Part shown: positions 1 to 58,424 of the stretch, in pieces
How positions within the stretch are numbered: position 1 is the first letter of the stretch
Layout of the letters: the number at the start of each line of letters is the position of its first letter
Virus record (IMG/VR): IMGVR_UViG_3300030328_002738
Location: 1 to 58,424 of that record
Reading direction: 5' to 3' (one strand)
DNA from: a virus
DNA: 58,424 bases
The notes under the pieces: model-generated
The model's database searches: none
What the model was told of the DNA's origin: nothing
What the model saw: the letters and a program-made list of their open reading frames with translations, nothing else
Translations under genes and position numbers: made by a program

Positions 1-3000
1 TCACGAACTGGGGAAAATGTTGAGGGTCCTTTTTTCTTACTTAATATGCAACAACCATCAACAGATTTAGATTTAAATAAAGAACTAGAATGGTTTAATG
101 CTAACATGCCTAAAGATTCTAATGGTAATCCTATTGTTGGGATCGATATAGTACAAGGATTAATAGATGGTAAAGCTTTTGGTAAGTTTACTAAACATGG
201 TAATATACTATTATCTAATTTATTAAATACTCCAGGTATAATCTATCATGAATCTTGGCACGCTATTACTAGACGTTTTATAGCCCCAGACCAAAGATTT
301 GCTATGTACGATGAGGTTAGAGGTATGAGGGGGTCAACTACTACTTATAAAGGAGAGACTAAAAAGATGTCACAGCTTACTGACAAAGAAGCTGATGAAT
401 GGTTAGCAGAAGAATTTAGAGAATATGTTTTAGCGGGAGGAAATTATAAAGTAGGTAGTAAAATACAAAAAAGTATTTTTGATAAGATATTAAGTATTTT
501 AGACTTCTTTATAAATAATACATCACAAGCTCAAGACTTAATGTCTAAAATTAATACAGGATATTTTAGTAACCCTAATACTAATATAACTATATATGAT
601 TCTAAAACAGAAGCTTATTACGAAGGTACTAGGTTAACTGCTACTATGAGGAATAATACTATGGAAGGAATGACTGTTTTATTATTTCATAAAGGTTTAA
701 AAAATGGCATATTTAATTTAGAGGATTTTGTAGATCCCGATAAAACAGCACAAAGAAATAAAGCAATTAGAAGTCTTTATGGTAAACCAGAAACACTGGG
801 AAGTGTTTATTCACAAATAGAAGCTCATATAAAAGAGCAAATAAAACAAGCTAAGTCTCAAAGAGATATAGATAATCTTGAACAGACTATGCGGGCTATT
901 AGAGATAATTGGCAAACATTACAAGCTGAACATGCTCAATATCTTGAAAGATTTACTATAGATATTACAGAAGAATCTGAGGAATTAGAAAGAATAAGAG
1001 AACAATTTGGTAAGCCTCAAAATGAAATAGATCCTAGCACATATCTTCCTAAAGCGGTAAGACTTTTATTAGCCACATTACCTTTAACAGAAGGAAGAGC
1101 GTTTGCAGTAAATGAAAGCGGTCTCCCTAAATTAGTAGACTTTGGTAGTATAATGAATTTTATGTATAAAGAATTTGCTAATATTAATCCTAAAGATTTT
1201 AAGAAAAATTTAGAAAGGCTTGTAGCTAAAAGGCCAGAAATACAAATATTAATAAATAGATTGAATCTAGATTCAGATGATATATCAACATTAAATGAAA
1301 ATCAAATACGTTTAATAGTTCAAACTATGATGCAATTTAATCAATCTAATAATACTTTTTACACCCAGCTTATGACTAGAGAGGGTGGTAGAAGACTTAT
1401 TAATAGCAATCAAAATAGAGTAGAGGATAAAATAAAATTACTTTGGACTAATAATTTTAAAGAAAATATACAAGACAATAAAGGATTAGGAGAAGATGTA
1501 AATGGAGAATTAATCCTTAACCCAAAAGCTAAAGTAAAAGTTGGTAAAAAATCTAAAACCTTTTCTGATTGGGCAAAAGACATTAAAAGGACTCCGCAAG
1601 AAACATTACTAGTTTTAAATGAATTAGGCATATCTTTTACAAGACCTGATTTATTTACAGAACTATATATAGCTGATGAAAATGTTAGACAAGCATCTAA
1701 TTATATATTTCAAACAGTTTATAATGAACCTGTAAGTAATATATTTAAAGGAGACATTCAGGCTAATTTACAAACATTAGTAAATTTAGAAGCGCAAACA
1801 AATCCTACGAATGTAGATTTACAACATAGAAATCCAGAAGGTAAAACAATACATGGCGTTAATTTAAAAACTTACGCAGATGTATTAATTTCTAATTTAA
1901 CTAAGATTGGCCCAACAGGAGAAAAGATAGTAAATCAAGAAGAGGTTTTAAAATTATTAAACTATGATAATTTAAAAGGGTCTCATTATCTACGAAGCTT
2001 AGCAGAAGATCCATCTTTACCTTTAGAAGTTGTAATATTACAAGGTATAGAACAAAGTGGAGGAAGAGGTAAAATCTTATCAAAAGGATCTCCAGTAGAT
2101 ATTGGTGTTATGATGGTTAACTCTTTATTAACTCAGGGTATTACTCCTATTCTTAGAACTGCAGATAAAAAGACAGAGTTTGGTATCAAATATACAATAC
2201 CATCTCTAATGCTTAGTAGGCAAGATATGGTAGCTAGACTACAAAATTATTTAGCAGACGAACTAAGAGTGGCTTCTACATTTAATAGTAAAAGAAAATC
2301 TAAATTACGTAGAATTTCTACATTAAAAGATAATGGTGGTAATTTAAGATTCTTTAAAGGATTAGTACCTTCAATCGGTAGAACAGAGTATGGTAAAAGA
2401 TTAGATGAAAAGGATATTGAAAATATAGTTAATAGAGAAAGTGTGCTATTAGATTTAAATGCTTTTTTAGATTCTCAAATATTAAAAACAACTAATACGT
2501 TTAAAGAATATAATATACTAGATGGTTTAGATCAAAATTTATTAGAAAGAGCTCAGACAACAGAAGCTTCAATAGAAGAGCAATTTACATATGAATATCT
2601 TACTTCTGTTAATGAGCAGGGTAAATTATTATTAGGTGATTTTGCATTATACTCAGATCTATTTAAAAGAACTTCTGGAATTAGCGGTACTAAAGTATAC
2701 CCAACATCAGATCCTACTATTTTAAATTGGATGAATGATAATATGCCAAACTTATTATCTAATAAAGAACATACAAAAAATTTAAGAGTTTCACATAGAG
2801 CTGCAATTAAAACAGAAGCTCCTTATTTAGAGCAGTATATGGCTACTTTAGAGTTAATGGGTATGAGCCCAGAGTTTATGAATAATGTTAATGATGTATA
2901 CTCTAATATGGAAGAGTTTGATGGTGGTGGATTTATAACATTAGATGCTTATAGAAGTTTATTATGGAGAACAGGAAAATGGACTATTCCTCAAGAAGAA

Positions 3001-6000
3001 TTTTATCAAAAAATAGCTAGAGGCAAAGAGATAACAACTCAAGATATGGCCCTTATACCTCCTATAAAACCTCAACTATTTGGTCCTTACGTTGTTGAGA
3101 ATTCTAGGTTAATGACATTTCATAAATTTGCATTATTTCCAATAATTCCTAATATGGGTGGGCTAATGCCAGAAACTTCTTTTGATGATATTAATCAAGA
3201 TATGATTGAGAATGATATTGACTATATGATATTTGAATCTGCAGTTAAAGTGGGAGGAGTAGTTATGAATGAAGATGGCTATGACCCATTCTACGAAGAA
3301 TTACCTACAGGATATAGTGCTTATAAAGATATGGGGCTTGATGAAAAAGGGCAGCCTTTCGGATTACAAGAATTAAGTTTTTCAGATTTAGGTATACAAG
3401 TAGAAACTGCTCCAAAAACTAAACAAACAGTTAGAGAAGGATCTCAATCTCGTTCTTTATTACCTATAAATGTATATGATAGGGGTGAACTATCTGAAGG
3501 ATACCAAGATTTTGAAAAATTAATTGATACTTATCATGAAGTTAATGAAGAATTAGTAGCACGAGATTTTAATAATTTAACTAAGAAACTTAAACTAGTT
3601 AAGGATGAGTCAGGAGTATATAAATTAGAATCAGATGATATAGAAGAATTTAAAAAAGTTCTTATACAGGAATTTAAAAAGAGAGATAACCCTCTTCACA
3701 CTATAGCTGCATTAGAAGGTTTATTAGAAAGTGATACTAAATTTATAGAACAATTATTTGAAAAAAATAAAATAGAGAATTTATTATATTCTATTGTAAA
3801 TAATAATGTAGTTAGAAGAGAGATGCCAGGAGGACAATTCGTATTACAAGCGTCTACAGGATTTGAACATAAAATTAAAGCTATTAAACAAAAAGATTTT
3901 GAATTAGCTGATAAAGATGGTATAGATTTACATGGAAATAAATTAAAACCATTAAAGTTTTATAGAAAAGCAGATCCTGATAATTTAAGTTCAGAAACTT
4001 TAGCGATGCAAGTTTACTTACCTAGTAGATTTAAAGATCAAATGGGAGCTCTTGAAGAAGATATTAATTTAGTAGATCCTGAATTACTGCAATTAATAGG
4101 TTTCCGTATTCCAACAGAGGGTCTTAACTCTATGGACTTTATAGAAGTAGTAGGATTTTTACCTAAAGCATATGGAGACACAGTAATTGTACCGTCTGAA
4201 ATTGTAGGTAAAGCTGGATCCGATTATGATATTGATAAATTAAGTATTTATTTCCCTAATTCAACTAAAGAGGGTAAAAGAGTAAAATTTGATCCAAGTA
4301 AATCTGTTAAAGAACAATCTAAAGCGGCTCTACAAAATGAACTACAAACTATTATGAGAGATGTTCTGAGTCATCCAGCAAGTTTTGATCAGTTAATATC
4401 TCCTGTAGGAGCATCAACATTAAAAGAAGTAGCTCAAGAGATAGCAATGTTAAGAAATCCTAATAACTTTGATCTTGAAGGTAATAAGATTAAGAAAAAC
4501 TTAAGTGAAACATTGCAGTTAGAAAATATGATAAATACTTCATACAGAATGTTCTCAGGTTTAGGAGGTATAGGTATTGTAGCTACTAGTTCTACACAGC
4601 ATGCTAAAGGACAAAGACCGGGATTAAATTGGAACTTTGCAAATAATGAAGATATAGTATTTAATTTTGCTGGAGAAGGTTTTGGACTATCTAGTGTATA
4701 TGATATAAAAGGAGTAGATAAAATTAGTGGTACTATTGGACAATATGTTACGGGATATGTTGATGTAACTAAAGAAGATTTTGTATTTGATATTAATGCT
4801 GGTATAGAAATGGCCCCTATACATATGTTACTAGTTAGATCTGGAGTACCTTTAAAAACAGTAGCTTATTTTATGTCACAACCTATTATAGATGATTATG
4901 TAAAATTAAAAGAATTGAATCAACCTATGTATTCTTTTTCTCCTCTATTATCAAACAGTGAAATAGAATCTGAGTTAACTTCTAAATATGGGAATACTAG
5001 TAGTTCTAATATTAAATTTACAGAAGATTCTTTACGTAGTATGGTAGGTAAAGATGTTACAAATTTAGAAGATTTAGAAAAAAGAAAACAAATTCAAATT
5101 TTAAATGACTTCTTAAGATATAAAGATTTAGCAGAAGATTTATTAATTTTAAAAGATGCTTCTAGTGTAGATACTTCTAGGTTAAATAATGGAATAGCAG
5201 TTAGGTATGTTAAGCAACTTATAAATAGACTAGAACAGGATGGTAAATTTATAAATCTTGATGAATTATTATATGGGAATAAAGAAGGCGCTTCTACAGT
5301 AGCTGGATATACTAAACTATTAAATGAGATTGATGGAATGTTTGCTGATTTTAAATTAGGAGAATATTTAACAGATGCTAGACAATTTATAGATAATAAA
5401 TTATTTGAATTAACAGATAAGGATTTAAAAGTAAATAGAGAAGATGCTATAAATAAAATGAAAAAATTTGAAAACTTCTTAGCTACAACAGTAGTTCAAA
5501 GAACTTCATGGGAGTATAACAAGTTAGAAGACAGGGGTAGAGATTTATTTGTAGGTCAAAATAGCTTACCTAGAAGAATCAATACTTTAAAGAAAATGCC
5601 TGCATATGCAAATAATTTACTAATGCAAGAATTAACTCCTATCTTACAAGTATATACTGAAGACAGTGTAGAATCAACTGTAGACGGTTTAAGACTATTT
5701 AGTAGAAAACTTCAACCATATGATATAGATTTATTGGCGGATGCATTTTTAGAATTAAAAGAAATTAATCCTGTAATAGCTAGAGAACTAATTATATTTA
5801 GTGCTCTGCAATCTGGATATGAATTTTCACCAACTTCATTTTTCCAAATTATTCCTGGAACAGAGGTTCTAGAAGTACTATCTCCATATTTTAAACAAAA
5901 TAAAAATGAAGATAGAACAAGTAATCTTATTAATCATACAACTATAAACAGTTTATGGGATGATTTCCATAAAAACTATTCTTATGATTCTGCTGTAGCT

Positions 6001-6390
6001 CCTAATATATATAGAAAGAATGTATATAATAATCTTACATTAAATAAAAATCATAACTTTGTTACTGTAACTACAATTGTAGGTAGAGAATTAATTGGAA
6101 GTAAAGAATCTTTAAAGTATGACACTTTATTATATAAGAATACAGGGAAAGTTACTGATAAAGGATTATCAATTTATACAAAAATAGATAAAAAGGGAGT
6201 TAAAAATAGTTTTGTAGAAGCAACTGGAGCAAATACTCCATCAATAATAAATAGAAATACAGGAGTTATTGCTAAAAAAGAAGAAGGTGAACCTGAAGTA
6301 TCTAATACAGTACTAACAGTTAAAAGAAACCTAAATAATGAAATCCAAAACGTTATTAATGAAGAGGATAAAGGTTGTAAAAAAACATAA
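1..6390 (+). CDS. crAss-like virion RNA polymerase, giant protein (5' partial)
   Basis: This is probably the single-subunit RNA polymerase that crAss-like phages package and inject to transcribe early genes. The reading frame is open from base 1. The first ATG (46) has no leader typical of this genome and is preceded by 15 sense codons, so the true start lies upstream of the window. Numbering from that ATG, an HExxH motif (HESWH, residues 68-72) with E122/E123 downstream suggests an N-terminal zincin-like metallopeptidase domain. The sequence GSDYDIDKL (D1393, D1395, D1397) matches the DxDxD metal-binding motif of the two-barrel RNA polymerase fold known from Cellulophaga phage phi14:2 and relatives. 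Most of the remaining 2100 residues have no motif I can name. The gene is followed after 3 bases by a second giant gene, so the two are probably co-expressed late and packaged together. The polymerase call is strong; the peptidase call rests on one motif. Confidence 0.83.
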   Translation, partial: SRTGENVEGPFFLLNMQQPSTDLDLNKELEWFNANMPKDSNGNPIVGIDIVQGLIDGKAFGKFTKHGNILLSNLLNTPGIIYHESWHAITRRFIAPDQRFAMYDEVRGMRGSTTTYKGETKKMSQLTDKEADEWLAEEFREYVLAGGNYKVGSKIQKSIFDKILSILDFFINNTSQAQDLMSKINTGYFSNPNTNITIYDSKTEAYYEGTRLTATMRNNTMEGMTVLLFHKGLKNGIFNLEDFVDPDKTAQRNKAIRSLYGKPETLGSVYSQIEAHIKEQIKQAKSQRDIDNLEQTMRAIRDNWQTLQAEHAQYLERFTIDITEESEELERIREQFGKPQNEIDPSTYLPKAVRLLLATLPLTEGRAFAVNESGLPKLVDFGSIMNFMYKEFANINPKDFKKNLERLVAKRPEIQILINRLNLDSDDISTLNENQIRLIVQTMMQFNQSNNTFYTQLMTREGGRRLINSNQNRVEDKIKLLWTNNFKENIQDNKGLGEDVNGELILNPKAKVKVGKKSKTFSDWAKDIKRTPQETLLVLNELGISFTRPDLFTELYIADENVRQASNYIFQTVYNEPVSNIFKGDIQANLQTLVNLEAQTNPTNVDLQHRNPEGKTIHGVNLKTYADVLISNLTKIGPTGEKIVNQEEVLKLLNYDNLKGSHYLRSLAEDPSLPLEVVILQGIEQSGGRGKILSKGSPVDIGVMMVNSLLTQGITPILRTADKKTEFGIKYTIPSLMLSRQDMVARLQNYLADELRVASTFNSKRKSKLRRISTLKDNGGNLRFFKGLVPSIGRTEYGKRLDEKDIENIVNRESVLLDLNAFLDSQILKTTNTFKEYNILDGLDQNLLERAQTTEASIEEQFTYEYLTSVNEQGKLLLGDFALYSDLFKRTSGISGTKVYPTSDPTILNWMNDNMPNLLSNKEHTKNLRVSHRAAIKTEAPYLEQYMATLELMGMSPEFMNNVNDVYSNMEEFDGGGFITLDAYRSLLWRTGKWTIPQEEFYQKIARGKEITTQDMALIPPIKPQLFGPYVVENSRLMTFHKFALFPIIPNMGGLMPETSFDDINQDMIENDIDYMIFESAVKVGGVVMNEDGYDPFYEELPTGYSAYKDMGLDEKGQPFGLQELSFSDLGIQVETAPKTKQTVREGSQSRSLLPINVYDRGELSEGYQDFEKLIDTYHEVNEELVARDFNNLTKKLKLVKDESGVYKLESDDIEEFKKVLIQEFKKRDNPLHTIAALEGLLESDTKFIEQLFEKNKIENLLYSIVNNNVVRREMPGGQFVLQASTGFEHKIKAIKQKDFELADKDGIDLHGNKLKPLKFYRKADPDNLSSETLAMQVYLPSRFKDQMGALEEDINLVDPELLQLIGFRIPTEGLNSMDFIEVVGFLPKAYGDTVIVPSEIVGKAGSDYDIDKLSIYFPNSTKEGKRVKFDPSKSVKEQSKAALQNELQTIMRDVLSHPASFDQLISPVGASTLKEVAQEIAMLRNPNNFDLEGNKIKKNLSETLQLENMINTSYRMFSGLGGIGIVATSSTQHAKGQRPGLNWNFANNEDIVFNFAGEGFGLSSVYDIKGVDKISGTIGQYVTGYVDVTKEDFVFDINAGIEMAPIHMLLVRSGVPLKTVAYFMSQPIIDDYVKLKELNQPMYSFSPLLSNSEIESELTSKYGNTSSSNIKFTEDSLRSMVGKDVTNLEDLEKRKQIQILNDFLRYKDLAEDLLILKDASSVDTSRLNNGIAVRYVKQLINRLEQDGKFINLDELLYGNKEGASTVAGYTKLLNEIDGMFADFKLGEYLTDARQFIDNKLFELTDKDLKVNREDAINKMKKFENFLATTVVQRTSWEYNKLEDRGRDLFVGQNSLPRRINTLKKMPAYANNLLMQELTPILQVYTEDSVESTVDGLRLFSRKLQPYDIDLLADAFLELKEINPVIARELIIFSALQSGYEFSPTSFFQIIPGTEVLEVLSPYFKQNKNEDRTSNLINHTTINSLWDDFHKNYSYDSAVAPNIYRKNVYNNLTLNKNHNFVTVTTIVGRELIGSKESLKYDTLLYKNTGKVTDKGLSIYTKIDKKGVKNSFVEATGANTPSIINRNTGVIAKKEEGEPEVSNTVLTVKRNLNNEIQNVINEEDKGCKKT

Positions 6391-6393
6391 TAT

Positions 6394-9300
6394 ATGGCTT
6401 GCAGAATAATAAGAAACGATAATAATACAATATCTAAAGTATTAGCTAAAAATGGTAAAGAATCAAGACTATTTAAAGATATAGTGGCATTAGGATATGA
6501 TAAAGAAACCGCTTTAAAGAAGTGGGCCCTTGTATATACTCCTACATTCAAACAATGGTTTGGTCAAGGAAACGTAGATATTAATGGAGAACCAAGAATT
6601 GTAATGGTAAATCAAGATCCAGTATTTATATCTGATAGTAATAGTACAAAACATGCTACTGAAAATCTAGGTACATTTACATCTAAAAAAGACCCTTCCC
6701 CATTATTAAATAATATAAAACAACGATTTAATCTAGTTAAAAAAGATGGTAATGTAAGAAATATACCTTATTTAGAGAATGCTATGGCTATAGCTGAAAC
6801 TATAGAAAAGAAATATCCTGGTGTAAGAGCTTTTGTACTACAAGATATGGGAGGGGATTACATTAAATTAGATGTTACTCCACATTTAGACCCAGATAAT
6901 ATATATCATCAAGCAGAGGCTCTAGAATTAGCTGAGAGAGATGAGGCTGTAGATTTAGCTATGACTCAGTTTTTAAGATCTATAGGAGTAAAACTTAAAG
7001 AAGTTTCTGAAATAAGAGATAGTAAAGGTAATATTATACCTGTAATTGCTAAAGCTGACATGGTAAATAAACTTGTAGAATATGCTAAAGGTAAAATTGG
7101 AGTAGACACACTACCTGAAGAAGCAGCTCACTTTATGGTAGAGTTATTACAAGCAGAAGGTAGCCCATTATTTGACTCGATGATGAACAATATACAGTCA
7201 TTTGGGGTATACCAAGATGTCATAGAAAGCGACGTATATCAAAAACTGTATAAAGGTGATATAAATAAACTTAAAAAAGAAGCTATAGGTAAGCTTATAG
7301 CAAAGGTTATAGTAAATAAATTTATAGAAGAATCTCCAGCTAATATTAGAAGAGCTACCACTTGGTGGGACAGACTGGCAAACTTTATACGAAGTATATT
7401 TGGAAAAGTACAAAGTGATCCATATGCAGAAGCTGCGCAAATGATGCTTAATGCAGCTGTAGATGATCATGTAAATGTTAAAAGAGGTATGGGTAATGTT
7501 ATGGGAGAATATTATCAAGAATCACCTATAGTTAAAAAAGATAAAGTAGGTAACACTATAGATAGGTTAAATAAAGAAAATGAGAATTGGGAAATTGAAA
7601 GAGTATCTTTAGAAGAAGCCGGATTAAAACAACCATGGTTTGTTGAAGAAGGAAATGAAACTGAAAGATATGTAGGTAAAAAAGATGGTTCTTATCCTGG
7701 AAAAGTAATTAAAGGAAGAGTATCTGACGCAGTTAAAAAACATTTTTGGAAAATAAATAGAGGGAAAATTACAGATCTTAGCGGAAAACAAAAACAACTT
7801 CGTTTAGATAATAATGAAATGAGAAAAGTAACAGGTACTGCAGGGCACCACACTATGCAAGAACTTGTTGAATTATATGCCAATAAGAAAGGTAAAAGAG
7901 CAGATATACTTAAAGCTTCTATTTTTACTGAAGCTCAATTTAATGTTTTAGAACAAGGAATAAAAGACCTTTTAGCTCAAATTAGAAAAGTTCAAAGAGA
8001 GGAGATAGATCCTAAAGGCAAAGTAATTATAAGAACAGAGCAATTAATTACTAATAAGGAGCAAAGTGTTGGTGGTTCTATCGATCTTCTTGCTGTATTT
8101 AGTGATAATTCTGCGGCTATATATGATTATAAATTTGTATCACCGTCTAAAGCAGCTGGATATGTAGATAGAATTACTAATAGAATAATAGAGGATCCTT
8201 TTAACGTTAAGATGACAACGTATGATTTACAGATGTCTCAATATAAACAGAGTTTAGAGCAAACTTATGGAATAACCAAAGTTAGACAATCTAGAATAGT
8301 TCCTATACATATTAGATATAAAACCGCTAAAGATGGTAAACTAACAAATCAAATAACTGTGGTTCAGATGGGGACCAAATATAGTGAATTCTTACAGCAA
8401 ATTCCGGTGGCCGGTGAATTAACTAGTTTTGATGATATAAATAAAATTATTAAAAAGTTATTAGTAAGAAAAGCAGCTGTTGATAGACAACTACAAACTA
8501 AAAAATATAAAGCAGGCGCTTCTTTTGAGTCTCTTAAAGCTCAGCAAGCTAAAATAGCTAAGCAATTAAGAGTATTACAAATAGATCAGGATTTAGCATA
8601 TGTTATAAAGTCTCTTGAAGAAGATAAAAAAATAATAGATACTAAATTAGCTACTAATAATGAGTTTTTAAAATCAGGAGAACTCAATCCAAATTATTTA
8701 ACAAATCAAGATTTAAATGATTTATTAAATGATTTAATGTTTTATCAATCATTAGTTAATATTCATGACTTTGTAGAGGTTATGGATAAAAAGAAACAAG
8801 AAGAATATAGAATAGTTAGAGATAGACTTGCAGGATTTATTGGTCCTGCAATTACCGCGGTACAAGGAAAGATGTTAGAAAGAACTAGTGACAATGCTCA
8901 AAAACGTGGAATACAAGGTATTAAGTCTTTTAATTTAGATGTTAGTTGGGCTACTACTAATTTTGTTAATTTATCTAAACAAACAAATCCTTATTTAAGA
9001 AATTTATGGGAAATGATGGATAAATTAAACTATACTAAAAGAAGAATAGTTAAACAAAAAGCAGAAGAAATTCAAGCTGCTCAAGATGCATTTGTAGCGG
9101 GACGAGGTATTAAGGCGTTTGATGATTTACTAAATGAAGATGGGTCTTTTAAATCTAAATTTTCTAGTGAGTATTATACTAGAAGGGCCTCAGCGATTAA
9201 ATCAAATGATTACAGTTGGTTTTCTGAAGAAGCAGGCAATGTAGTTATAGATAAAGAATATTATGATAAAAAATATAAAGAATTCAGGGCGGGTAAATTA

Positions 9301-11538
9301 AAAGCTTTGAAAGGAAAGTTTGGGGATAACCAAAAAGCAATAAATAGAGAACTAACTAAATGGGAAATAGCACATGATGTTAAAAACCATAGGAAAACGG
9401 CATCTATAAATAAAGGAGGTCAATACTTTTTAAGACCAGCTGAAAAATGGATTAGTGAAGACTATCTTAAAATTCAAAATGATCCTGCTACAAAAGCGTT
9501 TTATGATTTATATTTTAAAACCATTAATGAAGTAGAAGAAATGTATGGAGAAAGATTGGGACCTAATTTTACAGCTGAAGTACATAAAGGATTTATTGAA
9601 TCTTCATGGGTTAATGGATCATTTAGCGAAGCAATGGATTCTTCTATAGAAAATTTTCAAGTTAGAGAACATGATTTAATGTATGGTATAAGAGATGAAA
9701 ATACCGGGCGGTTAATAAAACAAATACCTAAATTATATGTTAGGCCTTTAAGAGATAAGAATGGTAATATAGATTCATCATTAAAATCTAGAGATTTAGG
9801 TAAAGGTTTATTATTATTGTTTGATGCTGCTTTAGATTATCAATTAAAAAGTGATATACTTCCTGAAATACAAATGATGGAAGGAATTTTAAGTACTAAT
9901 GCTATTGATGTACAATCTACGGATAGTTTTGGTAATATATTAGAGAATGCAACTAATATGGATACAGAGAGACCTAAAAAGTTATATGAAACATATCAAA
10001 ATTTTGTAGATGCTTATATATATGGTACTGATCTAAATTCTAAAGATCTCAAATTAGGAACCAGAACTAGTGCTGTTAAATCTGTTTTAGGTTTAAAGAA
10101 TTTACATTCTATTGCTCAATTAGGATTTAAAACTCCTGTTGCTATAGGAGCTTTTGCTGCTGGTATGTTTGGATTAGAGTATGAAGCCTCTAAAGGAACG
10201 TTTATAACTAGAAAAAACTTAAGAAAGGCCCAACTAGCTTTAATGAAAGCAGATCCTAAAATGAGAGCGTTAGTAGAGCATTTAGACTATTACCAAAGAA
10301 ATGATGCTCAAGTAAGAGCAGATAGACTCTCAGCACAATATGTAACAAGGCACATGACTAATGATAAATGGTTTGCTTTCTTATCTACCGCGGACCGGGG
10401 AATTGACGCTATAACGTTATATGCAACTGCATTAAATTTTGGTGTAAATGAAGATGGAATGGTAACAAGATTAGATAGATTACCAGAGAATTCAAAAAAT
10501 ATTGTAGAATTAATGGAGATAGAACAAAATTCATTATGGGAAGGAACAACAACTAATGTATCAAATAAAGCGGTAGATAGATACAAAGTTAAAATCGAAG
10601 GATTATCAGAAGAAGGAGAGTTAAAAATGAGAAATATAGGTAGGGAAATATCTTTTAAAGTAAAAGGAAGTATGACTGATGAAGATAAAGTACTATATAA
10701 TCAAAACTTCTTTTTAAAGTTAATGATGCATTATAAGTCTTGGCTACCTGGTGTAGCAATGGCTAGATTTGGTAAACAAAGATATAGTAATATATTAGAA
10801 ACATTTGATGAAGGTACTTGGGTGAGTTACTTTAGTAATACTCAAATGTCAATATTTAATAGTCCTGTTGAAGCTTTAGATACAGAGGTTCATGCAATGA
10901 ATATCTTAAAAACTGTATTTTTAGATGCTGCTAGCGCAATAACTGATGCAATAACATTTGGAGTTTTTAATCTAAATGAAGTAAAAGAAGATTTAGCTAG
11001 AGCTAGGTTTGATATGTGGGCTGCTAATAATGCTAATAATCCTCAATTTTCAGAGAAACTAAAGGATGAAGCCGCTCGAGAAGAGTTATTTAAAGAATAT
11101 CTAATAATGAAAAGGGGTAATATAAGGGCCTTTTTAATGGAGCTTAGATCTGTTATAGCTTTATTTGCGCTATTAATGTCTATTTCAGGAGATGATGATG
11201 AAGATGGAAAAATGGATATAAGACAAACGTATGCGGGAAGAAAACTACACAATATAGTAAGCAGAGTATATAGAGAAACAGCTGTATTTATGAATCCGGG
11301 TGAATTTCTTGAATCTGGTAGAGCAACAGGTATACCTATGCTTAATTTAGTAAATCAAGGCGTTAAACTTGTAGAAAATACTATAGATGAAACTGGTGAT
11401 TTATTAAGTGGCGAAGCTCCATATGATAATAAAGATAGAACGGAAAGATTCTATTATACATTTAAGTTAACTCCTGGTTTAAATGCATTAAGTAAAGGGA
11501 TAGAAATGTTCCCACAACAAAAATACGAAAGATACTAA
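6394..11538 (+). CDS. giant virion protein with RecB-like PD-(D/E)XK domain
   Basis: A 1714-residue protein, probably packaged in the capsid and ejected with the polymerase encoded just upstream (3-base gap). Near the N-terminus, FKQWFGQGNVDINGEP (residues 52-67) resembles the FKxWFGDSKVVDENGEP opening of phage MuF-type effector domains. Residues 481-491 (GTAGHHTMQEL), D564 and D578-Y-K580 form the GxxxHxxxE ... D ... DxK pattern of RecB/AddB-type PD-(D/E)XK nucleases. A hydrophobic stretch near residues 1580-1597, followed by an acidic run, lies near the C-terminus and could help membrane passage. The long charged middle part looks helical. The nuclease could act on host DNA or process phage DNA on entry; neither can be shown here. 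Co-packaging is inferred from position and size. Confidence 0.62.
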   Translation: MACRIIRNDNNTISKVLAKNGKESRLFKDIVALGYDKETALKKWALVYTPTFKQWFGQGNVDINGEPRIVMVNQDPVFISDSNSTKHATENLGTFTSKKDPSPLLNNIKQRFNLVKKDGNVRNIPYLENAMAIAETIEKKYPGVRAFVLQDMGGDYIKLDVTPHLDPDNIYHQAEALELAERDEAVDLAMTQFLRSIGVKLKEVSEIRDSKGNIIPVIAKADMVNKLVEYAKGKIGVDTLPEEAAHFMVELLQAEGSPLFDSMMNNIQSFGVYQDVIESDVYQKLYKGDINKLKKEAIGKLIAKVIVNKFIEESPANIRRATTWWDRLANFIRSIFGKVQSDPYAEAAQMMLNAAVDDHVNVKRGMGNVMGEYYQESPIVKKDKVGNTIDRLNKENENWEIERVSLEEAGLKQPWFVEEGNETERYVGKKDGSYPGKVIKGRVSDAVKKHFWKINRGKITDLSGKQKQLRLDNNEMRKVTGTAGHHTMQELVELYANKKGKRADILKASIFTEAQFNVLEQGIKDLLAQIRKVQREEIDPKGKVIIRTEQLITNKEQSVGGSIDLLAVFSDNSAAIYDYKFVSPSKAAGYVDRITNRIIEDPFNVKMTTYDLQMSQYKQSLEQTYGITKVRQSRIVPIHIRYKTAKDGKLTNQITVVQMGTKYSEFLQQIPVAGELTSFDDINKIIKKLLVRKAAVDRQLQTKKYKAGASFESLKAQQAKIAKQLRVLQIDQDLAYVIKSLEEDKKIIDTKLATNNEFLKSGELNPNYLTNQDLNDLLNDLMFYQSLVNIHDFVEVMDKKKQEEYRIVRDRLAGFIGPAITAVQGKMLERTSDNAQKRGIQGIKSFNLDVSWATTNFVNLSKQTNPYLRNLWEMMDKLNYTKRRIVKQKAEEIQAAQDAFVAGRGIKAFDDLLNEDGSFKSKFSSEYYTRRASAIKSNDYSWFSEEAGNVVIDKEYYDKKYKEFRAGKLKALKGKFGDNQKAINRELTKWEIAHDVKNHRKTASINKGGQYFLRPAEKWISEDYLKIQNDPATKAFYDLYFKTINEVEEMYGERLGPNFTAEVHKGFIESSWVNGSFSEAMDSSIENFQVREHDLMYGIRDENTGRLIKQIPKLYVRPLRDKNGNIDSSLKSRDLGKGLLLLFDAALDYQLKSDILPEIQMMEGILSTNAIDVQSTDSFGNILENATNMDTERPKKLYETYQNFVDAYIYGTDLNSKDLKLGTRTSAVKSVLGLKNLHSIAQLGFKTPVAIGAFAAGMFGLEYEASKGTFITRKNLRKAQLALMKADPKMRALVEHLDYYQRNDAQVRADRLSAQYVTRHMTNDKWFAFLSTADRGIDAITLYATALNFGVNEDGMVTRLDRLPENSKNIVELMEIEQNSLWEGTTTNVSNKAVDRYKVKIEGLSEEGELKMRNIGREISFKVKGSMTDEDKVLYNQNFFLKLMMHYKSWLPGVAMARFGKQRYSNILETFDEGTWVSYFSNTQMSIFNSPVEALDTEVHAMNILKTVFLDAASAITDAITFGVFNLNEVKEDLARARFDMWAANNANNPQFSEKLKDEAAREELFKEYLIMKRGNIRAFLMELRSVIALFALLMSISGDDDEDGKMDIRQTYAGRKLHNIVSRVYRETAVFMNPGEFLESGRATGIPMLNLVNQGVKLVENTIDETGDLLSGEAPYDNKDRTERFYYTFKLTPGLNALSKGIEMFPQQKYERY

Positions 11539-11544
11539 AATGAA

Positions 11545-11570
11545 AAAGGGGAACCGTTAGGCTCCCCTTT
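11545..11570. terminator. bidirectional terminator between convergent modules
   Basis: An 11-bp stem with one mismatch (arms 11545-11555 and 11560-11570, loop GTTA) sits between the convergent stop codons at 11538 and 11573. Read leftward it ends in CCCCTTTTT, a better U-tract than the rightward CCCCTTTAA. It therefore most clearly ends the early transcript, but it can serve both. Confidence 0.8.
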
Positions 11571-11572
11571 AA

Positions 11573-11959
11573 TCACATTGACATTTTTAACAAAAGAAGA
11601 TAACCAATTAAGTCATCAACCGTATCTTCTGTTTTATCATTTATACCTCTATTACTAATTCTGGCTAATTTATCATCTATTCTAGCACATATAGCTTCAG
11701 TAGAATTAAGTTTACTAAATATATTCGTAGGATTAAGCGCAGTATTACCATACGCTTCATTTTTTTCTTTTAATAAAGTAGTAATTTTTTCTACTATCTG
11801 ATCTAAATGGGTCCCAAAAGGAATTTTAGAAGGGTCTTGATTTCTATCAATTTCCCAATAAAATTTATTATGAGTTTCATTTATTGAATAAGGGGTATCA
11901 AATTCTAACCCTTCTGGTACAGACATTGTTACTGTATCTTTTTTCTTTTTCTTTGTCAT
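11573..11959 (-). CDS. MazG-like / nucleotide-modification-associated (DUF1599-like) protein
   Basis: A 128-residue protein and the last gene of the leftward module. After a lysine-rich N-terminus, the second half contains KNEAYGN, EAICARIDDKLARI and EDTVDDLIGYLLLL. This order resembles the all-helical Nmad1/DUF1599 family and MazG-like NTP pyrophosphatases, whose acidic residues bind Mg2+ and nucleotides. In phages such proteins accompany nucleotide-pool or base-modification enzymes. No thymidylate synthase or hydroxylase is visible in this window, so the substrate is unknown. Its start overlaps the upstream gene by 4 bases (ATGA type), indicating translational coupling. The family call is from remembered motifs only. 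Confidence 0.5.
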   Translation of the reverse strand: MTKKKKKDTVTMSVPEGLEFDTPYSINETHNKFYWEIDRNQDPSKIPFGTHLDQIVEKITTLLKEKNEAYGNTALNPTNIFSKLNSTEAICARIDDKLARISNRGINDKTEDTVDDLIGYLLLLKMSM

Positions 11960-12699
11960 AAGTAATAATCTAAATTTAACGTTTCTTTTTCTATATCTAT
12001 AATGCTAAGAAGTTCTGAATTCTCAGGTATTTCCGCATTTAATTTGGTTTCCAATTCTTTTTTTCTTTCTTCAGATTTAAATAAAATTTTAGATAGACTA
12101 GAGTCTACTCCCATTCCGTGGAATTCTAAAATCTTAAGTTTAAAATCATCATCTAATTTAGAGTATTTGCCTTCTTTAAAATATTTAAAATTTAAGTTAT
12201 GATAATCTGGAACACCAAACATGTAAACTGTATGTTGTGGGTCCGCATCAAAAGCTCTTATAAAAGTTCTAAATTTTCTTAAAGCTAAATCAAACTTTGC
12301 AAATAAAGGGTCAGATGACCATCTGTATAAAAGAATAATAGAGTCTTCTAGTTCAGAATAATTTATAAATGCATTTATCAAATTAGATTCATAAAGAAAT
12401 AAGTGTCTGTTTCCACTTAACATAGGTAAAACAAAAATAGATGATTTAGTTCTTTCTGCAGTCTTTAGATGATATACTAAAGCATTGCCGTCTTTTATTT
12501 TTTCTATTATGTTTATCTTATAAGGTTCTCCTTTAATCTTAAGTTTATCTCCTACAGAAATAAAAGAGTTATTTGGCATAGCCAATGACACAATTGTATT
12601 CTCGTCGTACTGAGGATTTATACTGAGAGTTCCTCCACTTATTATAAAATATAAGGGAGCAACAGGATTAAATATGACTTCTTTACATTTCACACCCAT
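11956..12699 (-). CDS. hypothetical protein, 247 aa
   Basis: I do not recognise this protein. The first 90 residues look beta-rich (NSFISVGDKLKIKGEPYKIN reads like a small OB- or SH3-like barrel). The rest is mixed, with an aromatic and charged segment around residues 150-175 and a helical acidic C-terminus. It overlaps the exonuclease gene upstream by 10 bases and the MazG-like gene downstream by 4, so it is in the replication operon and probably works in DNA or nucleotide metabolism. No catalytic motif is evident and there is no signal peptide. Confidence 0.6.
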   Translation of the reverse strand: MGVKCKEVIFNPVAPLYFIISGGTLSINPQYDENTIVSLAMPNNSFISVGDKLKIKGEPYKINIIEKIKDGNALVYHLKTAERTKSSIFVLPMLSGNRHLFLYESNLINAFINYSELEDSIILLYRWSSDPLFAKFDLALRKFRTFIRAFDADPQHTVYMFGVPDYHNLNFKYFKEGKYSKLDDDFKLKILEFHGMGVDSSLSKILFKSEERKKELETKLNAEIPENSELLSIIDIEKETLNLDYYL

Positions 12700-13442
12700 T
12701 CCTCCTCTTTTTCTGTTTTAACATCATAAGTTATTAATTGCTCGAGCTCTATACCTACTTCTCTTAAGACATCACTTTTGTCTTTTAGTATATAAACAAG
12801 CTTAAAGGTTTCAGCAAATTTACTAATTCCTGCAGCATATCCAAATTTTTCTATGTATTTGTTCAATACAAACATAGGCATTTCTTCTCTTCCTATATCC
12901 TTTAACCATGTTTCTGCAGTTTTTGGTCCTACTTTTGGTATACCTTGAATGCCATCTGTACTGTCACCCATAAGCATTTGTTTCCATAAAAATCTTATAG
13001 ATTCTACTTCATCTACCATTATAGATTCTGCTTTTCCATAGTTATAATGTAATCCACGATTTTGATATAATACATCTTTATCTGGACTACAAATTACTGT
13101 GGTCCCAAATGGATCAGTGTGAAATATAGATACTAAATCATCTGCTTCTAATTCAGGAATAGATGTAAAATTCCATTCTTGTCTTAAGTACTCTTTTATT
13201 GCTGGAAATATAATAGGTTTATCGCCGTGTTTTCTATTTCCTTTATAAGGCTTAGTCTTAGCCGCTTCATATCTAAAACATCTCCCAGCAGTTAAAAATC
13301 CCGCATACTTTGTAGCATTTGTTTTTTCAAATATTTGATGTAATCTACCATCCAAACTTATTAATGCCTCTTCTAGGGTGGGCTTACCCATTTCATAATA
13401 GATTAAACTATCTCCATCTATTAATGCTGTTATGTCTTTCAT
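12690..13442 (-). CDS. 5'-3' exonuclease / flap endonuclease (PIN-like)
   Basis: A 250-residue member of the T5 D15 / PolA-N flap nuclease family, which removes RNA primers and 5' flaps at the phage replication fork. Acidic metal-binding residues occur in the expected order: LIDGDSL (D9, D11), EADD (E99, D101, D102), SPDKD (D121, D123) and GDSTD (D160, D163). The helix-hairpin-helix GIQGIPKVGPKTA (164-176) follows, and contacts DNA. The DNA polymerase encoded further upstream has a 3'-5' but no 5'-3' exonuclease domain, so this separate protein supplies that activity. The start codon is preceded by a 143-base non-coding gap holding a long hairpin. Confidence 0.9.
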   Translation of the reverse strand: MKDITALIDGDSLIYYEMGKPTLEEALISLDGRLHQIFEKTNATKYAGFLTAGRCFRYEAAKTKPYKGNRKHGDKPIIFPAIKEYLRQEWNFTSIPELEADDLVSIFHTDPFGTTVICSPDKDVLYQNRGLHYNYGKAESIMVDEVESIRFLWKQMLMGDSTDGIQGIPKVGPKTAETWLKDIGREEMPMFVLNKYIEKFGYAAGISKFAETFKLVYILKDKSDVLREVGIELEQLITYDVKTEKEEEWV

Positions 13443-13471
13443 ATTTTAATTTTTATTAGGTTAAACATATT

Positions 13472-13538
13472 AGGGGAGGAATTGTAATCCTTCACAAAGT
13501 ATAACAGCTAGTTATTAATTAAATTACTAACCTCCCCT
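13472..13538 (-). ncRNA. G/C-clamped intergenic hairpin (element D)
   Basis: The non-coding gap 13443-13585 holds a nested stem: an 8-bp clamp (13472-13479 with 13531-13538), then GTAAT/ATTAC (13484-13488, 13523-13527), then ATAAC/GTTAT (13501-13505, 13511-13515) with loop AGCTA. AGGTTA (13458-13463) can alternatively pair with TAACCT (13528-13533), competing with the clamp. It lies in the leader of the exonuclease gene. Function is unknown: regulatory leader, terminator or processing site. Confidence 0.5.
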
Positions 13539-13585
13539 TCTATGCATCAATTAAACACGAATTGTACACAAACAACTCTTCTCAG

Positions 13586-14617
13586 TTATTTCATGTACTT
13601 TCTATATTCGGGTTTAACTTGAACTTTAAATGTATACAATTCCCTATTATGGATTTGTATTTCTTGTCTGCATAATACCTCGAGGGCTCTAAAACATCTT
13701 GAATCTAACATTTCTTTTTTTTCAAAATATTTAATAGCTCCTTCAGCATTACACTGAGATAATGTATATATATCATGTTTGTCCATCCAATATTGAACAT
13801 CTTTATTTCTAGAATAATCATATGATTTTCTATGTAATAAATCAGCATATTTATACAATAAATAAGGCTCTCCTGTAGGATCAATAGTAGGAATAATTTT
13901 ACCTGCCATTGCTTTTTCTTCCTCAGTAGCCTGATAACTATCTACCATTTTTTTAATATCCTCCATTAACTCTTCAGTCATTGGTATTCTATTAGCTGAT
14001 TGGTTTAAAATAGTATCTGTTTCAATAACTTCTAGCAGCCCTTCTTCAATTAAGCTAGCTAAAGCTAAAGACATTTTACTAAAACAATAACTATCATAAG
14101 GAGCACTATCGTATTTCATGCCCCATTGACTTTGATCTCCTAGAGATCTTTTGTCTAATATAACATCATTACCGGTATCTTTATGATAATCCTCGACTAC
14201 TGTTCTATGATCGTTAGAAAAATATCCATTAGTCATTTTAAACATAAGTTTAGTTTGAGGAATATTTTCTATACTTTGATACATATCATAAAAATTAGTA
14301 TGAGGTATAATAAAATCAGCTTTTTCATAATCATTAGTAATACTAATCTTATGCTCTTTAAGCGCTGCTTTTAATCTATCAGTCGATACATTATGCATAG
14401 GTAAAACAAAAGCTTTTTTAACTTGGGTTAAATCAGAAGTTGTTTCTGTAGTTAAAATAGTTTTTATTTTATTATATTGAGATTGTGACTCTGATAAATA
14501 TACATCTTCTATATTTAAATTATTCATCATTAAACCAACTGTTACAATCTCTGTAAATCCCAAATCTTCTATCAGCTCGAGACTTACTTCACTGTGGTGT
14601 ATATTTTTACTTGCCAT
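13586..14617 (-). CDS. hypothetical protein, 343 aa, next to the MoxR/VWA pair
   Basis: I do not recognise this protein. It is a soluble, charged protein without a signal peptide or transmembrane segment. The segment KADFIIPHTNFYDMYQSI and the helical C-terminal third (with scattered Cys and aromatic residues) give no known motif. It starts 2 bases after the stop of the AAA ATPase gene and belongs to the same transcription unit as that ATPase and the VWA-peptidase protein. It may therefore be a partner or substrate of that machine. This is inference from position alone. Confidence 0.6.
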   Translation of the reverse strand: MASKNIHHSEVSLELIEDLGFTEIVTVGLMMNNLNIEDVYLSESQSQYNKIKTILTTETTSDLTQVKKAFVLPMHNVSTDRLKAALKEHKISITNDYEKADFIIPHTNFYDMYQSIENIPQTKLMFKMTNGYFSNDHRTVVEDYHKDTGNDVILDKRSLGDQSQWGMKYDSAPYDSYCFSKMSLALASLIEEGLLEVIETDTILNQSANRIPMTEELMEDIKKMVDSYQATEEEKAMAGKIIPTIDPTGEPYLLYKYADLLHRKSYDYSRNKDVQYWMDKHDIYTLSQCNAEGAIKYFEKKEMLDSRCFRALEVLCRQEIQIHNRELYTFKVQVKPEYRKYMK

Positions 14618-14619
14618 AA

Positions 14620-15798
14620 TTATTTAATTGTCATTTTAATAATAGCTGGATTCATCATCATTTGATTAAACTTTTGCTTATTTCCAGTGTATATAGTACG
14701 AACTACTAAATATTTTAAGTCATTAGTAAAATAGTCTTTTGTACACAGCTTAACAAGACGCTCTTGCATTTTTGGGTTTACAGTATCCGTTTTTGAGTAT
14801 GCAACAGAGAAATTAGCTATTCTTGTAGCTAAAAGACTAGCTATATCAGCTCTGTAATTATCACCAGATCCTATACACTCTCTTAACTGAGGTAATACAA
14901 CCTCTTCTTTACCAAGAACTATTTCCTTTGGTGTAACTAGTTTATCAAGTTTGTTATTAATAAACGTTGTAAACATAGATGCAAATTCATTTCCCACGGA
15001 TCCCTCACCAATCATTTGTATTAATGGCAGCTGATTCTCAAAAGTTTTAATACTCGAGATACTATTAAAGAATGTTGAGATAGAACGCGCATTAGTTTCT
15101 TGTGTAACTAGTTCAGGATGCATAAGTAAGAAATTAATACATCTAGTGTCAATCTCATTTTCTTCTGCCCATCTAGCCCATACATCTATATCAAACTTTA
15201 AGTTTGCTGTAATGTAACGAGTTTTTTGCGCGGTATCAACAGAGTTTACCATATAGTCACCATTGTCTGGATTAGCAGTTAATATAATATGCCAATCTTT
15301 AGGTAGGGACCATGAAATATACTGTTGCCTATCTACTAGCTCCATACATGCTTGAATAAATCTTACATCTGCACGGTTCCAGTCATCAAGGAGTAATACA
15401 CCACCGGCTTTCTTATCCGCGATCCATTCTGGTGACGAATAAGACATTCTACTTTTACCAGTAGTTTGAAATCCTAATTTAGAGTGATCGTTAACTGCTA
15501 CTTCATCTACCCATTTACCTATCTTTTTACCTTCTTTAGTAGTCCACATTTGGAACTGTTTGATAGGAAATCCAACTAAATCGCCTAATTCCTCGATCTG
15601 TGCTAAGTTTAACTTAACAAAATCTAGGCCGTGCTCTTTAGTCATATCCATAATACTAGTAGTTTTACCAATACCAGATTCACCTACTACCTCTATAGCA
15701 ACAGGATTTTTACCTTCACTCTGTAAGTGGCGGTTGTTTGTAATGATGTGCCCTACAAAATCTTGTAGTTCATCAATATTTAAATTTACTTCATTCAT
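14620..15798 (-). CDS. MoxR-type AAA+ ATPase
   Basis: A 392-residue AAA+ ATPase. Walker A is GESGIGKTT (39-47), Walker B is LLLDD (135-139) followed by WNRAD, and sensor 1 is TANP (174-177) with R194 in a QKTR segment. This layout is that of MoxR/CbbQ-like chaperone ATPases, which remodel protein complexes together with a VWA-domain partner. The gene directly upstream in the operon (15814-16986) encodes just such a partner, 15 bases away. The start ATG follows an A/T-rich leader (AATTAAACACAAAAATT) without Shine-Dalgarno sequence. The target in the infected cell is unknown. Confidence 0.85.
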   Translation of the reverse strand: MNEVNLNIDELQDFVGHIITNNRHLQSEGKNPVAIEVVGESGIGKTTSIMDMTKEHGLDFVKLNLAQIEELGDLVGFPIKQFQMWTTKEGKKIGKWVDEVAVNDHSKLGFQTTGKSRMSYSSPEWIADKKAGGVLLLDDWNRADVRFIQACMELVDRQQYISWSLPKDWHIILTANPDNGDYMVNSVDTAQKTRYITANLKFDIDVWARWAEENEIDTRCINFLLMHPELVTQETNARSISTFFNSISSIKTFENQLPLIQMIGEGSVGNEFASMFTTFINNKLDKLVTPKEIVLGKEEVVLPQLRECIGSGDNYRADIASLLATRIANFSVAYSKTDTVNPKMQERLVKLCTKDYFTNDLKYLVVRTIYTGNKQKFNQMMMNPAIIKMTIK

Positions 15799-15813
15799 AA
15801 TTTTTGTGTTTAA

Positions 15814-16986
15814 TTAATTTAATTGTATTTTTATTCCAGGTAAGTCTTCGTTAATTCTAGACATACTACTGTGTACCCATAACGCATTCTTAGGGCAATT
15901 TTCAGGACTAGGCGCTTCACCATCAGTGAGACATATAAATCCTGAATATTTAGTTTTAGGGTCATTATAATGATCTACTACAGGCTGAAAGAATGTTCCA
16001 CCTCTACCTTTAATTTCCCAATCTTGTTTAGGATTGAATTCTTCCACACTAGTAAGTTCTGTATCAAATTGTGCAACAGTAATTTGATTACCAGTTTTAT
16101 ACATGTGACATATTTCATTCATAAACTCTTTAAGTTCATCAGTAGAAACTGACCCAGATGTATCTACACCTACGAGCACGTGATTTTTACGCTTTATCTT
16201 AAGGCCCGGGTTACCAGCATAACGTTTATTAAATTTACGTCTAAGCTTTTTAGTATAAACTTTAGAGGAGTTATTAATAAACCTTTTAAGAAAAGCTTTC
16301 CAATTGAATTTAGGAGGCTCCGTAGTAAATAGTTTTTCAATAATTTCCGCTAATTCCCCCGGTATAGTGCCATGCTTCTTTTTAATCTCTTCAGCTGTAG
16401 TTTTCATCTGATGCTCATATTGTTTTTGAACTAGTTTCTTTTCCGCCTCGGGTAGATTTGTAACCTCTTCCCATTCCTTATGGCAATATCTACTATTACC
16501 ATCCATTTGATCTAATAAAGCTTGTAATTCTGAATTATTACTATTACCATTTTGATCCATGGTTTGCTCTAACAGTTTATAGTACTTTTCTGTACCTGCT
16601 TTTCTTGGTAAAAATATACCAGGGAAAGACTCTCTTGTTAAGCCACCTGGCGGGAGCATGTTGTCATCAATATATTGGTTAATTTCTATATCCGCCGCAA
16701 TATTAAATAACTTTTTATTAGAGTATTTATCTGCTAATATAATATGCCCAAAAGCTATATGCAATAGCTCATGTTTTAGCAATCCTTGTTGATGAAGTTC
16801 TTTTAATTCTCCAAAGAAGTCTGGATTTATAACTAGTCTCATCCCAATGCCGTGTTTTCCTACACCTGCAGTAGCACAGTTCTTAGTAAACTCTTTTTGG
16901 AGCCCAATAAGAAATATGCCATAAAAAGGCTCTGAAAATATTAATGTTTTTGATATTCTAGAGAGTTGATCTTGAATTGTTCTCAT
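15814..16986 (-). CDS. VWA-domain protein with N-terminal zinc-peptidase-like domain
   Basis: A 390-residue protein combining two domains. An HExxH motif (HELLH, 72-76) is followed by NIAADIEIN (95-103), the arrangement of the putative metallopeptidase domain found in DUF2201-type proteins. The C-terminal half is a von Willebrand factor A domain with an intact MIDAS: DTSGSVS (275-281), GGTFF (T331) and LTDGE (D355). Proteins of this design normally act with a MoxR AAA+ ATPase, and one is encoded directly downstream. The pair likely forms a metal-dependent remodelling or proteolytic machine of unknown target. Its end overlaps nothing, while its start overlaps the stop of the zinc-ribbon gene upstream by 4 bases. 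Confidence 0.82.
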   Translation of the reverse strand: MRTIQDQLSRISKTLIFSEPFYGIFLIGLQKEFTKNCATAGVGKHGIGMRLVINPDFFGELKELHQQGLLKHELLHIAFGHIILADKYSNKKLFNIAADIEINQYIDDNMLPPGGLTRESFPGIFLPRKAGTEKYYKLLEQTMDQNGNSNNSELQALLDQMDGNSRYCHKEWEEVTNLPEAEKKLVQKQYEHQMKTTAEEIKKKHGTIPGELAEIIEKLFTTEPPKFNWKAFLKRFINNSSKVYTKKLRRKFNKRYAGNPGLKIKRKNHVLVGVDTSGSVSTDELKEFMNEICHMYKTGNQITVAQFDTELTSVEEFNPKQDWEIKGRGGTFFQPVVDHYNDPKTKYSGFICLTDGEAPSPENCPKNALWVHSSMSRINEDLPGIKIQLN

Positions 16987-17183
16987 AGTCCCATATCTCT
17001 ACGTTCATCATCTCGAGCTTCTGCTAAAGCATCAAGCATTTGTTGATGATATTCATAATCTTCGATAGGTTCTGTAAATATTTCTGAGCAATTTTTAGCT
17101 TCACATTTATATACATCATAACCTTCGTCATCTGTAATTTCACTGTATTCTGCCCCACAGCAAGGGCTTACCATATATACCAT
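16983..17183 (-). CDS. small zinc-ribbon protein, 66 aa
   Basis: A short acidic protein with SPCCGAEY near the N-terminus and YKCEAKNCSE about 18 residues later. This CC ... C-x4-C set could bind one zinc ion in a ribbon. The C-terminal 25 residues are a charged helix. It overlaps the VWA-peptidase gene by 4 bases (ATGA) and is first in a co-transcribed set with the MoxR/VWA pair. The ATG is directly preceded by TAAACT, which can pair with bases 17225-17230 in a possible leader pseudoknot, so its translation may be controlled. Confidence 0.6.
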   Translation of the reverse strand: MVYMVSPCCGAEYSEITDDEGYDVYKCEAKNCSEIFTEPIEDYEYHQQMLDALAEARDDERRDMGL

Positions 17184-17286
17184 AGTTTAGTGTTTAATTG
17201 ATTAATAAAAAAGGAAAGAGGGGATAAACTTGGCATTCATCTAAGAGTCGTGACGTACTCTAAGTATACCTGTCTATTGCCCCTCT
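17184..17286 (-). ncRNA. leader RNA, possible H-type pseudoknot (element C)
   Basis: A gap of 106 bases between two leftward genes. Stem 1 is 7 bp: 17280-17286 with 17217-17223 (AGAGGGG/CCCCTCT). Stem 2 is 6 bp: 17225-17230 with 17184-17189. Stem 2 crosses stem 1 and its last strand touches the start codon at 17183. A further hairpin (17241-17248 with 17257-17264, one mismatch) lies in the first loop. If the fold is real, it would hide the start site. Stem 2 is short, so confidence is moderate. Confidence 0.45.
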
Positions 17287-17289
17287 AAC

Positions 17290-17739
17290 CTATAGTTGTG
17301 TAATAAGTTCAATAACTTCATCTACTTGCTTTTTATTTCTTGGCATAAAAAGTACATATTGATGATTATTGTCTTTGAGGTGTTTTTTAAATAGTTTCCA
17401 TCTTAAAGGAAATGATTCATTAGCATAACCTTTGGTTTCTATAATCCATTTACCTTTTGGATCTACAAAATCCGGAGTATAAGTAATTGGCCTTATTTTA
17501 CTCCCTTTATTATAAAGTTTCTTAGCGGTACCTTCATAGCATGCTTGAGGGTACACTAAAGCTTCAAATATAGTAAAAGTTGTCTTTTCATATTCTACAA
17601 GTACTTTAACTTCTTTCAATTTTTTATAACAATATAATTCTAAATTAGATTGAAAATTGTGCCCATCATAAGTACTTTTTTTAGCATTTTTTACTTTCTT
17701 ACGTCCCGGTTTACTTCTAGCTTTCCTCTTCCACACCAT
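17290..17739 (-). CDS. PD-(D/E)XK endonuclease (T7 endonuclease I / DUF1064-like)
   Basis: A 149-residue basic nuclease. After a Lys/Arg-rich N-terminus come SNLELY (E34), YTPDF (D90) and IIETKGY (E101, K103), the E ... D ... ExK order of PD-(D/E)XK enzymes. This is the pattern of small phage resolvase-like and DUF1064 nucleases. A likely role is branched-DNA resolution before packaging, or recombination. Its start lies 23 bases inside the end of the phosphoesterase gene upstream, so the two are coupled. Which DNA structure it cuts cannot be told from sequence. Confidence 0.75.
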   Translation of the reverse strand: MVWKRKARSKPGRKKVKNAKKSTYDGHNFQSNLELYCYKKLKEVKVLVEYEKTTFTIFEALVYPQACYEGTAKKLYNKGSKIRPITYTPDFVDPKGKWIIETKGYANESFPLRWKLFKKHLKDNNHQYVLFMPRNKKQVDEVIELITQL

Positions 17740-18886
17740 AATTCATAACATTTGTCTGAAGGTATCCTTCTAACCCTCTATTCTTACTCCATATAAAAGC
17801 TTGTCCACATCTAAGCGTTCCTACATATCCTTGAGTTTTATGCCAATTATCATTAGCACAAATGGATGGTATAAATCTAACTTTAGTTCCCATATATTCA
17901 TTAAGCATTTCTTTATGTTTATGTCCACAATGAATTTCTCTTACTTTTGCTCGACTCCACATTTCAGGTTGCTCTGTAGCAATTAATAATGGTAACTCTG
18001 CAGATTTTTCTTTATCTCCGTGTGTAAACATAATCATATTAATTCCATATTCATAATATTTACGAGAATCTAATCCGTTATCTATTGTAATGTTTTTATT
18101 GTTATGATACAAAGCATCTAAAACTTCTCCCACATAAAACATGCGTTCAAAGTCATGATTACCTTGTACTACAACAACATCTACTGGTGCAAATTGTGCT
18201 AAATATTCTATAGCTTTAGTAACTAAATGCCAATAACCTCTAAAAGATTGACGCCATCGCATACTATCTTGTTGAGGTGTACCTTTAGTTGTAGCTCTAC
18301 TCATACCTTCTGAATTTAAACCATCATTACCAACCGGTAATAAAAATCTATCTATTTCAAGACCATCTGCTTTTCTATGCAAATCTATAATAGCTTGCAT
18401 ATAATGTTCCTCTATAGCTTCTGGTCCTTCATCAGTAATTTTACCATAATGTATATCTGGTAATGATATTTCATAAAGTACTGGATCTTTTGGTTTAGTA
18501 TATTTAATCTTTTTTACTTTAGCGGATCTTGTACGTATATAATCTAATAACTCTTCTTTAACTTGAGGCTGTTCATGCCATTGATTATGTGTTACTATAC
18601 TATAACGTTGTTCACCGTTAAAATTCTGCCAAAATTTAACAGACTTTACATCTGCCATTGTTAAACCGTTATCTAATAAGTGTTTTGTGAAAGCTTGGCT
18701 TTGGCTAAGTTCATGGCCATTATCATTATTCATTCTTTCTTGTACCCACTCTTCAGAAGTTACTAGTTTTTTACAATCTTTAATAATTGCTGAATCTACT
18801 TCCCATTTTTTTGCTAAAAATTCAACTCCTTTTTTTAAATATCCTTTCCGTGTTCTTAATTTTTCAATAATTTCATCTCTTGTCAT
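17717..18886 (-). CDS. calcineurin-like metallophosphoesterase
   Basis: A 389-residue protein. All blocks of the two-metal calcineurin-like fold are visible: DIH (D144, H146), GND (186-188), GNHD (242-245), THGD (H289) and GHKH (321-324). The first ~45 residues form a helical segment resembling a small helix-turn-helix domain. Related phage proteins are encoded beside replication genes and may act on nucleic acid ends or nucleotides; the substrate is not known. Here it sits between the primase (4-base overlap) and a PD-(D/E)XK nuclease, consistent with DNA end processing, perhaps in an SbcD-like way but without an SbcC partner in view. Confidence 0.85.
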   Translation of the reverse strand: MTRDEIIEKLRTRKGYLKKGVEFLAKKWEVDSAIIKDCKKLVTSEEWVQERMNNDNGHELSQSQAFTKHLLDNGLTMADVKSVKFWQNFNGEQRYSIVTHNQWHEQPQVKEELLDYIRTRSAKVKKIKYTKPKDPVLYEISLPDIHYGKITDEGPEAIEEHYMQAIIDLHRKADGLEIDRFLLPVGNDGLNSEGMSRATTKGTPQQDSMRWRQSFRGYWHLVTKAIEYLAQFAPVDVVVVQGNHDFERMFYVGEVLDALYHNNKNITIDNGLDSRKYYEYGINMIMFTHGDKEKSAELPLLIATEQPEMWSRAKVREIHCGHKHKEMLNEYMGTKVRFIPSICANDNWHKTQGYVGTLRCGQAFIWSKNRGLEGYLQTNVMNYGVEEES

Positions 18887-19875
18887 TCTAATATAATTTT
18901 AAGTTCATTAAAACTGTTTTCCTTAGATATTAAATCAGATGGATCTTTTGATTCAAATCCTCTAGGTAAACAGATGTTATTAAAACCATATAAGTCGCAG
19001 ATTTTCTTAGCCATTGTTTGGCCAGGATTATCTTCTTTATTAAAATCGTTATCGTATAAAATTTCTATTGTTTTGAATCTTTTTTTAAGCTCACTTATTA
19101 AACTCTTTTCAGGTATTTGCATTTCACTTTGCATAGCTATAGCATTATAGCCGGCAGCATGTAAACACATAACATCTTTGAGTGATGAAGTAATGATAAG
19201 TCTTTCCCCAGTTTTTGGGAGTTGGTTGAAGCCTTGTATATCTAACTTTGTTGTATTGCTTAACCACTTATTTTTATCTTCATAAGGAGAATAGATTTTA
19301 TATCGATTTTTAAACCTAAAGGCGTAAGTAATTGATTTACAAGTAAATCTATTATTATTCACCCAAAAATGACTTATAGGTTCTACTGCAAACTTAATTA
19401 GTATTTTCTTACTAACCAAGTATTTAGACCAAAATTTCGCATCTTCTTTATTCCAAGGTCGGCTTTTCTTTCTTATAAGTACTGGTTTTTTATCAAATTT
19501 TGGTACTTTATTTTGTCTATAAGCCATAATACCCATAGTAAATTGTTTTCCAGCCTTATTAGGAGCTAACCCTAAATTGAAGTCACAGTCTATTATTCGC
19601 AGAGCATCTATGAAAGTGCAATTATATTTATATTTAACATAATTAAAACAATCAAAAACATGTTCAGAATTTCCAAAATCTTTATATAATAATTTACCAT
19701 TGTATGGAGTTATATAAACAGTAGGAGAGTTGTCTTGTCTAAGATCGCTATTAAATTTTTTACCTAGCGTCTTAAAAGTTGGACAATAATACACAAAAAT
19801 GTCATACTCAGTAATTTTACTAAGTATGACATCAGTGTGTAAATGATCATTGCTATCTCTGCTTTTTATAGCCAT
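18883..19875 (-). CDS. DnaG-like primase (TOPRIM)
   Basis: About 330 residues, making RNA primers at the fork. The start is placed at 19875, where the ATG overlaps the SSB stop as TAATG; an in-frame ATG 57 bases upstream (19932) is possible but lies inside the SSB gene. The N-terminal part (FNSDLRQD ... KDFG ... DCFNYV) resembles the DnaG zinc-domain fold but lacks the zinc cysteines. The TOPRIM part has IITSSLKD (D234) and LYDNDF (D275, D277). The usual catalytic glutamate of TOPRIM is replaced by serine (TSSLKD). The stop overlaps the phosphoesterase start by 4 bases. The DnaB-like helicase encoded upstream is its expected partner. Confidence 0.82.
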   Translation of the reverse strand: MAIKSRDSNDHLHTDVILSKITEYDIFVYYCPTFKTLGKKFNSDLRQDNSPTVYITPYNGKLLYKDFGNSEHVFDCFNYVKYKYNCTFIDALRIIDCDFNLGLAPNKAGKQFTMGIMAYRQNKVPKFDKKPVLIRKKSRPWNKEDAKFWSKYLVSKKILIKFAVEPISHFWVNNNRFTCKSITYAFRFKNRYKIYSPYEDKNKWLSNTTKLDIQGFNQLPKTGERLIITSSLKDVMCLHAAGYNAIAMQSEMQIPEKSLISELKKRFKTIEILYDNDFNKEDNPGQTMAKKICDLYGFNNICLPRGFESKDPSDLISKENSFNELKIILE

Positions 19876-20657
19876 TAGAATGGAAGGTCTTCTTCGGCTG
19901 AGCCATTTGTAGCCACACTTTCTGTTGTCCAATCTTCATTTTCCCCAATAGTATCTGGAGTAACTAAAGTAGCTGTTGCAACATGTGTTCCCCATTTAAG
20001 ATCCGCATTAAAGTCTGCATTAAATGATCCATAGTCATCATTAAGCGCTTTAATAAATAAATCGTCACGCTGAGGTTTTACTCTTCCAAAATATTTAGTA
20101 TATACTTGTTGATATTTATCATCTTTAACTCCAATAAGCACTCTAACTTGATTTGTTTTTAAACTTTCTACTAAAGCTTTAATTTCTGCTAAATCTCCAT
20201 TAGCAATATTTGACATAGTATCAAAATAAACTTCATCTCCTGATGCTACATTAGCCCAAGCTTTAACAAAATTAATAAGAGTTTCTTCCCCGGTAAAAGC
20301 TTTTCTTTGTCCTTCTGATTTCCACCACTCATATGTAGGCGAGTCTTCAGACCATGTTGATTGTCCAATATTATTCATCCATTGGAATTTACCATTTTGA
20401 GATACTTTAGGTTTATTTTGCATTAATATTTCTAATTTAAAATTACCGTCAGCATTACTTAGCCAGAATACAACTTTATTGTATGATTCTCCACTAAATT
20501 CTACTGAGTAATTAGGTTCTTGTTTAACATTAATATCCATTGCATGTAATTCTGCCATTGTTGGATTTACTGCTTTAACAGTAACGTTTGTTAAACCTGA
20601 GAAAGTTTTAATTCCTCCTACTACTTCTTCTGTGCTTGCATTACTTTGTATTGCCAT
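19875..20657 (-). CDS. SSB-like single-stranded DNA-binding protein
   Basis: A 260-residue protein that ends in EEDLPF, the acidic tip by which SSB proteins recruit replication partners. The central region has alternating hydrophobic and polar residues expected of an OB fold, with many aromatic residues that could stack on DNA (for example QNGKFQWMNN). It is longer than bacterial SSB (about 170 residues). The stop overlaps the primase start (TAATG), so binding protein and primase are co-translated. The leader TAAATTAAAAAATCAATAAA is typical of Bacteroidota starts. Confidence 0.75.
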   Translation of the reverse strand: MAIQSNASTEEVVGGIKTFSGLTNVTVKAVNPTMAELHAMDINVKQEPNYSVEFSGESYNKVVFWLSNADGNFKLEILMQNKPKVSQNGKFQWMNNIGQSTWSEDSPTYEWWKSEGQRKAFTGEETLINFVKAWANVASGDEVYFDTMSNIANGDLAEIKALVESLKTNQVRVLIGVKDDKYQQVYTKYFGRVKPQRDDLFIKALNDDYGSFNADFNADLKWGTHVATATLVTPDTIGENEDWTTESVATNGSAEEDLPF

Positions 20658-20677
20658 AATTTTATTGATTTTTTAAT

Positions 20678-21160
20678 TTATAATTCGAACGTATTATCGT
20701 CCATTTCTATTTCGTCTTCATTTGTATCAGATGCAGCTTTCAATAAAGTTTCTTCTGGAGTTTCATATTCCGTAGGACTCAATATATCTAATACAGCTGC
20801 TTCTGTATCTTTTAACTCAGTTTTAACTTGTTCAACTGTCTCAATAGCATCGTCTATAGCTTGCTCTAAAGTTACTTGATTAGGATCAGGCTCTTCTCTA
20901 TCTATAACAGTACCAGTTTCTTTTATTCTATCTTCTGTTATATCATCTACAAAACTAAAAGATAAAGCTTTTTTTCTACTAGGTCTTCTACCTTTAAGAA
21001 ATGGATGTTTAAACATTTCATCTACTTCCCAAGGTTTAATGCTATATTTAATAGCCATCTCTGCTTTGCTAATTCCATCTTTAAGATCTTGATCTATCAT
21101 GGAAACAGTAATTTGTTCCGGTGTTTCTCCGGCTTCTACATTTGTTCGTGTGTTAATCAT
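20678..21160 (-). CDS. hypothetical acidic protein with HTH-like N-terminus, 160 aa
   Basis: I do not recognise the family. Residues 20-60 (MIDQDLKDGISKAEMAIKY onward) read like a small helix-turn-helix, followed by the basic patch GRRPSRKKA. From residue 85 on the protein is strongly acidic and helical. A DNA- or protein-binding adaptor in replication or recombination is plausible, since it lies between the SSB-like gene and the Sak4-like ATPase gene with gaps of 20 and 10 bases. No catalytic motif is visible. Confidence 0.6.
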   Translation of the reverse strand: MINTRTNVEAGETPEQITVSMIDQDLKDGISKAEMAIKYSIKPWEVDEMFKHPFLKGRRPSRKKALSFSFVDDITEDRIKETGTVIDREEPDPNQVTLEQAIDDAIETVEQVKTELKDTEAAVLDILSPTEYETPEETLLKAASDTNEDEIEMDDNTFEL

Positions 21161-21170
21161 TTTTTTAATT

Positions 21171-21878
21171 TTAATCTATGAATATTTCTGACCATTTCAT
21201 AGGGATGGTCTTGCCCTTTAAGTGCCCACATCTAGATCCAGCAGTTATATCATCGAGGGAATCAAAAGAAACCATAGTCTCATCTCCGTCGCGGTAAATA
21301 TAACCAACTGCATCCGCATTAGCACAAGTAATTTGCTTAATTTTACCGGTTAAATCAAGGTCCTTAACAGCAACCTCTTTACCTTTCTTTTCAAGCATTT
21401 TATCTTTTAAATGTCCAACTAAAATAATATGATCCGCTAGTTTATTCAATTTATCTATCCATTCTTTATAAGCCATCCTTAAATAAAGATAACCTGCGCC
21501 ATTAGGCAATGATAGTACTGATGCACCAGGGTTTTTAGTATCAAAGTTTTTACCCATAGGAGTTCTCATATAAATTTGTTTAGCATATCCTTCACACCAT
21601 TCTTCTAATTTAGATATAGTGTCAATAGCTATATATTTATATGGACGCCCTTCTTTCATAATTGCTGAACCAATAGCTTGTAAATCTTTCAGACTATGTG
21701 CTTTAACTTTTAAAGCATCAATCATATCTGAGCCATCTTCTAAATCTATTATTAAACAATCATCTAACTGTGATAATACTGTAGTCTTACCTATCTTAGG
21801 TGGACCATATATTATCATATTCTTAGGCGATTTACGGCTCGCCTTTACCTTTGTTTTTGGTAATTCCATAATTTCCAT
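21171..21878 (-). CDS. Sak4-like RecA-fold ATPase
   Basis: A 235-residue P-loop ATPase with Walker A GPPKIGKTT (25-33), an acidic DLEDGSD strand after it, and Walker B-like YIAIDTISKLEEW. Size and motifs fit the phage Sak4/AAA_24 group, which promotes single-strand annealing and recombination together with SSB. The SSB-like gene two genes downstream supports this. The N-terminus (PKTKVKASRKSPKN) is basic. A replication-clamp or helicase-loader role cannot be excluded. Confidence 0.78.
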   Translation of the reverse strand: MEIMELPKTKVKASRKSPKNMIIYGPPKIGKTTVLSQLDDCLIIDLEDGSDMIDALKVKAHSLKDLQAIGSAIMKEGRPYKYIAIDTISKLEEWCEGYAKQIYMRTPMGKNFDTKNPGASVLSLPNGAGYLYLRMAYKEWIDKLNKLADHIILVGHLKDKMLEKKGKEVAVKDLDLTGKIKQITCANADAVGYIYRDGDETMVSFDSLDDITAGSRCGHLKGKTIPMKWSEIFID

Positions 21879-21882
21879 ATTA

Positions 21883-22044
21883 TTATTTTTTAGTTTTTAA
21901 TTTAGATCTTAGCGTATTTCTTCTAGACAACAATTGTGAAACTTTATCTTCATCATTTTTGAAGCGTTTCATCCTTTTATCTATTTGATTTATTTCGTTT
22001 AAGACTGCTAATTTGATCTTGTTCCTCCCGTTTCTTTTGCTCAT
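21883..22044 (-). CDS. small basic protein, 53 aa
   Basis: A short reading frame starting with MSKRNGRNKIK and ending in LRSKLKTKK. It is very basic and predicted helical. Its ATG has a good A/T leader (AAATATAAATAATT) like neighbouring genes. It overlaps the next small gene (21977-22135) by 68 bases in another frame, so one of the two may not be expressed. It ends 4 bases before the Sak4-like gene starts. No function can be assigned. Confidence 0.5.
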   Translation of the reverse strand: MSKRNGRNKIKLAVLNEINQIDKRMKRFKNDEDKVSQLLSRRNTLRSKLKTKK

Positions 22045-22135
22045 AATTATTTATATTTTTAATTAATTTTTCATTTTGAGTTAATTCCCTTTTGAATATC
22101 TTAAGTATTCTAGATTTCATTATTTCTCTAAACAT
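21977..22135 (-). CDS. small charged protein, 52 aa
   Basis: A short reading frame whose ATG overlaps the stop of the DnaB-like helicase gene (TAATG), the coupling seen throughout this genome. The product (MFREIMKSRILK ...) is helical and rich in Lys, Glu and Gln. It could be a helicase accessory factor, but this rests on position alone. It overlaps the 53-residue frame downstream by 68 bases. Confidence 0.5.
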   Translation of the reverse strand: MFREIMKSRILKIFKRELTQNEKLIKNINNYEQKKREEQDQISSLKRNKSNR

Positions 22136-23088
22136 TATTTTGCTCTTTCGTTAATAGTAAATGTTGACATCTCCGCTTCATATGGTATCATACCTAATAA
22201 ACCATCTCTATTCTTTTCTACATGTACTGCTAATAGTTTAATTGGATCAGCTCCACAATATAAATCTGTAATACCATACAAATCATGAGGTCTTTGTAAC
22301 ATCATAACAACATGTGCGTCCTGTCCAATACTATCACCGCCAAACAAATCTGTCAGCAATGGTTGATATTGTGCTTTAGCACGATGTTCTTGTTCTATGT
22401 TACGATTTAACTGAGATAATAATATGTTTATAGTTCCCATTTTAGCTTGGAGCCACATACATCCTTTAGATACTTCGTTAAGTTTTTGTAACTCATGTTC
22501 CTTTTCACTTAAGATCAGTCTAGAGTGATCAAAAACATTAACAATAGTATGGTCAGGTTTCTTATTTGTTATTTCAACATTAGCATTTTTAACAAATTCC
22601 ATATCTCTAGGAATATTATTAAAATATATTGGATAGTGAGCATATTTTAACACTTCTTTTTTAAATGCTTCATATGCTTCTCTTTCCAATTTACGTTCAA
22701 CAGATAATAATTCACTTACCTGTTTATTAGTTCCTTTAGCGCCCGCTCGCATTATTTGCTGATGCCCCGGCATTTCAAAACTCCAATATAGTACAAGTAA
22801 TTTCTTGTTTCTATTGTTATCTAATAAATCAAATATAAGTTGATTACTAAAAGCTGATTTACCTACACCTGGACGACCAGCTATTACATACATCTTACCT
22901 GGTTGTAAACCACCTAATAAGTTTTTGTTTAACCGCGTCCATTTAGTAGGAAATACTTGTCTTTGCCCTTTAATGCCACTCTCCACCTGGTAGAGAGAAG
23001 CACTAATTGCTTTATTAATACTTTTGAATCCACTATCCTTAAAGGGATCTTGTAATTCTTTTGGTAGTTGTTCTTCCGTCATTTTCAT
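22135..23088 (-). CDS. DnaB-like replicative helicase
   Basis: A 317-residue RecA-fold helicase that unwinds DNA at the fork. Walker A is GRPGVGKS (71-78), followed by LVLYWSFEMPGHQQ, typical of the DnaB H1a region. Later come NVFDHSRLI (Walker B position), LLSQLNRNIEQ and FGGDSIGQDAHVVMML, which match DnaB motifs H3 and H4. The protein lacks the N-terminal primase-interaction domain of full DnaB (about 450 residues), like many phage helicases. Its start overlaps the 181-residue gene upstream by 50 bases, and the primase is encoded downstream in the same operon. Confidence 0.87.
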   Translation of the reverse strand: MKMTEEQLPKELQDPFKDSGFKSINKAISASLYQVESGIKGQRQVFPTKWTRLNKNLLGGLQPGKMYVIAGRPGVGKSAFSNQLIFDLLDNNRNKKLLVLYWSFEMPGHQQIMRAGAKGTNKQVSELLSVERKLEREAYEAFKKEVLKYAHYPIYFNNIPRDMEFVKNANVEITNKKPDHTIVNVFDHSRLILSEKEHELQKLNEVSKGCMWLQAKMGTINILLSQLNRNIEQEHRAKAQYQPLLTDLFGGDSIGQDAHVVMMLQRPHDLYGITDLYCGADPIKLLAVHVEKNRDGLLGMIPYEAEMSTFTINERAK

Positions 23089-23584
23089 TTAAGTTTTCAT
23101 ACTTTTCCCAAGTATGGTTATTAATCCAAGTTTCTAAATTCTGCATATAACCTAAGCTATCCTCTTGTACTTTTAATTGTACTCTTAAAGCTTTGATTAT
23201 TTTATTGTGTAAATGTAATTTTCTACCAACAACACCCTTATACCTTTTTCTAGCTTTATCATTAGTTTTAGCTTTAGGATCTGCAGCGCAAAGAACTCTT
23301 ACACTTGTTTTAGTATGTACTCTATTAGGATATACTGATATTAATTCTTCAAACATTGCATCAAAATTATTTGTGAATAAAGATTTAAATTTATTTGTGA
23401 CTACTAGCGTATTTGCTGTCCAGTCCTCTATATATTCTTTATCTTCTAAATTTTTCCAATCTATATTAAGTTTAACATCTTTTAAATAAGAATAACCTTT
23501 TCTAAGTACTAAATATAATCCTATAAACTCATCTGGAGATAAGTCATTAGTCTTTAATAGTTCTAAATCTATTTCTATTGTCAT
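23039..23584 (-). CDS. hypothetical protein upstream of the helicase, possible loader
   Basis: A 181-residue protein without a motif I can name. The N-terminal half is acidic and helical, the C-terminal half basic (PKAKTNDKARKRYKGVVGRK). It ends 50 bases inside the DnaB-like helicase gene, so the two are tightly coupled. This position is often held by helicase loaders or replication initiation factors, but no AAA+ motif is present here. The short leader AAAATATATAAA precedes the ATG. Confidence 0.6.
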   Translation of the reverse strand: MTIEIDLELLKTNDLSPDEFIGLYLVLRKGYSYLKDVKLNIDWKNLEDKEYIEDWTANTLVVTNKFKSLFTNNFDAMFEELISVYPNRVHTKTSVRVLCAADPKAKTNDKARKRYKGVVGRKLHLHNKIIKALRVQLKVQEDSLGYMQNLETWINNHTWEKYENLNENDGRTTTKRITRSL

Positions 23585-23594
23585 TTTATATATT

Positions 23595-24758
23595 TTAAAT
23601 TATCCAATTTACATTATTCAGAGATCTGGTCGCATTCTTTAACCATTTCTCTTCTTGAGAATCTTTTACATATAAAATGTAAATCTCTCCTATTTTATCT
23701 TCTTGAAATCTAATTAGTCTTCCTACACGCTGTATCATAGATAGAGCTTTACTAGTAATCCCACATATAATACCCATATTAGCATCTGGTATATCTAAAC
23801 CTTGATTAAGAGCTTTAGTTGAACATAAAACATTTATAGCTCCTGTTTTAAAATCTTCTAAAGCTTTTTCTCTTTGTTTTTTAGTTTTCTTAGAATGATA
23901 AGCAGCAGATAATGGGTCAACAGATGCACATAGTTCATCTGTAAAATCATTAGCCCCACTAAATGCTAATATTTTACTACCCATATTTTCAAACACTAAG
24001 TTTTGAAATACAGCTACTTTATTAGATGCAAAATCTACTACTTTTTTACGATCTCTCATCGCTTTATAAAATAGTACTGCTGATTTCTTATCTGCAGGGT
24101 GTGCATTTTTATCTGCTAATAATCTCTTAGCTTCATCAAATGCATCAAATTGCCCAAGTTGATATTTATAATATACAAATGAATTGTTTATCTTTTTATA
24201 TTCATCTTTTTCAGCTGGAGTTAAACTCAAAGCTTTACAATATATATTATATGGAGCTACTATACCTTTGTCTACGCACTGATCTAAAGTGATGCTATAA
24301 ACAGTAGGAGCTAAATTATTTAATAACTCTCTATATTCTTGCTCTTCAGGTAATGTAGCAGTCATGCATAATAACTTATCATAAGTATTATTTTCAAAGA
24401 ACTTGCGGTATTGAGGACTTAAACCTAAATGAACCTCATCACATAGTACTATACTATAATGATTACCTATAAGTTTATATGCGCTTTGATAACAAAGAAC
24501 CTCAACGTTATCTGTGGAGACGCCCCATTTATCAAACTCTTCTATAAACTGATCTTGTAATTGTACAGTAGGTACAAGGATTAAAGCATTACCACCATAT
24601 TTAAGTGCATATTCTATTGCTAATACACCACATCTAGATTTACCAAAACCTGTACCTGCTATTATACTACCAATGTAACCATCAGCTGCCCAATTATTAA
24701 GGGCTTTCTTTTGCTCGACATCTCTAATATCATTTATTTGACTCACAATACTTTCCAT
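23595..24758 (-). CDS. SF2 DEAD/DEVH-box helicase
   Basis: A 387-residue superfamily 2 helicase. Motif I is GTGFGKS (35-41), motif II is DEVH (107-110), motif III is MTATLP, and the second RecA domain has LCSTKALNQGLDIP (motif V) and QRVGRLIR (motif VI). It is compact, with no extra nuclease domain, and resembles UvsW/RadD-type phage helicases that remodel forks or R-loops. It overlaps the winged-helix gene upstream by 16 bases and precedes the replicative helicase region, so it works in replication or recombination-dependent DNA synthesis. Confidence 0.88.
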   Translation of the reverse strand: MESIVSQINDIRDVEQKKALNNWAADGYIGSIIAGTGFGKSRCGVLAIEYALKYGGNALILVPTVQLQDQFIEEFDKWGVSTDNVEVLCYQSAYKLIGNHYSIVLCDEVHLGLSPQYRKFFENNTYDKLLCMTATLPEEQEYRELLNNLAPTVYSITLDQCVDKGIVAPYNIYCKALSLTPAEKDEYKKINNSFVYYKYQLGQFDAFDEAKRLLADKNAHPADKKSAVLFYKAMRDRKKVVDFASNKVAVFQNLVFENMGSKILAFSGANDFTDELCASVDPLSAAYHSKKTKKQREKALEDFKTGAINVLCSTKALNQGLDIPDANMGIICGITSKALSMIQRVGRLIRFQEDKIGEIYILYVKDSQEEKWLKNATRSLNNVNWII

Positions 24759-24997
24759 AAAGTAACTGTCCTATTAGTGTCGTTATCATAAGTTGTACCA
24801 TCAGCTGTAACCATACCTAGTCCTACTAATTCAGTTATTCGCCCTGTTACTCTATTTATATCCCAACCTAAAGCTTTAGCTATCATTCTATTTGTAGCTG
24901 AACCTTTTATTAGGAGCATGTCATAAACTGTTTTTCTTTTACCGTTTATAGTTTTCTTTAACTTTTTAAGGGAGTCAACCTGTGTTTGTCTAATCAT
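24743..24997 (-). CDS. winged helix-turn-helix protein, 84 aa
   Basis: A compact MarR-like winged helix. KRKTVYDMLLIKGSATNRMI gives helices 1 and 2, AKALGWDINRVTGRITEL the recognition region, and GMVTADGTTYDNDTNRTVTLWKV the wing. Such proteins bind double-stranded DNA as regulators or replication accessory factors. It overlaps the SF2 helicase gene downstream by 16 bases and the gene upstream by 8, so it is embedded in the replication operon. The target site is unknown. Confidence 0.7.
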   Translation of the reverse strand: MIRQTQVDSLKKLKKTINGKRKTVYDMLLIKGSATNRMIAKALGWDINRVTGRITELVGLGMVTADGTTYDNDTNRTVTLWKVL

Positions 24998-25259
24998 TTT
25001 TATTCTTTTTTAATTTATACTTTGTCATGTCATTATGAATCTGCAGTTGTTTAGGAGTAGGTAAAGGAATATAATCTTCTGGTTTATCAAAAAATCCACT
25101 GTATCCTGTTTGTCCTTGCCAAAACCTTTTTGTCTGCTCTTCTGTTTTACCACTATATTTAAAAAATCCATCAAATTCTACCACTCTCTCCTTCATTATC
25201 TCATCTATTCTGGCATTTTGTTTTGCCTCTTCTATTAAGTATTTAGTTTCTTCTTTCAT
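24990..25259 (-). CDS. hypothetical protein, 89 aa
   Basis: A soluble protein with charged N- and C-terminal helices around an aromatic/Gly segment (WQGTGYSGFF-like: RFWQGQTGYSGFFDKPEDY). No known motif. Its start overlaps the stop of the 56-residue gene upstream (ATGA, 4 bases) and its end overlaps the winged-helix gene by 8 bases, so all three are co-translated. Confidence 0.6.
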   Translation of the reverse strand: MKEETKYLIEEAKQNARIDEIMKERVVEFDGFFKYSGKTEEQTKRFWQGQTGYSGFFDKPEDYIPLPTPKQLQIHNDMTKYKLKKNKND

Positions 25260-25426
25260 ATCTTATATTTTTTCTTAAGCTCATTTCTTTTTTTAATTAA
25301 ATCTGATTTCTTAGCCCTAGGAGCTTTAAACATAGGGTTAATAGATTCTGTTACTACATTCTTTTTCATTCTAGATATTGTACCTTCTAACTCACGTACA
25401 ATTTCTTTTGCTTTTTCTATTGTCAT
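25256..25426 (-). CDS. small basic helical protein, 56 aa
   Basis: A reading frame of 56 codons (MTIEKAKEIVRELEGTISRM ... KKKYKI) with a coiled-coil-like first half and very basic second half. It is preceded by AAAATAAAAAATT and overlaps the next gene by 4 bases (ATGA), both signs of a real gene. The ATG lies 16 bases after the end of a pseudoknot-forming intergenic element. Function is unknown; a nucleic-acid-binding accessory role would fit its charge. Confidence 0.65.
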   Translation of the reverse strand: MTIEKAKEIVRELEGTISRMKKNVVTESINPMFKAPRAKKSDLIKKRNELKKKYKI

Positions 25427-25442
25427 AATTTTTTATTTTAAA

Positions 25443-25527
25443 AATACTCAAGGGTGGACAAGAGTATTAACGTGGTTGTGGATTAGTGACTACTTCGTGC
25501 AGTTCTATTTCCTTTATGCCCACCCTT
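25443..25527 (-). ncRNA. intergenic RNA with perfect H-type pseudoknot (element E)
   Basis: Read leftward, the 8-base arm 25520-25527 (AAGGGTGG on this strand) pairs perfectly with 25450-25457. That second arm lies in the 12-base loop of a perfect 7-bp hairpin (25462-25468 with 25443-25449). The order of strands is S1a-S2a-S1b-S2b, an H-type pseudoknot with loops of 51, 4 and 0 bases. It ends 16 bases before the ATG at 25426. A leader regulating the small-protein/winged-helix/SF2 helicase unit is the simplest reading. Confidence 0.6.
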
Positions 25528-25548
25528 TCGTATATACTTGGGTATAAA

Positions 25549-25630
25549 ATAAGAGAGAGTCTCTCGGAGACTGCATGCTCTTGTGAAATTAGAAGCCTTA
25601 AGGACTTACACGCACCTTTCTCTCTCTTAT
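25549..25630 (-). ncRNA. long hairpin after the polymerase gene
   Basis: A perfect 11-bp stem (25549-25559 with 25620-25630, ATAAGAGAGAG/CTCTCTCTTAT) encloses 60 bases that contain smaller hairpins (GTCTC-TCG-GAGAC at 25559-25571) and the palindromes GCATGC and CCTTAAGG. A 5-bp hairpin (25533-25537 with 25542-25546) flanks it. It lies between the DNA polymerase stop (25705) and the pseudoknot at 25443-25527, so the 278-base gap is almost fully structured. It may be a processing site or part of one larger RNA. Confidence 0.5.
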
Positions 25631-25704
25631 CTTATTCAGTATATTTAAGGCAAACATTTAATATTAAGGATGTCTCTTAAACACCCAGTTAGATTAAACC
25701 TTAT

Positions 25705-27594
25705 TTACTTTTCCCAACAATCACTTACTGATACTTCAGCTTTTAATAAGCCATTTGTTACTATTTCTAATGCAGCCTCTTCCATTATTGCTTGCATATC
25801 TCTTGTCCACTCATTTAAATATTCATTGTGGCAAATAGTATCTATCTGATCATGTACAGTCATTACTAATTTAACTGGTGCATTACGACTTTGAATATAT
25901 GTTCGCATTAATACTAACGCACGTTTAGTCATATCAGCACTAGCTCCTTGTATAGGAGTATTTTTAGATGCTCTCTCAATACTACCAAGCTCCATTGAAG
26001 ATGATTTATTGTCCCATATTTTAGGATACCAATTAGTAAACCATCTCTTCCTATTGTACGGAGGAAATGTTTTAATGTATCCATATTTTTTACCAAAGTT
26101 TCCTAGTTTATCTAAGAATCCTTTAATAGATGGGAAAGCTTCAAAATATTTTTCAATAAGAACTTTAGCATCATCGATATTAATATTAAGGGTATCAGCA
26201 AGCTTATTAGGGCCCATGCCATAAGCAAGCCCAAAATTAATTGTTTTAACATTTGTTCTCAATTTTTTATGTGAAGGACAATTGCATTTAGCTTTTCTTT
26301 TAAAATATGCGCAATTATTTTCTCCACTTGTTAGCCATTGCTCTCCATATACTAATTCAGCACATGTAGAATGCAAGTCTTGCTCTTCTTCTAAAGCTTT
26401 TAACCATACAGGATCTTTAGAACCAAATGCAATAACATTTAATTCTTGTGAACTGTAATCAGCACTAACAAAACTCCATCCTTCAGGAGCTATAAAACAA
26501 TTTCTAAAACTATTATCTGCAGGTATTTGTTGCATATTAGGTTTACTACTACTAACTCTACCTGTATCTAATATTTGATGAAAACTTGTATGTATTTTAT
26601 TATCCCCTGATAAATTCTTAAAGAATGCATCACCATATGACGTACATAATTTCATAGCTTCTTTATATTTTACATATTTATCTATCAAAGGATATTTAAA
26701 TCTGTATTTATACATAGCTTTACCATTTACATTATCTAATTTAGGTATAAGACATTGAAACACTTCTAATACCTGTTTAGGTGATGTCCATTTAATATTT
26801 ATATCTCTTAATTCTTCAACAGGAGTAAACATATCCGCTTGTATATATTTAGCCACAAACTTTTGTAATCTTTTATCCTGTTTTATCATTAGGTCTAAAC
26901 CTGTTAATAATGAATCAGCTTTATCTGTATTTAAATCTTCTAACTCTTTCCACCTCTCCGTATCTAAATCTAATCCATTGTACTCCATATCTGCAAATGA
27001 TGATACTACTTCGTTTTCTAATTGTACAACATTTTCTAACTTATACTTTTGTATAGTTGGTAGTTGTAAATCTTTTATTTTACATAAGTATTCTACATCT
27101 TTTGCACCATAGATTATTTGATCATCTGTAAATGGTTGTCCTGTTAAACCTATAAATAAATTCCTAACCTCTTTATTTAATTCAACATTTAAATACCTTT
27201 TACATAAATCTTTAAGTCCATATCCTAGACTTTTTCCACAGCTTATTACAAGTTCAGTTAAAAATGTGTCATAAATACCTTCACAGGTAATATTAGCCCA
27301 TCTTTTTATAAACTTATAATCAAACTTTGCATTATGAAAGATTTTAATAATATTTTTATTTTCTAATACATCTCTCAATGGCTCAATGCTTACAAATCTT
27401 GTATCTATAATATATTGATTGTCAGCATCACCAATTTGAAACATTATCATCTTTTTACATGTAAAATCAAATCCTTCTGTTTCTGTGTCAACTCCTAAAA
27501 CCTTCTTGTCTGTACAATAAATAACAGCGTCATCTATTGTACAAGACTGAAAGTTAGAGTTAAAACTCTGTGTGTTGCTTACAAAATATATCAT
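25705..27594 (-). CDS. family A DNA polymerase with 3'-5' exonuclease
   Basis: A 629-residue replicative polymerase. The N-terminal DEDDy exonuclease has DTE (D36, E38), HNAKFD (H87-D92) and YGAKD (Y162, D166). Polymerase motif A is SADYSSQEL (D379), motif B is RTNVKTINFGLAYG (R446 to G459) and motif C is VHDQ (H581, D582), where most family members have VHDE. A Cys/His-rich insert between motifs A and B (C428, C437, C439, H442) could bind zinc. There is no 5'-3' nuclease domain; a separate flap nuclease gene supplies it. The ATG follows the previous stop as TAATATG. Confidence 0.93.
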   Translation of the reverse strand: MIYFVSNTQSFNSNFQSCTIDDAVIYCTDKKVLGVDTETEGFDFTCKKMIMFQIGDADNQYIIDTRFVSIEPLRDVLENKNIIKIFHNAKFDYKFIKRWANITCEGIYDTFLTELVISCGKSLGYGLKDLCKRYLNVELNKEVRNLFIGLTGQPFTDDQIIYGAKDVEYLCKIKDLQLPTIQKYKLENVVQLENEVVSSFADMEYNGLDLDTERWKELEDLNTDKADSLLTGLDLMIKQDKRLQKFVAKYIQADMFTPVEELRDINIKWTSPKQVLEVFQCLIPKLDNVNGKAMYKYRFKYPLIDKYVKYKEAMKLCTSYGDAFFKNLSGDNKIHTSFHQILDTGRVSSSKPNMQQIPADNSFRNCFIAPEGWSFVSADYSSQELNVIAFGSKDPVWLKALEEEQDLHSTCAELVYGEQWLTSGENNCAYFKRKAKCNCPSHKKLRTNVKTINFGLAYGMGPNKLADTLNINIDDAKVLIEKYFEAFPSIKGFLDKLGNFGKKYGYIKTFPPYNRKRWFTNWYPKIWDNKSSSMELGSIERASKNTPIQGASADMTKRALVLMRTYIQSRNAPVKLVMTVHDQIDTICHNEYLNEWTRDMQAIMEEAALEIVTNGLLKAEVSVSDCWEK

Positions 27595-27595
27595 A

Positions 27596-27835
27596 TTAGT
27601 AAGCTATTTCTTGTGGTTCTCTATCATATTGAGTCTGTACATGTTCTTCGTACTGCTCTAATAAATTGTTGTCATCTACATATTTAACTACACTTTTAGC
27701 GAAAGATTTAACATAAGTTTTACCTTCGAAATTAAAGCTTGTTGAATCTGTTAAGACACATTTAATGTACAGTTGTTTGAATCTTTTATAAGAATCATCC
27801 ATTACCATACTATAAATCCATTTCATATTTCCCAT
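27596..27835 (-). CDS. hypothetical protein, 79 aa, co-translated with DNA polymerase
   Basis: A small protein (MGNMKWIYSM ... EPQEIAY) with no known motif. The start is placed at 27835, after the typical leader AATTAAACAAAAAACG; a longer frame to 27901 would run through a strong hairpin and is rejected. It ends 1 base before the polymerase ATG (TAATATG junction), so it may be a polymerase accessory factor. Upstream lie a pseudoknot-forming leader and a good promoter. Confidence 0.6.
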   Translation of the reverse strand: MGNMKWIYSMVMDDSYKRFKQLYIKCVLTDSTSFNFEGKTYVKSFAKSVVKYVDDNNLLEQYEEHVQTQYDREPQEIAY

Positions 27836-27853
27836 CGTTTTTTGTTTAATTAA

Positions 27854-27920
27854 TACTTGTTTCTTTATTATTTTGGCAAAAAAAGAGAGACACTCCATCA
27901 CAAGTATCTCTCTTTTTGCC
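27854..27920 (-). ncRNA. leader hairpin/pseudoknot before the polymerase operon
   Basis: Read leftward, a 14-bp stem (27907-27920 with 27875-27890, two A bulged) has a 16-base loop. Seven loop bases (27900-27906, TACTTGT on this strand) pair perfectly with 27854-27860. This gives H-type pseudoknot topology, ending 18 bases before the ATG at 27835. The second stem strand ends TCTCTCTTTTTTTGCC, so the hairpin could also act as a terminator or attenuator between the promoter at 28041-28072 and the polymerase genes. Confidence 0.6.
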
Positions 27921-28040
27921 TATCAAATAAATTGATTTTAAAGTCTTATCTGACCATTGGTTTCGATTAAAGTCATGATTATCAGTCTCTTAGAAGGTTG
28001 TATAAACATTTCTTTTATATCTTTGTAAATAATTAGATTA

Positions 28041-28072
28041 CAAATATAATAAAAAGAAGTACATTATACAAA
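28041..28072 (-). promoter_or_regulatory. leftward Bacteroidetes-type promoter
   Basis: On the minus strand, TTTG (28069-28072) is followed after 20 bases by TATATTTG (28041-28048), matching the -33 TTTG / -7 TAnnTTTG consensus of Bacteroidota sigma-ABfr. It lies in a non-coding gap and would drive the 79-residue gene and the DNA polymerase gene, after a 120-base leader that holds the 27854-27920 pseudoknot. Confidence 0.65.
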
Positions 28073-28121
28073 CAATATACGACTTTTTATTACATTCTAA
28101 AAGCAATTATTATAATGATTA

Positions 28122-28754
28122 TTAATACATTGTTTCTACTTCATCTACTTTTACACCTGTGTTAACTTTTACTGTTGATTGTGTAGTAGTATCTCCAGCT
28201 AAAAATGTGTGTTCAGGATTTTGATCTTCTGGTAATAGATCTACATAAGAATTCATAAATATATTATGACCTTTATGTAATATATAATCTCCACCTTTAC
28301 CTGCTCTTTTAGCTTGTGTCTCAACTACATCTAAACCTTGTGCATCAGCATACTTTTGTTGTGACGCAGTTGGTTCTGTAGACTCAACTATTCTAACTCT
28401 AAAGTTTAAATTATTAAATACTGGATTTAATATATTTAGATCTAGCATTTCACATTCTCTACCATTAGCCTTTTCACCTACATACCAGTCTCCATCATCT
28501 CCAAAATTTACACCAAATATATCTGATGCATCTGCTATCTCTGCAGTTGCCCAACCTCTTCTAGCTCCTGAACTAAATCTAGTGTCAGTAGAGTTTAATA
28601 CTGTTAATGCAGACATTGGTCTATCTTTGGCTACTACTTTTTCAGCAAATTCTAATTGAATTTTATCTGTTGATGTTTTGTATGCTTTAGTTAATAAGCA
28701 TTCTCCTACTTGCAGACTATTTAATGAGCCTGTGTTTAATTGATTGTTTTCCAT
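28122..28754 (-). CDS. hypothetical protein, 210 aa
   Basis: I do not recognise the family. It is an acidic soluble protein with mixed alpha/beta character. The segment DTRFSSGARRGWATAE may bind a nucleic acid or nucleotide, but no catalytic motif is evident. The leader AATTAAAATCAATTTAAAAAC precedes the ATG. It is transcribed leftward ahead of the promoter gap at 27921-28121, so it may end one early transcript before the polymerase unit begins. Confidence 0.6.
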   Translation of the reverse strand: MENNQLNTGSLNSLQVGECLLTKAYKTSTDKIQLEFAEKVVAKDRPMSALTVLNSTDTRFSSGARRGWATAEIADASDIFGVNFGDDGDWYVGEKANGRECEMLDLNILNPVFNNLNFRVRIVESTEPTASQQKYADAQGLDVVETQAKRAGKGGDYILHKGHNIFMNSYVDLLPEDQNPEHTFLAGDTTTQSTVKVNTGVKVDEVETMY

Positions 28755-28773
28755 GTTTTTAAATTGATTTTAA

Positions 28774-29025
28774 TTAATAATTATTTATTCTAAATTCTTC
28801 GAACTCTTTATTACTGACTGCTGTTGTGTCAACAGGATTTTCCCAGTAAAATAGCTCTGGATGTATATCTTTCATATTGTGAGTGCAAACTGTACATTCA
28901 GCAATAAAATGAATAGCATCCATCTTATCTTCAAAGGTTTTAATTTTAGAAGAAGTTACATCTTCTTTTTTACAGTCGTGATAACCTTTTGAGTCACAAC
29001 CATAAATGATCTTGATTTCATTCAT
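28774..29025 (-). CDS. hypothetical Cys-containing protein, 83 aa
   Basis: A small acidic protein (MNEIKIIYGCDSKGYHD...) with Cys at IYGCDSK, YHDCKK, AECTVC and a His in CTHNM, which could bind a metal. The ATG at 29025 is preferred over an upstream TTG two codons earlier. It is followed 19 bases later by the 210-residue gene. Family and function are unknown. Confidence 0.55.
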   Translation of the reverse strand: MNEIKIIYGCDSKGYHDCKKEDVTSSKIKTFEDKMDAIHFIAECTVCTHNMKDIHPELFYWENPVDTTAVSNKEFEEFRINNY

Positions 29026-29048
29026 AGGCAAGTTTTTAGTTAAGTTAT

Positions 29049-29210
29049 TTATTTGGTTGATTGTATTATTGCAAATAGTATAAAGAATATTAAAGATATT
29101 CCTATTATTATACCTATTACATTTAAAATATTGTTAAATCTGCTTGATTCAGGAGGATGAGGCACATGATATACCTCTGTATCTCCTTTATATTTTCTAT
29201 TGTGCTCCAT
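29049..29210 (-). CDS. single-span membrane protein, 53 aa
   Basis: A reading frame of 53 codons beginning MEHNRKYKGD. About 29 charged or polar N-terminal residues are followed by one hydrophobic helix (NVIGIIIGISLIFFILFAII, residues 30-49) and a QSTK tail. It overlaps the upstream coiled-coil gene by 14 bases. It would sit in the inner membrane with its N-terminus probably in the cytoplasm. An early-gene membrane protein could be a superinfection-exclusion or host-takeover factor, but nothing proves this. Confidence 0.65.
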   Translation of the reverse strand: MEHNRKYKGDTEVYHVPHPPESSRFNNILNVIGIIIGISLIFFILFAIIQSTK

Positions 29211-29535
29211 CTTGCTCTATTATTAATTTAGTCTTCATAAATTTAATTACTCTTCTTAAATCACGTAGTAATGAATTTACGCTTTCATAATCTTTTTCAT
29301 TTTCTCTCTTCTTTTGAATAGTCAATACATCTTTATTCATTTTTATTATTAACTCATGAGCTTCATTTATTACACTTATCATAAAAGGTTTAAATACCTT
29401 TTCTGCTAAAGATTGTCTAGCTACTTCTTTATGATAAACTAAGTCTGAAGTTAATTTGTCCACTTGATGTTTTAATTTAGTTATTTCTAAATTCTTTTGT
29501 AAGATCTTTGGATCTAGTTCAATATTTGTTTCCAT
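29197..29535 (-). CDS. coiled-coil protein, 112 aa
   Basis: A largely helical protein (LEITKLKHQVDKLTSDL, residues 16-32, reads as coiled coil) with many Lys and Glu. No known motif. Its ATG is preceded by the leader TAACTAAACACAAATAAAGT and by a long non-coding, highly structured region (29566-29995). The gene overlaps the small membrane protein gene downstream by 14 bases. Confidence 0.6.
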   Translation of the reverse strand: METNIELDPKILQKNLEITKLKHQVDKLTSDLVYHKEVARQSLAEKVFKPFMISVINEAHELIIKMNKDVLTIQKKRENEKDYESVNSLLRDLRRVIKFMKTKLIIEQDGAQ

Positions 29536-29565
29536 ACTTTATTTGTGTTTAGTTAATATTTAATT

Positions 29566-29995
29566 GTGCTCACTCATCATTTTCACGGGCTTGTGACCGT
29601 CCTTGGCTGATTTAAGCACGAATAAGGGAATTATCAATTCCAAAGGTGTAACTATCCGCTTGCGCGATTCTCTTAACACTTACTATACATCTCCCAATGT
29701 ATTCTTATAATACTTTATCCACTTGGACGTCCATATTACATTAAATAGTTTACTACAAACTACAGTATATTACCATCTGTCTTAAGCGAGACTTCATAGA
29801 TAATTTAGTGTCGTACTAACAATAGATTTAATTGTTATTATTATACCCTTTTGATGTATCCAACTGTTAAGTCAGTGAAGCTATAACATTTGTTATAACC
29901 TATTCGTCTGGATGACTATACATCACTGTCTACTCTTGCTAGCACAAGTATTAACGACAGTTCTTATTCTGAGGAGTCTTGCAATACTCCCTACG
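29566..29995 (-). ncRNA. candidate structured non-coding RNA, about 430 nt
   Basis: A gap of 460 bases between two leftward genes without a plausible reading frame. It contains many local stems: GTGCT/AGCAC (29566-29570, 29615-29619) around ACGG/CCGT; GGAATT/AATTCC (29627-29641); CGC-GCAA-GCG with a GNRA tetraloop when read leftward (29657-29666); AACAAT/ATTGTT (near 29818-29836); TATAACA/TGTTATA (29882-29897); CTTG/CAAG (near 29935-29948); GGAGT/ACTCC (near 29973-29990). This density is higher than in ordinary AT-rich spacers. Size and setting recall the large ornate phage RNAs as a class, but I cannot match it to any. Confidence 0.45.
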
Positions 29996-30250
29996 CTATG
30001 TTGTTTTCCATGATCCTAATCCTTGCATAAATGTTTTAACAAATTCTGTGTCTTCACATTCAATCATTGCAAGTTGTATTTTATTTATTACAGATTCACG
30101 TATTTCTTTATCTTTTATAGAATATCTTATTTGTCTTCCAAGTGATCTAACTACAGCATTTGTTGGAATCCAATAATAATCTAATTGTTCTATTTCTTCT
30201 TTAGACATATCTTTTAATATGTCATCTGTTATTATCGCATTTGATTTCAT
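29996..30250 (-). CDS. hypothetical protein, 84 aa
   Basis: A small helical, acidic protein (MKSNAIITDDILKDMSKEEI ...). No motif recognised. The leader AAACATCAATAATT precedes the ATG, and a 167-base structured RNA region lies upstream. It is followed by the long non-coding region 29566-29995, so it may be the last coding part of a short early transcript. Confidence 0.55.
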   Translation of the reverse strand: MKSNAIITDDILKDMSKEEIEQLDYYWIPTNAVVRSLGRQIRYSIKDKEIRESVINKIQLAMIECEDTEFVKTFMQGLGSWKTT

Positions 30251-30291
30251 AATTATTGATGTTTAATTAATGTTTAGGTTAATAAATAACA

Positions 30292-30418
30292 ATATCAAGA
30301 TACTGACTAATGCCAATATCTTGATATGATTATTCCAATGTAATGTCACAAGTTATTACGACTAAGTAAGAATGCCTGAATAACATTACATTGTTCTCTA
30401 AAAACTAAAACTCAGGCA
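30292..30418 (-). ncRNA. intergenic RNA: H-type pseudoknot plus hairpin
   Basis: Read leftward: S1a 30412-30418, S2a 30383-30393, S1b 30373-30379, S2b 30336-30346. S1 is a perfect 7-bp stem (TGCCTGA/TCAGGCA) and S2 a perfect 11-bp stem (CAATGTAATGT/ACATTACATTG). They cross, giving a classical H-type pseudoknot with loops of 18, 3 and 26 bases. A perfect 11-bp hairpin (30317-30327 with 30292-30302, loop 14) follows. The element begins right after the stop codon at 30419 and ends 41 bases before the ATG at 30250. It is the clearest structured RNA in the window. Confidence 0.68.
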
Positions 30419-30667
30419 CTAATTAGATAAAAGTTGTTTCATTCTATTTCTTATCTTTATCCATTTATTTATATAAGGAGTAATTCTATCGTAATGTCCT
30501 ATACTCTCTTCAGAAGATTTACTACATTGTTGATTCATATCTAAATTGAGTTCTAATGCAATTACTCTATTCTTAGCAATATGATATAATTCTGCTATAT
30601 CAAGAACATTGTTTAAATTAAATGTTTTATCATCATTATATACTTTAAGTGTGATTGTGTTTTCCAT
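30419..30667 (-). CDS. hypothetical protein, 82 aa
   Basis: A small protein (MENTITLKVYNDDKTFNLNN ...) with a beta-like first 25 residues and helical remainder ending IRNRMKQLLSN. No motif is recognised. The stop codon abuts a pseudoknot-forming RNA. The leader AACATAATATAACACAATC precedes the ATG, with another G/C-clamped element further upstream (30716-30784). Confidence 0.55.
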   Translation of the reverse strand: MENTITLKVYNDDKTFNLNNVLDIAELYHIAKNRVIALELNLDMNQQCSKSSEESIGHYDRITPYINKWIKIRNRMKQLLSN

Positions 30668-30715
30668 GATTGTGTTATATTATGTTATGTTGATAATTAG
30701 ATTGATTGTCAAATT

Positions 30716-30784
30716 GTGGGAAAAAGTGGTGAATGTGATGTGATAGACACACTCACGAACAGTGTAGTTGTCCTCCCCACCCAC
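30716..30784 (-). ncRNA. G/C-clamped intergenic element (A)
   Basis: In the 187-base gap 30668-30854, GTGGG (30716-30720) can pair with CCCAC (30776-30780 or 30780-30784), with TGTG/CACA and CACT/AGTG hairpins inside. To its right, TTGAACAAC (30789-30797) and GTTGTCAA (30802-30809) form an 8-bp stem with one bulge and loop TAAT. The clamp is only 5 bp. It is listed because its geometry repeats that of elements B-E. Confidence 0.35.
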
Positions 30785-30832
30785 TGAATTGAACAACTAA
30801 TGTTGTCAATCCCCACCTATATAGAATAAAGA

Positions 30833-30850
30833 AAGGGGATTACTCCCCTT
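30833..30850 (-). terminator. terminator after the first leftward gene
   Basis: A 6-bp AAGGGG/CCCCTT stem (30833-30838 with 30845-30850, loop of 6) begins 4 bases after the stop codon of the 71-residue gene. Read leftward it runs into CCCCTTTCTTTATTC, a U-rich tail. It would end or attenuate the first early transcript. Confidence 0.6.
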
Positions 30851-30854
30851 ATCT

Positions 30855-31070
30855 TTACGATTCTATCGTACTATTGAAAGCAAGCTTGTTGTCTTTCATT
30901 AGTTGAATCACTTGTTCTTGTTGCTCTTTAGTAAGACCTTCAGTCTTAACTAATTGAGTAACATTATCAGAACTTTCTTGGCCTTTGGTCAAGTTAAGTT
31001 GTGATGTTTGTCTTACGATGTGGTTTCCTTTCTTGGAAAGGAACACACTTGTGCCTTGGTCTATTATCAT
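30855..31070 (-). CDS. hypothetical protein, 71 aa, first leftward gene
   Basis: A short polar protein (MIIDQGTSVFLSKKGNHIVR ...) with a C-terminal helix rich in Gln, Glu and Lys. No motif is recognised. As the gene nearest to the divergent control region it may be among the first genes expressed, and it has its own terminator, so it could be a small host-takeover or regulatory protein. The leader AACTATCCTAATCAAATAAATTTAATT precedes the ATG. Confidence 0.55.
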   Translation of the reverse strand: MIIDQGTSVFLSKKGNHIVRQTSQLNLTKGQESSDNVTQLVKTEGLTKEQQEQVIQLMKDNKLAFNSTIES

Positions 31071-31103
31071 AATTAAATTTATTTGATTAGGATAGTTAAT
31101 ATT

Positions 31104-31186
31104 ATTTGTGGGGGGTACCCTAAACTCCCAACACTAGCCGGGGTGTCTATCATAGGAGGTCCACACGCTCACAAATCTCCCCCAAA
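31104..31186. ncRNA. G/C-clamped intergenic element (B)
   Basis: GGGGG (31111-31115) can pair with CCCCC (31179-31183), extended by TTT/AAA after a 2-base bulge. A GGAGGT/ATCTCC stem (G-U included) lies inside, and the palindrome GGGTACCC overlaps the left arm. An A8T7 tract (31184-31198) follows. The element lies in the divergent control region, so it could belong to the leftward leader or be a DNA-level control site. Confidence 0.35.
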
Positions 31187-31202
31187 AAAAATTTTTTTGT
31201 CA

Positions 31203-31236
31203 TTTTGTTTTTTGTAAGAAAGTTTTTATATCTTTG
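31203..31236 (+). promoter_or_regulatory. rightward promoter P1
   Basis: TTTTG (31203-31207), 21 bases, then TATCTTTG (31229-31236): a good Bacteroidetes -33/-7 pair. The 13-base string TTTTATATCTTTG is shared exactly with P2. Transcription would start near 31240-31243, at the beginning of the structured region 31240-31500. Confidence 0.72.
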
Positions 31237-31239
31237 CAG

Positions 31240-31500
31240 TCCAACATTATTCATCCCCTGGTAACCATAAACGGGATTAGACATCGGATTGTAGTCTCAA
31301 ATAGAGATAGAGTTTTCTCCGGTAGTTGGAAAAGAACGAGAGTATAAGTTCTAGTTAGGATACAATTAGCACACAGGTACGTGCGGTGAATTAACATCAG
31401 TTTTAGTATCCTTTGGTCTCTACTTTATTAAGAGAAGCACTGCTAGATACGAAATCCAAGTTTGAAATAGAATCTCTAAGGGGGTGAACTATATTCTTTT
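31240..31500 (+). ncRNA. candidate structured RNA or long structured 5' leader
   Basis: The 340 bases between P1 and the first rightward gene hold no plausible reading frame. Stems seen: TCCAAC/GTTGGA (31240-31245, 31325-31330), AGAAC/GTTCT (31333-31337, 31348-31352), AGGATAC/GTATCCT (31357-31363, 31406-31412, perfect, enclosing GCAC/GTGC), and TCTCT/AGAGA (31417-31421, 31431-31435). The first stem begins at the expected transcript start. This looks like a defined RNA of about 260 nt, with P2 placed just after it to transcribe the coding operon. A long regulatory leader is the alternative. Confidence 0.5.
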
Positions 31501-31518
31501 TAAAAATATACAAAAATA

Positions 31519-31551
31519 TTTGGTAGTATAAAAAAATATTTTATATCTTTG
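31519..31551 (+). promoter_or_regulatory. rightward promoter P2 for the structural module
   Basis: TTTG (31519-31522), 21 bases, then TATCTTTG (31544-31551), identical in spacing to P1. The start of transcription would be about 20 bases upstream of the GroES-like gene ATG (31578). This is the likely main promoter of the rightward operon. Confidence 0.78.
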
Positions 31552-31577
31552 TCTTTTAATCACAAATATATAGAATT

Positions 31578-31853
31578 ATGAAAACCAAATTTAAACCAAA
31601 TGGAAACTGGATAGTTCTTCCAGACCCCGTAGTTACAGAAACAAAATCAGGAATTATTTTAGATGAGAAAACTGCTCAGGCAAACGCTAAAAGATCTAAT
31701 ATCTTAAAGATAATATCATGCGGCCCTAACTGTATCTTTGTTAAAAAAGGTAATACAGTTATGATTGATCCTAGAACAGAGGCTACTAGAATGGCAATTG
31801 ATGGAGCCTTTTACCTAATGGTTCAAGAACACCAAATATTAGGAAAGTGGTAA
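31578..31853 (+). CDS. GroES-like co-chaperonin
   Basis: A 91-residue Cpn10-fold protein. NGNWIVLPDPVVTETKSGI opens it as in GroES (PLxDRVVVKxxExExxTxGGI), with the mobile-loop region around ETKSGIILDEKTAQ. The GDxVxF-like part reads KKGNTVMIDP, and the end is VQEHQILGKW, comparable to the EDDILAVI tail of GroES. No GroEL gene is seen here, so the protein would cap the host GroEL to fold virion proteins, as T4 gp31 does for the T4 capsid protein. It is the first gene after promoter P2, ahead of the packaging and capsid genes. Confidence 0.78.
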   Translation: MKTKFKPNGNWIVLPDPVVTETKSGIILDEKTAQANAKRSNILKIISCGPNCIFVKKGNTVMIDPRTEATRMAIDGAFYLMVQEHQILGKW

Positions 31854-32095
31854 AAGGATCTGTGAGTATATCTCTTGAAGATTACCATACATTTATTGAT
31901 CAAGCTATTTCCTTTAAACATAAGGAAGATAATCTTACACAAGTAGCTAAAGAGCTTCAAGTGTTCTTATCTTTCTTATGTACTAGGGAAAATATTGAAA
32001 AGTATGTAGAGGAATTTAATAAACAGTCTAAAACTTCAAGGATAACTTTAGAAGGATCTTACGCTAAAATAGAAATAAAAGATTATGACTTTTAA
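31847..32095 (+). CDS. hypothetical protein, 82 aa (GTG start)
   Basis: A short acidic helical protein (V/M-V-K-G-S-V-S-I-S-L-E-D-Y ...). There is no ATG at its 5' end. GTG at 31847, overlapping the GroES-like stop, is the likely start, with GTG at 31862 as alternative. No motif is recognised. It overlaps the zinc-ribbon gene downstream by 11 bases. Confidence 0.5.
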   Translation: MVKGSVSISLEDYHTFIDQAISFKHKEDNLTQVAKELQVFLSFLCTRENIEKYVEEFNKQSKTSRITLEGSYAKIEIKDYDF

Positions 32096-32279
32096 ATGTA
32101 ATAAATGTGGAAACACAAAAGAACTAAATAAAACTACCACAGCATATAGAAATGGTAAGTGGGTTACTTTAGAGGCAAGTTGTATATGTGAACCTAATAC
32201 ATATATGGATCAAATATTAACAGAAGAGCATGAAGGATTCCCTACAATAAAAAGGAATGACTCTGCACAAAAATTATAA
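32085..32279 (+). CDS. zinc-ribbon protein, 64 aa
   Basis: FKCNKCGNT near the N-terminus (C-x2-C) and SCICEPN (C-x-C) about 23 residues later form a likely zinc ribbon, followed by an acidic tail. Such small ribbons in phages often bind RNA polymerase or DNA. It overlaps the previous gene by 11 bases and is followed 1 base after its stop by the next ATG. Confidence 0.6.
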   Translation: MTFKCNKCGNTKELNKTTTAYRNGKWVTLEASCICEPNTYMDQILTEEHEGFPTIKRNDSAQKL

Positions 32280-32280
32280 T

Positions 32281-32493
32281 ATGAGTTTAAGAACACAACT
32301 TAGAAATAGTAAAACAGTAAGAGGAAGAAGATGGATTGTAAAAAGAAATACAGACCAAACTATCAGAGAAGTTAAAATGATATTTAAGCCTGAAGAATAT
32401 ATAAAGCTTAAAGCTTCTAAAACTATGTACGGAGATAAAGCTTTATTAAAAATATTAGAAGAAAATTATGAAAAAAAGAAAAATAACAGTTAA
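32281..32493 (+). CDS. hypothetical basic protein, 70 aa
   Basis: A basic protein (MSLRTQLRNSKTVRGRRWI ...) with a C-terminal coiled-coil-like helix ending EENYEKKKNNS. The start is placed at the ATG in a TAATATG junction; an earlier in-frame ATG at 32257 lies inside the zinc-ribbon gene. The Arg-rich N-terminus could contact nucleic acid. Function is unknown. Confidence 0.5.
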   Translation: MSLRTQLRNSKTVRGRRWIVKRNTDQTIREVKMIFKPEEYIKLKASKTMYGDKALLKILEENYEKKKNNS

Positions 32494-32797
32494 TATTGAT
32501 ACTACCTATAAATATATCCAATTATGGAATGGTATTTTCAATTTAACAGATAAAGAATTAACTATATTATCTGAATTTATAGATATAAATATAAATACAA
32601 AAGATACAAATATGTGTAGTGTAAAAAATAAAAAATCTGTAGCTAAAACATTATCAATTAAAGATTATAATACTTTAAATAATTATATTAAGAAATTTAA
32701 GGATAAAGGAGCAATGTTACTTAAACAAGGAGCATATAAACTTAACCCATTCTTAAATCCAGATACAGAAGTAGTAGAAATAACAATTACAAGATGA
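32468..32797 (+). CDS. probable winged-helix DNA-binding protein, 109 aa
   Basis: After a basic start (MKKRKITVN), the sequence FNLTDKELTILSEFIDI suggests helix 1 of a winged helix. KKSVAKTLSIKDYNTLNNYI then looks like helices 2 and 3, and GAMLLKQGAYKLNPFLNPD like the wing. The pattern resembles phage replication/transcription wHTH proteins of Bacteroidota phages. It overlaps the neighbouring genes by 26 and 4 bases. A regulator of the rightward operon is plausible but not shown. Confidence 0.5.
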   Translation: MKKRKITVNIDTTYKYIQLWNGIFNLTDKELTILSEFIDININTKDTNMCSVKNKKSVAKTLSIKDYNTLNNYIKKFKDKGAMLLKQGAYKLNPFLNPDTEVVEITITR

Positions 32798-32961
32798 TAA
32801 TATTTTCAGAACTAGTAATGAGCTACTATAATATAGGAGATTACGATATATTAATTATACAAGATAAATACGGAGAATTAATAACTATAAAAATAGACAA
32901 ATATGGAGAATCAAGATCAAAAGCCACCGAGTATGTTCCAGATGGTGAAATCCTTCACTAA
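32794..32961 (+). CDS. small hypothetical protein, 55 aa
   Basis: A reading frame of 55 codons (MIIFSELVMSYYNIGDYDIL ...). Its ATG overlaps the stop of the winged-helix gene (ATGA). Its 3' end overlaps the next gene (start 32903) by 59 bases in another frame, which lowers confidence. The product is mixed beta and acidic, with no motif. Confidence 0.5.
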   Translation: MIIFSELVMSYYNIGDYDILIIQDKYGELITIKIDKYGESRSKATEYVPDGEILH

Positions 32962-33163
32962 GGAGTTAGCTAAATGGATAAAAGATGGGGCGCCTAATGT
33001 TACTCCTGAAGAATATGCTGAAAGATTAGACACATGCCATAGTTGTGAATTTTTAAATAAAGCTTCTATGAGATGTAAAGCTTGTGGATGTTTGTTAGAG
33101 CATAAGGCAAAATGGTCTACAGCGGATTGCCCAAAAAAGAAATGGCCAAATGTCAAAAGATAA
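32903..33163 (+). CDS. zinc-binding protein with two CxxC pairs, 86 aa
   Basis: An N-terminal helical half is followed by TCHSCEF, RCKACGC and DCPKK: C-x2-C ... C-x2-C-x-C ... C. This is a zinc-ribbon design common in tailed-phage genomes (segments like CGCLLEHKAKW...DCPKKKW), of unknown role. It overlaps the IHF-like gene by 14 bases. A transcription- or packaging-related DNA/protein contact is possible. Confidence 0.62.
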   Translation: MENQDQKPPSMFQMVKSFTKELAKWIKDGAPNVTPEEYAERLDTCHSCEFLNKASMRCKACGCLLEHKAKWSTADCPKKKWPNVKR

Positions 33164-33368
33164 AAAATTAATAATATATTATTTAGCTAATAAATATAAT
33201 ATATCTTTGAGCAAAGTTGAGAGAATAGTTGGACATCAATTTAAGTATATAGAAAAAATAATGAAGGAAGGAAAATTTGAAACTATACGATTACCTTATT
33301 TTGGTAAATTCTCAGTTAATCCAAAACGAGTAGAATATATGAATAAAAATAAAAAGAAAGATGATTAG
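33150..33368 (+). CDS. HU/IHF-like DNA-bending protein, 72 aa
   Basis: A 72-residue protein. The segment IRLPYFGKFSVNPKRVEYMN matches the region around the beta-ribbon of HU/IHF-type proteins, where a glycine-aromatic strand leads into the DNA-gripping arm. The first 45 residues form two helices, as in HU. It is shorter than bacterial HU (about 90 residues). crAss-like phages typically encode IHF-like subunits near their packaging genes, which agrees with the position here, 1.2 kb upstream of terminase. Confidence 0.6.
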   Translation: MSKDKKLIIYYLANKYNISLSKVERIVGHQFKYIEKIMKEGKFETIRLPYFGKFSVNPKRVEYMNKNKKKDD

Positions 33369-33840
33369 TACAGGTTTTTTTAAATTTAAAGTAAAGCTAA
33401 TATGGTTTTTAGGTGAACTTATATATAAACTTGGGGGATATGTTTCTTTAGAACCTTACATTTATTTTACAACTGCAAAAATAAAAATAAAAGAAATAGA
33501 ATATTATAAAAAGATAACTAGAGATAATAGAGATCATAGATATAGATGGGAAAGATTAAAACAAGACATTGTAGATAATGGATTAAAAAGAAAAATTCAT
33601 GTGCAATTCACATATTGTGGTAATCAAAAATACTTACATTTAGTAGATGGTAATCATAGAATTGCTATACTGCGAGAATTGTACGGAGATGATCATATAG
33701 TAACAGCTAAAGTATTTTTACCGGACCCTTTTGATCATTTTAATAAATATAGTATTCAAAATATATATGGAGGGAGAGCTAATCCTTATGATACGTTCTC
33801 ACATAAACTAGAAAAGAAATGCTGTAAAGAAAAAATATGA
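33361..33840 (+). CDS. ParB/sulfiredoxin-like domain protein, 159 aa
   Basis: The central part LKQDIVDNGLKRKIHVQF followed by LVDGNHRIAILREL matches the ParB N-terminal fold, in which the G-N-H-R turn binds a nucleotide (CTP in ParB, ATP in relatives). No helix-turn-helix domain follows, so this is a stand-alone ParB-like domain as found in several phages. It may act as a nuclease or nucleotide-dependent switch in packaging or regulation. It overlaps both neighbours by 8 and 4 bases. Confidence 0.68.
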   Translation: MISTGFFKFKVKLIWFLGELIYKLGGYVSLEPYIYFTTAKIKIKEIEYYKKITRDNRDHRYRWERLKQDIVDNGLKRKIHVQFTYCGNQKYLHLVDGNHRIAILRELYGDDHIVTAKVFLPDPFDHFNKYSIQNIYGGRANPYDTFSHKLEKKCCKEKI

Positions 33841-34352
33841 ATAGTGAATTATTATATATCTCTGATGGTAAGGCTGTCCCAAGTGCATATGCCTTAACTA
33901 TTTCAGAGTTCAAAGAATTATCAACTTCTGAGTTAGCTTTTGTCTACTTTATGGTAGACCATAAGTCTCCTTTTTCTGTATATGAATGGGATCAAAGAAT
34001 TAAAGAAGTTAAAAATAGTGTATTTAAAGATAAAAAGAAATGGACACCTTCTGCAAAAGTTTTAGGTGCTTGTGATAAATATGATAAATTAATAGAAACC
34101 TCAGCAGTAAGATTACTAAAAGCTGCTAGGACATCAATAGTTAAATTAGAGAAATACTTTAGAGATATAGATTTACATTTAATGGATGATCATGGTAAAC
34201 CAATATTTCACGCAAAAGATCTTATAGCTAACTTATCAAATATGGGGAAAGTAGTAGACGGATTAACAAGATTAGAAGATATAGTTAGAAAAGAAGAACA
34301 AGCCGCCAATACAAATAGAGGTGGAATTGAAGTAAATAAATATAGTATGTAA
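33837..34352 (+). CDS. hypothetical protein upstream of terminase, 171 aa
   Basis: A helical, charged protein with no motif I recognise. The segment KWTPSAKVLGACDKYDKLIE and the long helix around residues 85-115 suggest an oligomeric helical fold. Position two genes before the large terminase makes a small-terminase or packaging role possible, but the usual HTH of small terminases is not evident. It overlaps the previous gene by 4 bases and the next by 1 (TAATG). Confidence 0.5.
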   Translation: MNSELLYISDGKAVPSAYALTISEFKELSTSELAFVYFMVDHKSPFSVYEWDQRIKEVKNSVFKDKKKWTPSAKVLGACDKYDKLIETSAVRLLKAARTSIVKLEKYFRDIDLHLMDDHGKPIFHAKDLIANLSNMGKVVDGLTRLEDIVRKEEQAANTNRGGIEVNKYSM

Positions 34353-34642
34353 TGGATTTTTTAGAAGATATGGAACTCTATAATCAGGCTATGAGAAACG
34401 CTTATTTTATTATAACTAAAAGAAAGACTTTAGATGATATTTATTATGACTTAGAAGAAGGTAGAATAGAAACTTTACCTTTACCATTTGATCCGATACA
34501 TGAAGATGGGAGAACTGAAGATATAATAGATATAGTTATAGAGTATTTCACAAGTACAGAAGAGTATGAAAAATGTGCAGAATTAGTTAAAATAAAAGAA
34601 AGATGTTTAAACATACCGATAGAGTCAGACAAGCTGCAATAA
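34352..34642 (+). CDS. hypothetical acidic protein, 96 aa, before terminase
   Basis: An acidic helical protein (MDFLEDMELYNQAMRNAYFI ...). Its 3' end overlaps the large terminase start by 40 bases. No motif is recognised. Either this or the 171-residue protein just upstream could be the packaging partner of the terminase; the sequence does not decide. Confidence 0.5.
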   Translation: MDFLEDMELYNQAMRNAYFIITKRKTLDDIYYDLEEGRIETLPLPFDPIHEDGRTEDIIDIVIEYFTSTEEYEKCAELVKIKERCLNIPIESDKLQ

Positions 34643-36567
34643 CTTTCCTTAAAAAAGGTAGGTTTACGGATGCGCTTCCGGGAACAAAAGATTATTATGA
34701 TCATTGGGATGAGGAGCGTAAAAGATGTATGTATGGATATACAGTAGATGAATTACATGTTACTGGATTTCATTATTTTTATTTAAATTATTGTCCTATT
34801 GATAGAGCTATAGATGAAGAGTTACCAGATGGTACAATACAATCTAGACGTGAGCGTAGTTTTCCAAGTTTTTATGATGGAGATTGGGAGTATTTCCAAG
34901 AAATAGATAAAGCTAGATCAGAAAATAGACATATGATTGTCCTTAAAGCAAGGAGAAAAGGATATTCTTATAAAGCTGGAGCAATGCTTGCACGTAATTA
35001 TTTCTTTGTAAAAAATTCTAAAAACTTCGTATTTGCAGCACAAAAAGAATACCTTATTGGTGATGGACTTCTATCTAAAGCATGGGAGTTTTTATCTTTT
35101 ATAGATGATAATACAGCATGGGCTCAACCTAGATTAAGGGATAGAGAAATGCATAAAATGTCTGGATATAAAAAGAAAGTAAATGGATTAGAAATTGAGA
35201 TGGGTATGAAATCTCAAATTATGGGGGTATCATTAAAAGATAATCCTGATAAAGTAAGGGGTAAGGCAGGTGAGCTTGTTTTCTTTGAAGAAGCGGGATC
35301 ATTCCCTGGATTACTAAAAGCATGGGAGGTAACAATGCCAACAATGAGACAAGGTGCAAAAACATTAGGATTAATGGTGGCATTTGGTACAGGTGGTACA
35401 GAAGGCGCAGATTTTGAAGCTATGGAAGAGATATTTTATAATCCAGAAGCATATGATTGTATGGCTTATGAAAATATATGGGATGAAGGAGCTATGGGTA
35501 GTATATGTGGGTATTTTATTCCAATACAAAAGAATTTAGATGGATTTATAGATAGTAATGGTAACTCTTCTGTACTTAAAGCAACAGAGTATGAAATAGA
35601 AATGAGGGAGAAGAAAAAAGGGGCTGCTGATGCAAAATCTTTAGACCAATATATAGCTGAGCACCCCTTCTCTCCACAAGAAGCTACATTACAAGTAACT
35701 GCTAATTTATTTGATGTAGCATCTTTACAAGAACAATATAATAATGTAAAAGCTAACAATCTACATTCTGTAGGTACTGTAGGTAAATTATATTATGGTG
35801 CTAATAATGAAGTTAAATTTAAAGTAGATGGTAATTTAAAACAAGTTCTAAAATTTCCACATAGAAAAGATGATGATACAACAGGAGCAGTAGTTATATA
35901 TGAATCTCCTTATAAAAATCAACAACAACAAGTACCTTTAAATATGTATGTAATTTGTCATGACCCCTATGGTCAAAATCAATCTGCAGATTCATCTTCA
36001 TTAGGAGCTGCATATGTACTTAAAAGACCTAATAATTTATCACATCCAGATGACCTTATTGTAGCTTCTTATGTAGGTAGACCAAAAACACAAGACGATT
36101 ATAATAGAAATTTATTTATGTTAGCAGATTATTATGGATGTAAGATAGGATTTGAAAATGATCGTGGAGAAGTTATAGCATACGCAAAAAGATATAGAAA
36201 GATGCATAAACTACAAGAAGAGTTTGAAATGTTAGATAAAAGAGAGCTTAGAAGTAAGACTGTAAAGCGTCAATATGGTATGCATATGACAGAAGCAAGG
36301 AAGCGTCAAGGAGAGATATATATAAGAGATTGGTTAAATACTGTAAGAAGAACAGATGAAAATGGAAATAAATTACTAAACTTGCATAAGATATATGATC
36401 CAGCATTGCTAACAGAGCTTATTAAGTTTAACCATGCAGGTAACTTTGACCGTGTAATGGCGTTTATGATTGGTATGTATCACACAAGAGAATTATATAA
36501 TGCAGAGGTTAAAGATATATTAGAAGATCGAGCCGCAGATAAGTGGTTTGATAAAAATTATTATTAA
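34603..36567 (+). CDS. terL: terminase large subunit
   Basis: A 654-residue packaging motor. The ATPase Walker A-like segment is KARRKGYSYK (115-124), a variant seen in many phages of Bacteroidota. Walker B is LVFFEEAG with E229/E230. The C-terminal RNase H-like nuclease shows CHDPYG (D454) and GFENDRGE (E518, D520). The gene is followed by SET-domain, portal, scaffold and capsid genes, as expected for a packaging/head module. The ATG lies 40 bases inside the previous gene. The motor would translocate DNA into proheads through the portal encoded 0.4 kb downstream. Confidence 0.9.
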   Translation: MFKHTDRVRQAAITFLKKGRFTDALPGTKDYYDHWDEERKRCMYGYTVDELHVTGFHYFYLNYCPIDRAIDEELPDGTIQSRRERSFPSFYDGDWEYFQEIDKARSENRHMIVLKARRKGYSYKAGAMLARNYFFVKNSKNFVFAAQKEYLIGDGLLSKAWEFLSFIDDNTAWAQPRLRDREMHKMSGYKKKVNGLEIEMGMKSQIMGVSLKDNPDKVRGKAGELVFFEEAGSFPGLLKAWEVTMPTMRQGAKTLGLMVAFGTGGTEGADFEAMEEIFYNPEAYDCMAYENIWDEGAMGSICGYFIPIQKNLDGFIDSNGNSSVLKATEYEIEMREKKKGAADAKSLDQYIAEHPFSPQEATLQVTANLFDVASLQEQYNNVKANNLHSVGTVGKLYYGANNEVKFKVDGNLKQVLKFPHRKDDDTTGAVVIYESPYKNQQQQVPLNMYVICHDPYGQNQSADSSSLGAAYVLKRPNNLSHPDDLIVASYVGRPKTQDDYNRNLFMLADYYGCKIGFENDRGEVIAYAKRYRKMHKLQEEFEMLDKRELRSKTVKRQYGMHMTEARKRQGEIYIRDWLNTVRRTDENGNKLLNLHKIYDPALLTELIKFNHAGNFDRVMAFMIGMYHTRELYNAEVKDILEDRAADKWFDKNYY

Positions 36568-36568
36568 T

Positions 36569-36904
36569 ATGGAAAAAGACAAGAATAAAGAACCTTATAA
36601 TCCATTACCAGAATATTTATCAATAGGCCCATCAGATATTCATGGGGCAGGCATTATTGCCAGAGAAGATATTCCAGGTGAGATAGTTATAGGTATAAGT
36701 CATGTGTATGATCCTAATTTTCAACATGATTATATTAGAACACCTTTGGGTGGTTTTATTAATCATTCAGAAGAACCTAATTGTGAATTAATAGAAGAAG
36801 ATGACGACACTGATTATAAGAAATTAAAAACAATAAAAAAAATAAATCAAGGAGAAGAACTTACTTTAAAGTATAGTTTATATGATATTTGTGATTATTT
36901 ATAG
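36569..36904 (+). CDS. SET-domain protein, 111 aa
   Basis: A minimal SET domain: IHGAGIIA (the GxG of the cofactor site), GGFINHSEEPNC (the NHSxxPN motif) and INQGEELTLKYSLY (the GEELTxxY motif with the catalytic-type tyrosine). SET proteins transfer methyl groups from S-adenosylmethionine to protein lysines. No pre- or post-SET cysteines are present. The start is at the TAATATG junction with the terminase gene. Between terminase and portal genes, its target could be a virion or host protein; this is inference. Confidence 0.75.
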   Translation: MEKDKNKEPYNPLPEYLSIGPSDIHGAGIIAREDIPGEIVIGISHVYDPNFQHDYIRTPLGGFINHSEEPNCELIEEDDDTDYKKLKTIKKINQGEELTLKYSLYDICDYL

Positions 36905-36975
36905 TGTTATATTTATAAGAATATATATAATATTAAGATACTATGTAAAAGCGATTAGAAATTTAACTAAATTTG
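36903..36975 (+). promoter_or_regulatory. two-box element before the portal gene (possible late promoter P3)
   Basis: AGTGTTATAT (36903-36912) begins at the SET gene stop, and TAAATTTG (36968-36975), a -7-like box, starts 65 bases later, just before the portal ATG (36982). The same two boxes with a 63-base distance precede the scaffold gene. No TTTG -33 box is present, so a different activator may be needed. Confidence 0.45.
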
Positions 36976-36981
36976 TCCACT

Positions 36982-39264
36982 ATGGGATACGATAAAATAC
37001 CAAGGCAAAAATTGCCTTTGTCTAAGAAGACTAAACAATGGAAAGAAGACTGTGTAGAAGCATACATAGACCTTTCTCAATCTGGCCGTAGTGCTGGTAG
37101 CAACAGAAAAGAATCTTTACAATCACTATATGAATACTATAACGGTGTAATTGATGAGGCGGATTACAACTATGTACTAAAACCTTACGGTAAATCTCGT
37201 AGTAATTTCCCTTCTCAACTGCGTAATTATCCCATAATTAAACCTATCGTTGATCTTTTGTTAGGAGAAAAATCCAAAAGGCCTCTCAATTTCACTGTTA
37301 CAGTTCAAAACGCTGATGCTGTCTCTACTAAAGAGCAAGCAAAAAGTGATTTAATTTATCAAAGTTTTCAAAAGCAATTTGCAAATGAATTAATTAAAAA
37401 TGGAAACTATCAAGGTGAAGAACAAGAAGTAGAATTACCTCAACAAATAGCAGATCAATTTGAAGCTAGTTATGTAGATAATAGAGCAATTAAAGGACAG
37501 CAAGCTGTAAATTATATAATGCACAGTCAAGAAATACATGATAAACTTCAAAAAGCTTGGGCTCATTTTTTAATAGCAGGAGAAGTATATACTCATAGAG
37601 GAGTTAGAAATAATGAGCCTTTTTATGAAATATTAAATCCATTAGATGTAGATTTTGATTTAGATCCAGATTTAGATTTTGTAGAAGATGGAGATTGGGC
37701 TTTAGTTAGAAAATATGTTCACGCTTCAAGTGTTATTGATACTTATTATGAATATTTATCAGATCAACAAATAGCAGAATTAGAAGAGCCAAGACATTCA
37801 GAATCTGATTCGTATTTCTTATATACTAATTCTATGAATAAAGATGCAAACGCATATAGAAATAGATTAATAGAAGTAGCTCAAGTTTATTGGAAATCTA
37901 GAAAACGTATTGGATTTTTAACTTATATGGATATGGAATCTGGGGCAATAGAAGAACAGGTGGTAGAAGATGGATTTAAAATGCCTTTAGAATTAAGAGA
38001 ATTAGGTGCTAAACTAGAATGGAAATGGGTAAATGAAGTTTGGGAAGGAACAAGAATAGATGGTAGAGTTTATATTAAAATTCACCCTCTTGTTAATCAA
38101 AGAAATTCTTTAGATAATCTTTCTACTTGTAAATTACCAATTAATGGTATAAGATATTCTAACTTAAACGCTTCTAATATATCTCTAGTAAAATTAGGGA
38201 TACCTTACCAGTTAAACTATAATATATACAAATATAGATTAGAACTTGCTATTGCTAAAAGTAAAGATATTGTTGCTTCTTTTGATATTAATATGATCCC
38301 TAAAAAATGGGATATGGATAAATTTATGTATTATGTTGAAGGTACAGGTATAGCTTGGGTAGATTATAATAAAGAAGGAATACAATTAAATCCACAACAT
38401 CAATCTGTTATGGATATGTCTATTAAAACAATAGAACAATATATTACTTTACTAGAATCTATAATGCAAGAATGGGAAAAACTATCTGGAGTAAATAGAC
38501 AAAGACAGGGACAAGTAGGTAGCTATGAAGGTAAAGCAACTTCACAACAAGCTATCGTACAATCTTCTCATATTACTGAAGATTTATTTCGTAAATTTAA
38601 TAGATTAGAACAAAGAGATTTGCAATCATTACTTGATTATTCTAAAGAAGCATGGTTAGCTGGAAAGAAAACAATGTATGTTATGCCTGATGGTACAACA
38701 GATTTTTTAGATTTAGAAAGTATGGAGCATATGGAATCTAATTATGGTATATTCTTATCAGATTCTGGTAAAGAACAAGATAAATTAGATAACATAAAAC
38801 AATTATCTCAAGCAATGATTCAAAATGGAACACCAGCCTCAACTGTAGCTGAAATGTTTGATGCAGATAGTTTTACTCAAATTAAACATAAAATAAAACT
38901 AGCTGAAAGAGAAATGCAAGCATTAGAAGCTAAACAAGCTGAAGCACAGCAAGCTCAACAGCAAGCTGAATTAGAACAAAAAGCTAAAGAAGCTGAAGAT
39001 GAAAATATGAATAAAGAAAAAGATAGGGAAACTCAAATTAAAGTTGCTCTGATTCATGCTAGAGATAATGATACTAATGCTCAATTAAATCTAGCTAAAG
39101 GTATGAGAGAGTTAGATATTAAAGAAAGAGAAGTTGAAATTAAAGCTCAAGATAATAGAGACAAAGCTGATACTAACAGACAAACTGCAAATATTAAAAG
39201 AGAAGAAACTAAATCTAAAGAAAGAATAGCTAAATCTAAAAATAACAAACCTTCTAGTAAATAA
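36982..39264 (+). CDS. portal protein
   Basis: A 761-residue protein placed between terminase and scaffold/capsid genes. The start is set at ATG 36982 (MGYDKIPRQK); a TTG 9 bases upstream lies within the promoter-like box. The region FPSQLRNYPIIKPIVDLLLGEKSKR resembles portal N-terminal segments of crAss-like and related phages. The C-terminal 150 residues are a long Ala/Gln/Glu/Lys-rich coiled coil (after EREMQALEAKQAEA), typical of large podovirus portals whose barrel projects into the capsid. The product forms a dodecameric DNA channel at one vertex. Confidence 0.8.
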   Translation: MGYDKIPRQKLPLSKKTKQWKEDCVEAYIDLSQSGRSAGSNRKESLQSLYEYYNGVIDEADYNYVLKPYGKSRSNFPSQLRNYPIIKPIVDLLLGEKSKRPLNFTVTVQNADAVSTKEQAKSDLIYQSFQKQFANELIKNGNYQGEEQEVELPQQIADQFEASYVDNRAIKGQQAVNYIMHSQEIHDKLQKAWAHFLIAGEVYTHRGVRNNEPFYEILNPLDVDFDLDPDLDFVEDGDWALVRKYVHASSVIDTYYEYLSDQQIAELEEPRHSESDSYFLYTNSMNKDANAYRNRLIEVAQVYWKSRKRIGFLTYMDMESGAIEEQVVEDGFKMPLELRELGAKLEWKWVNEVWEGTRIDGRVYIKIHPLVNQRNSLDNLSTCKLPINGIRYSNLNASNISLVKLGIPYQLNYNIYKYRLELAIAKSKDIVASFDINMIPKKWDMDKFMYYVEGTGIAWVDYNKEGIQLNPQHQSVMDMSIKTIEQYITLLESIMQEWEKLSGVNRQRQGQVGSYEGKATSQQAIVQSSHITEDLFRKFNRLEQRDLQSLLDYSKEAWLAGKKTMYVMPDGTTDFLDLESMEHMESNYGIFLSDSGKEQDKLDNIKQLSQAMIQNGTPASTVAEMFDADSFTQIKHKIKLAEREMQALEAKQAEAQQAQQQAELEQKAKEAEDENMNKEKDRETQIKVALIHARDNDTNAQLNLAKGMRELDIKEREVEIKAQDNRDKADTNRQTANIKREETKSKERIAKSKNNKPSSK

Positions 39265-42200
39265 TGCTTACTTCTGAGGAACAGATGCAAATAATAAAAG
39301 ATGCTATAACCTCTGGTTATAAGGGTCCTATATTTAAATTAATAGATGAAGGTCATATTCAAAAAGCTCAAATAGCAGCTACAGAAAATCAACAAGAACA
39401 AGGATTAAGAGGATCAGATGGAAATACCGCTATGGCTTTTCCTGAGTCTTCTGGTGATTTTAATACTCAAGGTATGGATTTTGATGTAGATATACGTAAG
39501 TATGATAATCAAGGAAATTTAGTTAGAAGTTATAATAAAGTTCCTCCAGGAGTTCAAAATTTACAAATGGGTGAAGAAGAAGGTACAGTTATAGAAACTC
39601 CTTCTCAATATCAGGATGGAGGATTTTATCCTAACCCTAATCAACCTGTAAATATTCAAGTTGATAATGAGAAAAAAAGAAGAGAGCAAGAAAAAAGAAA
39701 TGATATAGAATTAAAAGCTAAAATAGATAAAGAGCAAACAGAAATTTATTCTAAGATGTTAGACCCAATCAATGTAGCAGATGCGGTAGGTATGACAGGT
39801 ATCCCAGTTGTATCAGAAGCAGGAGATTTAATTAGTGCTGGTATTTCTACAGCTAGAGGAAACTACACTGATGCAAGTCTGTCAATGGCAGGTATAACCG
39901 TACCATTTGCTGGAGGAGCTGTTCTTAAACAGGGTAAAAAAACATATAACGTTATAGACAGAAACAGAGACTATACCTCAAGTAGATATTTCAAAGGTTC
40001 TGTGAAGCAAATAGATAATAGAGAAGATTTAATTAAAGAATATAATAAAAGAAATAATGTCTATCGTACTGATAATATTACTGGTGATGTTATGGGAAAT
40101 AAAGAATTAACAGACGCCGCAAAACATTATGGATTTGATCCTAAAGATCCTAAACAAATGGCTGAATTTTTAGGTACTACACCTACAAAAGGTACCGGTA
40201 ATAGGGCAGGAGTGGGAGGGCCTGATTGGGCAGGGAGGAGTACTGATATAAAATATTATGGAAATTATCCAGGACAAACACTTAAATATCAAAAAGTTCC
40301 AGATAGAAATGCATTTGTTACAAAAGTAAACTTATTTGGTGATGATATTTCAAAATTAAGTAATGATCAACTATATGATAGAATAAGCGCTCTAGATAAT
40401 CAATATCATCATGATCCTAATTTAAATATATTTAACACTCGAAGAACTTTAAAAGAGCTGAGTAAGTTACCTCATGGAGCAATAATAAATCGCCACACTC
40501 TATTTCCTCCAGGCATAGATGTAACATCAGAGATTGTAGGTAAAACTAATATTCCTATTAGACAGGCTAAGGGAGTTTTAAATGCAGATGAAGTAAGACA
40601 ACTTACAAATTATGGTAAAAATCCATTTGCTACTTTTCAAGAAGGTGGAGTAAGAAGAAAAAATTTAAACACAGCAATAGATGAAGTAGTAAAACTAGAA
40701 GATACTTCTAATAAAAAGAAAGTTAAAAAATTATTAGAAGTAACTAATTTTATGGAAAATAGTATGGGGTATAATCCTGAAGCATATAATAGAACTTATA
40801 CTAATTCACAAGCATCTATTGATAAAATAATGTTAGACGATTTATTTGATAAAAAGAAAGATAAAGAAGGTAATCCTACAAAGCACAGTGCAACTCAAAA
40901 AAGATATTTTACTATGCTTAAGAATGCAGGATTACCTACAAATAAATCTAAATTTAAAGAAAAATTAAATTCTGATGATGCTACAGCTGCTGTAAATGCA
41001 ATGAGAATGGTTTATGGTAAATCTCCAGAACCTATACCAGAAGTTACTGACACATTAGGAATGTTTCATTATTATAATGATAATTACAGAAAAAATACTA
41101 AAATAAAAGATTTGACAGAATCAAAGAAAAGATTCTATGAAGGATATAAAAGTAAATTTCAAAAAGGAGGATTTGAAAAACAATTTAATACAAATTATCA
41201 AGAATCTCAAAATTATCAAAGAATAAAAGGGAGTAGAAAAGGAATAAGACAAAATCCTGATGGGTCAGAAGCAACTCATTTAATGGCAGATAATAATAAA
41301 AACGAAGCATGGCCTACATTATTTCAAAGTAAAGATGGTAGTTGGTTTGAGCCAATAGATGCTTATAAAGAAGCTAAAAGAAGAGGGGAGATATATAAAT
41401 TTGATTCAAGAGAAGAATTAATTAGATTTGCTAGAAAGGGAGATTGGAAAGATACTTATCAAAAAGGTGGATTTAATTTTAATAAGGGATTTAATTTTAA
41501 TAAAAAGAAAGATTATAGTCAAGAGGCTATTGAAGAAAGAAAAGAAAATAATACAATAAGCTATGAAGATGCAGAATTAGCAGCTTCTTTTGCTCCTTAT
41601 CTTGGAGAAGTAATTGATGCTAAAAATACTGTAAAAAGTTTAAAAGAAGGAAAGTATGGGGAAGCAGCATTACACGCTGCAGGATTTATGATTCCATTTG
41701 TTCCAGGAGGAGCTCTTGTAAGAGGAGCTAAAAAATTATTTGGAAAAGCAGATGAAATTGTTCCTATGAAAACTACTAAAGTTGGTAAACATACTATATC
41801 TAAAGAAGGTTTTGATGATATGATGAAATATCAAATACCTCCTGCAAAATATAATACAGAATTAGTTAATGCACCTGAAAATACATATAGAGCTGTTAGA
41901 AATCCTCTAGATCCTAGTACAGGAAAAGTAGACCCATCTTTTTTATATGCACCAAATGATCCGACACTTGGTTTAACTCCAATAACTACTAAAGAGATGG
42001 CAGAAAAAACAGCTTTAGAACTTAATCCAAATGTTTATAAACATAAGTCTAGGTTTAATGTAGGCATGAGCACATCCCCTAATAAAGCTGCAATGTCAGA
42101 TTTTTATGCGTATAGAGTAAAAGGATCTGAAGGTTATTATGGAAGACCACCAGGACTTGACAAAAAAATGAAAGGTATAAAAAAATGGGATCTATCATAC

Positions 42201-42461
42201 AATTTAAATCCTAATCAAAAAATACTTAATGCTAAAGATTACAATAGATTTATGAGGAATCAAAGTAATGTGTTAGAAGGAACAAAAACACAAGCTAATA
42301 TATTAGAAAGATTAGGTTATACAGGAGTTAAAAAATTTCCAGATTCTGACGAATTACAATTTTTAAATCCTAAAAAAAGTTTATCTCTTAAAGGAGTAAA
42401 AGAAATAAGTAACCTTAAAAAAGGGGGAATGAGAAGAAAATGCAAGTATGGATGTTGGTAA
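39264..42461 (+). CDS. modular 1065-aa virion protein with [FY]QxGG linkers
   Basis: The ATG overlaps the portal stop (TAATG). Short linkers YQDGGF (116-121), FQEGGV (458-463), FQKGGF (632-637), YQKGGF (732-737) and KKGGMR (1052-1057) split the protein into modules. Two modules begin with a Gly/Ala-rich hydrophobic segment (about 166-222 and 766-828), as in membrane-penetrating or pre-toxin regions. The last module (about 870-1045) has TYRAVR, STS (936-938) and DELQF (1029-1033), reminiscent of R-S-E ADP-ribosyltransferases. Residues 465-630 could be a muramidase-like module. It ends in a Cys pair (RRKCKYGCW). It may be a processed internal protein or ejected effector set; all function calls are inference. 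Confidence 0.5.
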   Translation: MLTSEEQMQIIKDAITSGYKGPIFKLIDEGHIQKAQIAATENQQEQGLRGSDGNTAMAFPESSGDFNTQGMDFDVDIRKYDNQGNLVRSYNKVPPGVQNLQMGEEEGTVIETPSQYQDGGFYPNPNQPVNIQVDNEKKRREQEKRNDIELKAKIDKEQTEIYSKMLDPINVADAVGMTGIPVVSEAGDLISAGISTARGNYTDASLSMAGITVPFAGGAVLKQGKKTYNVIDRNRDYTSSRYFKGSVKQIDNREDLIKEYNKRNNVYRTDNITGDVMGNKELTDAAKHYGFDPKDPKQMAEFLGTTPTKGTGNRAGVGGPDWAGRSTDIKYYGNYPGQTLKYQKVPDRNAFVTKVNLFGDDISKLSNDQLYDRISALDNQYHHDPNLNIFNTRRTLKELSKLPHGAIINRHTLFPPGIDVTSEIVGKTNIPIRQAKGVLNADEVRQLTNYGKNPFATFQEGGVRRKNLNTAIDEVVKLEDTSNKKKVKKLLEVTNFMENSMGYNPEAYNRTYTNSQASIDKIMLDDLFDKKKDKEGNPTKHSATQKRYFTMLKNAGLPTNKSKFKEKLNSDDATAAVNAMRMVYGKSPEPIPEVTDTLGMFHYYNDNYRKNTKIKDLTESKKRFYEGYKSKFQKGGFEKQFNTNYQESQNYQRIKGSRKGIRQNPDGSEATHLMADNNKNEAWPTLFQSKDGSWFEPIDAYKEAKRRGEIYKFDSREELIRFARKGDWKDTYQKGGFNFNKGFNFNKKKDYSQEAIEERKENNTISYEDAELAASFAPYLGEVIDAKNTVKSLKEGKYGEAALHAAGFMIPFVPGGALVRGAKKLFGKADEIVPMKTTKVGKHTISKEGFDDMMKYQIPPAKYNTELVNAPENTYRAVRNPLDPSTGKVDPSFLYAPNDPTLGLTPITTKEMAEKTALELNPNVYKHKSRFNVGMSTSPNKAAMSDFYAYRVKGSEGYYGRPPGLDKKMKGIKKWDLSYNLNPNQKILNAKDYNRFMRNQSNVLEGTKTQANILERLGYTGVKKFPDSDELQFLNPKKSLSLKGVKEISNLKKGGMRRKCKYGCW

Positions 42462-42531
42462 GTGTTATATAATAATAGAAAAGGCAAAAAATAAAAAACT
42501 ATAAAAAATATCAATATAATTAGTAAATTTG
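42461..42531 (+). promoter_or_regulatory. two-box element before the scaffold gene (possible late promoter P4)
   Basis: AGTGTTATAT (42461-42470) starts at the stop codon of the 1065-residue gene, and TAAATTTG (42524-42531) lies 63 bases further, followed by TTCCA. The portal-gene element has the same boxes and almost the same spacing (with TCCA). It would give extra transcription of scaffold and capsid genes. Confidence 0.45.
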
Positions 42532-42553
42532 TTCCAACAAAAACAATATATAT

Positions 42554-43663
42554 ATGGACCCAAATGAAAAAATACAACTAGATGACATCACATTTGATGA
42601 TGTTATTGGAGGAGATGGAGTAGAAACTCTCTCCTTAGAGGAAGCAGAACCTCTTGCAGAAGAAAAAAATACTGAAGAAAAACCCTCTGATGATAATGTC
42701 TTAGAAGATATTATTGATAATGAAGAAGAAAAAGAAGAGGAAGTAGAAGAAGAAAAAGTAGAAGATAGTAAAGAGGAAGTAGAAGAAGAAGCTGATGACT
42801 CTGAAGAATCTGAGAATGAATCAACAATTGTTGGAGAAGTTTTAGATAAATTAGGTTATGATTTAGAAAAAGAAGCTTATGCTGATACTCCAGAAGGATT
42901 AGCAAATATGACAGCTGATATTGCTTCTAAAATGGCGGACGATAGAATAGATAATGTTCTTGAAGCTTTTCCTTTAGTTAAAAAACATTTAGATTATGTT
43001 TTAGCTGGAGGAGAATCGCAAAATTTTATGGAAGCTTATGATCCTAATCTTGACTATCATAAAGTCACTATTGAAGAAGATGATCAAAGATCACAAAAAG
43101 CAATATTAGGAGACTACTTAGAATTAAAAGGTCATGATGAAACATTTATTGAAGAAATGTTAAATGATTTTGAAGATACAGGTAAATTGTATCAAAAAGC
43201 AGAAGCTGCTCGAGGAGCATTAGCTAAACATCAAGATGCAAAAAGAGATCAGTTAGTTGCTAAACAGAAAGAAGAATCTTCTAAGAAAAGAGAAGAATTA
43301 ACTAATTTCTGGAATGGTGTTTCTGAGACTATTGAAAACTCAGATGCTTTTGCAGGAATTTCAGTACCAAAAAGAGATAAAAGTAAGTTCTTTGATTACT
43401 TATCTACTCCAGTTACTAAAGAGGGGTACACACAAAGAGATGTAGATCATTCAAAAGCTGATTTAGAAATAAAACTAGCAATTGATTATTTGATGTACAC
43501 GGGTTTTGATTTAAGTGGTCTTATATCATCTAAAGCAAAAACTCAAAATGCTAAAACGTTGAGAGAACGTATTAGTAAGAATGAAGATAGAGTTAAATCT
43601 ACTCGAAGATCAACTAGAAGAAATTCTAAGCTTGATTTAGATACTTTAGATCTATCCTTGTAA
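42554..43663 (+). CDS. scaffolding protein
   Basis: A 369-residue protein directly before the major capsid gene. Residues 30-95 are extremely acidic (long Glu/Asp runs), followed by helical, coiled-coil-rich sequence and a basic C-terminus (RSTRRNSKLDLD), the usual charge layout of capsid scaffolds. No protease motif is seen. It would guide assembly of procapsids around the portal and then leave. The leader before its ATG contains a -7-like promoter box. Confidence 0.7.
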   Translation: MDPNEKIQLDDITFDDVIGGDGVETLSLEEAEPLAEEKNTEEKPSDDNVLEDIIDNEEEKEEEVEEEKVEDSKEEVEEEADDSEESENESTIVGEVLDKLGYDLEKEAYADTPEGLANMTADIASKMADDRIDNVLEAFPLVKKHLDYVLAGGESQNFMEAYDPNLDYHKVTIEEDDQRSQKAILGDYLELKGHDETFIEEMLNDFEDTGKLYQKAEAARGALAKHQDAKRDQLVAKQKEESSKKREELTNFWNGVSETIENSDAFAGISVPKRDKSKFFDYLSTPVTKEGYTQRDVDHSKADLEIKLAIDYLMYTGFDLSGLISSKAKTQNAKTLRERISKNEDRVKSTRRSTRRNSKLDLDTLDLSL

Positions 43664-43720
43664 TAACCGGCAATTATCAAGGAAACTTGAATTGTATATA
43701 ACTTTAAAAATAATTAGAAA

Positions 43721-45163
43721 ATGGCAAACAACGGAACGAACATAAGCGTCCAAAAGACGTTTTACAATGACTCGCAAATGACAGACATGAATAGTCTATC
43801 AAATGCATTGTTGGCAAAACCGACTGAACTGTCTCCAATTATTACTCACTTAGCAGGAAAAGACGATAAAAGATTCCCACTATCTTTCTTAACAGAAGGT
43901 GTTGGAAATGTTAAATCTATTGACCGTTTGGAGTATGAGTATCGTGTGGCAACGCATAGATTGAGAACGAGACCAGTAGCGGCAACACCAGCAATAACAG
44001 CAAATGTAGGAATAGGGGGAGCAACTTTTGAGTTGGAATTTCCTGACAAACATTTTGTATTTCCATACGTATTAGTATCTCAAGCAGGTACTCAAGCACG
44101 TATTATGAAAGAACCAGAAGCAGTAGGTTCTAACTGGAAATACACTTTACAATTAATCAACCCAGCAGCTTCAGCAACAGTTGCAGCAGCAGATATTACA
44201 GTTGGAGCTCTTTGGGCTCAAATGTATGCACCTGTAGGAGTAGACTTCTCTAGAGGTAATGCTTCTAACTGGGAAACTCCAGGTAAAGTAAGAAATAAAC
44301 TAACTACGGTTAGAAAATCTTACCACATGTCTGGAAACGCTAAAGATTATGTAGCAGAATTTTCTCTACCAACTAAAGGTGGATCTACTACTAAACTTTG
44401 GATGGACTATGAAGAGTACTTACACATGCTTGACTTTAAAGAAGAGTGTGAAATGTACTACTGGTATGGTCAAAAAACTTATGATACTAACGGAGCTACT
44501 TTCATGAAAGATGAAAATGGACAACCAGTAATTGTAGGCCCTGGTCTATTAGAGCAAATCATTAATACTGATACTTACTCTACTATGACTGAAACCAAAT
44601 TAAAGAACATCATTGGTGATTTATTTTATCAAATGACTGATGCTGCTCAAAAACAAGTAACTCTTTATACTGGTACTGGTGGTGCTAGAGAATTTGATGA
44701 GGCACTTAAATCTCACTTCTCAAGTAATACTTGGAAAGTTGGAGGAGAGAATCGTTTCATCACTGGATCTGGTAGATCATTAGGTATGAGTGGGTACTTT
44801 ACTTCGTATGAGCATATTGATGGACATAGTGTAAATGTTGTAAAACTTCCTATGTTTGATCATGGTGCAGTTGCACAAGCTCGCGCGAAACACCCTGTTA
44901 CAGGATACTCTCTTGAGTCTTATAGAATGGTATTTGTTGATCAATCTAATTATGATGGTCAAAACAATTTACAAATGATCTCTAAGAAAGGTCGTGAGTC
45001 TATGAGATGGTGTGTAGCTGGATCTGTAGTCCCTAGAGGATTTGATTCAACTTCATCTAGAGCATCTGATGTTGATGGGGCGTCTGTACACATGTTAAAA
45101 ACTGCAGGTATCGCGTTAAGACGTTTTGATACTTCTTTAGACATTACTTGTACGGCATCTTAA
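43721..45163 (+). CDS. major capsid protein
   Basis: A 480-residue protein following the scaffold gene, with a strong A-rich leader (AACTTTAAAAATAATTAGAAA) and its own terminator 44 bases after the stop, both fitting very high expression. Its N-terminal helix (MTDMNSLSNALLAKPTELSP) and mixed alpha/beta composition fit the HK97-type fold of crAss-like capsid proteins. Codon use has more C-ending codons than its neighbours, another mark of high expression. Lower-scoring alternatives such as a tail protein are unlikely given the order terminase-portal-scaffold-capsid. Confidence 0.83.
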   Translation: MANNGTNISVQKTFYNDSQMTDMNSLSNALLAKPTELSPIITHLAGKDDKRFPLSFLTEGVGNVKSIDRLEYEYRVATHRLRTRPVAATPAITANVGIGGATFELEFPDKHFVFPYVLVSQAGTQARIMKEPEAVGSNWKYTLQLINPAASATVAAADITVGALWAQMYAPVGVDFSRGNASNWETPGKVRNKLTTVRKSYHMSGNAKDYVAEFSLPTKGGSTTKLWMDYEEYLHMLDFKEECEMYYWYGQKTYDTNGATFMKDENGQPVIVGPGLLEQIINTDTYSTMTETKLKNIIGDLFYQMTDAAQKQVTLYTGTGGAREFDEALKSHFSSNTWKVGGENRFITGSGRSLGMSGYFTSYEHIDGHSVNVVKLPMFDHGAVAQARAKHPVTGYSLESYRMVFVDQSNYDGQNNLQMISKKGRESMRWCVAGSVVPRGFDSTSSRASDVDGASVHMLKTAGIALRRFDTSLDITCTAS

Positions 45164-45206
45164 TCTGGCATTAACGTGCGTCTATATATTGGTTTTGATT
45201 AAGGTT

Positions 45207-45226
45207 GTGGGGGAGCAATCCCCCAC
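45207..45226 (+). terminator. terminator after the capsid gene
   Basis: A perfect 7-bp GTGGGGG/CCCCCAC stem (45207-45213 with 45220-45226, loop AGCAAT), followed by TGCTTTAATT. It lies between the capsid gene and the next gene, so it would limit read-through and give a high capsid-to-tail ratio. Confidence 0.75.
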
Positions 45227-45300
45227 TGCTTTAATTGATTATTAATACGGAGAGTTATTCTTTACATCCACTTAATTAAAACTTTAAAAGAACTTAAATT

Positions 45301-46113
45301 ATGAGTAAAAAAGTGTATTTACGGAGAGAGGACCTAGGAGGTTACTTACCGAAAGCAGTAAGAGCAGAGGCTACAATGAAATTAAGTAGTGTTTATGTAA
45401 ATAGACAACCACTAAAAGGATTTGACAGAGCTGATGAAAAAAAGTATATGGAAGGAATTTTAGATGTTAATCCTGATCATGTTGATTGGCCTAAACATTC
45501 TAAACAATTCTGGGCAGAACTTACAATTCCTGTAGGATTTACAGGAGTAGAATTAGAAATAGGTAAGGATGAATCTGGTATGCCATTAAACATTATGGAT
45601 TTTATCAAGTATTCTTTTGCAATTAAGCATCCTCACGTAGCTCTAACTAAAGAAGAGATGGATTCTGATTTTAGTAAAAGATTTTATATGCAAGACACAT
45701 TAAGAGATGATAAGGTTAAAAATAATCAAATCAAACTTAAAAAAGATGCAGATAAAGAATTTATTAAAGTTTCATCTAACGGAGAAAATATGAAGAGAAT
45801 ATTAAGATTAATGTCTAATACTAATCCTAATAGAATGAGTGAAGAACAAATTGAAAATACTCTTTATGAAATAAAAAATAATGAACCTAAAAAGTTTCTT
45901 AGAGTAGCAACAGATAAAAACTTAGAATTAAAAGCAGAAATTGAAGAAATGGTTTCAGCGGGAGTTTTAAGAAAAATTGGAAATCAAGTAATCTTTATTG
46001 ATGAAGTTATTGGTGATACAATGGGGGATGCTGTAGTTTACTTAAAAGATAAGAAAAATTCTGGGACATTAACAATTTTAAGGTCTAAACTTAAAGAATT
46101 ATCTTTAGTATAA
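45301..46113 (+). CDS. structural protein, 270 aa (connector region)
   Basis: A soluble, charged protein directly after the capsid terminator. An unusual basic start (MSKKVYLRREDLGGYL) is followed by mixed alpha/beta sequence and a helical C-terminal domain (EEQIENTLYEIKNNEPKKFL onward). No motif is recognised. Its place after the capsid gene and immediately before a connector-like gene (TAATATG junction) suggests a head-completion or head-vertex role. A leader similar to that of the capsid gene precedes it. Confidence 0.55.
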   Translation: MSKKVYLRREDLGGYLPKAVRAEATMKLSSVYVNRQPLKGFDRADEKKYMEGILDVNPDHVDWPKHSKQFWAELTIPVGFTGVELEIGKDESGMPLNIMDFIKYSFAIKHPHVALTKEEMDSDFSKRFYMQDTLRDDKVKNNQIKLKKDADKEFIKVSSNGENMKRILRLMSNTNPNRMSEEQIENTLYEIKNNEPKKFLRVATDKNLELKAEIEEMVSAGVLRKIGNQVIFIDEVIGDTMGDAVVYLKDKKNSGTLTILRSKLKELSLV

Positions 46114-46114
46114 T

Positions 46115-47275
46115 ATGAATGTAAATCAAATGCATATAGCAATTCAGCAAGGAGTGGATAAAATTAATTCACTCCAAGCTGACATGCTTTTATCAGAAGA
46201 AATAGATGTAGAATTAAATAAATCTATGTCTAGATTTTTAAATACAAAATATGGCAAGAATAATAAATACGGACAAGGATTTGAAAATAGTCAAAAACGT
46301 ATTGATGATCTAAGAACATTAGTTAAAGAATATTCTGCTCCTACAATTTATAAAGAGCAGTATAATAATAATATTTGGGTAGATCAATTTAGACTTCCTT
46401 CTGATTATTTATATTTAGTAAATCAAAGATCAGAAGTATTTATAAATAATTGTAATCCTATAAGTTTTAGTGTAGATGACACTTCACCTACATCTTACTT
46501 TGTTATGCCTATAGATAATTTGCATAATGGAACAGTAATGATTGATACTCTTGATGTATATGTAGATCCATCAAATATTGCTTTAGGAACTGCAAATATT
46601 CATACAAATGGAGGAGCATTTGTTTATCCACAAGATTTACAAGCATATAAAGATTTTTTAGTAAATCCAATAAACTGGCCTGCAGGATTTGAATTATATT
46701 TTGAAGAATATGGACAATTAGATTTTCCTAACTCAATTATAATTATTATAGATCCTGTTATGCATTCATGGTTTAATTGGGATTCTTCAATTACAAATAG
46801 TGTTTCTAGTAGTAATTTAATAACTAGTTTAATATCTATGGCTGGAGGTGTTACTGATCCTGAAGATGATGCAAATGAAGTAGTTTATGGGCAATATGTT
46901 GAAAATGGGTTAGGAGCTAAAAGATTAGCCCCTACAAGCGCAACTAGAGAGTATGCGTTAAATAAGTTTATACAACATGATGATATATCTACATTATTGG
47001 ATGATCCTTTTAATACAACTAAACACACATCTCCTTTAACAACCATTAGAGGAAGGTATATTGATCTTTACACGAATGATATATTTATAATAGATAAGGT
47101 AAAAATAACTTATATAAGAAAGCCAAAGGAAATTTCACTACCTTTGGCGGTAGGTTGCGAACTGCCTGAGCATACGCATCAAGAAATTGTTGATATGACA
47201 GTAGGGAGCATTTTAGAGGGAATTAGTGATCCTCGTTATAAATCTCAGTCCATTGAGGCTGGGAAAAATGAATAA
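46115..47275 (+). CDS. head-tail connector / ring-type protein, 386 aa
   Basis: The first 90 residues are helical, followed by beta-rich sequence. The last 60 residues (FIIDKVKITYIRKPKEISL, then CELPEHTHQEIVDMTVGSI) match a pattern I know from adaptor/ring proteins of Bacteroidota podoviruses, in which beta strands lead to a helix that contacts the portal. Its place after capsid genes fits a head-to-tail adaptor. The start is in a TAATATG junction. Confidence 0.6.
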   Translation: MNVNQMHIAIQQGVDKINSLQADMLLSEEIDVELNKSMSRFLNTKYGKNNKYGQGFENSQKRIDDLRTLVKEYSAPTIYKEQYNNNIWVDQFRLPSDYLYLVNQRSEVFINNCNPISFSVDDTSPTSYFVMPIDNLHNGTVMIDTLDVYVDPSNIALGTANIHTNGGAFVYPQDLQAYKDFLVNPINWPAGFELYFEEYGQLDFPNSIIIIIDPVMHSWFNWDSSITNSVSSSNLITSLISMAGGVTDPEDDANEVVYGQYVENGLGAKRLAPTSATREYALNKFIQHDDISTLLDDPFNTTKHTSPLTTIRGRYIDLYTNDIFIIDKVKITYIRKPKEISLPLAVGCELPEHTHQEIVDMTVGSILEGISDPRYKSQSIEAGKNE

Positions 47276-47300
47276 TTATTAATTTAAAAAATTAGAAAAA

Positions 47301-48224
47301 ATGGCAAGACATTTGTATATTGGAAACGATGTTGCAGTTAGTTACTCTTCTGGAGTATTGGCTAGCGGAGCATTAGACATCCAAAAACTAAGCGCTACAG
47401 GACCAACTAGTATGGTTGCTGGAGACACGATTGCAGACTCTGCACAATTTAGAATTGTACAAGGAGATGGAAGTACTAATATTGTAAGTCCTTGGATTTA
47501 TGGCAAAGATGTAATTAACTGGAGTGGAAAATCTCATGCAGCACAAACAGCTGAGGTATTTAGAATTGCACTAGGTACTAACGCTACTGCAGCTTCTACA
47601 CACAGATTTAAAATAATTAACATGACTAATGGTGTTGAGCCATTTGAAATGAAATCGTATGAGTATACTGTTGCAGCGTCAGCTACACCAACTACTCAAT
47701 GTACAGCTTTAACAGCAGCTATAAATGCTGATGTTCCTCACTGGGTAAAAACTGTTACTAATAACGGTACTAGTATTGATCTTACAGGTTACAAAAAAGG
47801 TGAAGCTAAAGCTGACGGATCAATTCAAAAAGAATTAGTTCACATGTCAGGTGCAGATAATATGGATGGAGACAACGGAACTGTTGCTACTTTATCTTAT
47901 TCTACAGCTGGATCTCAAGGAGCTGGTGACGGTTACTATGTTAAAGAAATGGAAGAAAACTTAAGAGGTGCACAATATGGATATTACAACAGATTAGAGC
48001 TTCCTAATACTCCTGCTTTAGTAACAGAAGTGGCAGAGCCTTATGATATGTATAATATCACAGCTACTAAAGATGGATCTTCAAATTCACAAATTCACGG
48101 AGTTGACAATCTTATTGAGATTAACATAGCATTTGATAATGGAACAGCAGCTTTAACAGCAGCATTAGAATCTGTATTAAATGGATATTTAGCATCAGTA
48201 AATTTTGCACCAGTCAATCTATAA
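47301..48224 (+). CDS. virion structural protein, beta-rich, 307 aa
   Basis: An Ala/Thr/Ser/Gly-rich, mostly beta protein with no signal peptide, typical of tube, decoration or outer virion proteins. The leader (AATTTAAAAAATTAGAAAAA) resembles that of the capsid gene, so it may be abundant. It lies between the connector-like protein and a small beta protein, so a tail-tube or capsid-decoration role is possible. I recognise no family. Confidence 0.6.
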   Translation: MARHLYIGNDVAVSYSSGVLASGALDIQKLSATGPTSMVAGDTIADSAQFRIVQGDGSTNIVSPWIYGKDVINWSGKSHAAQTAEVFRIALGTNATAASTHRFKIINMTNGVEPFEMKSYEYTVAASATPTTQCTALTAAINADVPHWVKTVTNNGTSIDLTGYKKGEAKADGSIQKELVHMSGADNMDGDNGTVATLSYSTAGSQGAGDGYYVKEMEENLRGAQYGYYNRLELPNTPALVTEVAEPYDMYNITATKDGSSNSQIHGVDNLIEINIAFDNGTAALTAALESVLNGYLASVNFAPVNL

Positions 48225-48251
48225 TTATTAACCTTTAAAAAATAAATTCAA

Positions 48252-48617
48252 ATGGGATTATTAAATAACATAAATGTTGTAAGTGGAGCCACAGGTGCCC
48301 TTACATCTACAGGAGACTATTCTTTAGGAGTAACTCTACCTGCTGGAGCAAAAGTAGTTCATGTGTACCTTGAGGAAACTACTAACTGTGCTACTTCAGC
48401 GTCAGGTACTGTACAATTACAGGCTGCAGGAGCATCTGGCGATGTTGCTTTAACAGCTGCAATTGCTGCTGGATCTGTAGCATCTGGAGAAGTTGCTGTA
48501 ACTAGCGGTTTCTCTATTGTTGAAGCATCTCCGCTACAAGTTACTGTAGCAACAGGAGCTTTAACTGCAGGAGCTATAACTGTTTATGTAGCTTACATAA
48601 ACGGAGCTGACGTCTAG
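48252..48617 (+). CDS. small decoration-like structural protein, 121 aa
   Basis: A Gly/Ala/Thr/Val-rich beta protein (MGLLNNINVVSGATGAL ...) ending ITVYVAYINGADV. Composition and size match capsid-decoration or trimeric stabilising proteins of marine phages. A capsid-like A-rich leader precedes it and a strong terminator follows, so it is probably made in large amounts. There is no Cys except in one TNCAT segment. The exact virion position is unknown. Confidence 0.6.
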   Translation: MGLLNNINVVSGATGALTSTGDYSLGVTLPAGAKVVHVYLEETTNCATSASGTVQLQAAGASGDVALTAAIAAGSVASGEVAVTSGFSIVEASPLQVTVATGALTAGAITVYVAYINGADV

Positions 48618-48634
48618 TAGCATTTAACTATATA

Positions 48635-48676
48635 AGACTTATAGGGGGCATTAGTCCCCCTATTGGTCTTTTTTTT
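48635..48676 (+). terminator. strong intrinsic terminator
   Basis: A perfect 8-bp ATAGGGGG/CCCCCTAT stem (48641-48648 with 48656-48663, loop of 7), extended by AGAC/GTCT (48635-48638, 48666-48669) and followed by a run of T. It is the best rho-independent terminator in the window and separates the decoration-like gene from the tail-fibre genes. Confidence 0.88.
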
Positions 48677-48689
48677 AACAACCAAAAAT

Positions 48690-49193
48690 ATGGCTTTTAA
48701 CATAAACGTAGTAAACTCATGTAAACTTTTAGCTATGAATGCTAAAAGGTATGATCCAAATTCTCTACAAGCAAGTATACAAATAACAAATGTAGACAGT
48801 AGTTCTAGTATATCTGTTGTTATGAATTATGATGCAGCTGGACGAGGTAGAATTAATGTTCCTGTAAGTAATTTACCTACTTCTAATGGAGTATATAGAG
48901 CATGTTTATCTGAAGATGGTATTGAATATGCATGTATTCCAGTTTTAATAAAATGTGACATAGACTGTTGTTTAACTAAATTAACAGATGAATTAATAGA
49001 CTGTTCTTGTGATTGTGCTAGATGCGCTACTACATTAGCTAAAGCCCAAAAAATATATTTATTATTAGAAAGTGCAGCATCAGCTGTAGAAATAGCTTCA
49101 GAAAGTCAAAGTCAATCTTATTTTGAAGACATACTTGATAAATATAAGAAAGCAAGAGAGATTTGTGACAATAACTGCGGCTGTGACTGCTAA
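48690..49193 (+). CDS. cysteine-rich tail-associated protein, 167 aa
   Basis: The start is set at ATG 48690 (MAFNINVVNSCKLL); an earlier TTG at 48663 lies within the terminator. The protein has 14 cysteines in clusters: CDIDCC, CSCDCARC and CDNNCGCDC. The N-terminal 90 residues are beta-rich, the middle helical. Cytoplasm-assembled phage proteins rarely carry so many Cys, so a bound metal cluster (zinc) is more likely than disulfides. It is encoded 10 bases before the large fibre, which is also Cys-rich, so the two probably meet in the tail. Confidence 0.65.
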   Translation: MAFNINVVNSCKLLAMNAKRYDPNSLQASIQITNVDSSSSISVVMNYDAAGRGRINVPVSNLPTSNGVYRACLSEDGIEYACIPVLIKCDIDCCLTKLTDELIDCSCDCARCATTLAKAQKIYLLLESAASAVEIASESQSQSYFEDILDKYKKAREICDNNCGCDC

Positions 49194-49203
49194 AAAATAA
49201 TAT

Positions 49204-52200
49204 ATGGCTGAACCAGAAGAAGAGCAAGGAAATCAAGGCGACGGTGTACAAGGAGCAGCTGAAGGAGCAGCACAAGGGGATTCAGGAGAAGCAGTAACAC
49301 CAAGTTATAGTTTACTTGGATTATCTGCAGCAGTATATAATAATCCTTTACTTCCTAAATCAGCTAAAAATTTATCTAGTGGTGCCCGTATTCAAGCTAA
49401 AACAGGAAGGTTACCTAAAGTAAATCCTAATTTTGGTAAGAGATATATATCACTACAAGCATATAATGCTTTAGCTCTTAATGATACTTATAATTTTACT
49501 AGTATAGGTACAGATAGAGGACTTCAAATAAGAGTAACAAAAAAACCTTCTAATGGTTCTGGATGGGATGAAGTAATAGATGTACAAGATGTTACTCCAT
49601 ATGATCCGGCACACTGGACAATTAGTGAAGGAGTTCCTAATTCCTCACAAGCTCTTACTATAACATCAACATCTACATATTTTCATTTAGATTATAACAA
49701 AGAAGCATTTCATGCTAATAGTGGGTATTACCAATATCAGTCAGCTAATGGAGTATATGAGGTTACAATCCAAGTAACATTTGCGTCTGGACATATAGAA
49801 ACATTTGACATTCCTTGTCCAGTTTATTATCAATATCAAGCTGATCTTAGTTATGATGAAAACCCATCAGAAACAGTAGGCCAAATACAAGAAGTGCATC
49901 AATGCACAACAGATCCTAATGAAGAATTTTATTCTAAAGGTCCTAATCAACTTATGTCTCCTCATTATGCAGGTTCACAGACATATGTAGTTACTAGATT
50001 TGCTCCAGACCCTAGTTTTAATCCATCAGGAACTTTAGGTGAATATGGATATGTATCACCAATACTTATTCCTGGTGTTGATAGATTTAACCTTATAAAT
50101 CCTATTGATAATCCTTGGGGCGACTTTTTAACTCCTTTTTATGGATCAAATGGATTTACAACAGTAGATCAAACTCAAACATCTAAACAAGTAATTAAAA
50201 GAATAGATGCTGTAGCACAAATAAATAATCCAGATCATACTTCACTTATTGACACTAAAGATTATTCTTGGTTTCAAACATTTTACACACATGACCCAAA
50301 TACTGGTGCATATCATAATGGTAGTTTTAGTGGTACTGGAGATACATCTTACAGTCAAATACTTACTGATATAATAGCTAACAATCATATTAATGCTCAA
50401 TATTTTACATCTACTTTTTATTATTCAGAAAATATTACATCTTGTACAGTAACTCCTGGAGCACAATATAGAGTTTGTGATAACCCAGGTAATCCTTCTC
50501 ATTATGCAACAACTGGTAATGATTGTAGTGGAACAGCAATACCTGCAGCAGATTTACCTGGAGGATCAAATTTTAGTAATGTAACATATACTCATGATCA
50601 ATCTTGTTGTACTAAATGTACTCTTACAGTTAGTGCAACTACAGTAGATGCAACAAATAGTGTTAATGACGGTAAAATAGTTTGGGATGCCACATCTGGT
50701 GGAGTTTCTTCTGGAAATCCTTGGAATAGTGGTAGTGAATACACAGTTACATTAGAAGATTCTAATGGAAATGTAATGGGAACGGCAGCACCAACAGGAG
50801 GTAATACCTTTACTGATGCTACTTGTGATACTACAAATAATTCTAGTTTAGTAGCTTGTGATTCAAGTGTTAAAATACAACCAGGTATGCAAGTATCTGG
50901 TACAGGTATACCATCTAGTACTTATGTTGGTACTATTACAGTTGGTTCTGTAAGTATAGATGTTACTCAATTTCAATTAGTAGATACATTAGGAAATATA
51001 GTTGATGCTACTGCTACAAATACAAATGAAACATTAACCTTTGCAATAGGACATACTGGAGAACATGGAGGTTTAGCTCCAAATAATACTGCTAATCCAT
51101 TTTATACTCTTTGCATAACAGATGAAGATGGGTGTCAAGAATGTAATAGTTTAGTTGTTAATGAAAATCCAATAGTAACTACTACTGGGTGTACAGACAG
51201 TACAGCAGTAAATTATGACAGCACTGCAACAATAGATGACGGAAGTTGTGTTTTATGTAATTCAACTACTGGAGAATTAGTAGATCCTATAAGTGGATCA
51301 TCAACTCCATCTTGGACGTATGCTGATTCAAATGGTCCAGCAACTGTAAATAATATAAGTACTCCTTCATGGAATTCTGACGGAACTCTATCTGTTGCTG
51401 GAACACCTACTCTTACTCAATATCTTACTTTTGATGCTAACTCTTCTTTTGAGATAAAATTATATAAAGTAACTAATCAAGGAGATACATCAGCATCTCC
51501 TGGAGCAAGTTTAATAGCCACGCAAAATGCAGGTACTCTTAATAATGTATCTGTTGCTGCTCACACTTTTACAGGATTAGATTACGGATGGTATTCTGTA
51601 CGATTTAGATATATTGATTCAAATAGTGTAAGTACTATGGAAGACTGCTGGTCAGAATTCCCTACTTTAGTTCCAGCTGAAGTTTGTTCTGATCCTGCAA
51701 ATCCTAATTATACCGTAATACCTTCTAATCCTTTATTAAGATTTCCTAACAATCAAGTAGTATGTGCGTCACAACCTCCAGCATGTTGTAATCTATATCC
51801 AGTACAGACTAATTGGGTAAATCAAAAAGACCCTTGTTCTGAGATGTATTTATCTTCAGAAACTGATTGTGATCCAGGAAGAGTTGTGGATGTTGAATGG
51901 TTATTTAGTCCTACAGGATCTACTTATACAAGTCTTGGAACTTACAGTTTAGGTAATGTTTCTGGTGGTTCTGGAGATTTTTATGCTTATAGTAATAATG
52001 ATCAAGTAAATGGAGTAAACTGGTTAACAGCTAATGGTACTGGATATTATAAAGTTAAAATTACTGCAACACATGGAGGAACAGTTGGAGCACCACATAC
52101 ATGTGTAAGAGAAGAGTTTGCATTAATTACACTTCCTATTGTAGGATGTATGGATCCTGCAGCACATAATTTTGATCCAACTGCTACATGTCCTGGTCCT

Positions 52201-53658
52201 TGTGCTTTTCCCTCTTGGGATTGTGAACCAAATACTGGTAATTGTATAGATCCTTGGCAAGGAACTTTACAAGGATATACGCCAGGAGCATATAATTGTT
52301 TAACTGGGCCTGGATGTTGTAATTCATATTGTAGCCCTGTTAATGTTGGTGGATGTACAGATTCTTGTGCTACTAATTTTGATCCTAACGCAACTTTTGA
52401 TGATGGATCTTGTACTTATACAGCATGTTTACATTGGCCTTCTATAAATCAATATCAAAATTGTTGTAATCATAATTACTACCCTCCTTCTCAAATTATA
52501 GCTGCAGACAATTCTTGTTGTCTAATGCCATGTCATACTGCACATACAATTTCATTTACAACTACAGATAGTACTTCAACATGCACTACATTTAATAATG
52601 ATGGATCAGTTTCTGTAACTGTAGTTTTAAATTTTGCATCAACAAGTACATGGACTTGGGAAATATTTGAAAATAATCAAACAACTTTAGTATATACAGA
52701 TCCTGTAACATATAGCGGATCAACAACTTCAAATGTATATGCACAATTAGGAAATGGTAATTATTGGGCTGTAGTAACTGATAATTATGGATGTCATTTT
52801 GGTATGGCTTTTACCATTAATAGTACTAGCCCATTAGTAGGATGTACTGATCCAAATGCAGATAATTATAATCCGTTAGCAGTTTGTGATTGTTGTTGTC
52901 AAGTTCAAGGATGTTTAGATCCTAATGCTAGCAATTTTAATCCAAATGCAAATATTCCTGGGCAATGTGATTATATACTTCCTCCGCCTAGCCCATGTAT
53001 TCCACAAACAATTGATAGAGATAAAGAATTAGTGAAAGCGTGTCTTATTAAAGAAGGAACAGAATGGTTAAATGATTATAAAGTTGGTAGAGCTGATGAT
53101 TGTACATTAATGAATAAGTGGAAATTAATATTAATAAATTATTTATTAGATCAAGACGGATTATCTTGTTTATATAATTGTCAAGATTTAGAAACACCTA
53201 ATCCAACAATAGCTCAAAATTGTAACGATATATGGGTAACAGGAGGACCAAGTACAGGATTAAATCATGACACTAATCATGCAGCTGCTAGTATAGTAAA
53301 TGCAGGAGAAGGAACAACAGTTACTGCATATGATAATTTCCCTAATGGTTGGTTTGGAGTAAGTGCTCTTTCTAATCCAACAAATAATTTTACATATGTA
53401 GGAGATGTAGTTAAATTTGATCTTCCAACTGGGCATCCTTTAGCTAGTTGGCTAAATGGAACAATATGGACATTAACAACTCCTAGTTCATTCCCATCCG
53501 GAATACATAATGGATGTTCAACACAAAAAATACAACATTATACTCAATGTTTAGATATGAATACAATAAGTATAACAACAACTATTAATTATTACGATAA
53601 TTTTATTAACTTTGTAAACAAATTTTGCGCAGACTGTAATATATCGATAATTAAATAA
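49204..53658 (+). CDS. large tail fibre / adhesin with GCTDP-type repeats, 1484 aa
   Basis: A giant fibre. An acidic N-terminus is followed by a Thr/Ser/Gly/Asn-rich beta region. Five Cys-framed repeats of the pattern GCxDxxAxNxxPxAxxxxxxC start at residues 662, 981, 1050, 1213 and 1236. This repeat is widespread in secreted and surface proteins of Flavobacteriia, so the phage has probably taken it from hosts. PKD-like beta sandwiches lie between repeats. The C-terminal 230 residues include a helical Cys-containing segment (ELVKACLIKEGTEWLNDY). It most likely binds the host surface. No catalytic motif for glycan cleavage is visible. Confidence 0.75.
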   Translation: MAEPEEEQGNQGDGVQGAAEGAAQGDSGEAVTPSYSLLGLSAAVYNNPLLPKSAKNLSSGARIQAKTGRLPKVNPNFGKRYISLQAYNALALNDTYNFTSIGTDRGLQIRVTKKPSNGSGWDEVIDVQDVTPYDPAHWTISEGVPNSSQALTITSTSTYFHLDYNKEAFHANSGYYQYQSANGVYEVTIQVTFASGHIETFDIPCPVYYQYQADLSYDENPSETVGQIQEVHQCTTDPNEEFYSKGPNQLMSPHYAGSQTYVVTRFAPDPSFNPSGTLGEYGYVSPILIPGVDRFNLINPIDNPWGDFLTPFYGSNGFTTVDQTQTSKQVIKRIDAVAQINNPDHTSLIDTKDYSWFQTFYTHDPNTGAYHNGSFSGTGDTSYSQILTDIIANNHINAQYFTSTFYYSENITSCTVTPGAQYRVCDNPGNPSHYATTGNDCSGTAIPAADLPGGSNFSNVTYTHDQSCCTKCTLTVSATTVDATNSVNDGKIVWDATSGGVSSGNPWNSGSEYTVTLEDSNGNVMGTAAPTGGNTFTDATCDTTNNSSLVACDSSVKIQPGMQVSGTGIPSSTYVGTITVGSVSIDVTQFQLVDTLGNIVDATATNTNETLTFAIGHTGEHGGLAPNNTANPFYTLCITDEDGCQECNSLVVNENPIVTTTGCTDSTAVNYDSTATIDDGSCVLCNSTTGELVDPISGSSTPSWTYADSNGPATVNNISTPSWNSDGTLSVAGTPTLTQYLTFDANSSFEIKLYKVTNQGDTSASPGASLIATQNAGTLNNVSVAAHTFTGLDYGWYSVRFRYIDSNSVSTMEDCWSEFPTLVPAEVCSDPANPNYTVIPSNPLLRFPNNQVVCASQPPACCNLYPVQTNWVNQKDPCSEMYLSSETDCDPGRVVDVEWLFSPTGSTYTSLGTYSLGNVSGGSGDFYAYSNNDQVNGVNWLTANGTGYYKVKITATHGGTVGAPHTCVREEFALITLPIVGCMDPAAHNFDPTATCPGPCAFPSWDCEPNTGNCIDPWQGTLQGYTPGAYNCLTGPGCCNSYCSPVNVGGCTDSCATNFDPNATFDDGSCTYTACLHWPSINQYQNCCNHNYYPPSQIIAADNSCCLMPCHTAHTISFTTTDSTSTCTTFNNDGSVSVTVVLNFASTSTWTWEIFENNQTTLVYTDPVTYSGSTTSNVYAQLGNGNYWAVVTDNYGCHFGMAFTINSTSPLVGCTDPNADNYNPLAVCDCCCQVQGCLDPNASNFNPNANIPGQCDYILPPPSPCIPQTIDRDKELVKACLIKEGTEWLNDYKVGRADDCTLMNKWKLILINYLLDQDGLSCLYNCQDLETPNPTIAQNCNDIWVTGGPSTGLNHDTNHAAASIVNAGEGTTVTAYDNFPNGWFGVSALSNPTNNFTYVGDVVKFDLPTGHPLASWLNGTIWTLTTPSSFPSGIHNGCSTQKIQHYTQCLDMNTISITTTINYYDNFINFVNKFCADCNISIIK

Positions 53659-53672
53659 AAAATAAATAAAAA

Positions 53673-55097
53673 ATGGCAAGTAATAAAAATATATACAGTT
53701 TAAAATCACTAGTAAAAACAAGTGTAGATGACTATGATTATTTAGAAACATCTAATAGTGTAACTAAACTATCTAAAAAATTACAAGTAAGTTCACTATT
53801 TGCTTCTTTAGCTACTGCAGGAACTTCAAGTGAAACTTTATATTCAAGTGTTAGTAATAAGAATCAATTAAACTTTAAAGGAATTAAATCAGGAGATACT
53901 GGATTATTAACAGTAACTACTGCTTCTGATAATATAGTAATAACTGCTTTAGAAGCAGGTATAGATCTTGATTTATGTAATAACGCAACTTCAGGATTTT
54001 TATCTTCAATAGATTTTACAGGAAGTATAACAGGACAAAATGCAGTAATAAATGGAGGTACAGGTTTAAGCACAATAGCTAAAGGCGCAATGCTATATGC
54101 TAGTGCTACTGATACTATAGCTGCTACTGGAGCAATGTCTACTAATGGACAATTACTTATAGGTAATGCTACAACTGGAATTCCTACATTAGCTACACTT
54201 ACAGGAGGAACAAATGTTACTGTTACTAATACTGCAGGAGCAATTTCACTTGCAGCTACCTTATCAACTGCAACTGCTAATCTAGATATGGATAATTATG
54301 ATATTGATCTTGGTACAGGATGGTTAAGTGGTAATGGAAGCCATGAAGGTATTAATATTGATTCTGATGGTAAAGTATTTATAGGAGAAGATACTCCTAC
54401 AGCAGTTTTTGCAGAAGCTCTTAATGTAAAAGGAAGTATTAGGTTTTTAAATACTGATGCTCCTACAATAAAACCTACAGCTACATCAAGCTCAACTGCA
54501 GGATTAGCTTTAACATTAGAAAGTGGAAGTAGTGCTTCTGGCGCAGCAGGTAATTTAAATTTAACTGCTGGTACAGCTTCAGGAAATGCAGCAGGTGGTA
54601 GTGTAATAGTTACAGCTGGTAGAGATACTTCTGGTTCTTCTGATGGAGATATACAATTAAAAACATATACAGGAGGTACAGCAACAGCAGGATTAACTGT
54701 TGCAGCAGAAGGACAAAATGTAACAGTTGATACAGGTGATTTAGTTATCACTCAAGCAACTAAAGGTCTTGTGCATACAGGTGCAGGAACAGTTACTCAG
54801 GAAACAGGTCATACAACAGGAGTTACAATTAATGCAACTTCTGGTAGAATAACATTAGCAGCTGTAGCTTTAGCTGCAGCAACTAATGCAGAATTTACTG
54901 TAACGAATAGTACAGTAACTGCTAACTCAATTATTTTGTTAACAGTGCAAGATGAGAATACAACTAATAATGCACAGCTAACTGCAGCTACACATACAAT
55001 AGCTAGTGGTAGTTTTAAAATATCATTACATAATCCAGCGGCTACTGGATCAACCTCAACAACAGCCAGTAAGATTCACTTTTTAGTGATAAATTAA
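53673..55097 (+). CDS. fibre protein with trimeric-type tip, 474 aa
   Basis: A Gly/Ala/Thr-rich beta protein. The first 60 residues are helical and polar, probably the virion attachment end. A long low-complexity beta region follows, and the C-terminal ~90 residues (VTINATSGRITLAAVAL ... KIHFLVIN) resemble a tip domain shared by many marine-phage head or tail fibres. Ser/Thr/Ala repeats suggest a beta-prism or helix shaft. It lies 14 bases after the large fibre and probably forms a second receptor-binding structure. Confidence 0.68.
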   Translation: MASNKNIYSLKSLVKTSVDDYDYLETSNSVTKLSKKLQVSSLFASLATAGTSSETLYSSVSNKNQLNFKGIKSGDTGLLTVTTASDNIVITALEAGIDLDLCNNATSGFLSSIDFTGSITGQNAVINGGTGLSTIAKGAMLYASATDTIAATGAMSTNGQLLIGNATTGIPTLATLTGGTNVTVTNTAGAISLAATLSTATANLDMDNYDIDLGTGWLSGNGSHEGINIDSDGKVFIGEDTPTAVFAEALNVKGSIRFLNTDAPTIKPTATSSSTAGLALTLESGSSASGAAGNLNLTAGTASGNAAGGSVIVTAGRDTSGSSDGDIQLKTYTGGTATAGLTVAAEGQNVTVDTGDLVITQATKGLVHTGAGTVTQETGHTTGVTINATSGRITLAAVALAAATNAEFTVTNSTVTANSIILLTVQDENTTNNAQLTAATHTIASGSFKISLHNPAATGSTSTTASKIHFLVIN

Positions 55098-55120
55098 TAT
55101 TAACCAAACCAATATAGACA

Positions 55121-55561
55121 ATGGAAACAATTAAAGAAGTAAAAACAACAACCAAAATTAATGCAACAAAAGGAGAATTTGTAAATCTAGTTAATGGATT
55201 ATTTGCAGTTCAAGATTTAAAAGGTAAAAAATTTGGATTAGTAGTAAGTAAAAATATTGCAACTATACAAGAAGCTTTACAAGATTTAGCAGATGCTGGT
55301 AAACCTTCTCCTGAATTTTTAAAATTAGCAGAAGAAGTAAATGCAATAGCTGAAAAAAATGAAGAAGATGCTAAAGACCAGATTAAAAAACTTGAAGAAG
55401 ATAATCAAGAATTAGTTGACGCTAGAAGAAAACAAATGAAAGATTTGGAAGAAACAATGAAAGAGACAATAGATATAGAGCTTAATGTTATATCTGAAAG
55501 TCTTTTACCAGAAAGTGTAACAGCAAAGCAAATTACTGCTTTAATAAAAATAATAGACTAA
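55121..55561 (+). CDS. coiled-coil protein, 146 aa
   Basis: An acidic protein whose residues 70-115 form a strong coiled coil (EEVNAIAEKNEEDAKDQIKK and following). The first 45 residues look beta/alpha. No motif is known. Its stop overlaps the start of the outer-membrane-barrel-like gene (TAATG). It could be a fibre chaperone or virion minor protein, given its place after two fibre genes. Confidence 0.55.
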   Translation: METIKEVKTTTKINATKGEFVNLVNGLFAVQDLKGKKFGLVVSKNIATIQEALQDLADAGKPSPEFLKLAEEVNAIAEKNEEDAKDQIKKLEEDNQELVDARRKQMKDLEETMKETIDIELNVISESLLPESVTAKQITALIKIID

Positions 55562-56649
55562 TGATAAAAAGACTGTATAGTTATGTAACTTTAATAATAT
55601 TTTTTTTACTATTAACAACAATTGTTAATGGTCAATCTATTTTAAAAAATCAATTAAAGTTTTCTACATTCTATGCAGCCGTAAATGGAGGTACATCTTT
55701 ATCTGATGTAGAAACATTTTCTGTTACACCTGGATATTTAAATCAAGGTCTTATAGAAACTCCATATGATTATTCATTTACTATTGGACTTAGAAAGATA
55801 GCTAGATTTGGATATGAAAATAGAGCAAATACATTTTACGATGGTACAGAGTCAAATTATACAGATGAAGCAACAGTAGGTAAAGTTCAAGGATTTGAAT
55901 ATTTATTTGAAGTTGATTATGCTAGACAGCAAGGTGTAGATTATTTAGATCAACATCATTTTATTAGATACAGTTCTGACGATGATTGTGATGGTCCTTT
56001 ATGTATAAATCAATTTGCTGCTAAAGTAGAGTATTTAAAAGATGGTTTTGCAGATGTAGAATATTTTGAATTATCAGAAAGATATAGATGGAAAAAGAAT
56101 AGAAATTTATCTTTTAGTATAGGTGCATTACATAGATTAGCAGAACCATATGGATATGATCCTTTAGATGAGTGGATATTAGATAATGGTAATTTACATT
56201 ATACATATTTAGCAATTCAAGAAGGTTATAATGTAGATGTATATAATAATATATATACTGATCCTGACGGCAACACAGTTGCTAATAGTTCAGAAGTTTG
56301 GAAAGAAGTTGTAATACCACAAGTATTATCTGATTATACAAACAGAAAAAGAGATGAGTTAAATAATCAAATTCAGCATTCACTTGTAATTGGGTTTGAT
56401 TATTATAAGTATAAAAAAAATAGATGGCTTCATGCGTGGGGTAATTTTTTACCTTATCATTATAATAATGGTAATGAATTTTCTTACCACAATTATGTTG
56501 ATGGGCAATGGTTTGACTATTCAGCAGGATTAATTTATGGTATAAAAATAACTAAACATCTAGGATATTTTATGGAAGGTAAATATAATAAATATTGGAA
56601 CAGAGAGTGGTATGATTTTAAAGTAGGAATTAATTACGTAGTATTTTAA
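55561..56649 (+). CDS. secreted outer-membrane beta-barrel-like protein, 362 aa
   Basis: A signal peptide (K/R start, then LYSYVTLIIFFLLLTTIV, cleavage after VNG) is followed by alternating amphipathic strands rich in Tyr, Phe and Trp, for example FTIGLRKIARFGYE and YSAGLIYGIKI. It ends in VGINYVVF, a terminal Phe after alternating hydrophobic residues as in outer-membrane barrels recognised by BamA. A phage-encoded outer-membrane protein could mask or replace the receptor (superinfection exclusion), or help host exit. Assignment as a barrel is inference. It starts in a TAATG overlap and ends with a TAATATG junction. Confidence 0.62.
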   Translation: MIKRLYSYVTLIIFFLLLTTIVNGQSILKNQLKFSTFYAAVNGGTSLSDVETFSVTPGYLNQGLIETPYDYSFTIGLRKIARFGYENRANTFYDGTESNYTDEATVGKVQGFEYLFEVDYARQQGVDYLDQHHFIRYSSDDDCDGPLCINQFAAKVEYLKDGFADVEYFELSERYRWKKNRNLSFSIGALHRLAEPYGYDPLDEWILDNGNLHYTYLAIQEGYNVDVYNNIYTDPDGNTVANSSEVWKEVVIPQVLSDYTNRKRDELNNQIQHSLVIGFDYYKYKKNRWLHAWGNFLPYHYNNGNEFSYHNYVDGQWFDYSAGLIYGIKITKHLGYFMEGKYNKYWNREWYDFKVGINYVVF

Positions 56650-56650
56650 T

Positions 56651-56899
56651 ATGTGGAAATTATTTAAAAATCAAAATGATATAAATGAAAAGAATATAAT
56701 TGGTTTTATATCTTTTGGTGTTATGGTATTATTTGCTATTATAGATCTAACTACCGCTATTATATACATGGGGTATGTAGGAGGTGGAGAATTAGAAATT
56801 AACGACACTATATATAATTCATTTGTTATGGTAACATTAGGATGTTTTGGTATTAGTGCCTTTGAAAAAGTAAAAACACCAGAAAAAGTTAAAGAATAA
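56651..56899 (+). CDS. two-span membrane protein, possible holin, 82 aa
   Basis: Two hydrophobic helices (NIIGFISFGVMVLFAIIDL, about residues 15-40, and FVMVTLGCFGISAF, about 58-71) with a charged C-terminus (EKVKTPEKVKE). Size, hairpin topology and charged tail fit a class II holin, but no endolysin gene is obvious beside it, so the call is tentative. The stop overlaps the SNase gene start (TAATG). Confidence 0.5.
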   Translation: MWKLFKNQNDINEKNIIGFISFGVMVLFAIIDLTTAIIYMGYVGGGELEINDTIYNSFVMVTLGCFGISAFEKVKTPEKVKE

Positions 56900-57243
56900 T
56901 GTATACATATAAAGCAAAATTAGATAGAGTAGTTGATGGAGATACAGTAGATGCTCATATAGATTTAGGATTTGATATTACTATACATAAAAGAATAAGA
57001 CTTGCAGGTATAGATACACCAGAATCAAGAACAAGAGATCTTGAGGAAAAAGCAAGAGGATTAGCTTCTAAAGATAAATTAATTGAATTATTAGGAGATG
57101 GAGATTTTGTTTTAGAAAGTAAAGAAGTAGGTAAATATGGAAGAGTGTTAGGCACTTTAATGATAGATGATTTAAATATTAATAATACCTTAGTTGAAGA
57201 AGGCTTTGCCGTAGAATACTGGGGTGGTAAAAAAAATAAATAA
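56899..57243 (+). CDS. SNase-like (micrococcal nuclease fold) protein, 114 aa
   Basis: The staphylococcal nuclease signature is clear: RVVDGDTVDA, then RIRLAGIDTPES, EKARG and GKYGRVLG. The residues corresponding to the SNase active site (Asp of DGDT, Arg of RIRL, Glu of ESR and Arg of YGR) are present. There is no signal peptide, so it acts in the cytoplasm or is carried in the virion. It might degrade host DNA or RNA. It lies in the block of host-interaction genes, with TAATATG to the next gene. Confidence 0.87.
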   Translation: MYTYKAKLDRVVDGDTVDAHIDLGFDITIHKRIRLAGIDTPESRTRDLEEKARGLASKDKLIELLGDGDFVLESKEVGKYGRVLGTLMIDDLNINNTLVEEGFAVEYWGGKKNK

Positions 57244-57244
57244 T

Positions 57245-57418
57245 ATGATAAACTGGATAAACGGTTATGCTGCCGGAAATAAAAAGCAGAAATATGAATT
57301 TAATTTTAGACTGGGTACATTTACAGTTTTAGAATTTAAAGCTTGTTTGTTTTGTGATGAAAATTGTACAGCAAAAAGATTTAGATTTATGGTGTTAAAC
57401 TTAGGATTTGAATTATAA
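57245..57418 (+). CDS. small hypothetical protein, 57 aa
   Basis: A short protein (MINWINGYAAGNKKQKYEFN ...) with two Cys in LFCDENCTAKR. The start is set at the TAATATG junction after the SNase gene; an earlier GTG lies inside that gene. No motif and no signal peptide are seen. Function is unknown. Confidence 0.5.
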   Translation: MINWINGYAAGNKKQKYEFNFRLGTFTVLEFKACLFCDENCTAKRFRFMVLNLGFEL

Positions 57419-57421
57419 GAT

Positions 57422-57631
57422 ATGCCTATAACTAATAAACAAATTCACGACGAGTTAAAAGACTTAAAAGAAGATGTAAGATTTATTAAGAAGAAGTTAT
57501 TAGATCCAGATGATGGAACTATTGCTAGAGTAAATATAAATACATCTTTTAGAAAAGGAGCACAAAAAACATTGTGGTCTATTTGGATTGTTTTAGTAGG
57601 TATATTAGGTAAGTTAATATTTTGGAATTAA
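57422..57631 (+). CDS. coiled coil plus C-terminal membrane helix, 69 aa
   Basis: An N-terminal charged helix (IHDELKDLKEDVRFIKKKLL) is followed by one membrane span (LWSIWIVLVGILGKLIFW). This layout resembles phage hemolysin XhlA-like or holin-accessory proteins, which sit in the inner membrane and help lysis. It is one base from the next gene, also a membrane protein. Assignment is by topology only. Confidence 0.5.
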   Translation: MPITNKQIHDELKDLKEDVRFIKKKLLDPDDGTIARVNINTSFRKGAQKTLWSIWIVLVGILGKLIFWN

Positions 57632-57632
57632 A

Positions 57633-57914
57633 ATGGGAAAAGAGTTAAATGAAGATACAGGATTTAATGTAAGCATTAAAACGTTAATAGCAATAGGATT
57701 TGCAATGGCTACAATTATAGGTATGTGGTTTGCTTTACAAGCAGATATAGCTGAAGCAAAAGAACTACCAGTTCCACCGCCACCAGATGTTACCCGTATG
57801 GAATTTGACATGAAAGATCAGATGATTCGTAATACAATTATAACTACGCAATCAGATGTTGAGGAAATTAAAGAGACTCTAGAAAAGATAGAGGATAAAT
57901 TATATAATAGATAA
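57633..57914 (+). CDS. membrane-anchored coiled-coil protein, 93 aa
   Basis: A short cytoplasmic N-terminus, one membrane span (LIAIGFAMATIIGMWFALQ, residues 18-36), a Pro-rich linker (LPVPPPPD) and a coiled-coil tail (SDVEEIKETLEKIEDKL). This is the layout of an i-spanin-like (Rz-type) inner-membrane protein, and a lipoprotein gene follows 0.4 kb downstream. A spanin pair is possible but not proven. The stop overlaps the next start (TAATG). Confidence 0.55.
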   Translation: MGKELNEDTGFNVSIKTLIAIGFAMATIIGMWFALQADIAEAKELPVPPPPDVTRMEFDMKDQMIRNTIITTQSDVEEIKETLEKIEDKLYNR

Positions 57915-58279
57915 TGGAAGAAGACACAAACGTTACTTGGAGAATATTTAGTATATATTTAATTATAGTACTTTTAGTAATGTGGGCGGGTACTGTTAGT
58001 GGTCAAATTTCAGTAGCATATTTTAATGCTGATTGGAATAAAGCAAATGGAGTTGCATGGATTGATGATTTAAAAGAAGTTAATACTCTATCTTATGTAG
58101 ACGTAGCTACCCAAAATGAGTTAGCTACTAAACATAAAATAGCAGTTATACCTACTCTTATACTTTTTAAAGATGGTGAAGAAGTAGCTAGATTTCAAGC
58201 GGATCTTAGTTTTAAAATGGTAGCAACAAGAAAAGAAGTACAAGAAGAAATAGATAACATATTAATGAGCGATTTTTAA
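57914..58279 (+). CDS. membrane-anchored thioredoxin-like protein lacking CxxC, 121 aa
   Basis: One N-terminal hydrophobic segment (IFSIYLIIVLLVMWAGTVSG), which may be a signal anchor, precedes a thioredoxin fold. VAYFNADW matches the strand before the active site, and VIPTLILFKDGEEV matches the cis-proline strand and turn. The CGPC active site is replaced by NKANG, so it cannot do thiol exchange. A binding or scaffolding role at the cell envelope is likely. Similar inactive thioredoxins occur in other marine phages. Confidence 0.65.
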   Translation: MEEDTNVTWRIFSIYLIIVLLVMWAGTVSGQISVAYFNADWNKANGVAWIDDLKEVNTLSYVDVATQNELATKHKIAVIPTLILFKDGEEVARFQADLSFKMVATRKEVQEEIDNILMSDF

Positions 58280-58424
58280 ATGAAGAAAATTATTTTAATA
58301 CTAGTAGTTATTTTAATGGGATGTGCAACACCTAAAAATTGTTGTGCACAAGTTGATTGGTGCGATTCAATATCATACTCAGTATTACCAAATACAAATG
58401 GTGTTTTCAGTGTAATGATTGAGA
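58280..58424 (+). CDS. lipoprotein, 3' end outside the window
   Basis: The ATG directly follows the previous stop (TAAATG). The first 48 residues are visible: a lysine start (MKKIILILVVI) followed by the lipobox LMGC, so the mature protein is lipid-anchored at the new N-terminal Cys. Further Cys occur in KNCCAQVDWCD. In the outer membrane it could be the o-spanin partner of the coiled-coil membrane protein at 57633-57914, or an unrelated surface lipoprotein. The frame is open at the right edge. Confidence 0.7.
   Translation, partial: MKKIILILVVILMGCATPKNCCAQVDWCDSISYSVLPNTNGVFSVMIE

Follow-up and report, generated by a model that had tools for sequence, protein, structure and literature searches.

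A zincin-like domain in the giant cargo protein fused to a crAss-like phage RNA polymerase

Introduction

The 58,424-nucleotide stretch of viral DNA analysed here (the window) opens with a long frame in which a HESWH motif and the DYDID motif of an RNA polymerase stand on the same chain, raising the question of what a putative metallopeptidase does in the company of a polymerase, and to which protein it belongs. An earlier, sequence-only reading had placed the HESWH motif near the N terminus of a crAss-like virion polymerase.

Orthologous crAss-like polymerases are known to be present in virions and to transcribe early genes. In crAss001 the cargo proteins gp47, gp49 and gp50 have all been detected in the virion by mass spectrometry (PMC10172136), and the window phage has the same gp47/gp50/gp49 three-protein cassette. 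Iyer et al. 2017 (PMC5512222) described a zincin in the virion RNA polymerase (vRNAP) of phage N4 and put forward autoprocessing for polyvalent phage proteins; as far as we could see, crAss-like phages are not mentioned there. Nor is a zincin named in crAss-like cargo in the literature that we searched, though other papers may report one.

Results

The polymerase and its truncated frame

The phage tests as a member of the Crassvirales by its Crassvirus capsid, portal and terminase (Table 1). The polymerase part of the first frame matches the phi14:2 gp66 RNA polymerase (PDB 6VR4, E=3.1e-25) and this homology, together with the DxDxD motif, supports the assignment of a crAss-like two-barrel RNA polymerase, as the sequence-only reading had it from the DYDID motif. 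We infer its virion status from homology and from published mass spectrometry of orthologues. The polymerase core is common to phi14:2 gp66 and the window chain; by contrast, gp66 has no detectable zincin, a hidden one having been searched for and not found, and phi14:2 carries instead a zincin of another type (type B) in gp65, compared with the type A of the window.

The frame (2129 residues) runs unbroken to its stop codon and is open at its 5' end, at the edge of the window. The source record, a linear virus record of 59,633 bases, has the same first base as the window, and because the record begins there and the frame is 5'-open, the gene is, on the sequence evidence, cut by the record end, with about 2,000 residues missing. 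The two close full-length homologues (L002 and L003), each a single frame, have 4079 and 4206 residues, and in them the HExxH motif stands at residues 2016 and 2154, respectively. The apparent N-terminal location of the motif is thus an artefact of the truncated record; in full-length proteins it lies mid-chain.

Table 1. Coordinates of the features discussed, numbered on the window.
Feature	Position (bp)	Strand	Residues or length	Basis
Fused giant cargo protein, 3' half: gp47-type C-terminal module (zincin), then crAss-like RNA polymerase	1..6390	+		
Zincin domain as modelled	25..774	+	residues 9-258	88-sequence alignment, AlphaFold2, structural neighbours
HESWH (predicted metal-ligand His pair and catalytic Glu)	247-261	+	residues 83-87	
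Glu133 in the E-x-x-A-E helix, predicted as third metal ligand	397..399	+	residue 133	alignment column 188, E 113/117
Glu137, predicted second shell	409-411	+	residue 137	
Approximate gp47/polymerase junction	690..810	+		ends of separate gp47-type genes (L183, L245, L246; L004/L008)
DYDID catalytic motif of polymerase, within GSDYDIDK	4222-4236	+	residue 1408	
Giant cargo protein, crAss001 gp49-type	6394..11538	+	1714 aa	
EEAAH, counterpart motif in second, degenerate-looking zincin-related domain	7117..7131	+		family motif [E/H]ExxH...E
Terminase large subunit	34603..36567	+		PHROGs E<1e-130; about 41% identical to cr60_1
Portal protein	36973..39264	+		PHROGs match E<1e-130
Crassvirus major capsid protein	43721..45163	+		Pfam Crass_capsid E=5.2e-84

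The zincin is a module of the gp47-type cargo protein

In phages that encode the upstream protein separately (cr112, Dulem virus 41, L183, L245 and L246), that protein ends in the zincin, with 140-184 residues following the motif, and in cr112 and L246 the gp47-type gene lies on the strand opposite to the polymerase. Several other loci that look separate are gene fragments, probably reflecting recoded stops or introns, and were left out of this count. In 93 fused chains the distance from the motif to the DxDxD downstream of it has a median of 1398 residues. Since it is C-terminal where the genes are separate, the zincin is, by its position, the C-terminal module of a gp47-type cargo protein and not part of the polymerase, to which it had been ascribed; the window phage has the fused form. 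L246 (102,679 bp) thus carries the window's type of zincin at the C terminus of its gp47-type protein, and crAss001-type phages encode gp47 and the polymerase separately, on opposite strands, compared with one chain in the window phage.

The separate gp47-type proteins of L183, L246, L004 and L008 share a C-terminal tail that has an Arg-Cys or Lys-Cys pair at its very end or close to it.

Fold and metal site

An AlphaFold2 model of the domain (pLDDT 86, pTM 0.73) has the element order helix, strands, HExxH helix and then a later helix bearing Glu133. Its top structural neighbours by VIA-align 2 are PPEP-3 (Z 7.3), the lethal-factor family (7.2), IrrE (6.7) and ArdC (5.9), followed by MATCAP and Spartan; the neighbours are mainly zincins, and a Z of 7 is middling on the tool's own benchmark. 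Foldseek alone gave weak matches, with no PDB entry below E=0.08; the top match (E=0.083) was Escherichia coli YfcM, which to our knowledge is not a peptidase. The zincin assignment is made because the neighbour list is consistent and the HExxH...E pattern is conserved, rather than from any single score.

Both elements expected of a gluzincin, i.e. HExxH and a Glu on a later helix, are present (HESWH and Glu133) and conserved, Glu133 being invariant in one alignment (A1); the domain alignment (A5) comprised 88 homologous sequences. At the level of sequence no curated MPTase family in Pfam, NCBIfam or PHROGs matches the type-A domain above threshold, a PDB sequence search with it returned nothing reliable, and its best matches in a viral model library are other crAss-like proteins. 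Taken together, homology, a confident model with zincin neighbours and strict conservation bear out the proposal of a metallopeptidase-like domain in the polymerase chain, including the zincin-like fold that it predicted. The domain is real and ancient, and we hold it to be very probably a metal-binding zincin.

Conservation across crAss-like loci

An initial, zincin-anchored scan used HExxH-like patterns and was therefore motif-biased; conservation was recounted on three scans of viral contigs made with polymerase alignments. These yielded 236 loci and 185 distinct polymerases, of which 153 had sufficient flanking sequence. A type-A zincin is present at the junction in 104 of these 153 complete distinct loci (HExxH in 72, HExxE in 30, others in two). 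Among the 117 distinct loci with an aligned site, the first His is kept in 116, the following Glu in all 117 and the third-ligand Glu in 113, so that, in loci selected through their polymerase, few columns of the domain are as well conserved as those of the metal site. The expectation that HExxH itself would be conserved held for 81 of 117 domains; the others comprise 35 with HExxE and a single decayed domain.

Where type A is lacking (49 loci), type B, the kind found in phi14:2 gp65, is present in 25, and 19 of the remaining 24, which have neither, have another HExxH in a long frame. From shuffled proteins about 0.05 HExxH motifs per cassette are expected and in most locus classes 0.8-1.5 are seen, which, with the near-invariance of the first His and Glu, rules out HESWH as a chance motif. 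The idea that every cassette has an intact HExxH somewhere was rejected, as 26 of 29 HExxE loci without type B have none in their long frames.

Full decay was seen in a single junction zincin, that of L244 (residues about 1947-2163), which reads W-E-x-x-R, with Thr as third ligand; it is the sole domain without the first His, and its other ligands are gone too.

Alternation of His and Glu at the fifth motif position

The fifth motif position is His in 81 domains, Glu in 35 and Arg in one (the decayed L244), with only CAT/CAC and GAA/GAG codons for the former two and no intermediate residue, even though a His-to-Glu exchange needs two base changes. Quick trees, made without bootstrap, require seven His/Glu changes on the polymerase tree and seven on a zincin tree with the position-5 column masked, at least six of them on supported branches. 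With the identical number in the masked zincin tree, exchange of the domain between phages is not supported as the source of the alternation. In L238 and its near-copy L272, HExxE occurs together with His in the third-ligand column.

A related pattern is seen in the downstream gp49-type protein, which has a strongly conserved domain related to the first zincin (hhalign E=5.6e-7), whose first motif position, among 196 sequences, is Glu 155 times and His 37 times; searches with Foldseek and VIA-align did not clearly match this EEAAH domain to a zincin fold.

The His/Glu variants look like retained, altered metal sites rather than products of decay, a reading resting on the flips at the junction, on L238/L272 and on the downstream domain, which is mostly EExxH and has HExxH members. 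Zincin families with substituted motifs are known, in which other replacements are preferred at position 5 (PMC3650047); a His/Glu metal-site variant of the present kind is not described for zincins in the literature searched. We tentatively suggest, as a possibility below even likelihood, that packaged zincins swap a metal-binding His for Glu while keeping a working metal site tied to phage entry; if true, such a variant would be new against the zincins in that literature.

Relation to zincins of other ejected proteins

By hhalign the profiles of types A and B are related to each other (E=1.1e-10). The type-B profile in turn matches N4 vRNAP (E=8e-6, at the HExxH region) and, at E about 1e-8, three solved podovirus proteins that are ejection proteins or internal to the virion (8vb2, 23sg and 9sfn); the HExxH motif and the later Glu line up in these matches. 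A direct HMM comparison of the type-A domain with N4 vRNAP gave no match.

N4 vRNAP (PMC5512222; cryo-EM, PMC12633501) is, like the window protein, a giant ejected polymerase chain with an HExxH zincin. By contrast, its polymerase is of the T7-like single-subunit type and its zincin follows the polymerase, whereas the window polymerase is two-barrel and is preceded by its type-A zincin. The MPTase domains of polyvalent proteins (PF18818 and relatives) are likewise zincins inside giant injected phage proteins, but the Pfam MPTase models do not detect the window domain. The tetrameric ejection protein gp48 of PhiM1 (8vb2, PMC11440229) has an HExxH zincin related to type B (E=1.2e-8) and, in contrast to the window chain, is an ejected podovirus protein without a polymerase; the text of the paper on gp48 does not mention a protease.

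Discussion

The reading that we consider most likely, and favour with reasonable though far from complete confidence, is that the domain is an entry-linked metallopeptidase packaged with the polymerase. The window phage has a gp47-type cargo protein fused to a two-barrel virion polymerase; the gp47 part bears the zincin at its C-terminal end, with a predicted intact metal site comprising His83, His87 and Glu133, with Glu84 as general base. The literature on orthologues suggests that the zincin would be packaged and ejected with the polymerase; during passage of the megadalton cargo through the cell envelope it may trim at least one ejected protein or a protein of the envelope, the gp47/polymerase junction being one possible cut site and not the sole purpose. 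That the domain is an active peptidase is probable. Several findings speak against the reading: the canonical peptidase site is not universal, 35 of 117 domains having HExxE; N4 vRNAP reportedly enters the virion unprocessed (PMC5512222) and was isolated as a full-length protein (PMC12633501); the Foldseek matches are weak and the Z scores middling; and sequence libraries fail to detect the domain. A substrate among the phage's own ejected proteins is a serious, if tentative, possibility; a host protein as substrate is rather unlikely.

Self-cutting of such proteins is an earlier idea (Iyer et al. 2017, PMC5512222), and the sequence-only reading likewise suggested that the peptidase could cut its own chain or neighbouring giant proteins during entry. 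It may be that the zincin acts as a polyprotein protease, cutting the fused chain on its own C-terminal side so that the polymerase is freed, either ahead of packaging or once ejected. The position of the zincin at the module boundary in the 93 fused chains, the fact that a cut at the junction would give the separate-gene layout of crAss001-type phages and the precedent of P1 DdrB (PMC5512222) are all consistent with such a role. Nevertheless we consider it unlikely: phages with separate genes retain an intact HExxH domain, fused phages with HExxE occur, N4 vRNAP stays whole, and no conserved cleavage site was identified. Release of the polymerase cannot be the sole role of the zincin, both because separate-gene phages keep the intact site and because related zincins occur in ejected proteins that lack a polymerase.

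The recurrence of similar domains in polymerase-free ejected proteins also bears on a second alternative, in which the zincin, once ejected, would cleave a protein of the host envelope or of a host defence. The structural neighbours are secreted or injected peptidases, and polyvalent proteins provide a precedent (PMC5512222), yet the strong conservation of the site across very divergent phages better fits a phage-internal or universal target than a changing host one, and we regard a host-directed effector as improbable. A non-peptidase metal domain, i.e. a structural or hydroxylase-like site with HExxE as an ordinary ligand variant, would account for a position 5 that is only His or Glu while the other metal-site residues stay, and for YfcM as top Foldseek match, but is doubtful given that most members keep the full HExxH and Glu set, including a general base unneeded for a purely structural site, and that the closest matches by Z are peptidases.

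Returning to the entry-linked metallopeptidase, injected polymerases that are structurally unrelated (crAss-like and N4), as well as ejection proteins without a polymerase, travel with related zincins, which points to a shared proteolytic or metal-dependent step in the entry of short-tailed phages. With the present assignment, part of the giant cargo that crAss-like phages inject acquires a fold and a chemistry that can be tested, and the natural HExxH and HExxE variants are ready-made comparisons for an assay.

Two minor observations concern gene structure. The polymerase gene of cr108_1 (L005, 9785-10076) is split exactly at DxDxD; the halves lie about 290 bp apart, and the intervening stretch is probably an intron. 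The polymerase genes of L219 and L222 appear to be split in a similar way. Introns and reassigned stop codons have both been published for crAss-like phages. In L013, L254-L256 and L277-L301 the giant genes appear as many short frames under table 11, a fragmentation that is consistent with either.

Follow-up and report, generated by a model that had tools for sequence, protein, structure and literature searches.

Among the systems closest to the one described here is the early region of phage T7, in which the RNase III processing sites are hairpins located between the genes of a polycistronic early transcript. Modular behavior is also part of this picture, as the intergenic stem-loops of T4-type phages, i.e., the PeSL cassettes, are stem-loops gained and lost as modules at gene junctions. 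Moreover, the leader of the T4 gene 32 mRNA is a pseudoknot that serves as a translational operator (PMC535899, PMC3014915), and HDV-like theta ribozymes from gut phages are linked to tRNA-based recoding by the title of the paper on them (PMC10879173). Regarding crAss-like phages, full-text literature searches returned few papers that pair them with ribozymes, and intercistronic RNA families were described in none of these.

The DNA considered here, referred to as the window, covers 58,424 bases of an IMG/VR virus record that has 59,633 in all, and its polymerase finds its best matches, at about 30% identity, among human-gut crAss-like phages. The original prediction proposed that four gaps of the leftward early module (17184–17286, 25443–25527, 27854–27920, and 30336–30418) hold a single family of H-type pseudoknots under selection for RNA structure. 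The gaps are indeed non-coding, each lies between a stop codon and the next leftward start, and the complementary segments are present where they had been placed. The four gaps, however, share neither sequence nor a conserved topology. Selection on structure holds for the gap at 25443–25527, and the single pseudoknot family is not supported. Instead, the spacers of this ocean crAss-like virus hold small folded RNAs, the fold of which is kept while the letters change, and these elements are nested hairpins belonging to at least two undescribed families, named class A and class D, rather than to one family of pseudoknots. Of the four gaps, only that at 25427–25704 yields a real, widespread element. 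The features needed to follow the argument are:

13472–13538, minus strand: class D RNA element (53 distinct viral copies, six covarying P1 pairs)
17217–17286, minus strand: nested long hairpin of the first gap, 17184–17286 (z −4.3)
25444–25533, minus strand: class A RNA element of the gap 25443–25527 (covariance model match, covariation, minimum-energy fold)
25530–25533/25444–25447, minus strand: class A outer helix, P0
25517–25527/25450–25460, minus strand: class A main helix, P1, equal to stem S1 of the original prediction
25464–25471, minus strand: class A invariant GUUAAUAC
25544–25635, minus strand: class H long hairpin, between classes B and A (fold z −3.4)
25646–25703, minus strand: class B RNA element, directly 3' of the polymerase stop codon (about 10 post-polymerase relatives)
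27875–27920, minus strand: intrinsic-terminator-like hairpin with a U-run, in the gap 27854–27920 (z −8.2)
28041–28071, minus strand: promoter-like site of Bacteroidota type, TTG-N20-TATATTTG, lying upstream of the terminator hairpin (pattern scan)
29567–29618, minus strand: predicted twister-P1 ribozyme (Rfam RF03160, 55.3 bits)
29619–29992, minus strand: ornate non-coding RNA, the 3' end of which abuts the twister (six-sequence alignment)
30336–30418, minus strand: gap holding an inverted repeat of 14 bp, CAATGTAATGTTAT/GTGACATTACATTG, crossed by a stem of 7–9 bp (0/500 shuffles)

Like the T4 gene 32 leader, class A is a folded phage RNA lying close to where a replication-module gene begins; it differs from that operator in that it has no conserved pseudoknot, precedes many unrelated genes, and is not tied to a repressor gene. 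Classes A and D are set apart from the T7 RNase III sites by invariant loops 20–30 nt long, and processing is a role that they may have; unlike the PeSL cassettes, they have conserved internal loops, and no promoter was found in either class. As with the theta ribozymes (PMC10879173), a predicted ribozyme is present in a phage genome, but it belongs to another ribozyme class and no tRNA was found in the window. The expectation that no described RNA family would account for the gaps held: Rfam 15, searched with the window and seven relatives at gathering and at permissive thresholds, has no family for them and gave nothing, or chance-level matches, for classes A, B, H, and D.

The class A motif is a stem of 7–19 bp capped by an invariant loop, UAAA-GGC..GCC-..GUUAAUAC, in which the asymmetric loop UAAA // GUUAAUACNNU is conserved around a small GGC/GCC hairpin. 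It is an imperfect nested hairpin, in which P0 is followed by a small internal loop rich in purines, often GAA/GGA, and then by the freely varying P1; in the window the loop between P0 and P1 is GA/GA, the apical hairpin is termed P3, and the minimum-energy fold consists of the same nested P0, P1, and P3 (z −3.9). A pattern built on the loop alone (TAAAGGC....TTGCC..GTTRATAC) matched 85 viral loci and 14 bacterial ones, and a stem directly outside the loop, in the same register, is present in 84 of the 85 viral matches (a few with a short bulge) and in none of the 14 bacterial ones. Some of the 85 viral loci repeat contigs of the first search, and the distinct sequences number 49. Across 36 distinct sequences, stem and apical hairpin are paired in 94.2% of cells. 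Double changes occupy 76 stem cells against 21.6 expected by shuffling, a value reached by none of 500 shuffles, and this signal collapses once the register slides by one column. G-U pairs mostly have the G on the 5' side and the U on the 3' side, a strand bias suggesting that it is the sense RNA, and not the DNA, that folds. The covariance model (R2) recovers one class A copy per locus, in the window at 25451–25526 (minus strand, 51.7 bits), and BLAST against 50,697 named phages gave chance matches only.

For this gap, a pseudoknot would call for compensatory changes in both predicted stems. They are present in S1, as the double changes above attest, and absent from S2 (AAUACUC/GAGUAUU), the crossing stem in which AAUAC of the loop would pair with GUAUU past the stem. 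The GUA of the 3' half of S2 is missing from 23 of the 49 distinct members, and pairing between loop and tail is near the shuffled level (5.04 vs 4.6 bp). Where present, the tail GUA forms a nested pairing with a UAC in the 5' flank, and the internal loop that this pairing spans, commonly GAA/GGA, is nearly symmetric. Total pairing reaches 135 bp for P0, compared with 123 when partners are exchanged (50/5000) and with 114 in the case of S2; in a head-to-head comparison of 21 class A sequences P0 shows six double changes and S2 none, and a second covariation test of P0 gave 7/500. Such comparisons argue strongly that class A is without a conserved S2 pseudoknot, and, on moderate evidence, the 3' segment of S2 fits better as the nested outer helix. 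An HDV-like nesting of the same gap was rejected, since both the strand order and the nested P0 contradict it. A role as exonuclease-resistant RNA, which would call for a ring-like pseudoknot able to stop such a nuclease, may be considered as well; in class A, no conserved pseudoknot was seen.

Class A is read in the sense of its flanking genes. The stop codon ends 5–17 nt ahead of the stem in the 20 copies measured, and an AUG follows in 47 of the 49 distinct copies, 46 times at 9–36 nt after the stem and once at 61. The flanking genes include those for DNA polymerase, GroEL, exonuclease VIII, and primase, as well as small unknown ORFs, and this diversity indicates a general leader element rather than the operator of one gene. 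Among 80 viral loci with a polymerase at 70–88% identity and a conserved gene order, the junction after the polymerase differs by whole modules even between close relatives: it is reduced to 9–25 nt in L003, L004, and L009, it holds one element, class A, in L002 and L007, and two or three elements in L023 and L029 as well as in the window and L070. Further, different structured-looking elements occur in the post-polymerase gaps of L005, L020, L062, L071, and L073, and others at such junctions in L041 (20411–20610) and in L072 (13161–13260, with a tRNA T-arm-like GGTTTGAATCC). Neighboring elements were also considered as hatchet-like and hammerhead-like, readings that were discarded because they reflect letter resemblance only and have no Rfam support.

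As for the crossing stems in general, the lengths of two stems that cross, each 6 bp or longer, were summed and compared with 500 dinucleotide shuffles per gap. An excess is found at 25443, 27854, and 30336 (0/500 each) and not at 17184 (69/500), and where it is found it derives mostly from one long ordinary hairpin per gap. With the main hairpin fixed and the crossing stem alone set against 2000 shuffles (raw counts, uncorrected for how gaps and ends were chosen), the stem of 17184 is at chance, being reached by 1277 shuffles, and the others are mildly unusual: 11/2000 for 25443, with the gap ends trimmed to the stem, 39/2000 for 27854, and 29–99/2000 for 30336. Compared by sequence, the relatives reject the crossing stem in 25443 and 27854 and lend no support to that of 17184.

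The hairpin at 17217–17286 has a closing stem, AGAGGGG/CCCCUCU, followed by inner stems. A short-motif scan yielded one true relative, the diverged L376, which keeps the nested fold with consistent changes and has the proposed S2 altered on one side. In the gap 27854–27920, the hairpin is kept with changed letters in seven relatives (L002, L003, L005, L006, and L008–L010). The S2b side of the proposed crossing stem, ACAAGUA, lies in a conserved translation leader kept in most of these seven, and its loop partner, UACUUGU, occurs in none of them. GC-containing, followed by a U-run, and kept in relatives, this hairpin qualifies as an intrinsic terminator. The adjoining stretch (27920–28092) is about 82% identical in six relatives. 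A rightward promoter-like site (27998–28025, plus strand) was also noted within the leftward module, near the leftward one at 28041–28071. Homologues of the gap 30336–30418, sought through the gene at 29996–30250, amounted to one near-identical contig, 100% identical there and thus uninformative for covariation; a pseudoknot in this gap is possible, and its predicted stems could form one.

Class D shares the stop-to-start niche of class A and is found at three different junctions. It is built of P1 (8 bp), P2 (GUAAU/AUUAC, invariant across copies), a P3 hairpin (AUAAC/GUUAU), and a conserved ACUUUGUG. Class B, which often sits ahead of class A, has a closing stem that varies around a conserved 3' strand, an apical hairpin (GGGUGU/ACAUCC), and a conserved UUAAUAUUAAAUGUUUG; its single-sequence fold is weak (z −1.8), and it was tested less rigorously than classes A and D. 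Class H, with the outer stem AUAAGAUAAGAGAGAG/CUCUCUCUUAUUUUAU, appears among the relatives only in the near-identical L070. The string GUUA(A)UACUU(U)GUG is shared by class D, some members of class A, and the ornate RNA (29536–29995), in which it lies near the 5' end, and may be a common recognition motif.

The segment at 29567–29618 matches twister-P1 (RF03160) with an E value of 6e-11 to 1e-9, and like the members of that family it has the twister core and helices, both kept in relatives with compensatory changes in the helices; unlike them, it scores 55.3 bits, below the gathering score of 67.2, and forms the 3' terminus of a roughly 400-nt RNA not described before. By core and helices, it qualifies as a predicted twister-P1 ribozyme. 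In an alignment of six sequences, the ornate RNA and ribozyme together have 126 predicted pairs, 47 of them with double changes. This unit (29567–29992, minus strand) was seen to be conserved in L009, L017, L018, L023, L066, and L073. On the plus strand, the divergent region 31213–31494 (about 280 nt) is conserved in about 30 relatives, with 22 of 53 pairs covarying and a stronger fold signal than on the minus strand; promoter-like sites of the form TTG-N-TATCTTTG were noted on the plus strand at 31205–31236 and 31520–31551. No conserved fold was found at 30668–30854 (minus strand), although an 87-nt stretch of it is conserved in more than 15 relatives; that stretch ends in the leader of the next gene.

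How these elements work can be approached only tentatively, and the reading that we favor, at a little short of an even chance, is that they are intercistronic sites in a polycistronic early mRNA, read at their conserved loop. The leftward module carries separate, modular structured RNAs in its stop-to-start spacers, and these would act within the polycistronic early mRNA. A host or phage factor, either an RNase or an RNA-binding protein, may read the conserved loop presented on a generic stem, and this recognition could set how the message of the next gene is processed, how stable it is, or how it is translated. For class A, the structures, the covariation, the fixed position, the sense orientation, and the modular gain and loss are all observed. 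Against this reading, the elements are dispensable in close relatives and the P0 covariation is modest (50/5000 and 7/500). Moreover, the same junctions are taken up by elements of class A, B, or D or by one-off hairpins, a pattern that would also suit RNA modules that are selfish or neutral.

Leaders that work as translational operators or much like riboswitches, binding a single phage protein or metabolite in the manner of the T4 gene 32 leader, would suit a conserved loop placed shortly upstream of an AUG in replication modules. Yet the gene downstream of class A varies, so that such an operator would have to be a global regulator, and we regard this explanation as unlikely. A new kind of small self-cleaving ribozyme, with class A, class D, or both cutting the polycistronic mRNA alongside twister-P1, is distinctly improbable: it is favored by the small size of the elements and their generic stems that surround an invariant loop, by a twister within this block of genes, and by precise modular presence or absence, but neither class matches an Rfam ribozyme, and class A is without a conserved pseudoknot or multi-helix junction. 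We give about as little weight, and if anything slightly less, to intrinsic transcription terminators with elaborate loops. This explanation holds for the gap 27854–27920 and is consistent with the U-rich tracts that follow many class D copies past the resolvase gene, a junction occupied by plain terminators in L024, L050, L068, and L075. U-runs after the 3' arm of class A are few, however, and long ones mostly missing, its tails being mostly A-rich or AU-rich and running into the next leader; the class D copy of the window has no U-run, and a terminator does not need a conserved loop.

One family of H-type pseudoknots in the four gaps is now very improbable: crossing complementarity exists and three of the four gaps beat shuffles on summed stems, but S2 of class A is devoid of double changes and its 3' half is missing from roughly half of the distinct members, the terminator at 27854 has lost its partner in relatives, 17184 is at chance, and nothing in sequence or conserved topology unites the gaps. 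DNA-level elements, such as cruciforms or recombination or replication sites, would agree with modular gain and loss at gene junctions, but the strand-specific G-U bias and fixed sense orientation leave them hardly credible.

This case illustrates that spotting pseudoknots in a single sequence can mislead, as a crossing stem may be the alternative pairing of a segment that is more likely kept nested. To return to the intercistronic sites, a bolder extension, which we consider improbable, is that these phages partition their polycistronic early mRNA by means of exchangeable intercistronic RNAs, several of which (classes A, B, and D) would be new elements for self-cleavage or protein-guided cleavage, beside a twister-terminated ornate RNA. 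Few descriptions exist of structured RNAs from crAss-like phages. Classes A and D covary decisively, have no Rfam entry, and recur across different uncultured phages, and they offer concrete targets of 55–90 nt for probing, in vitro cleavage, and binding tests.
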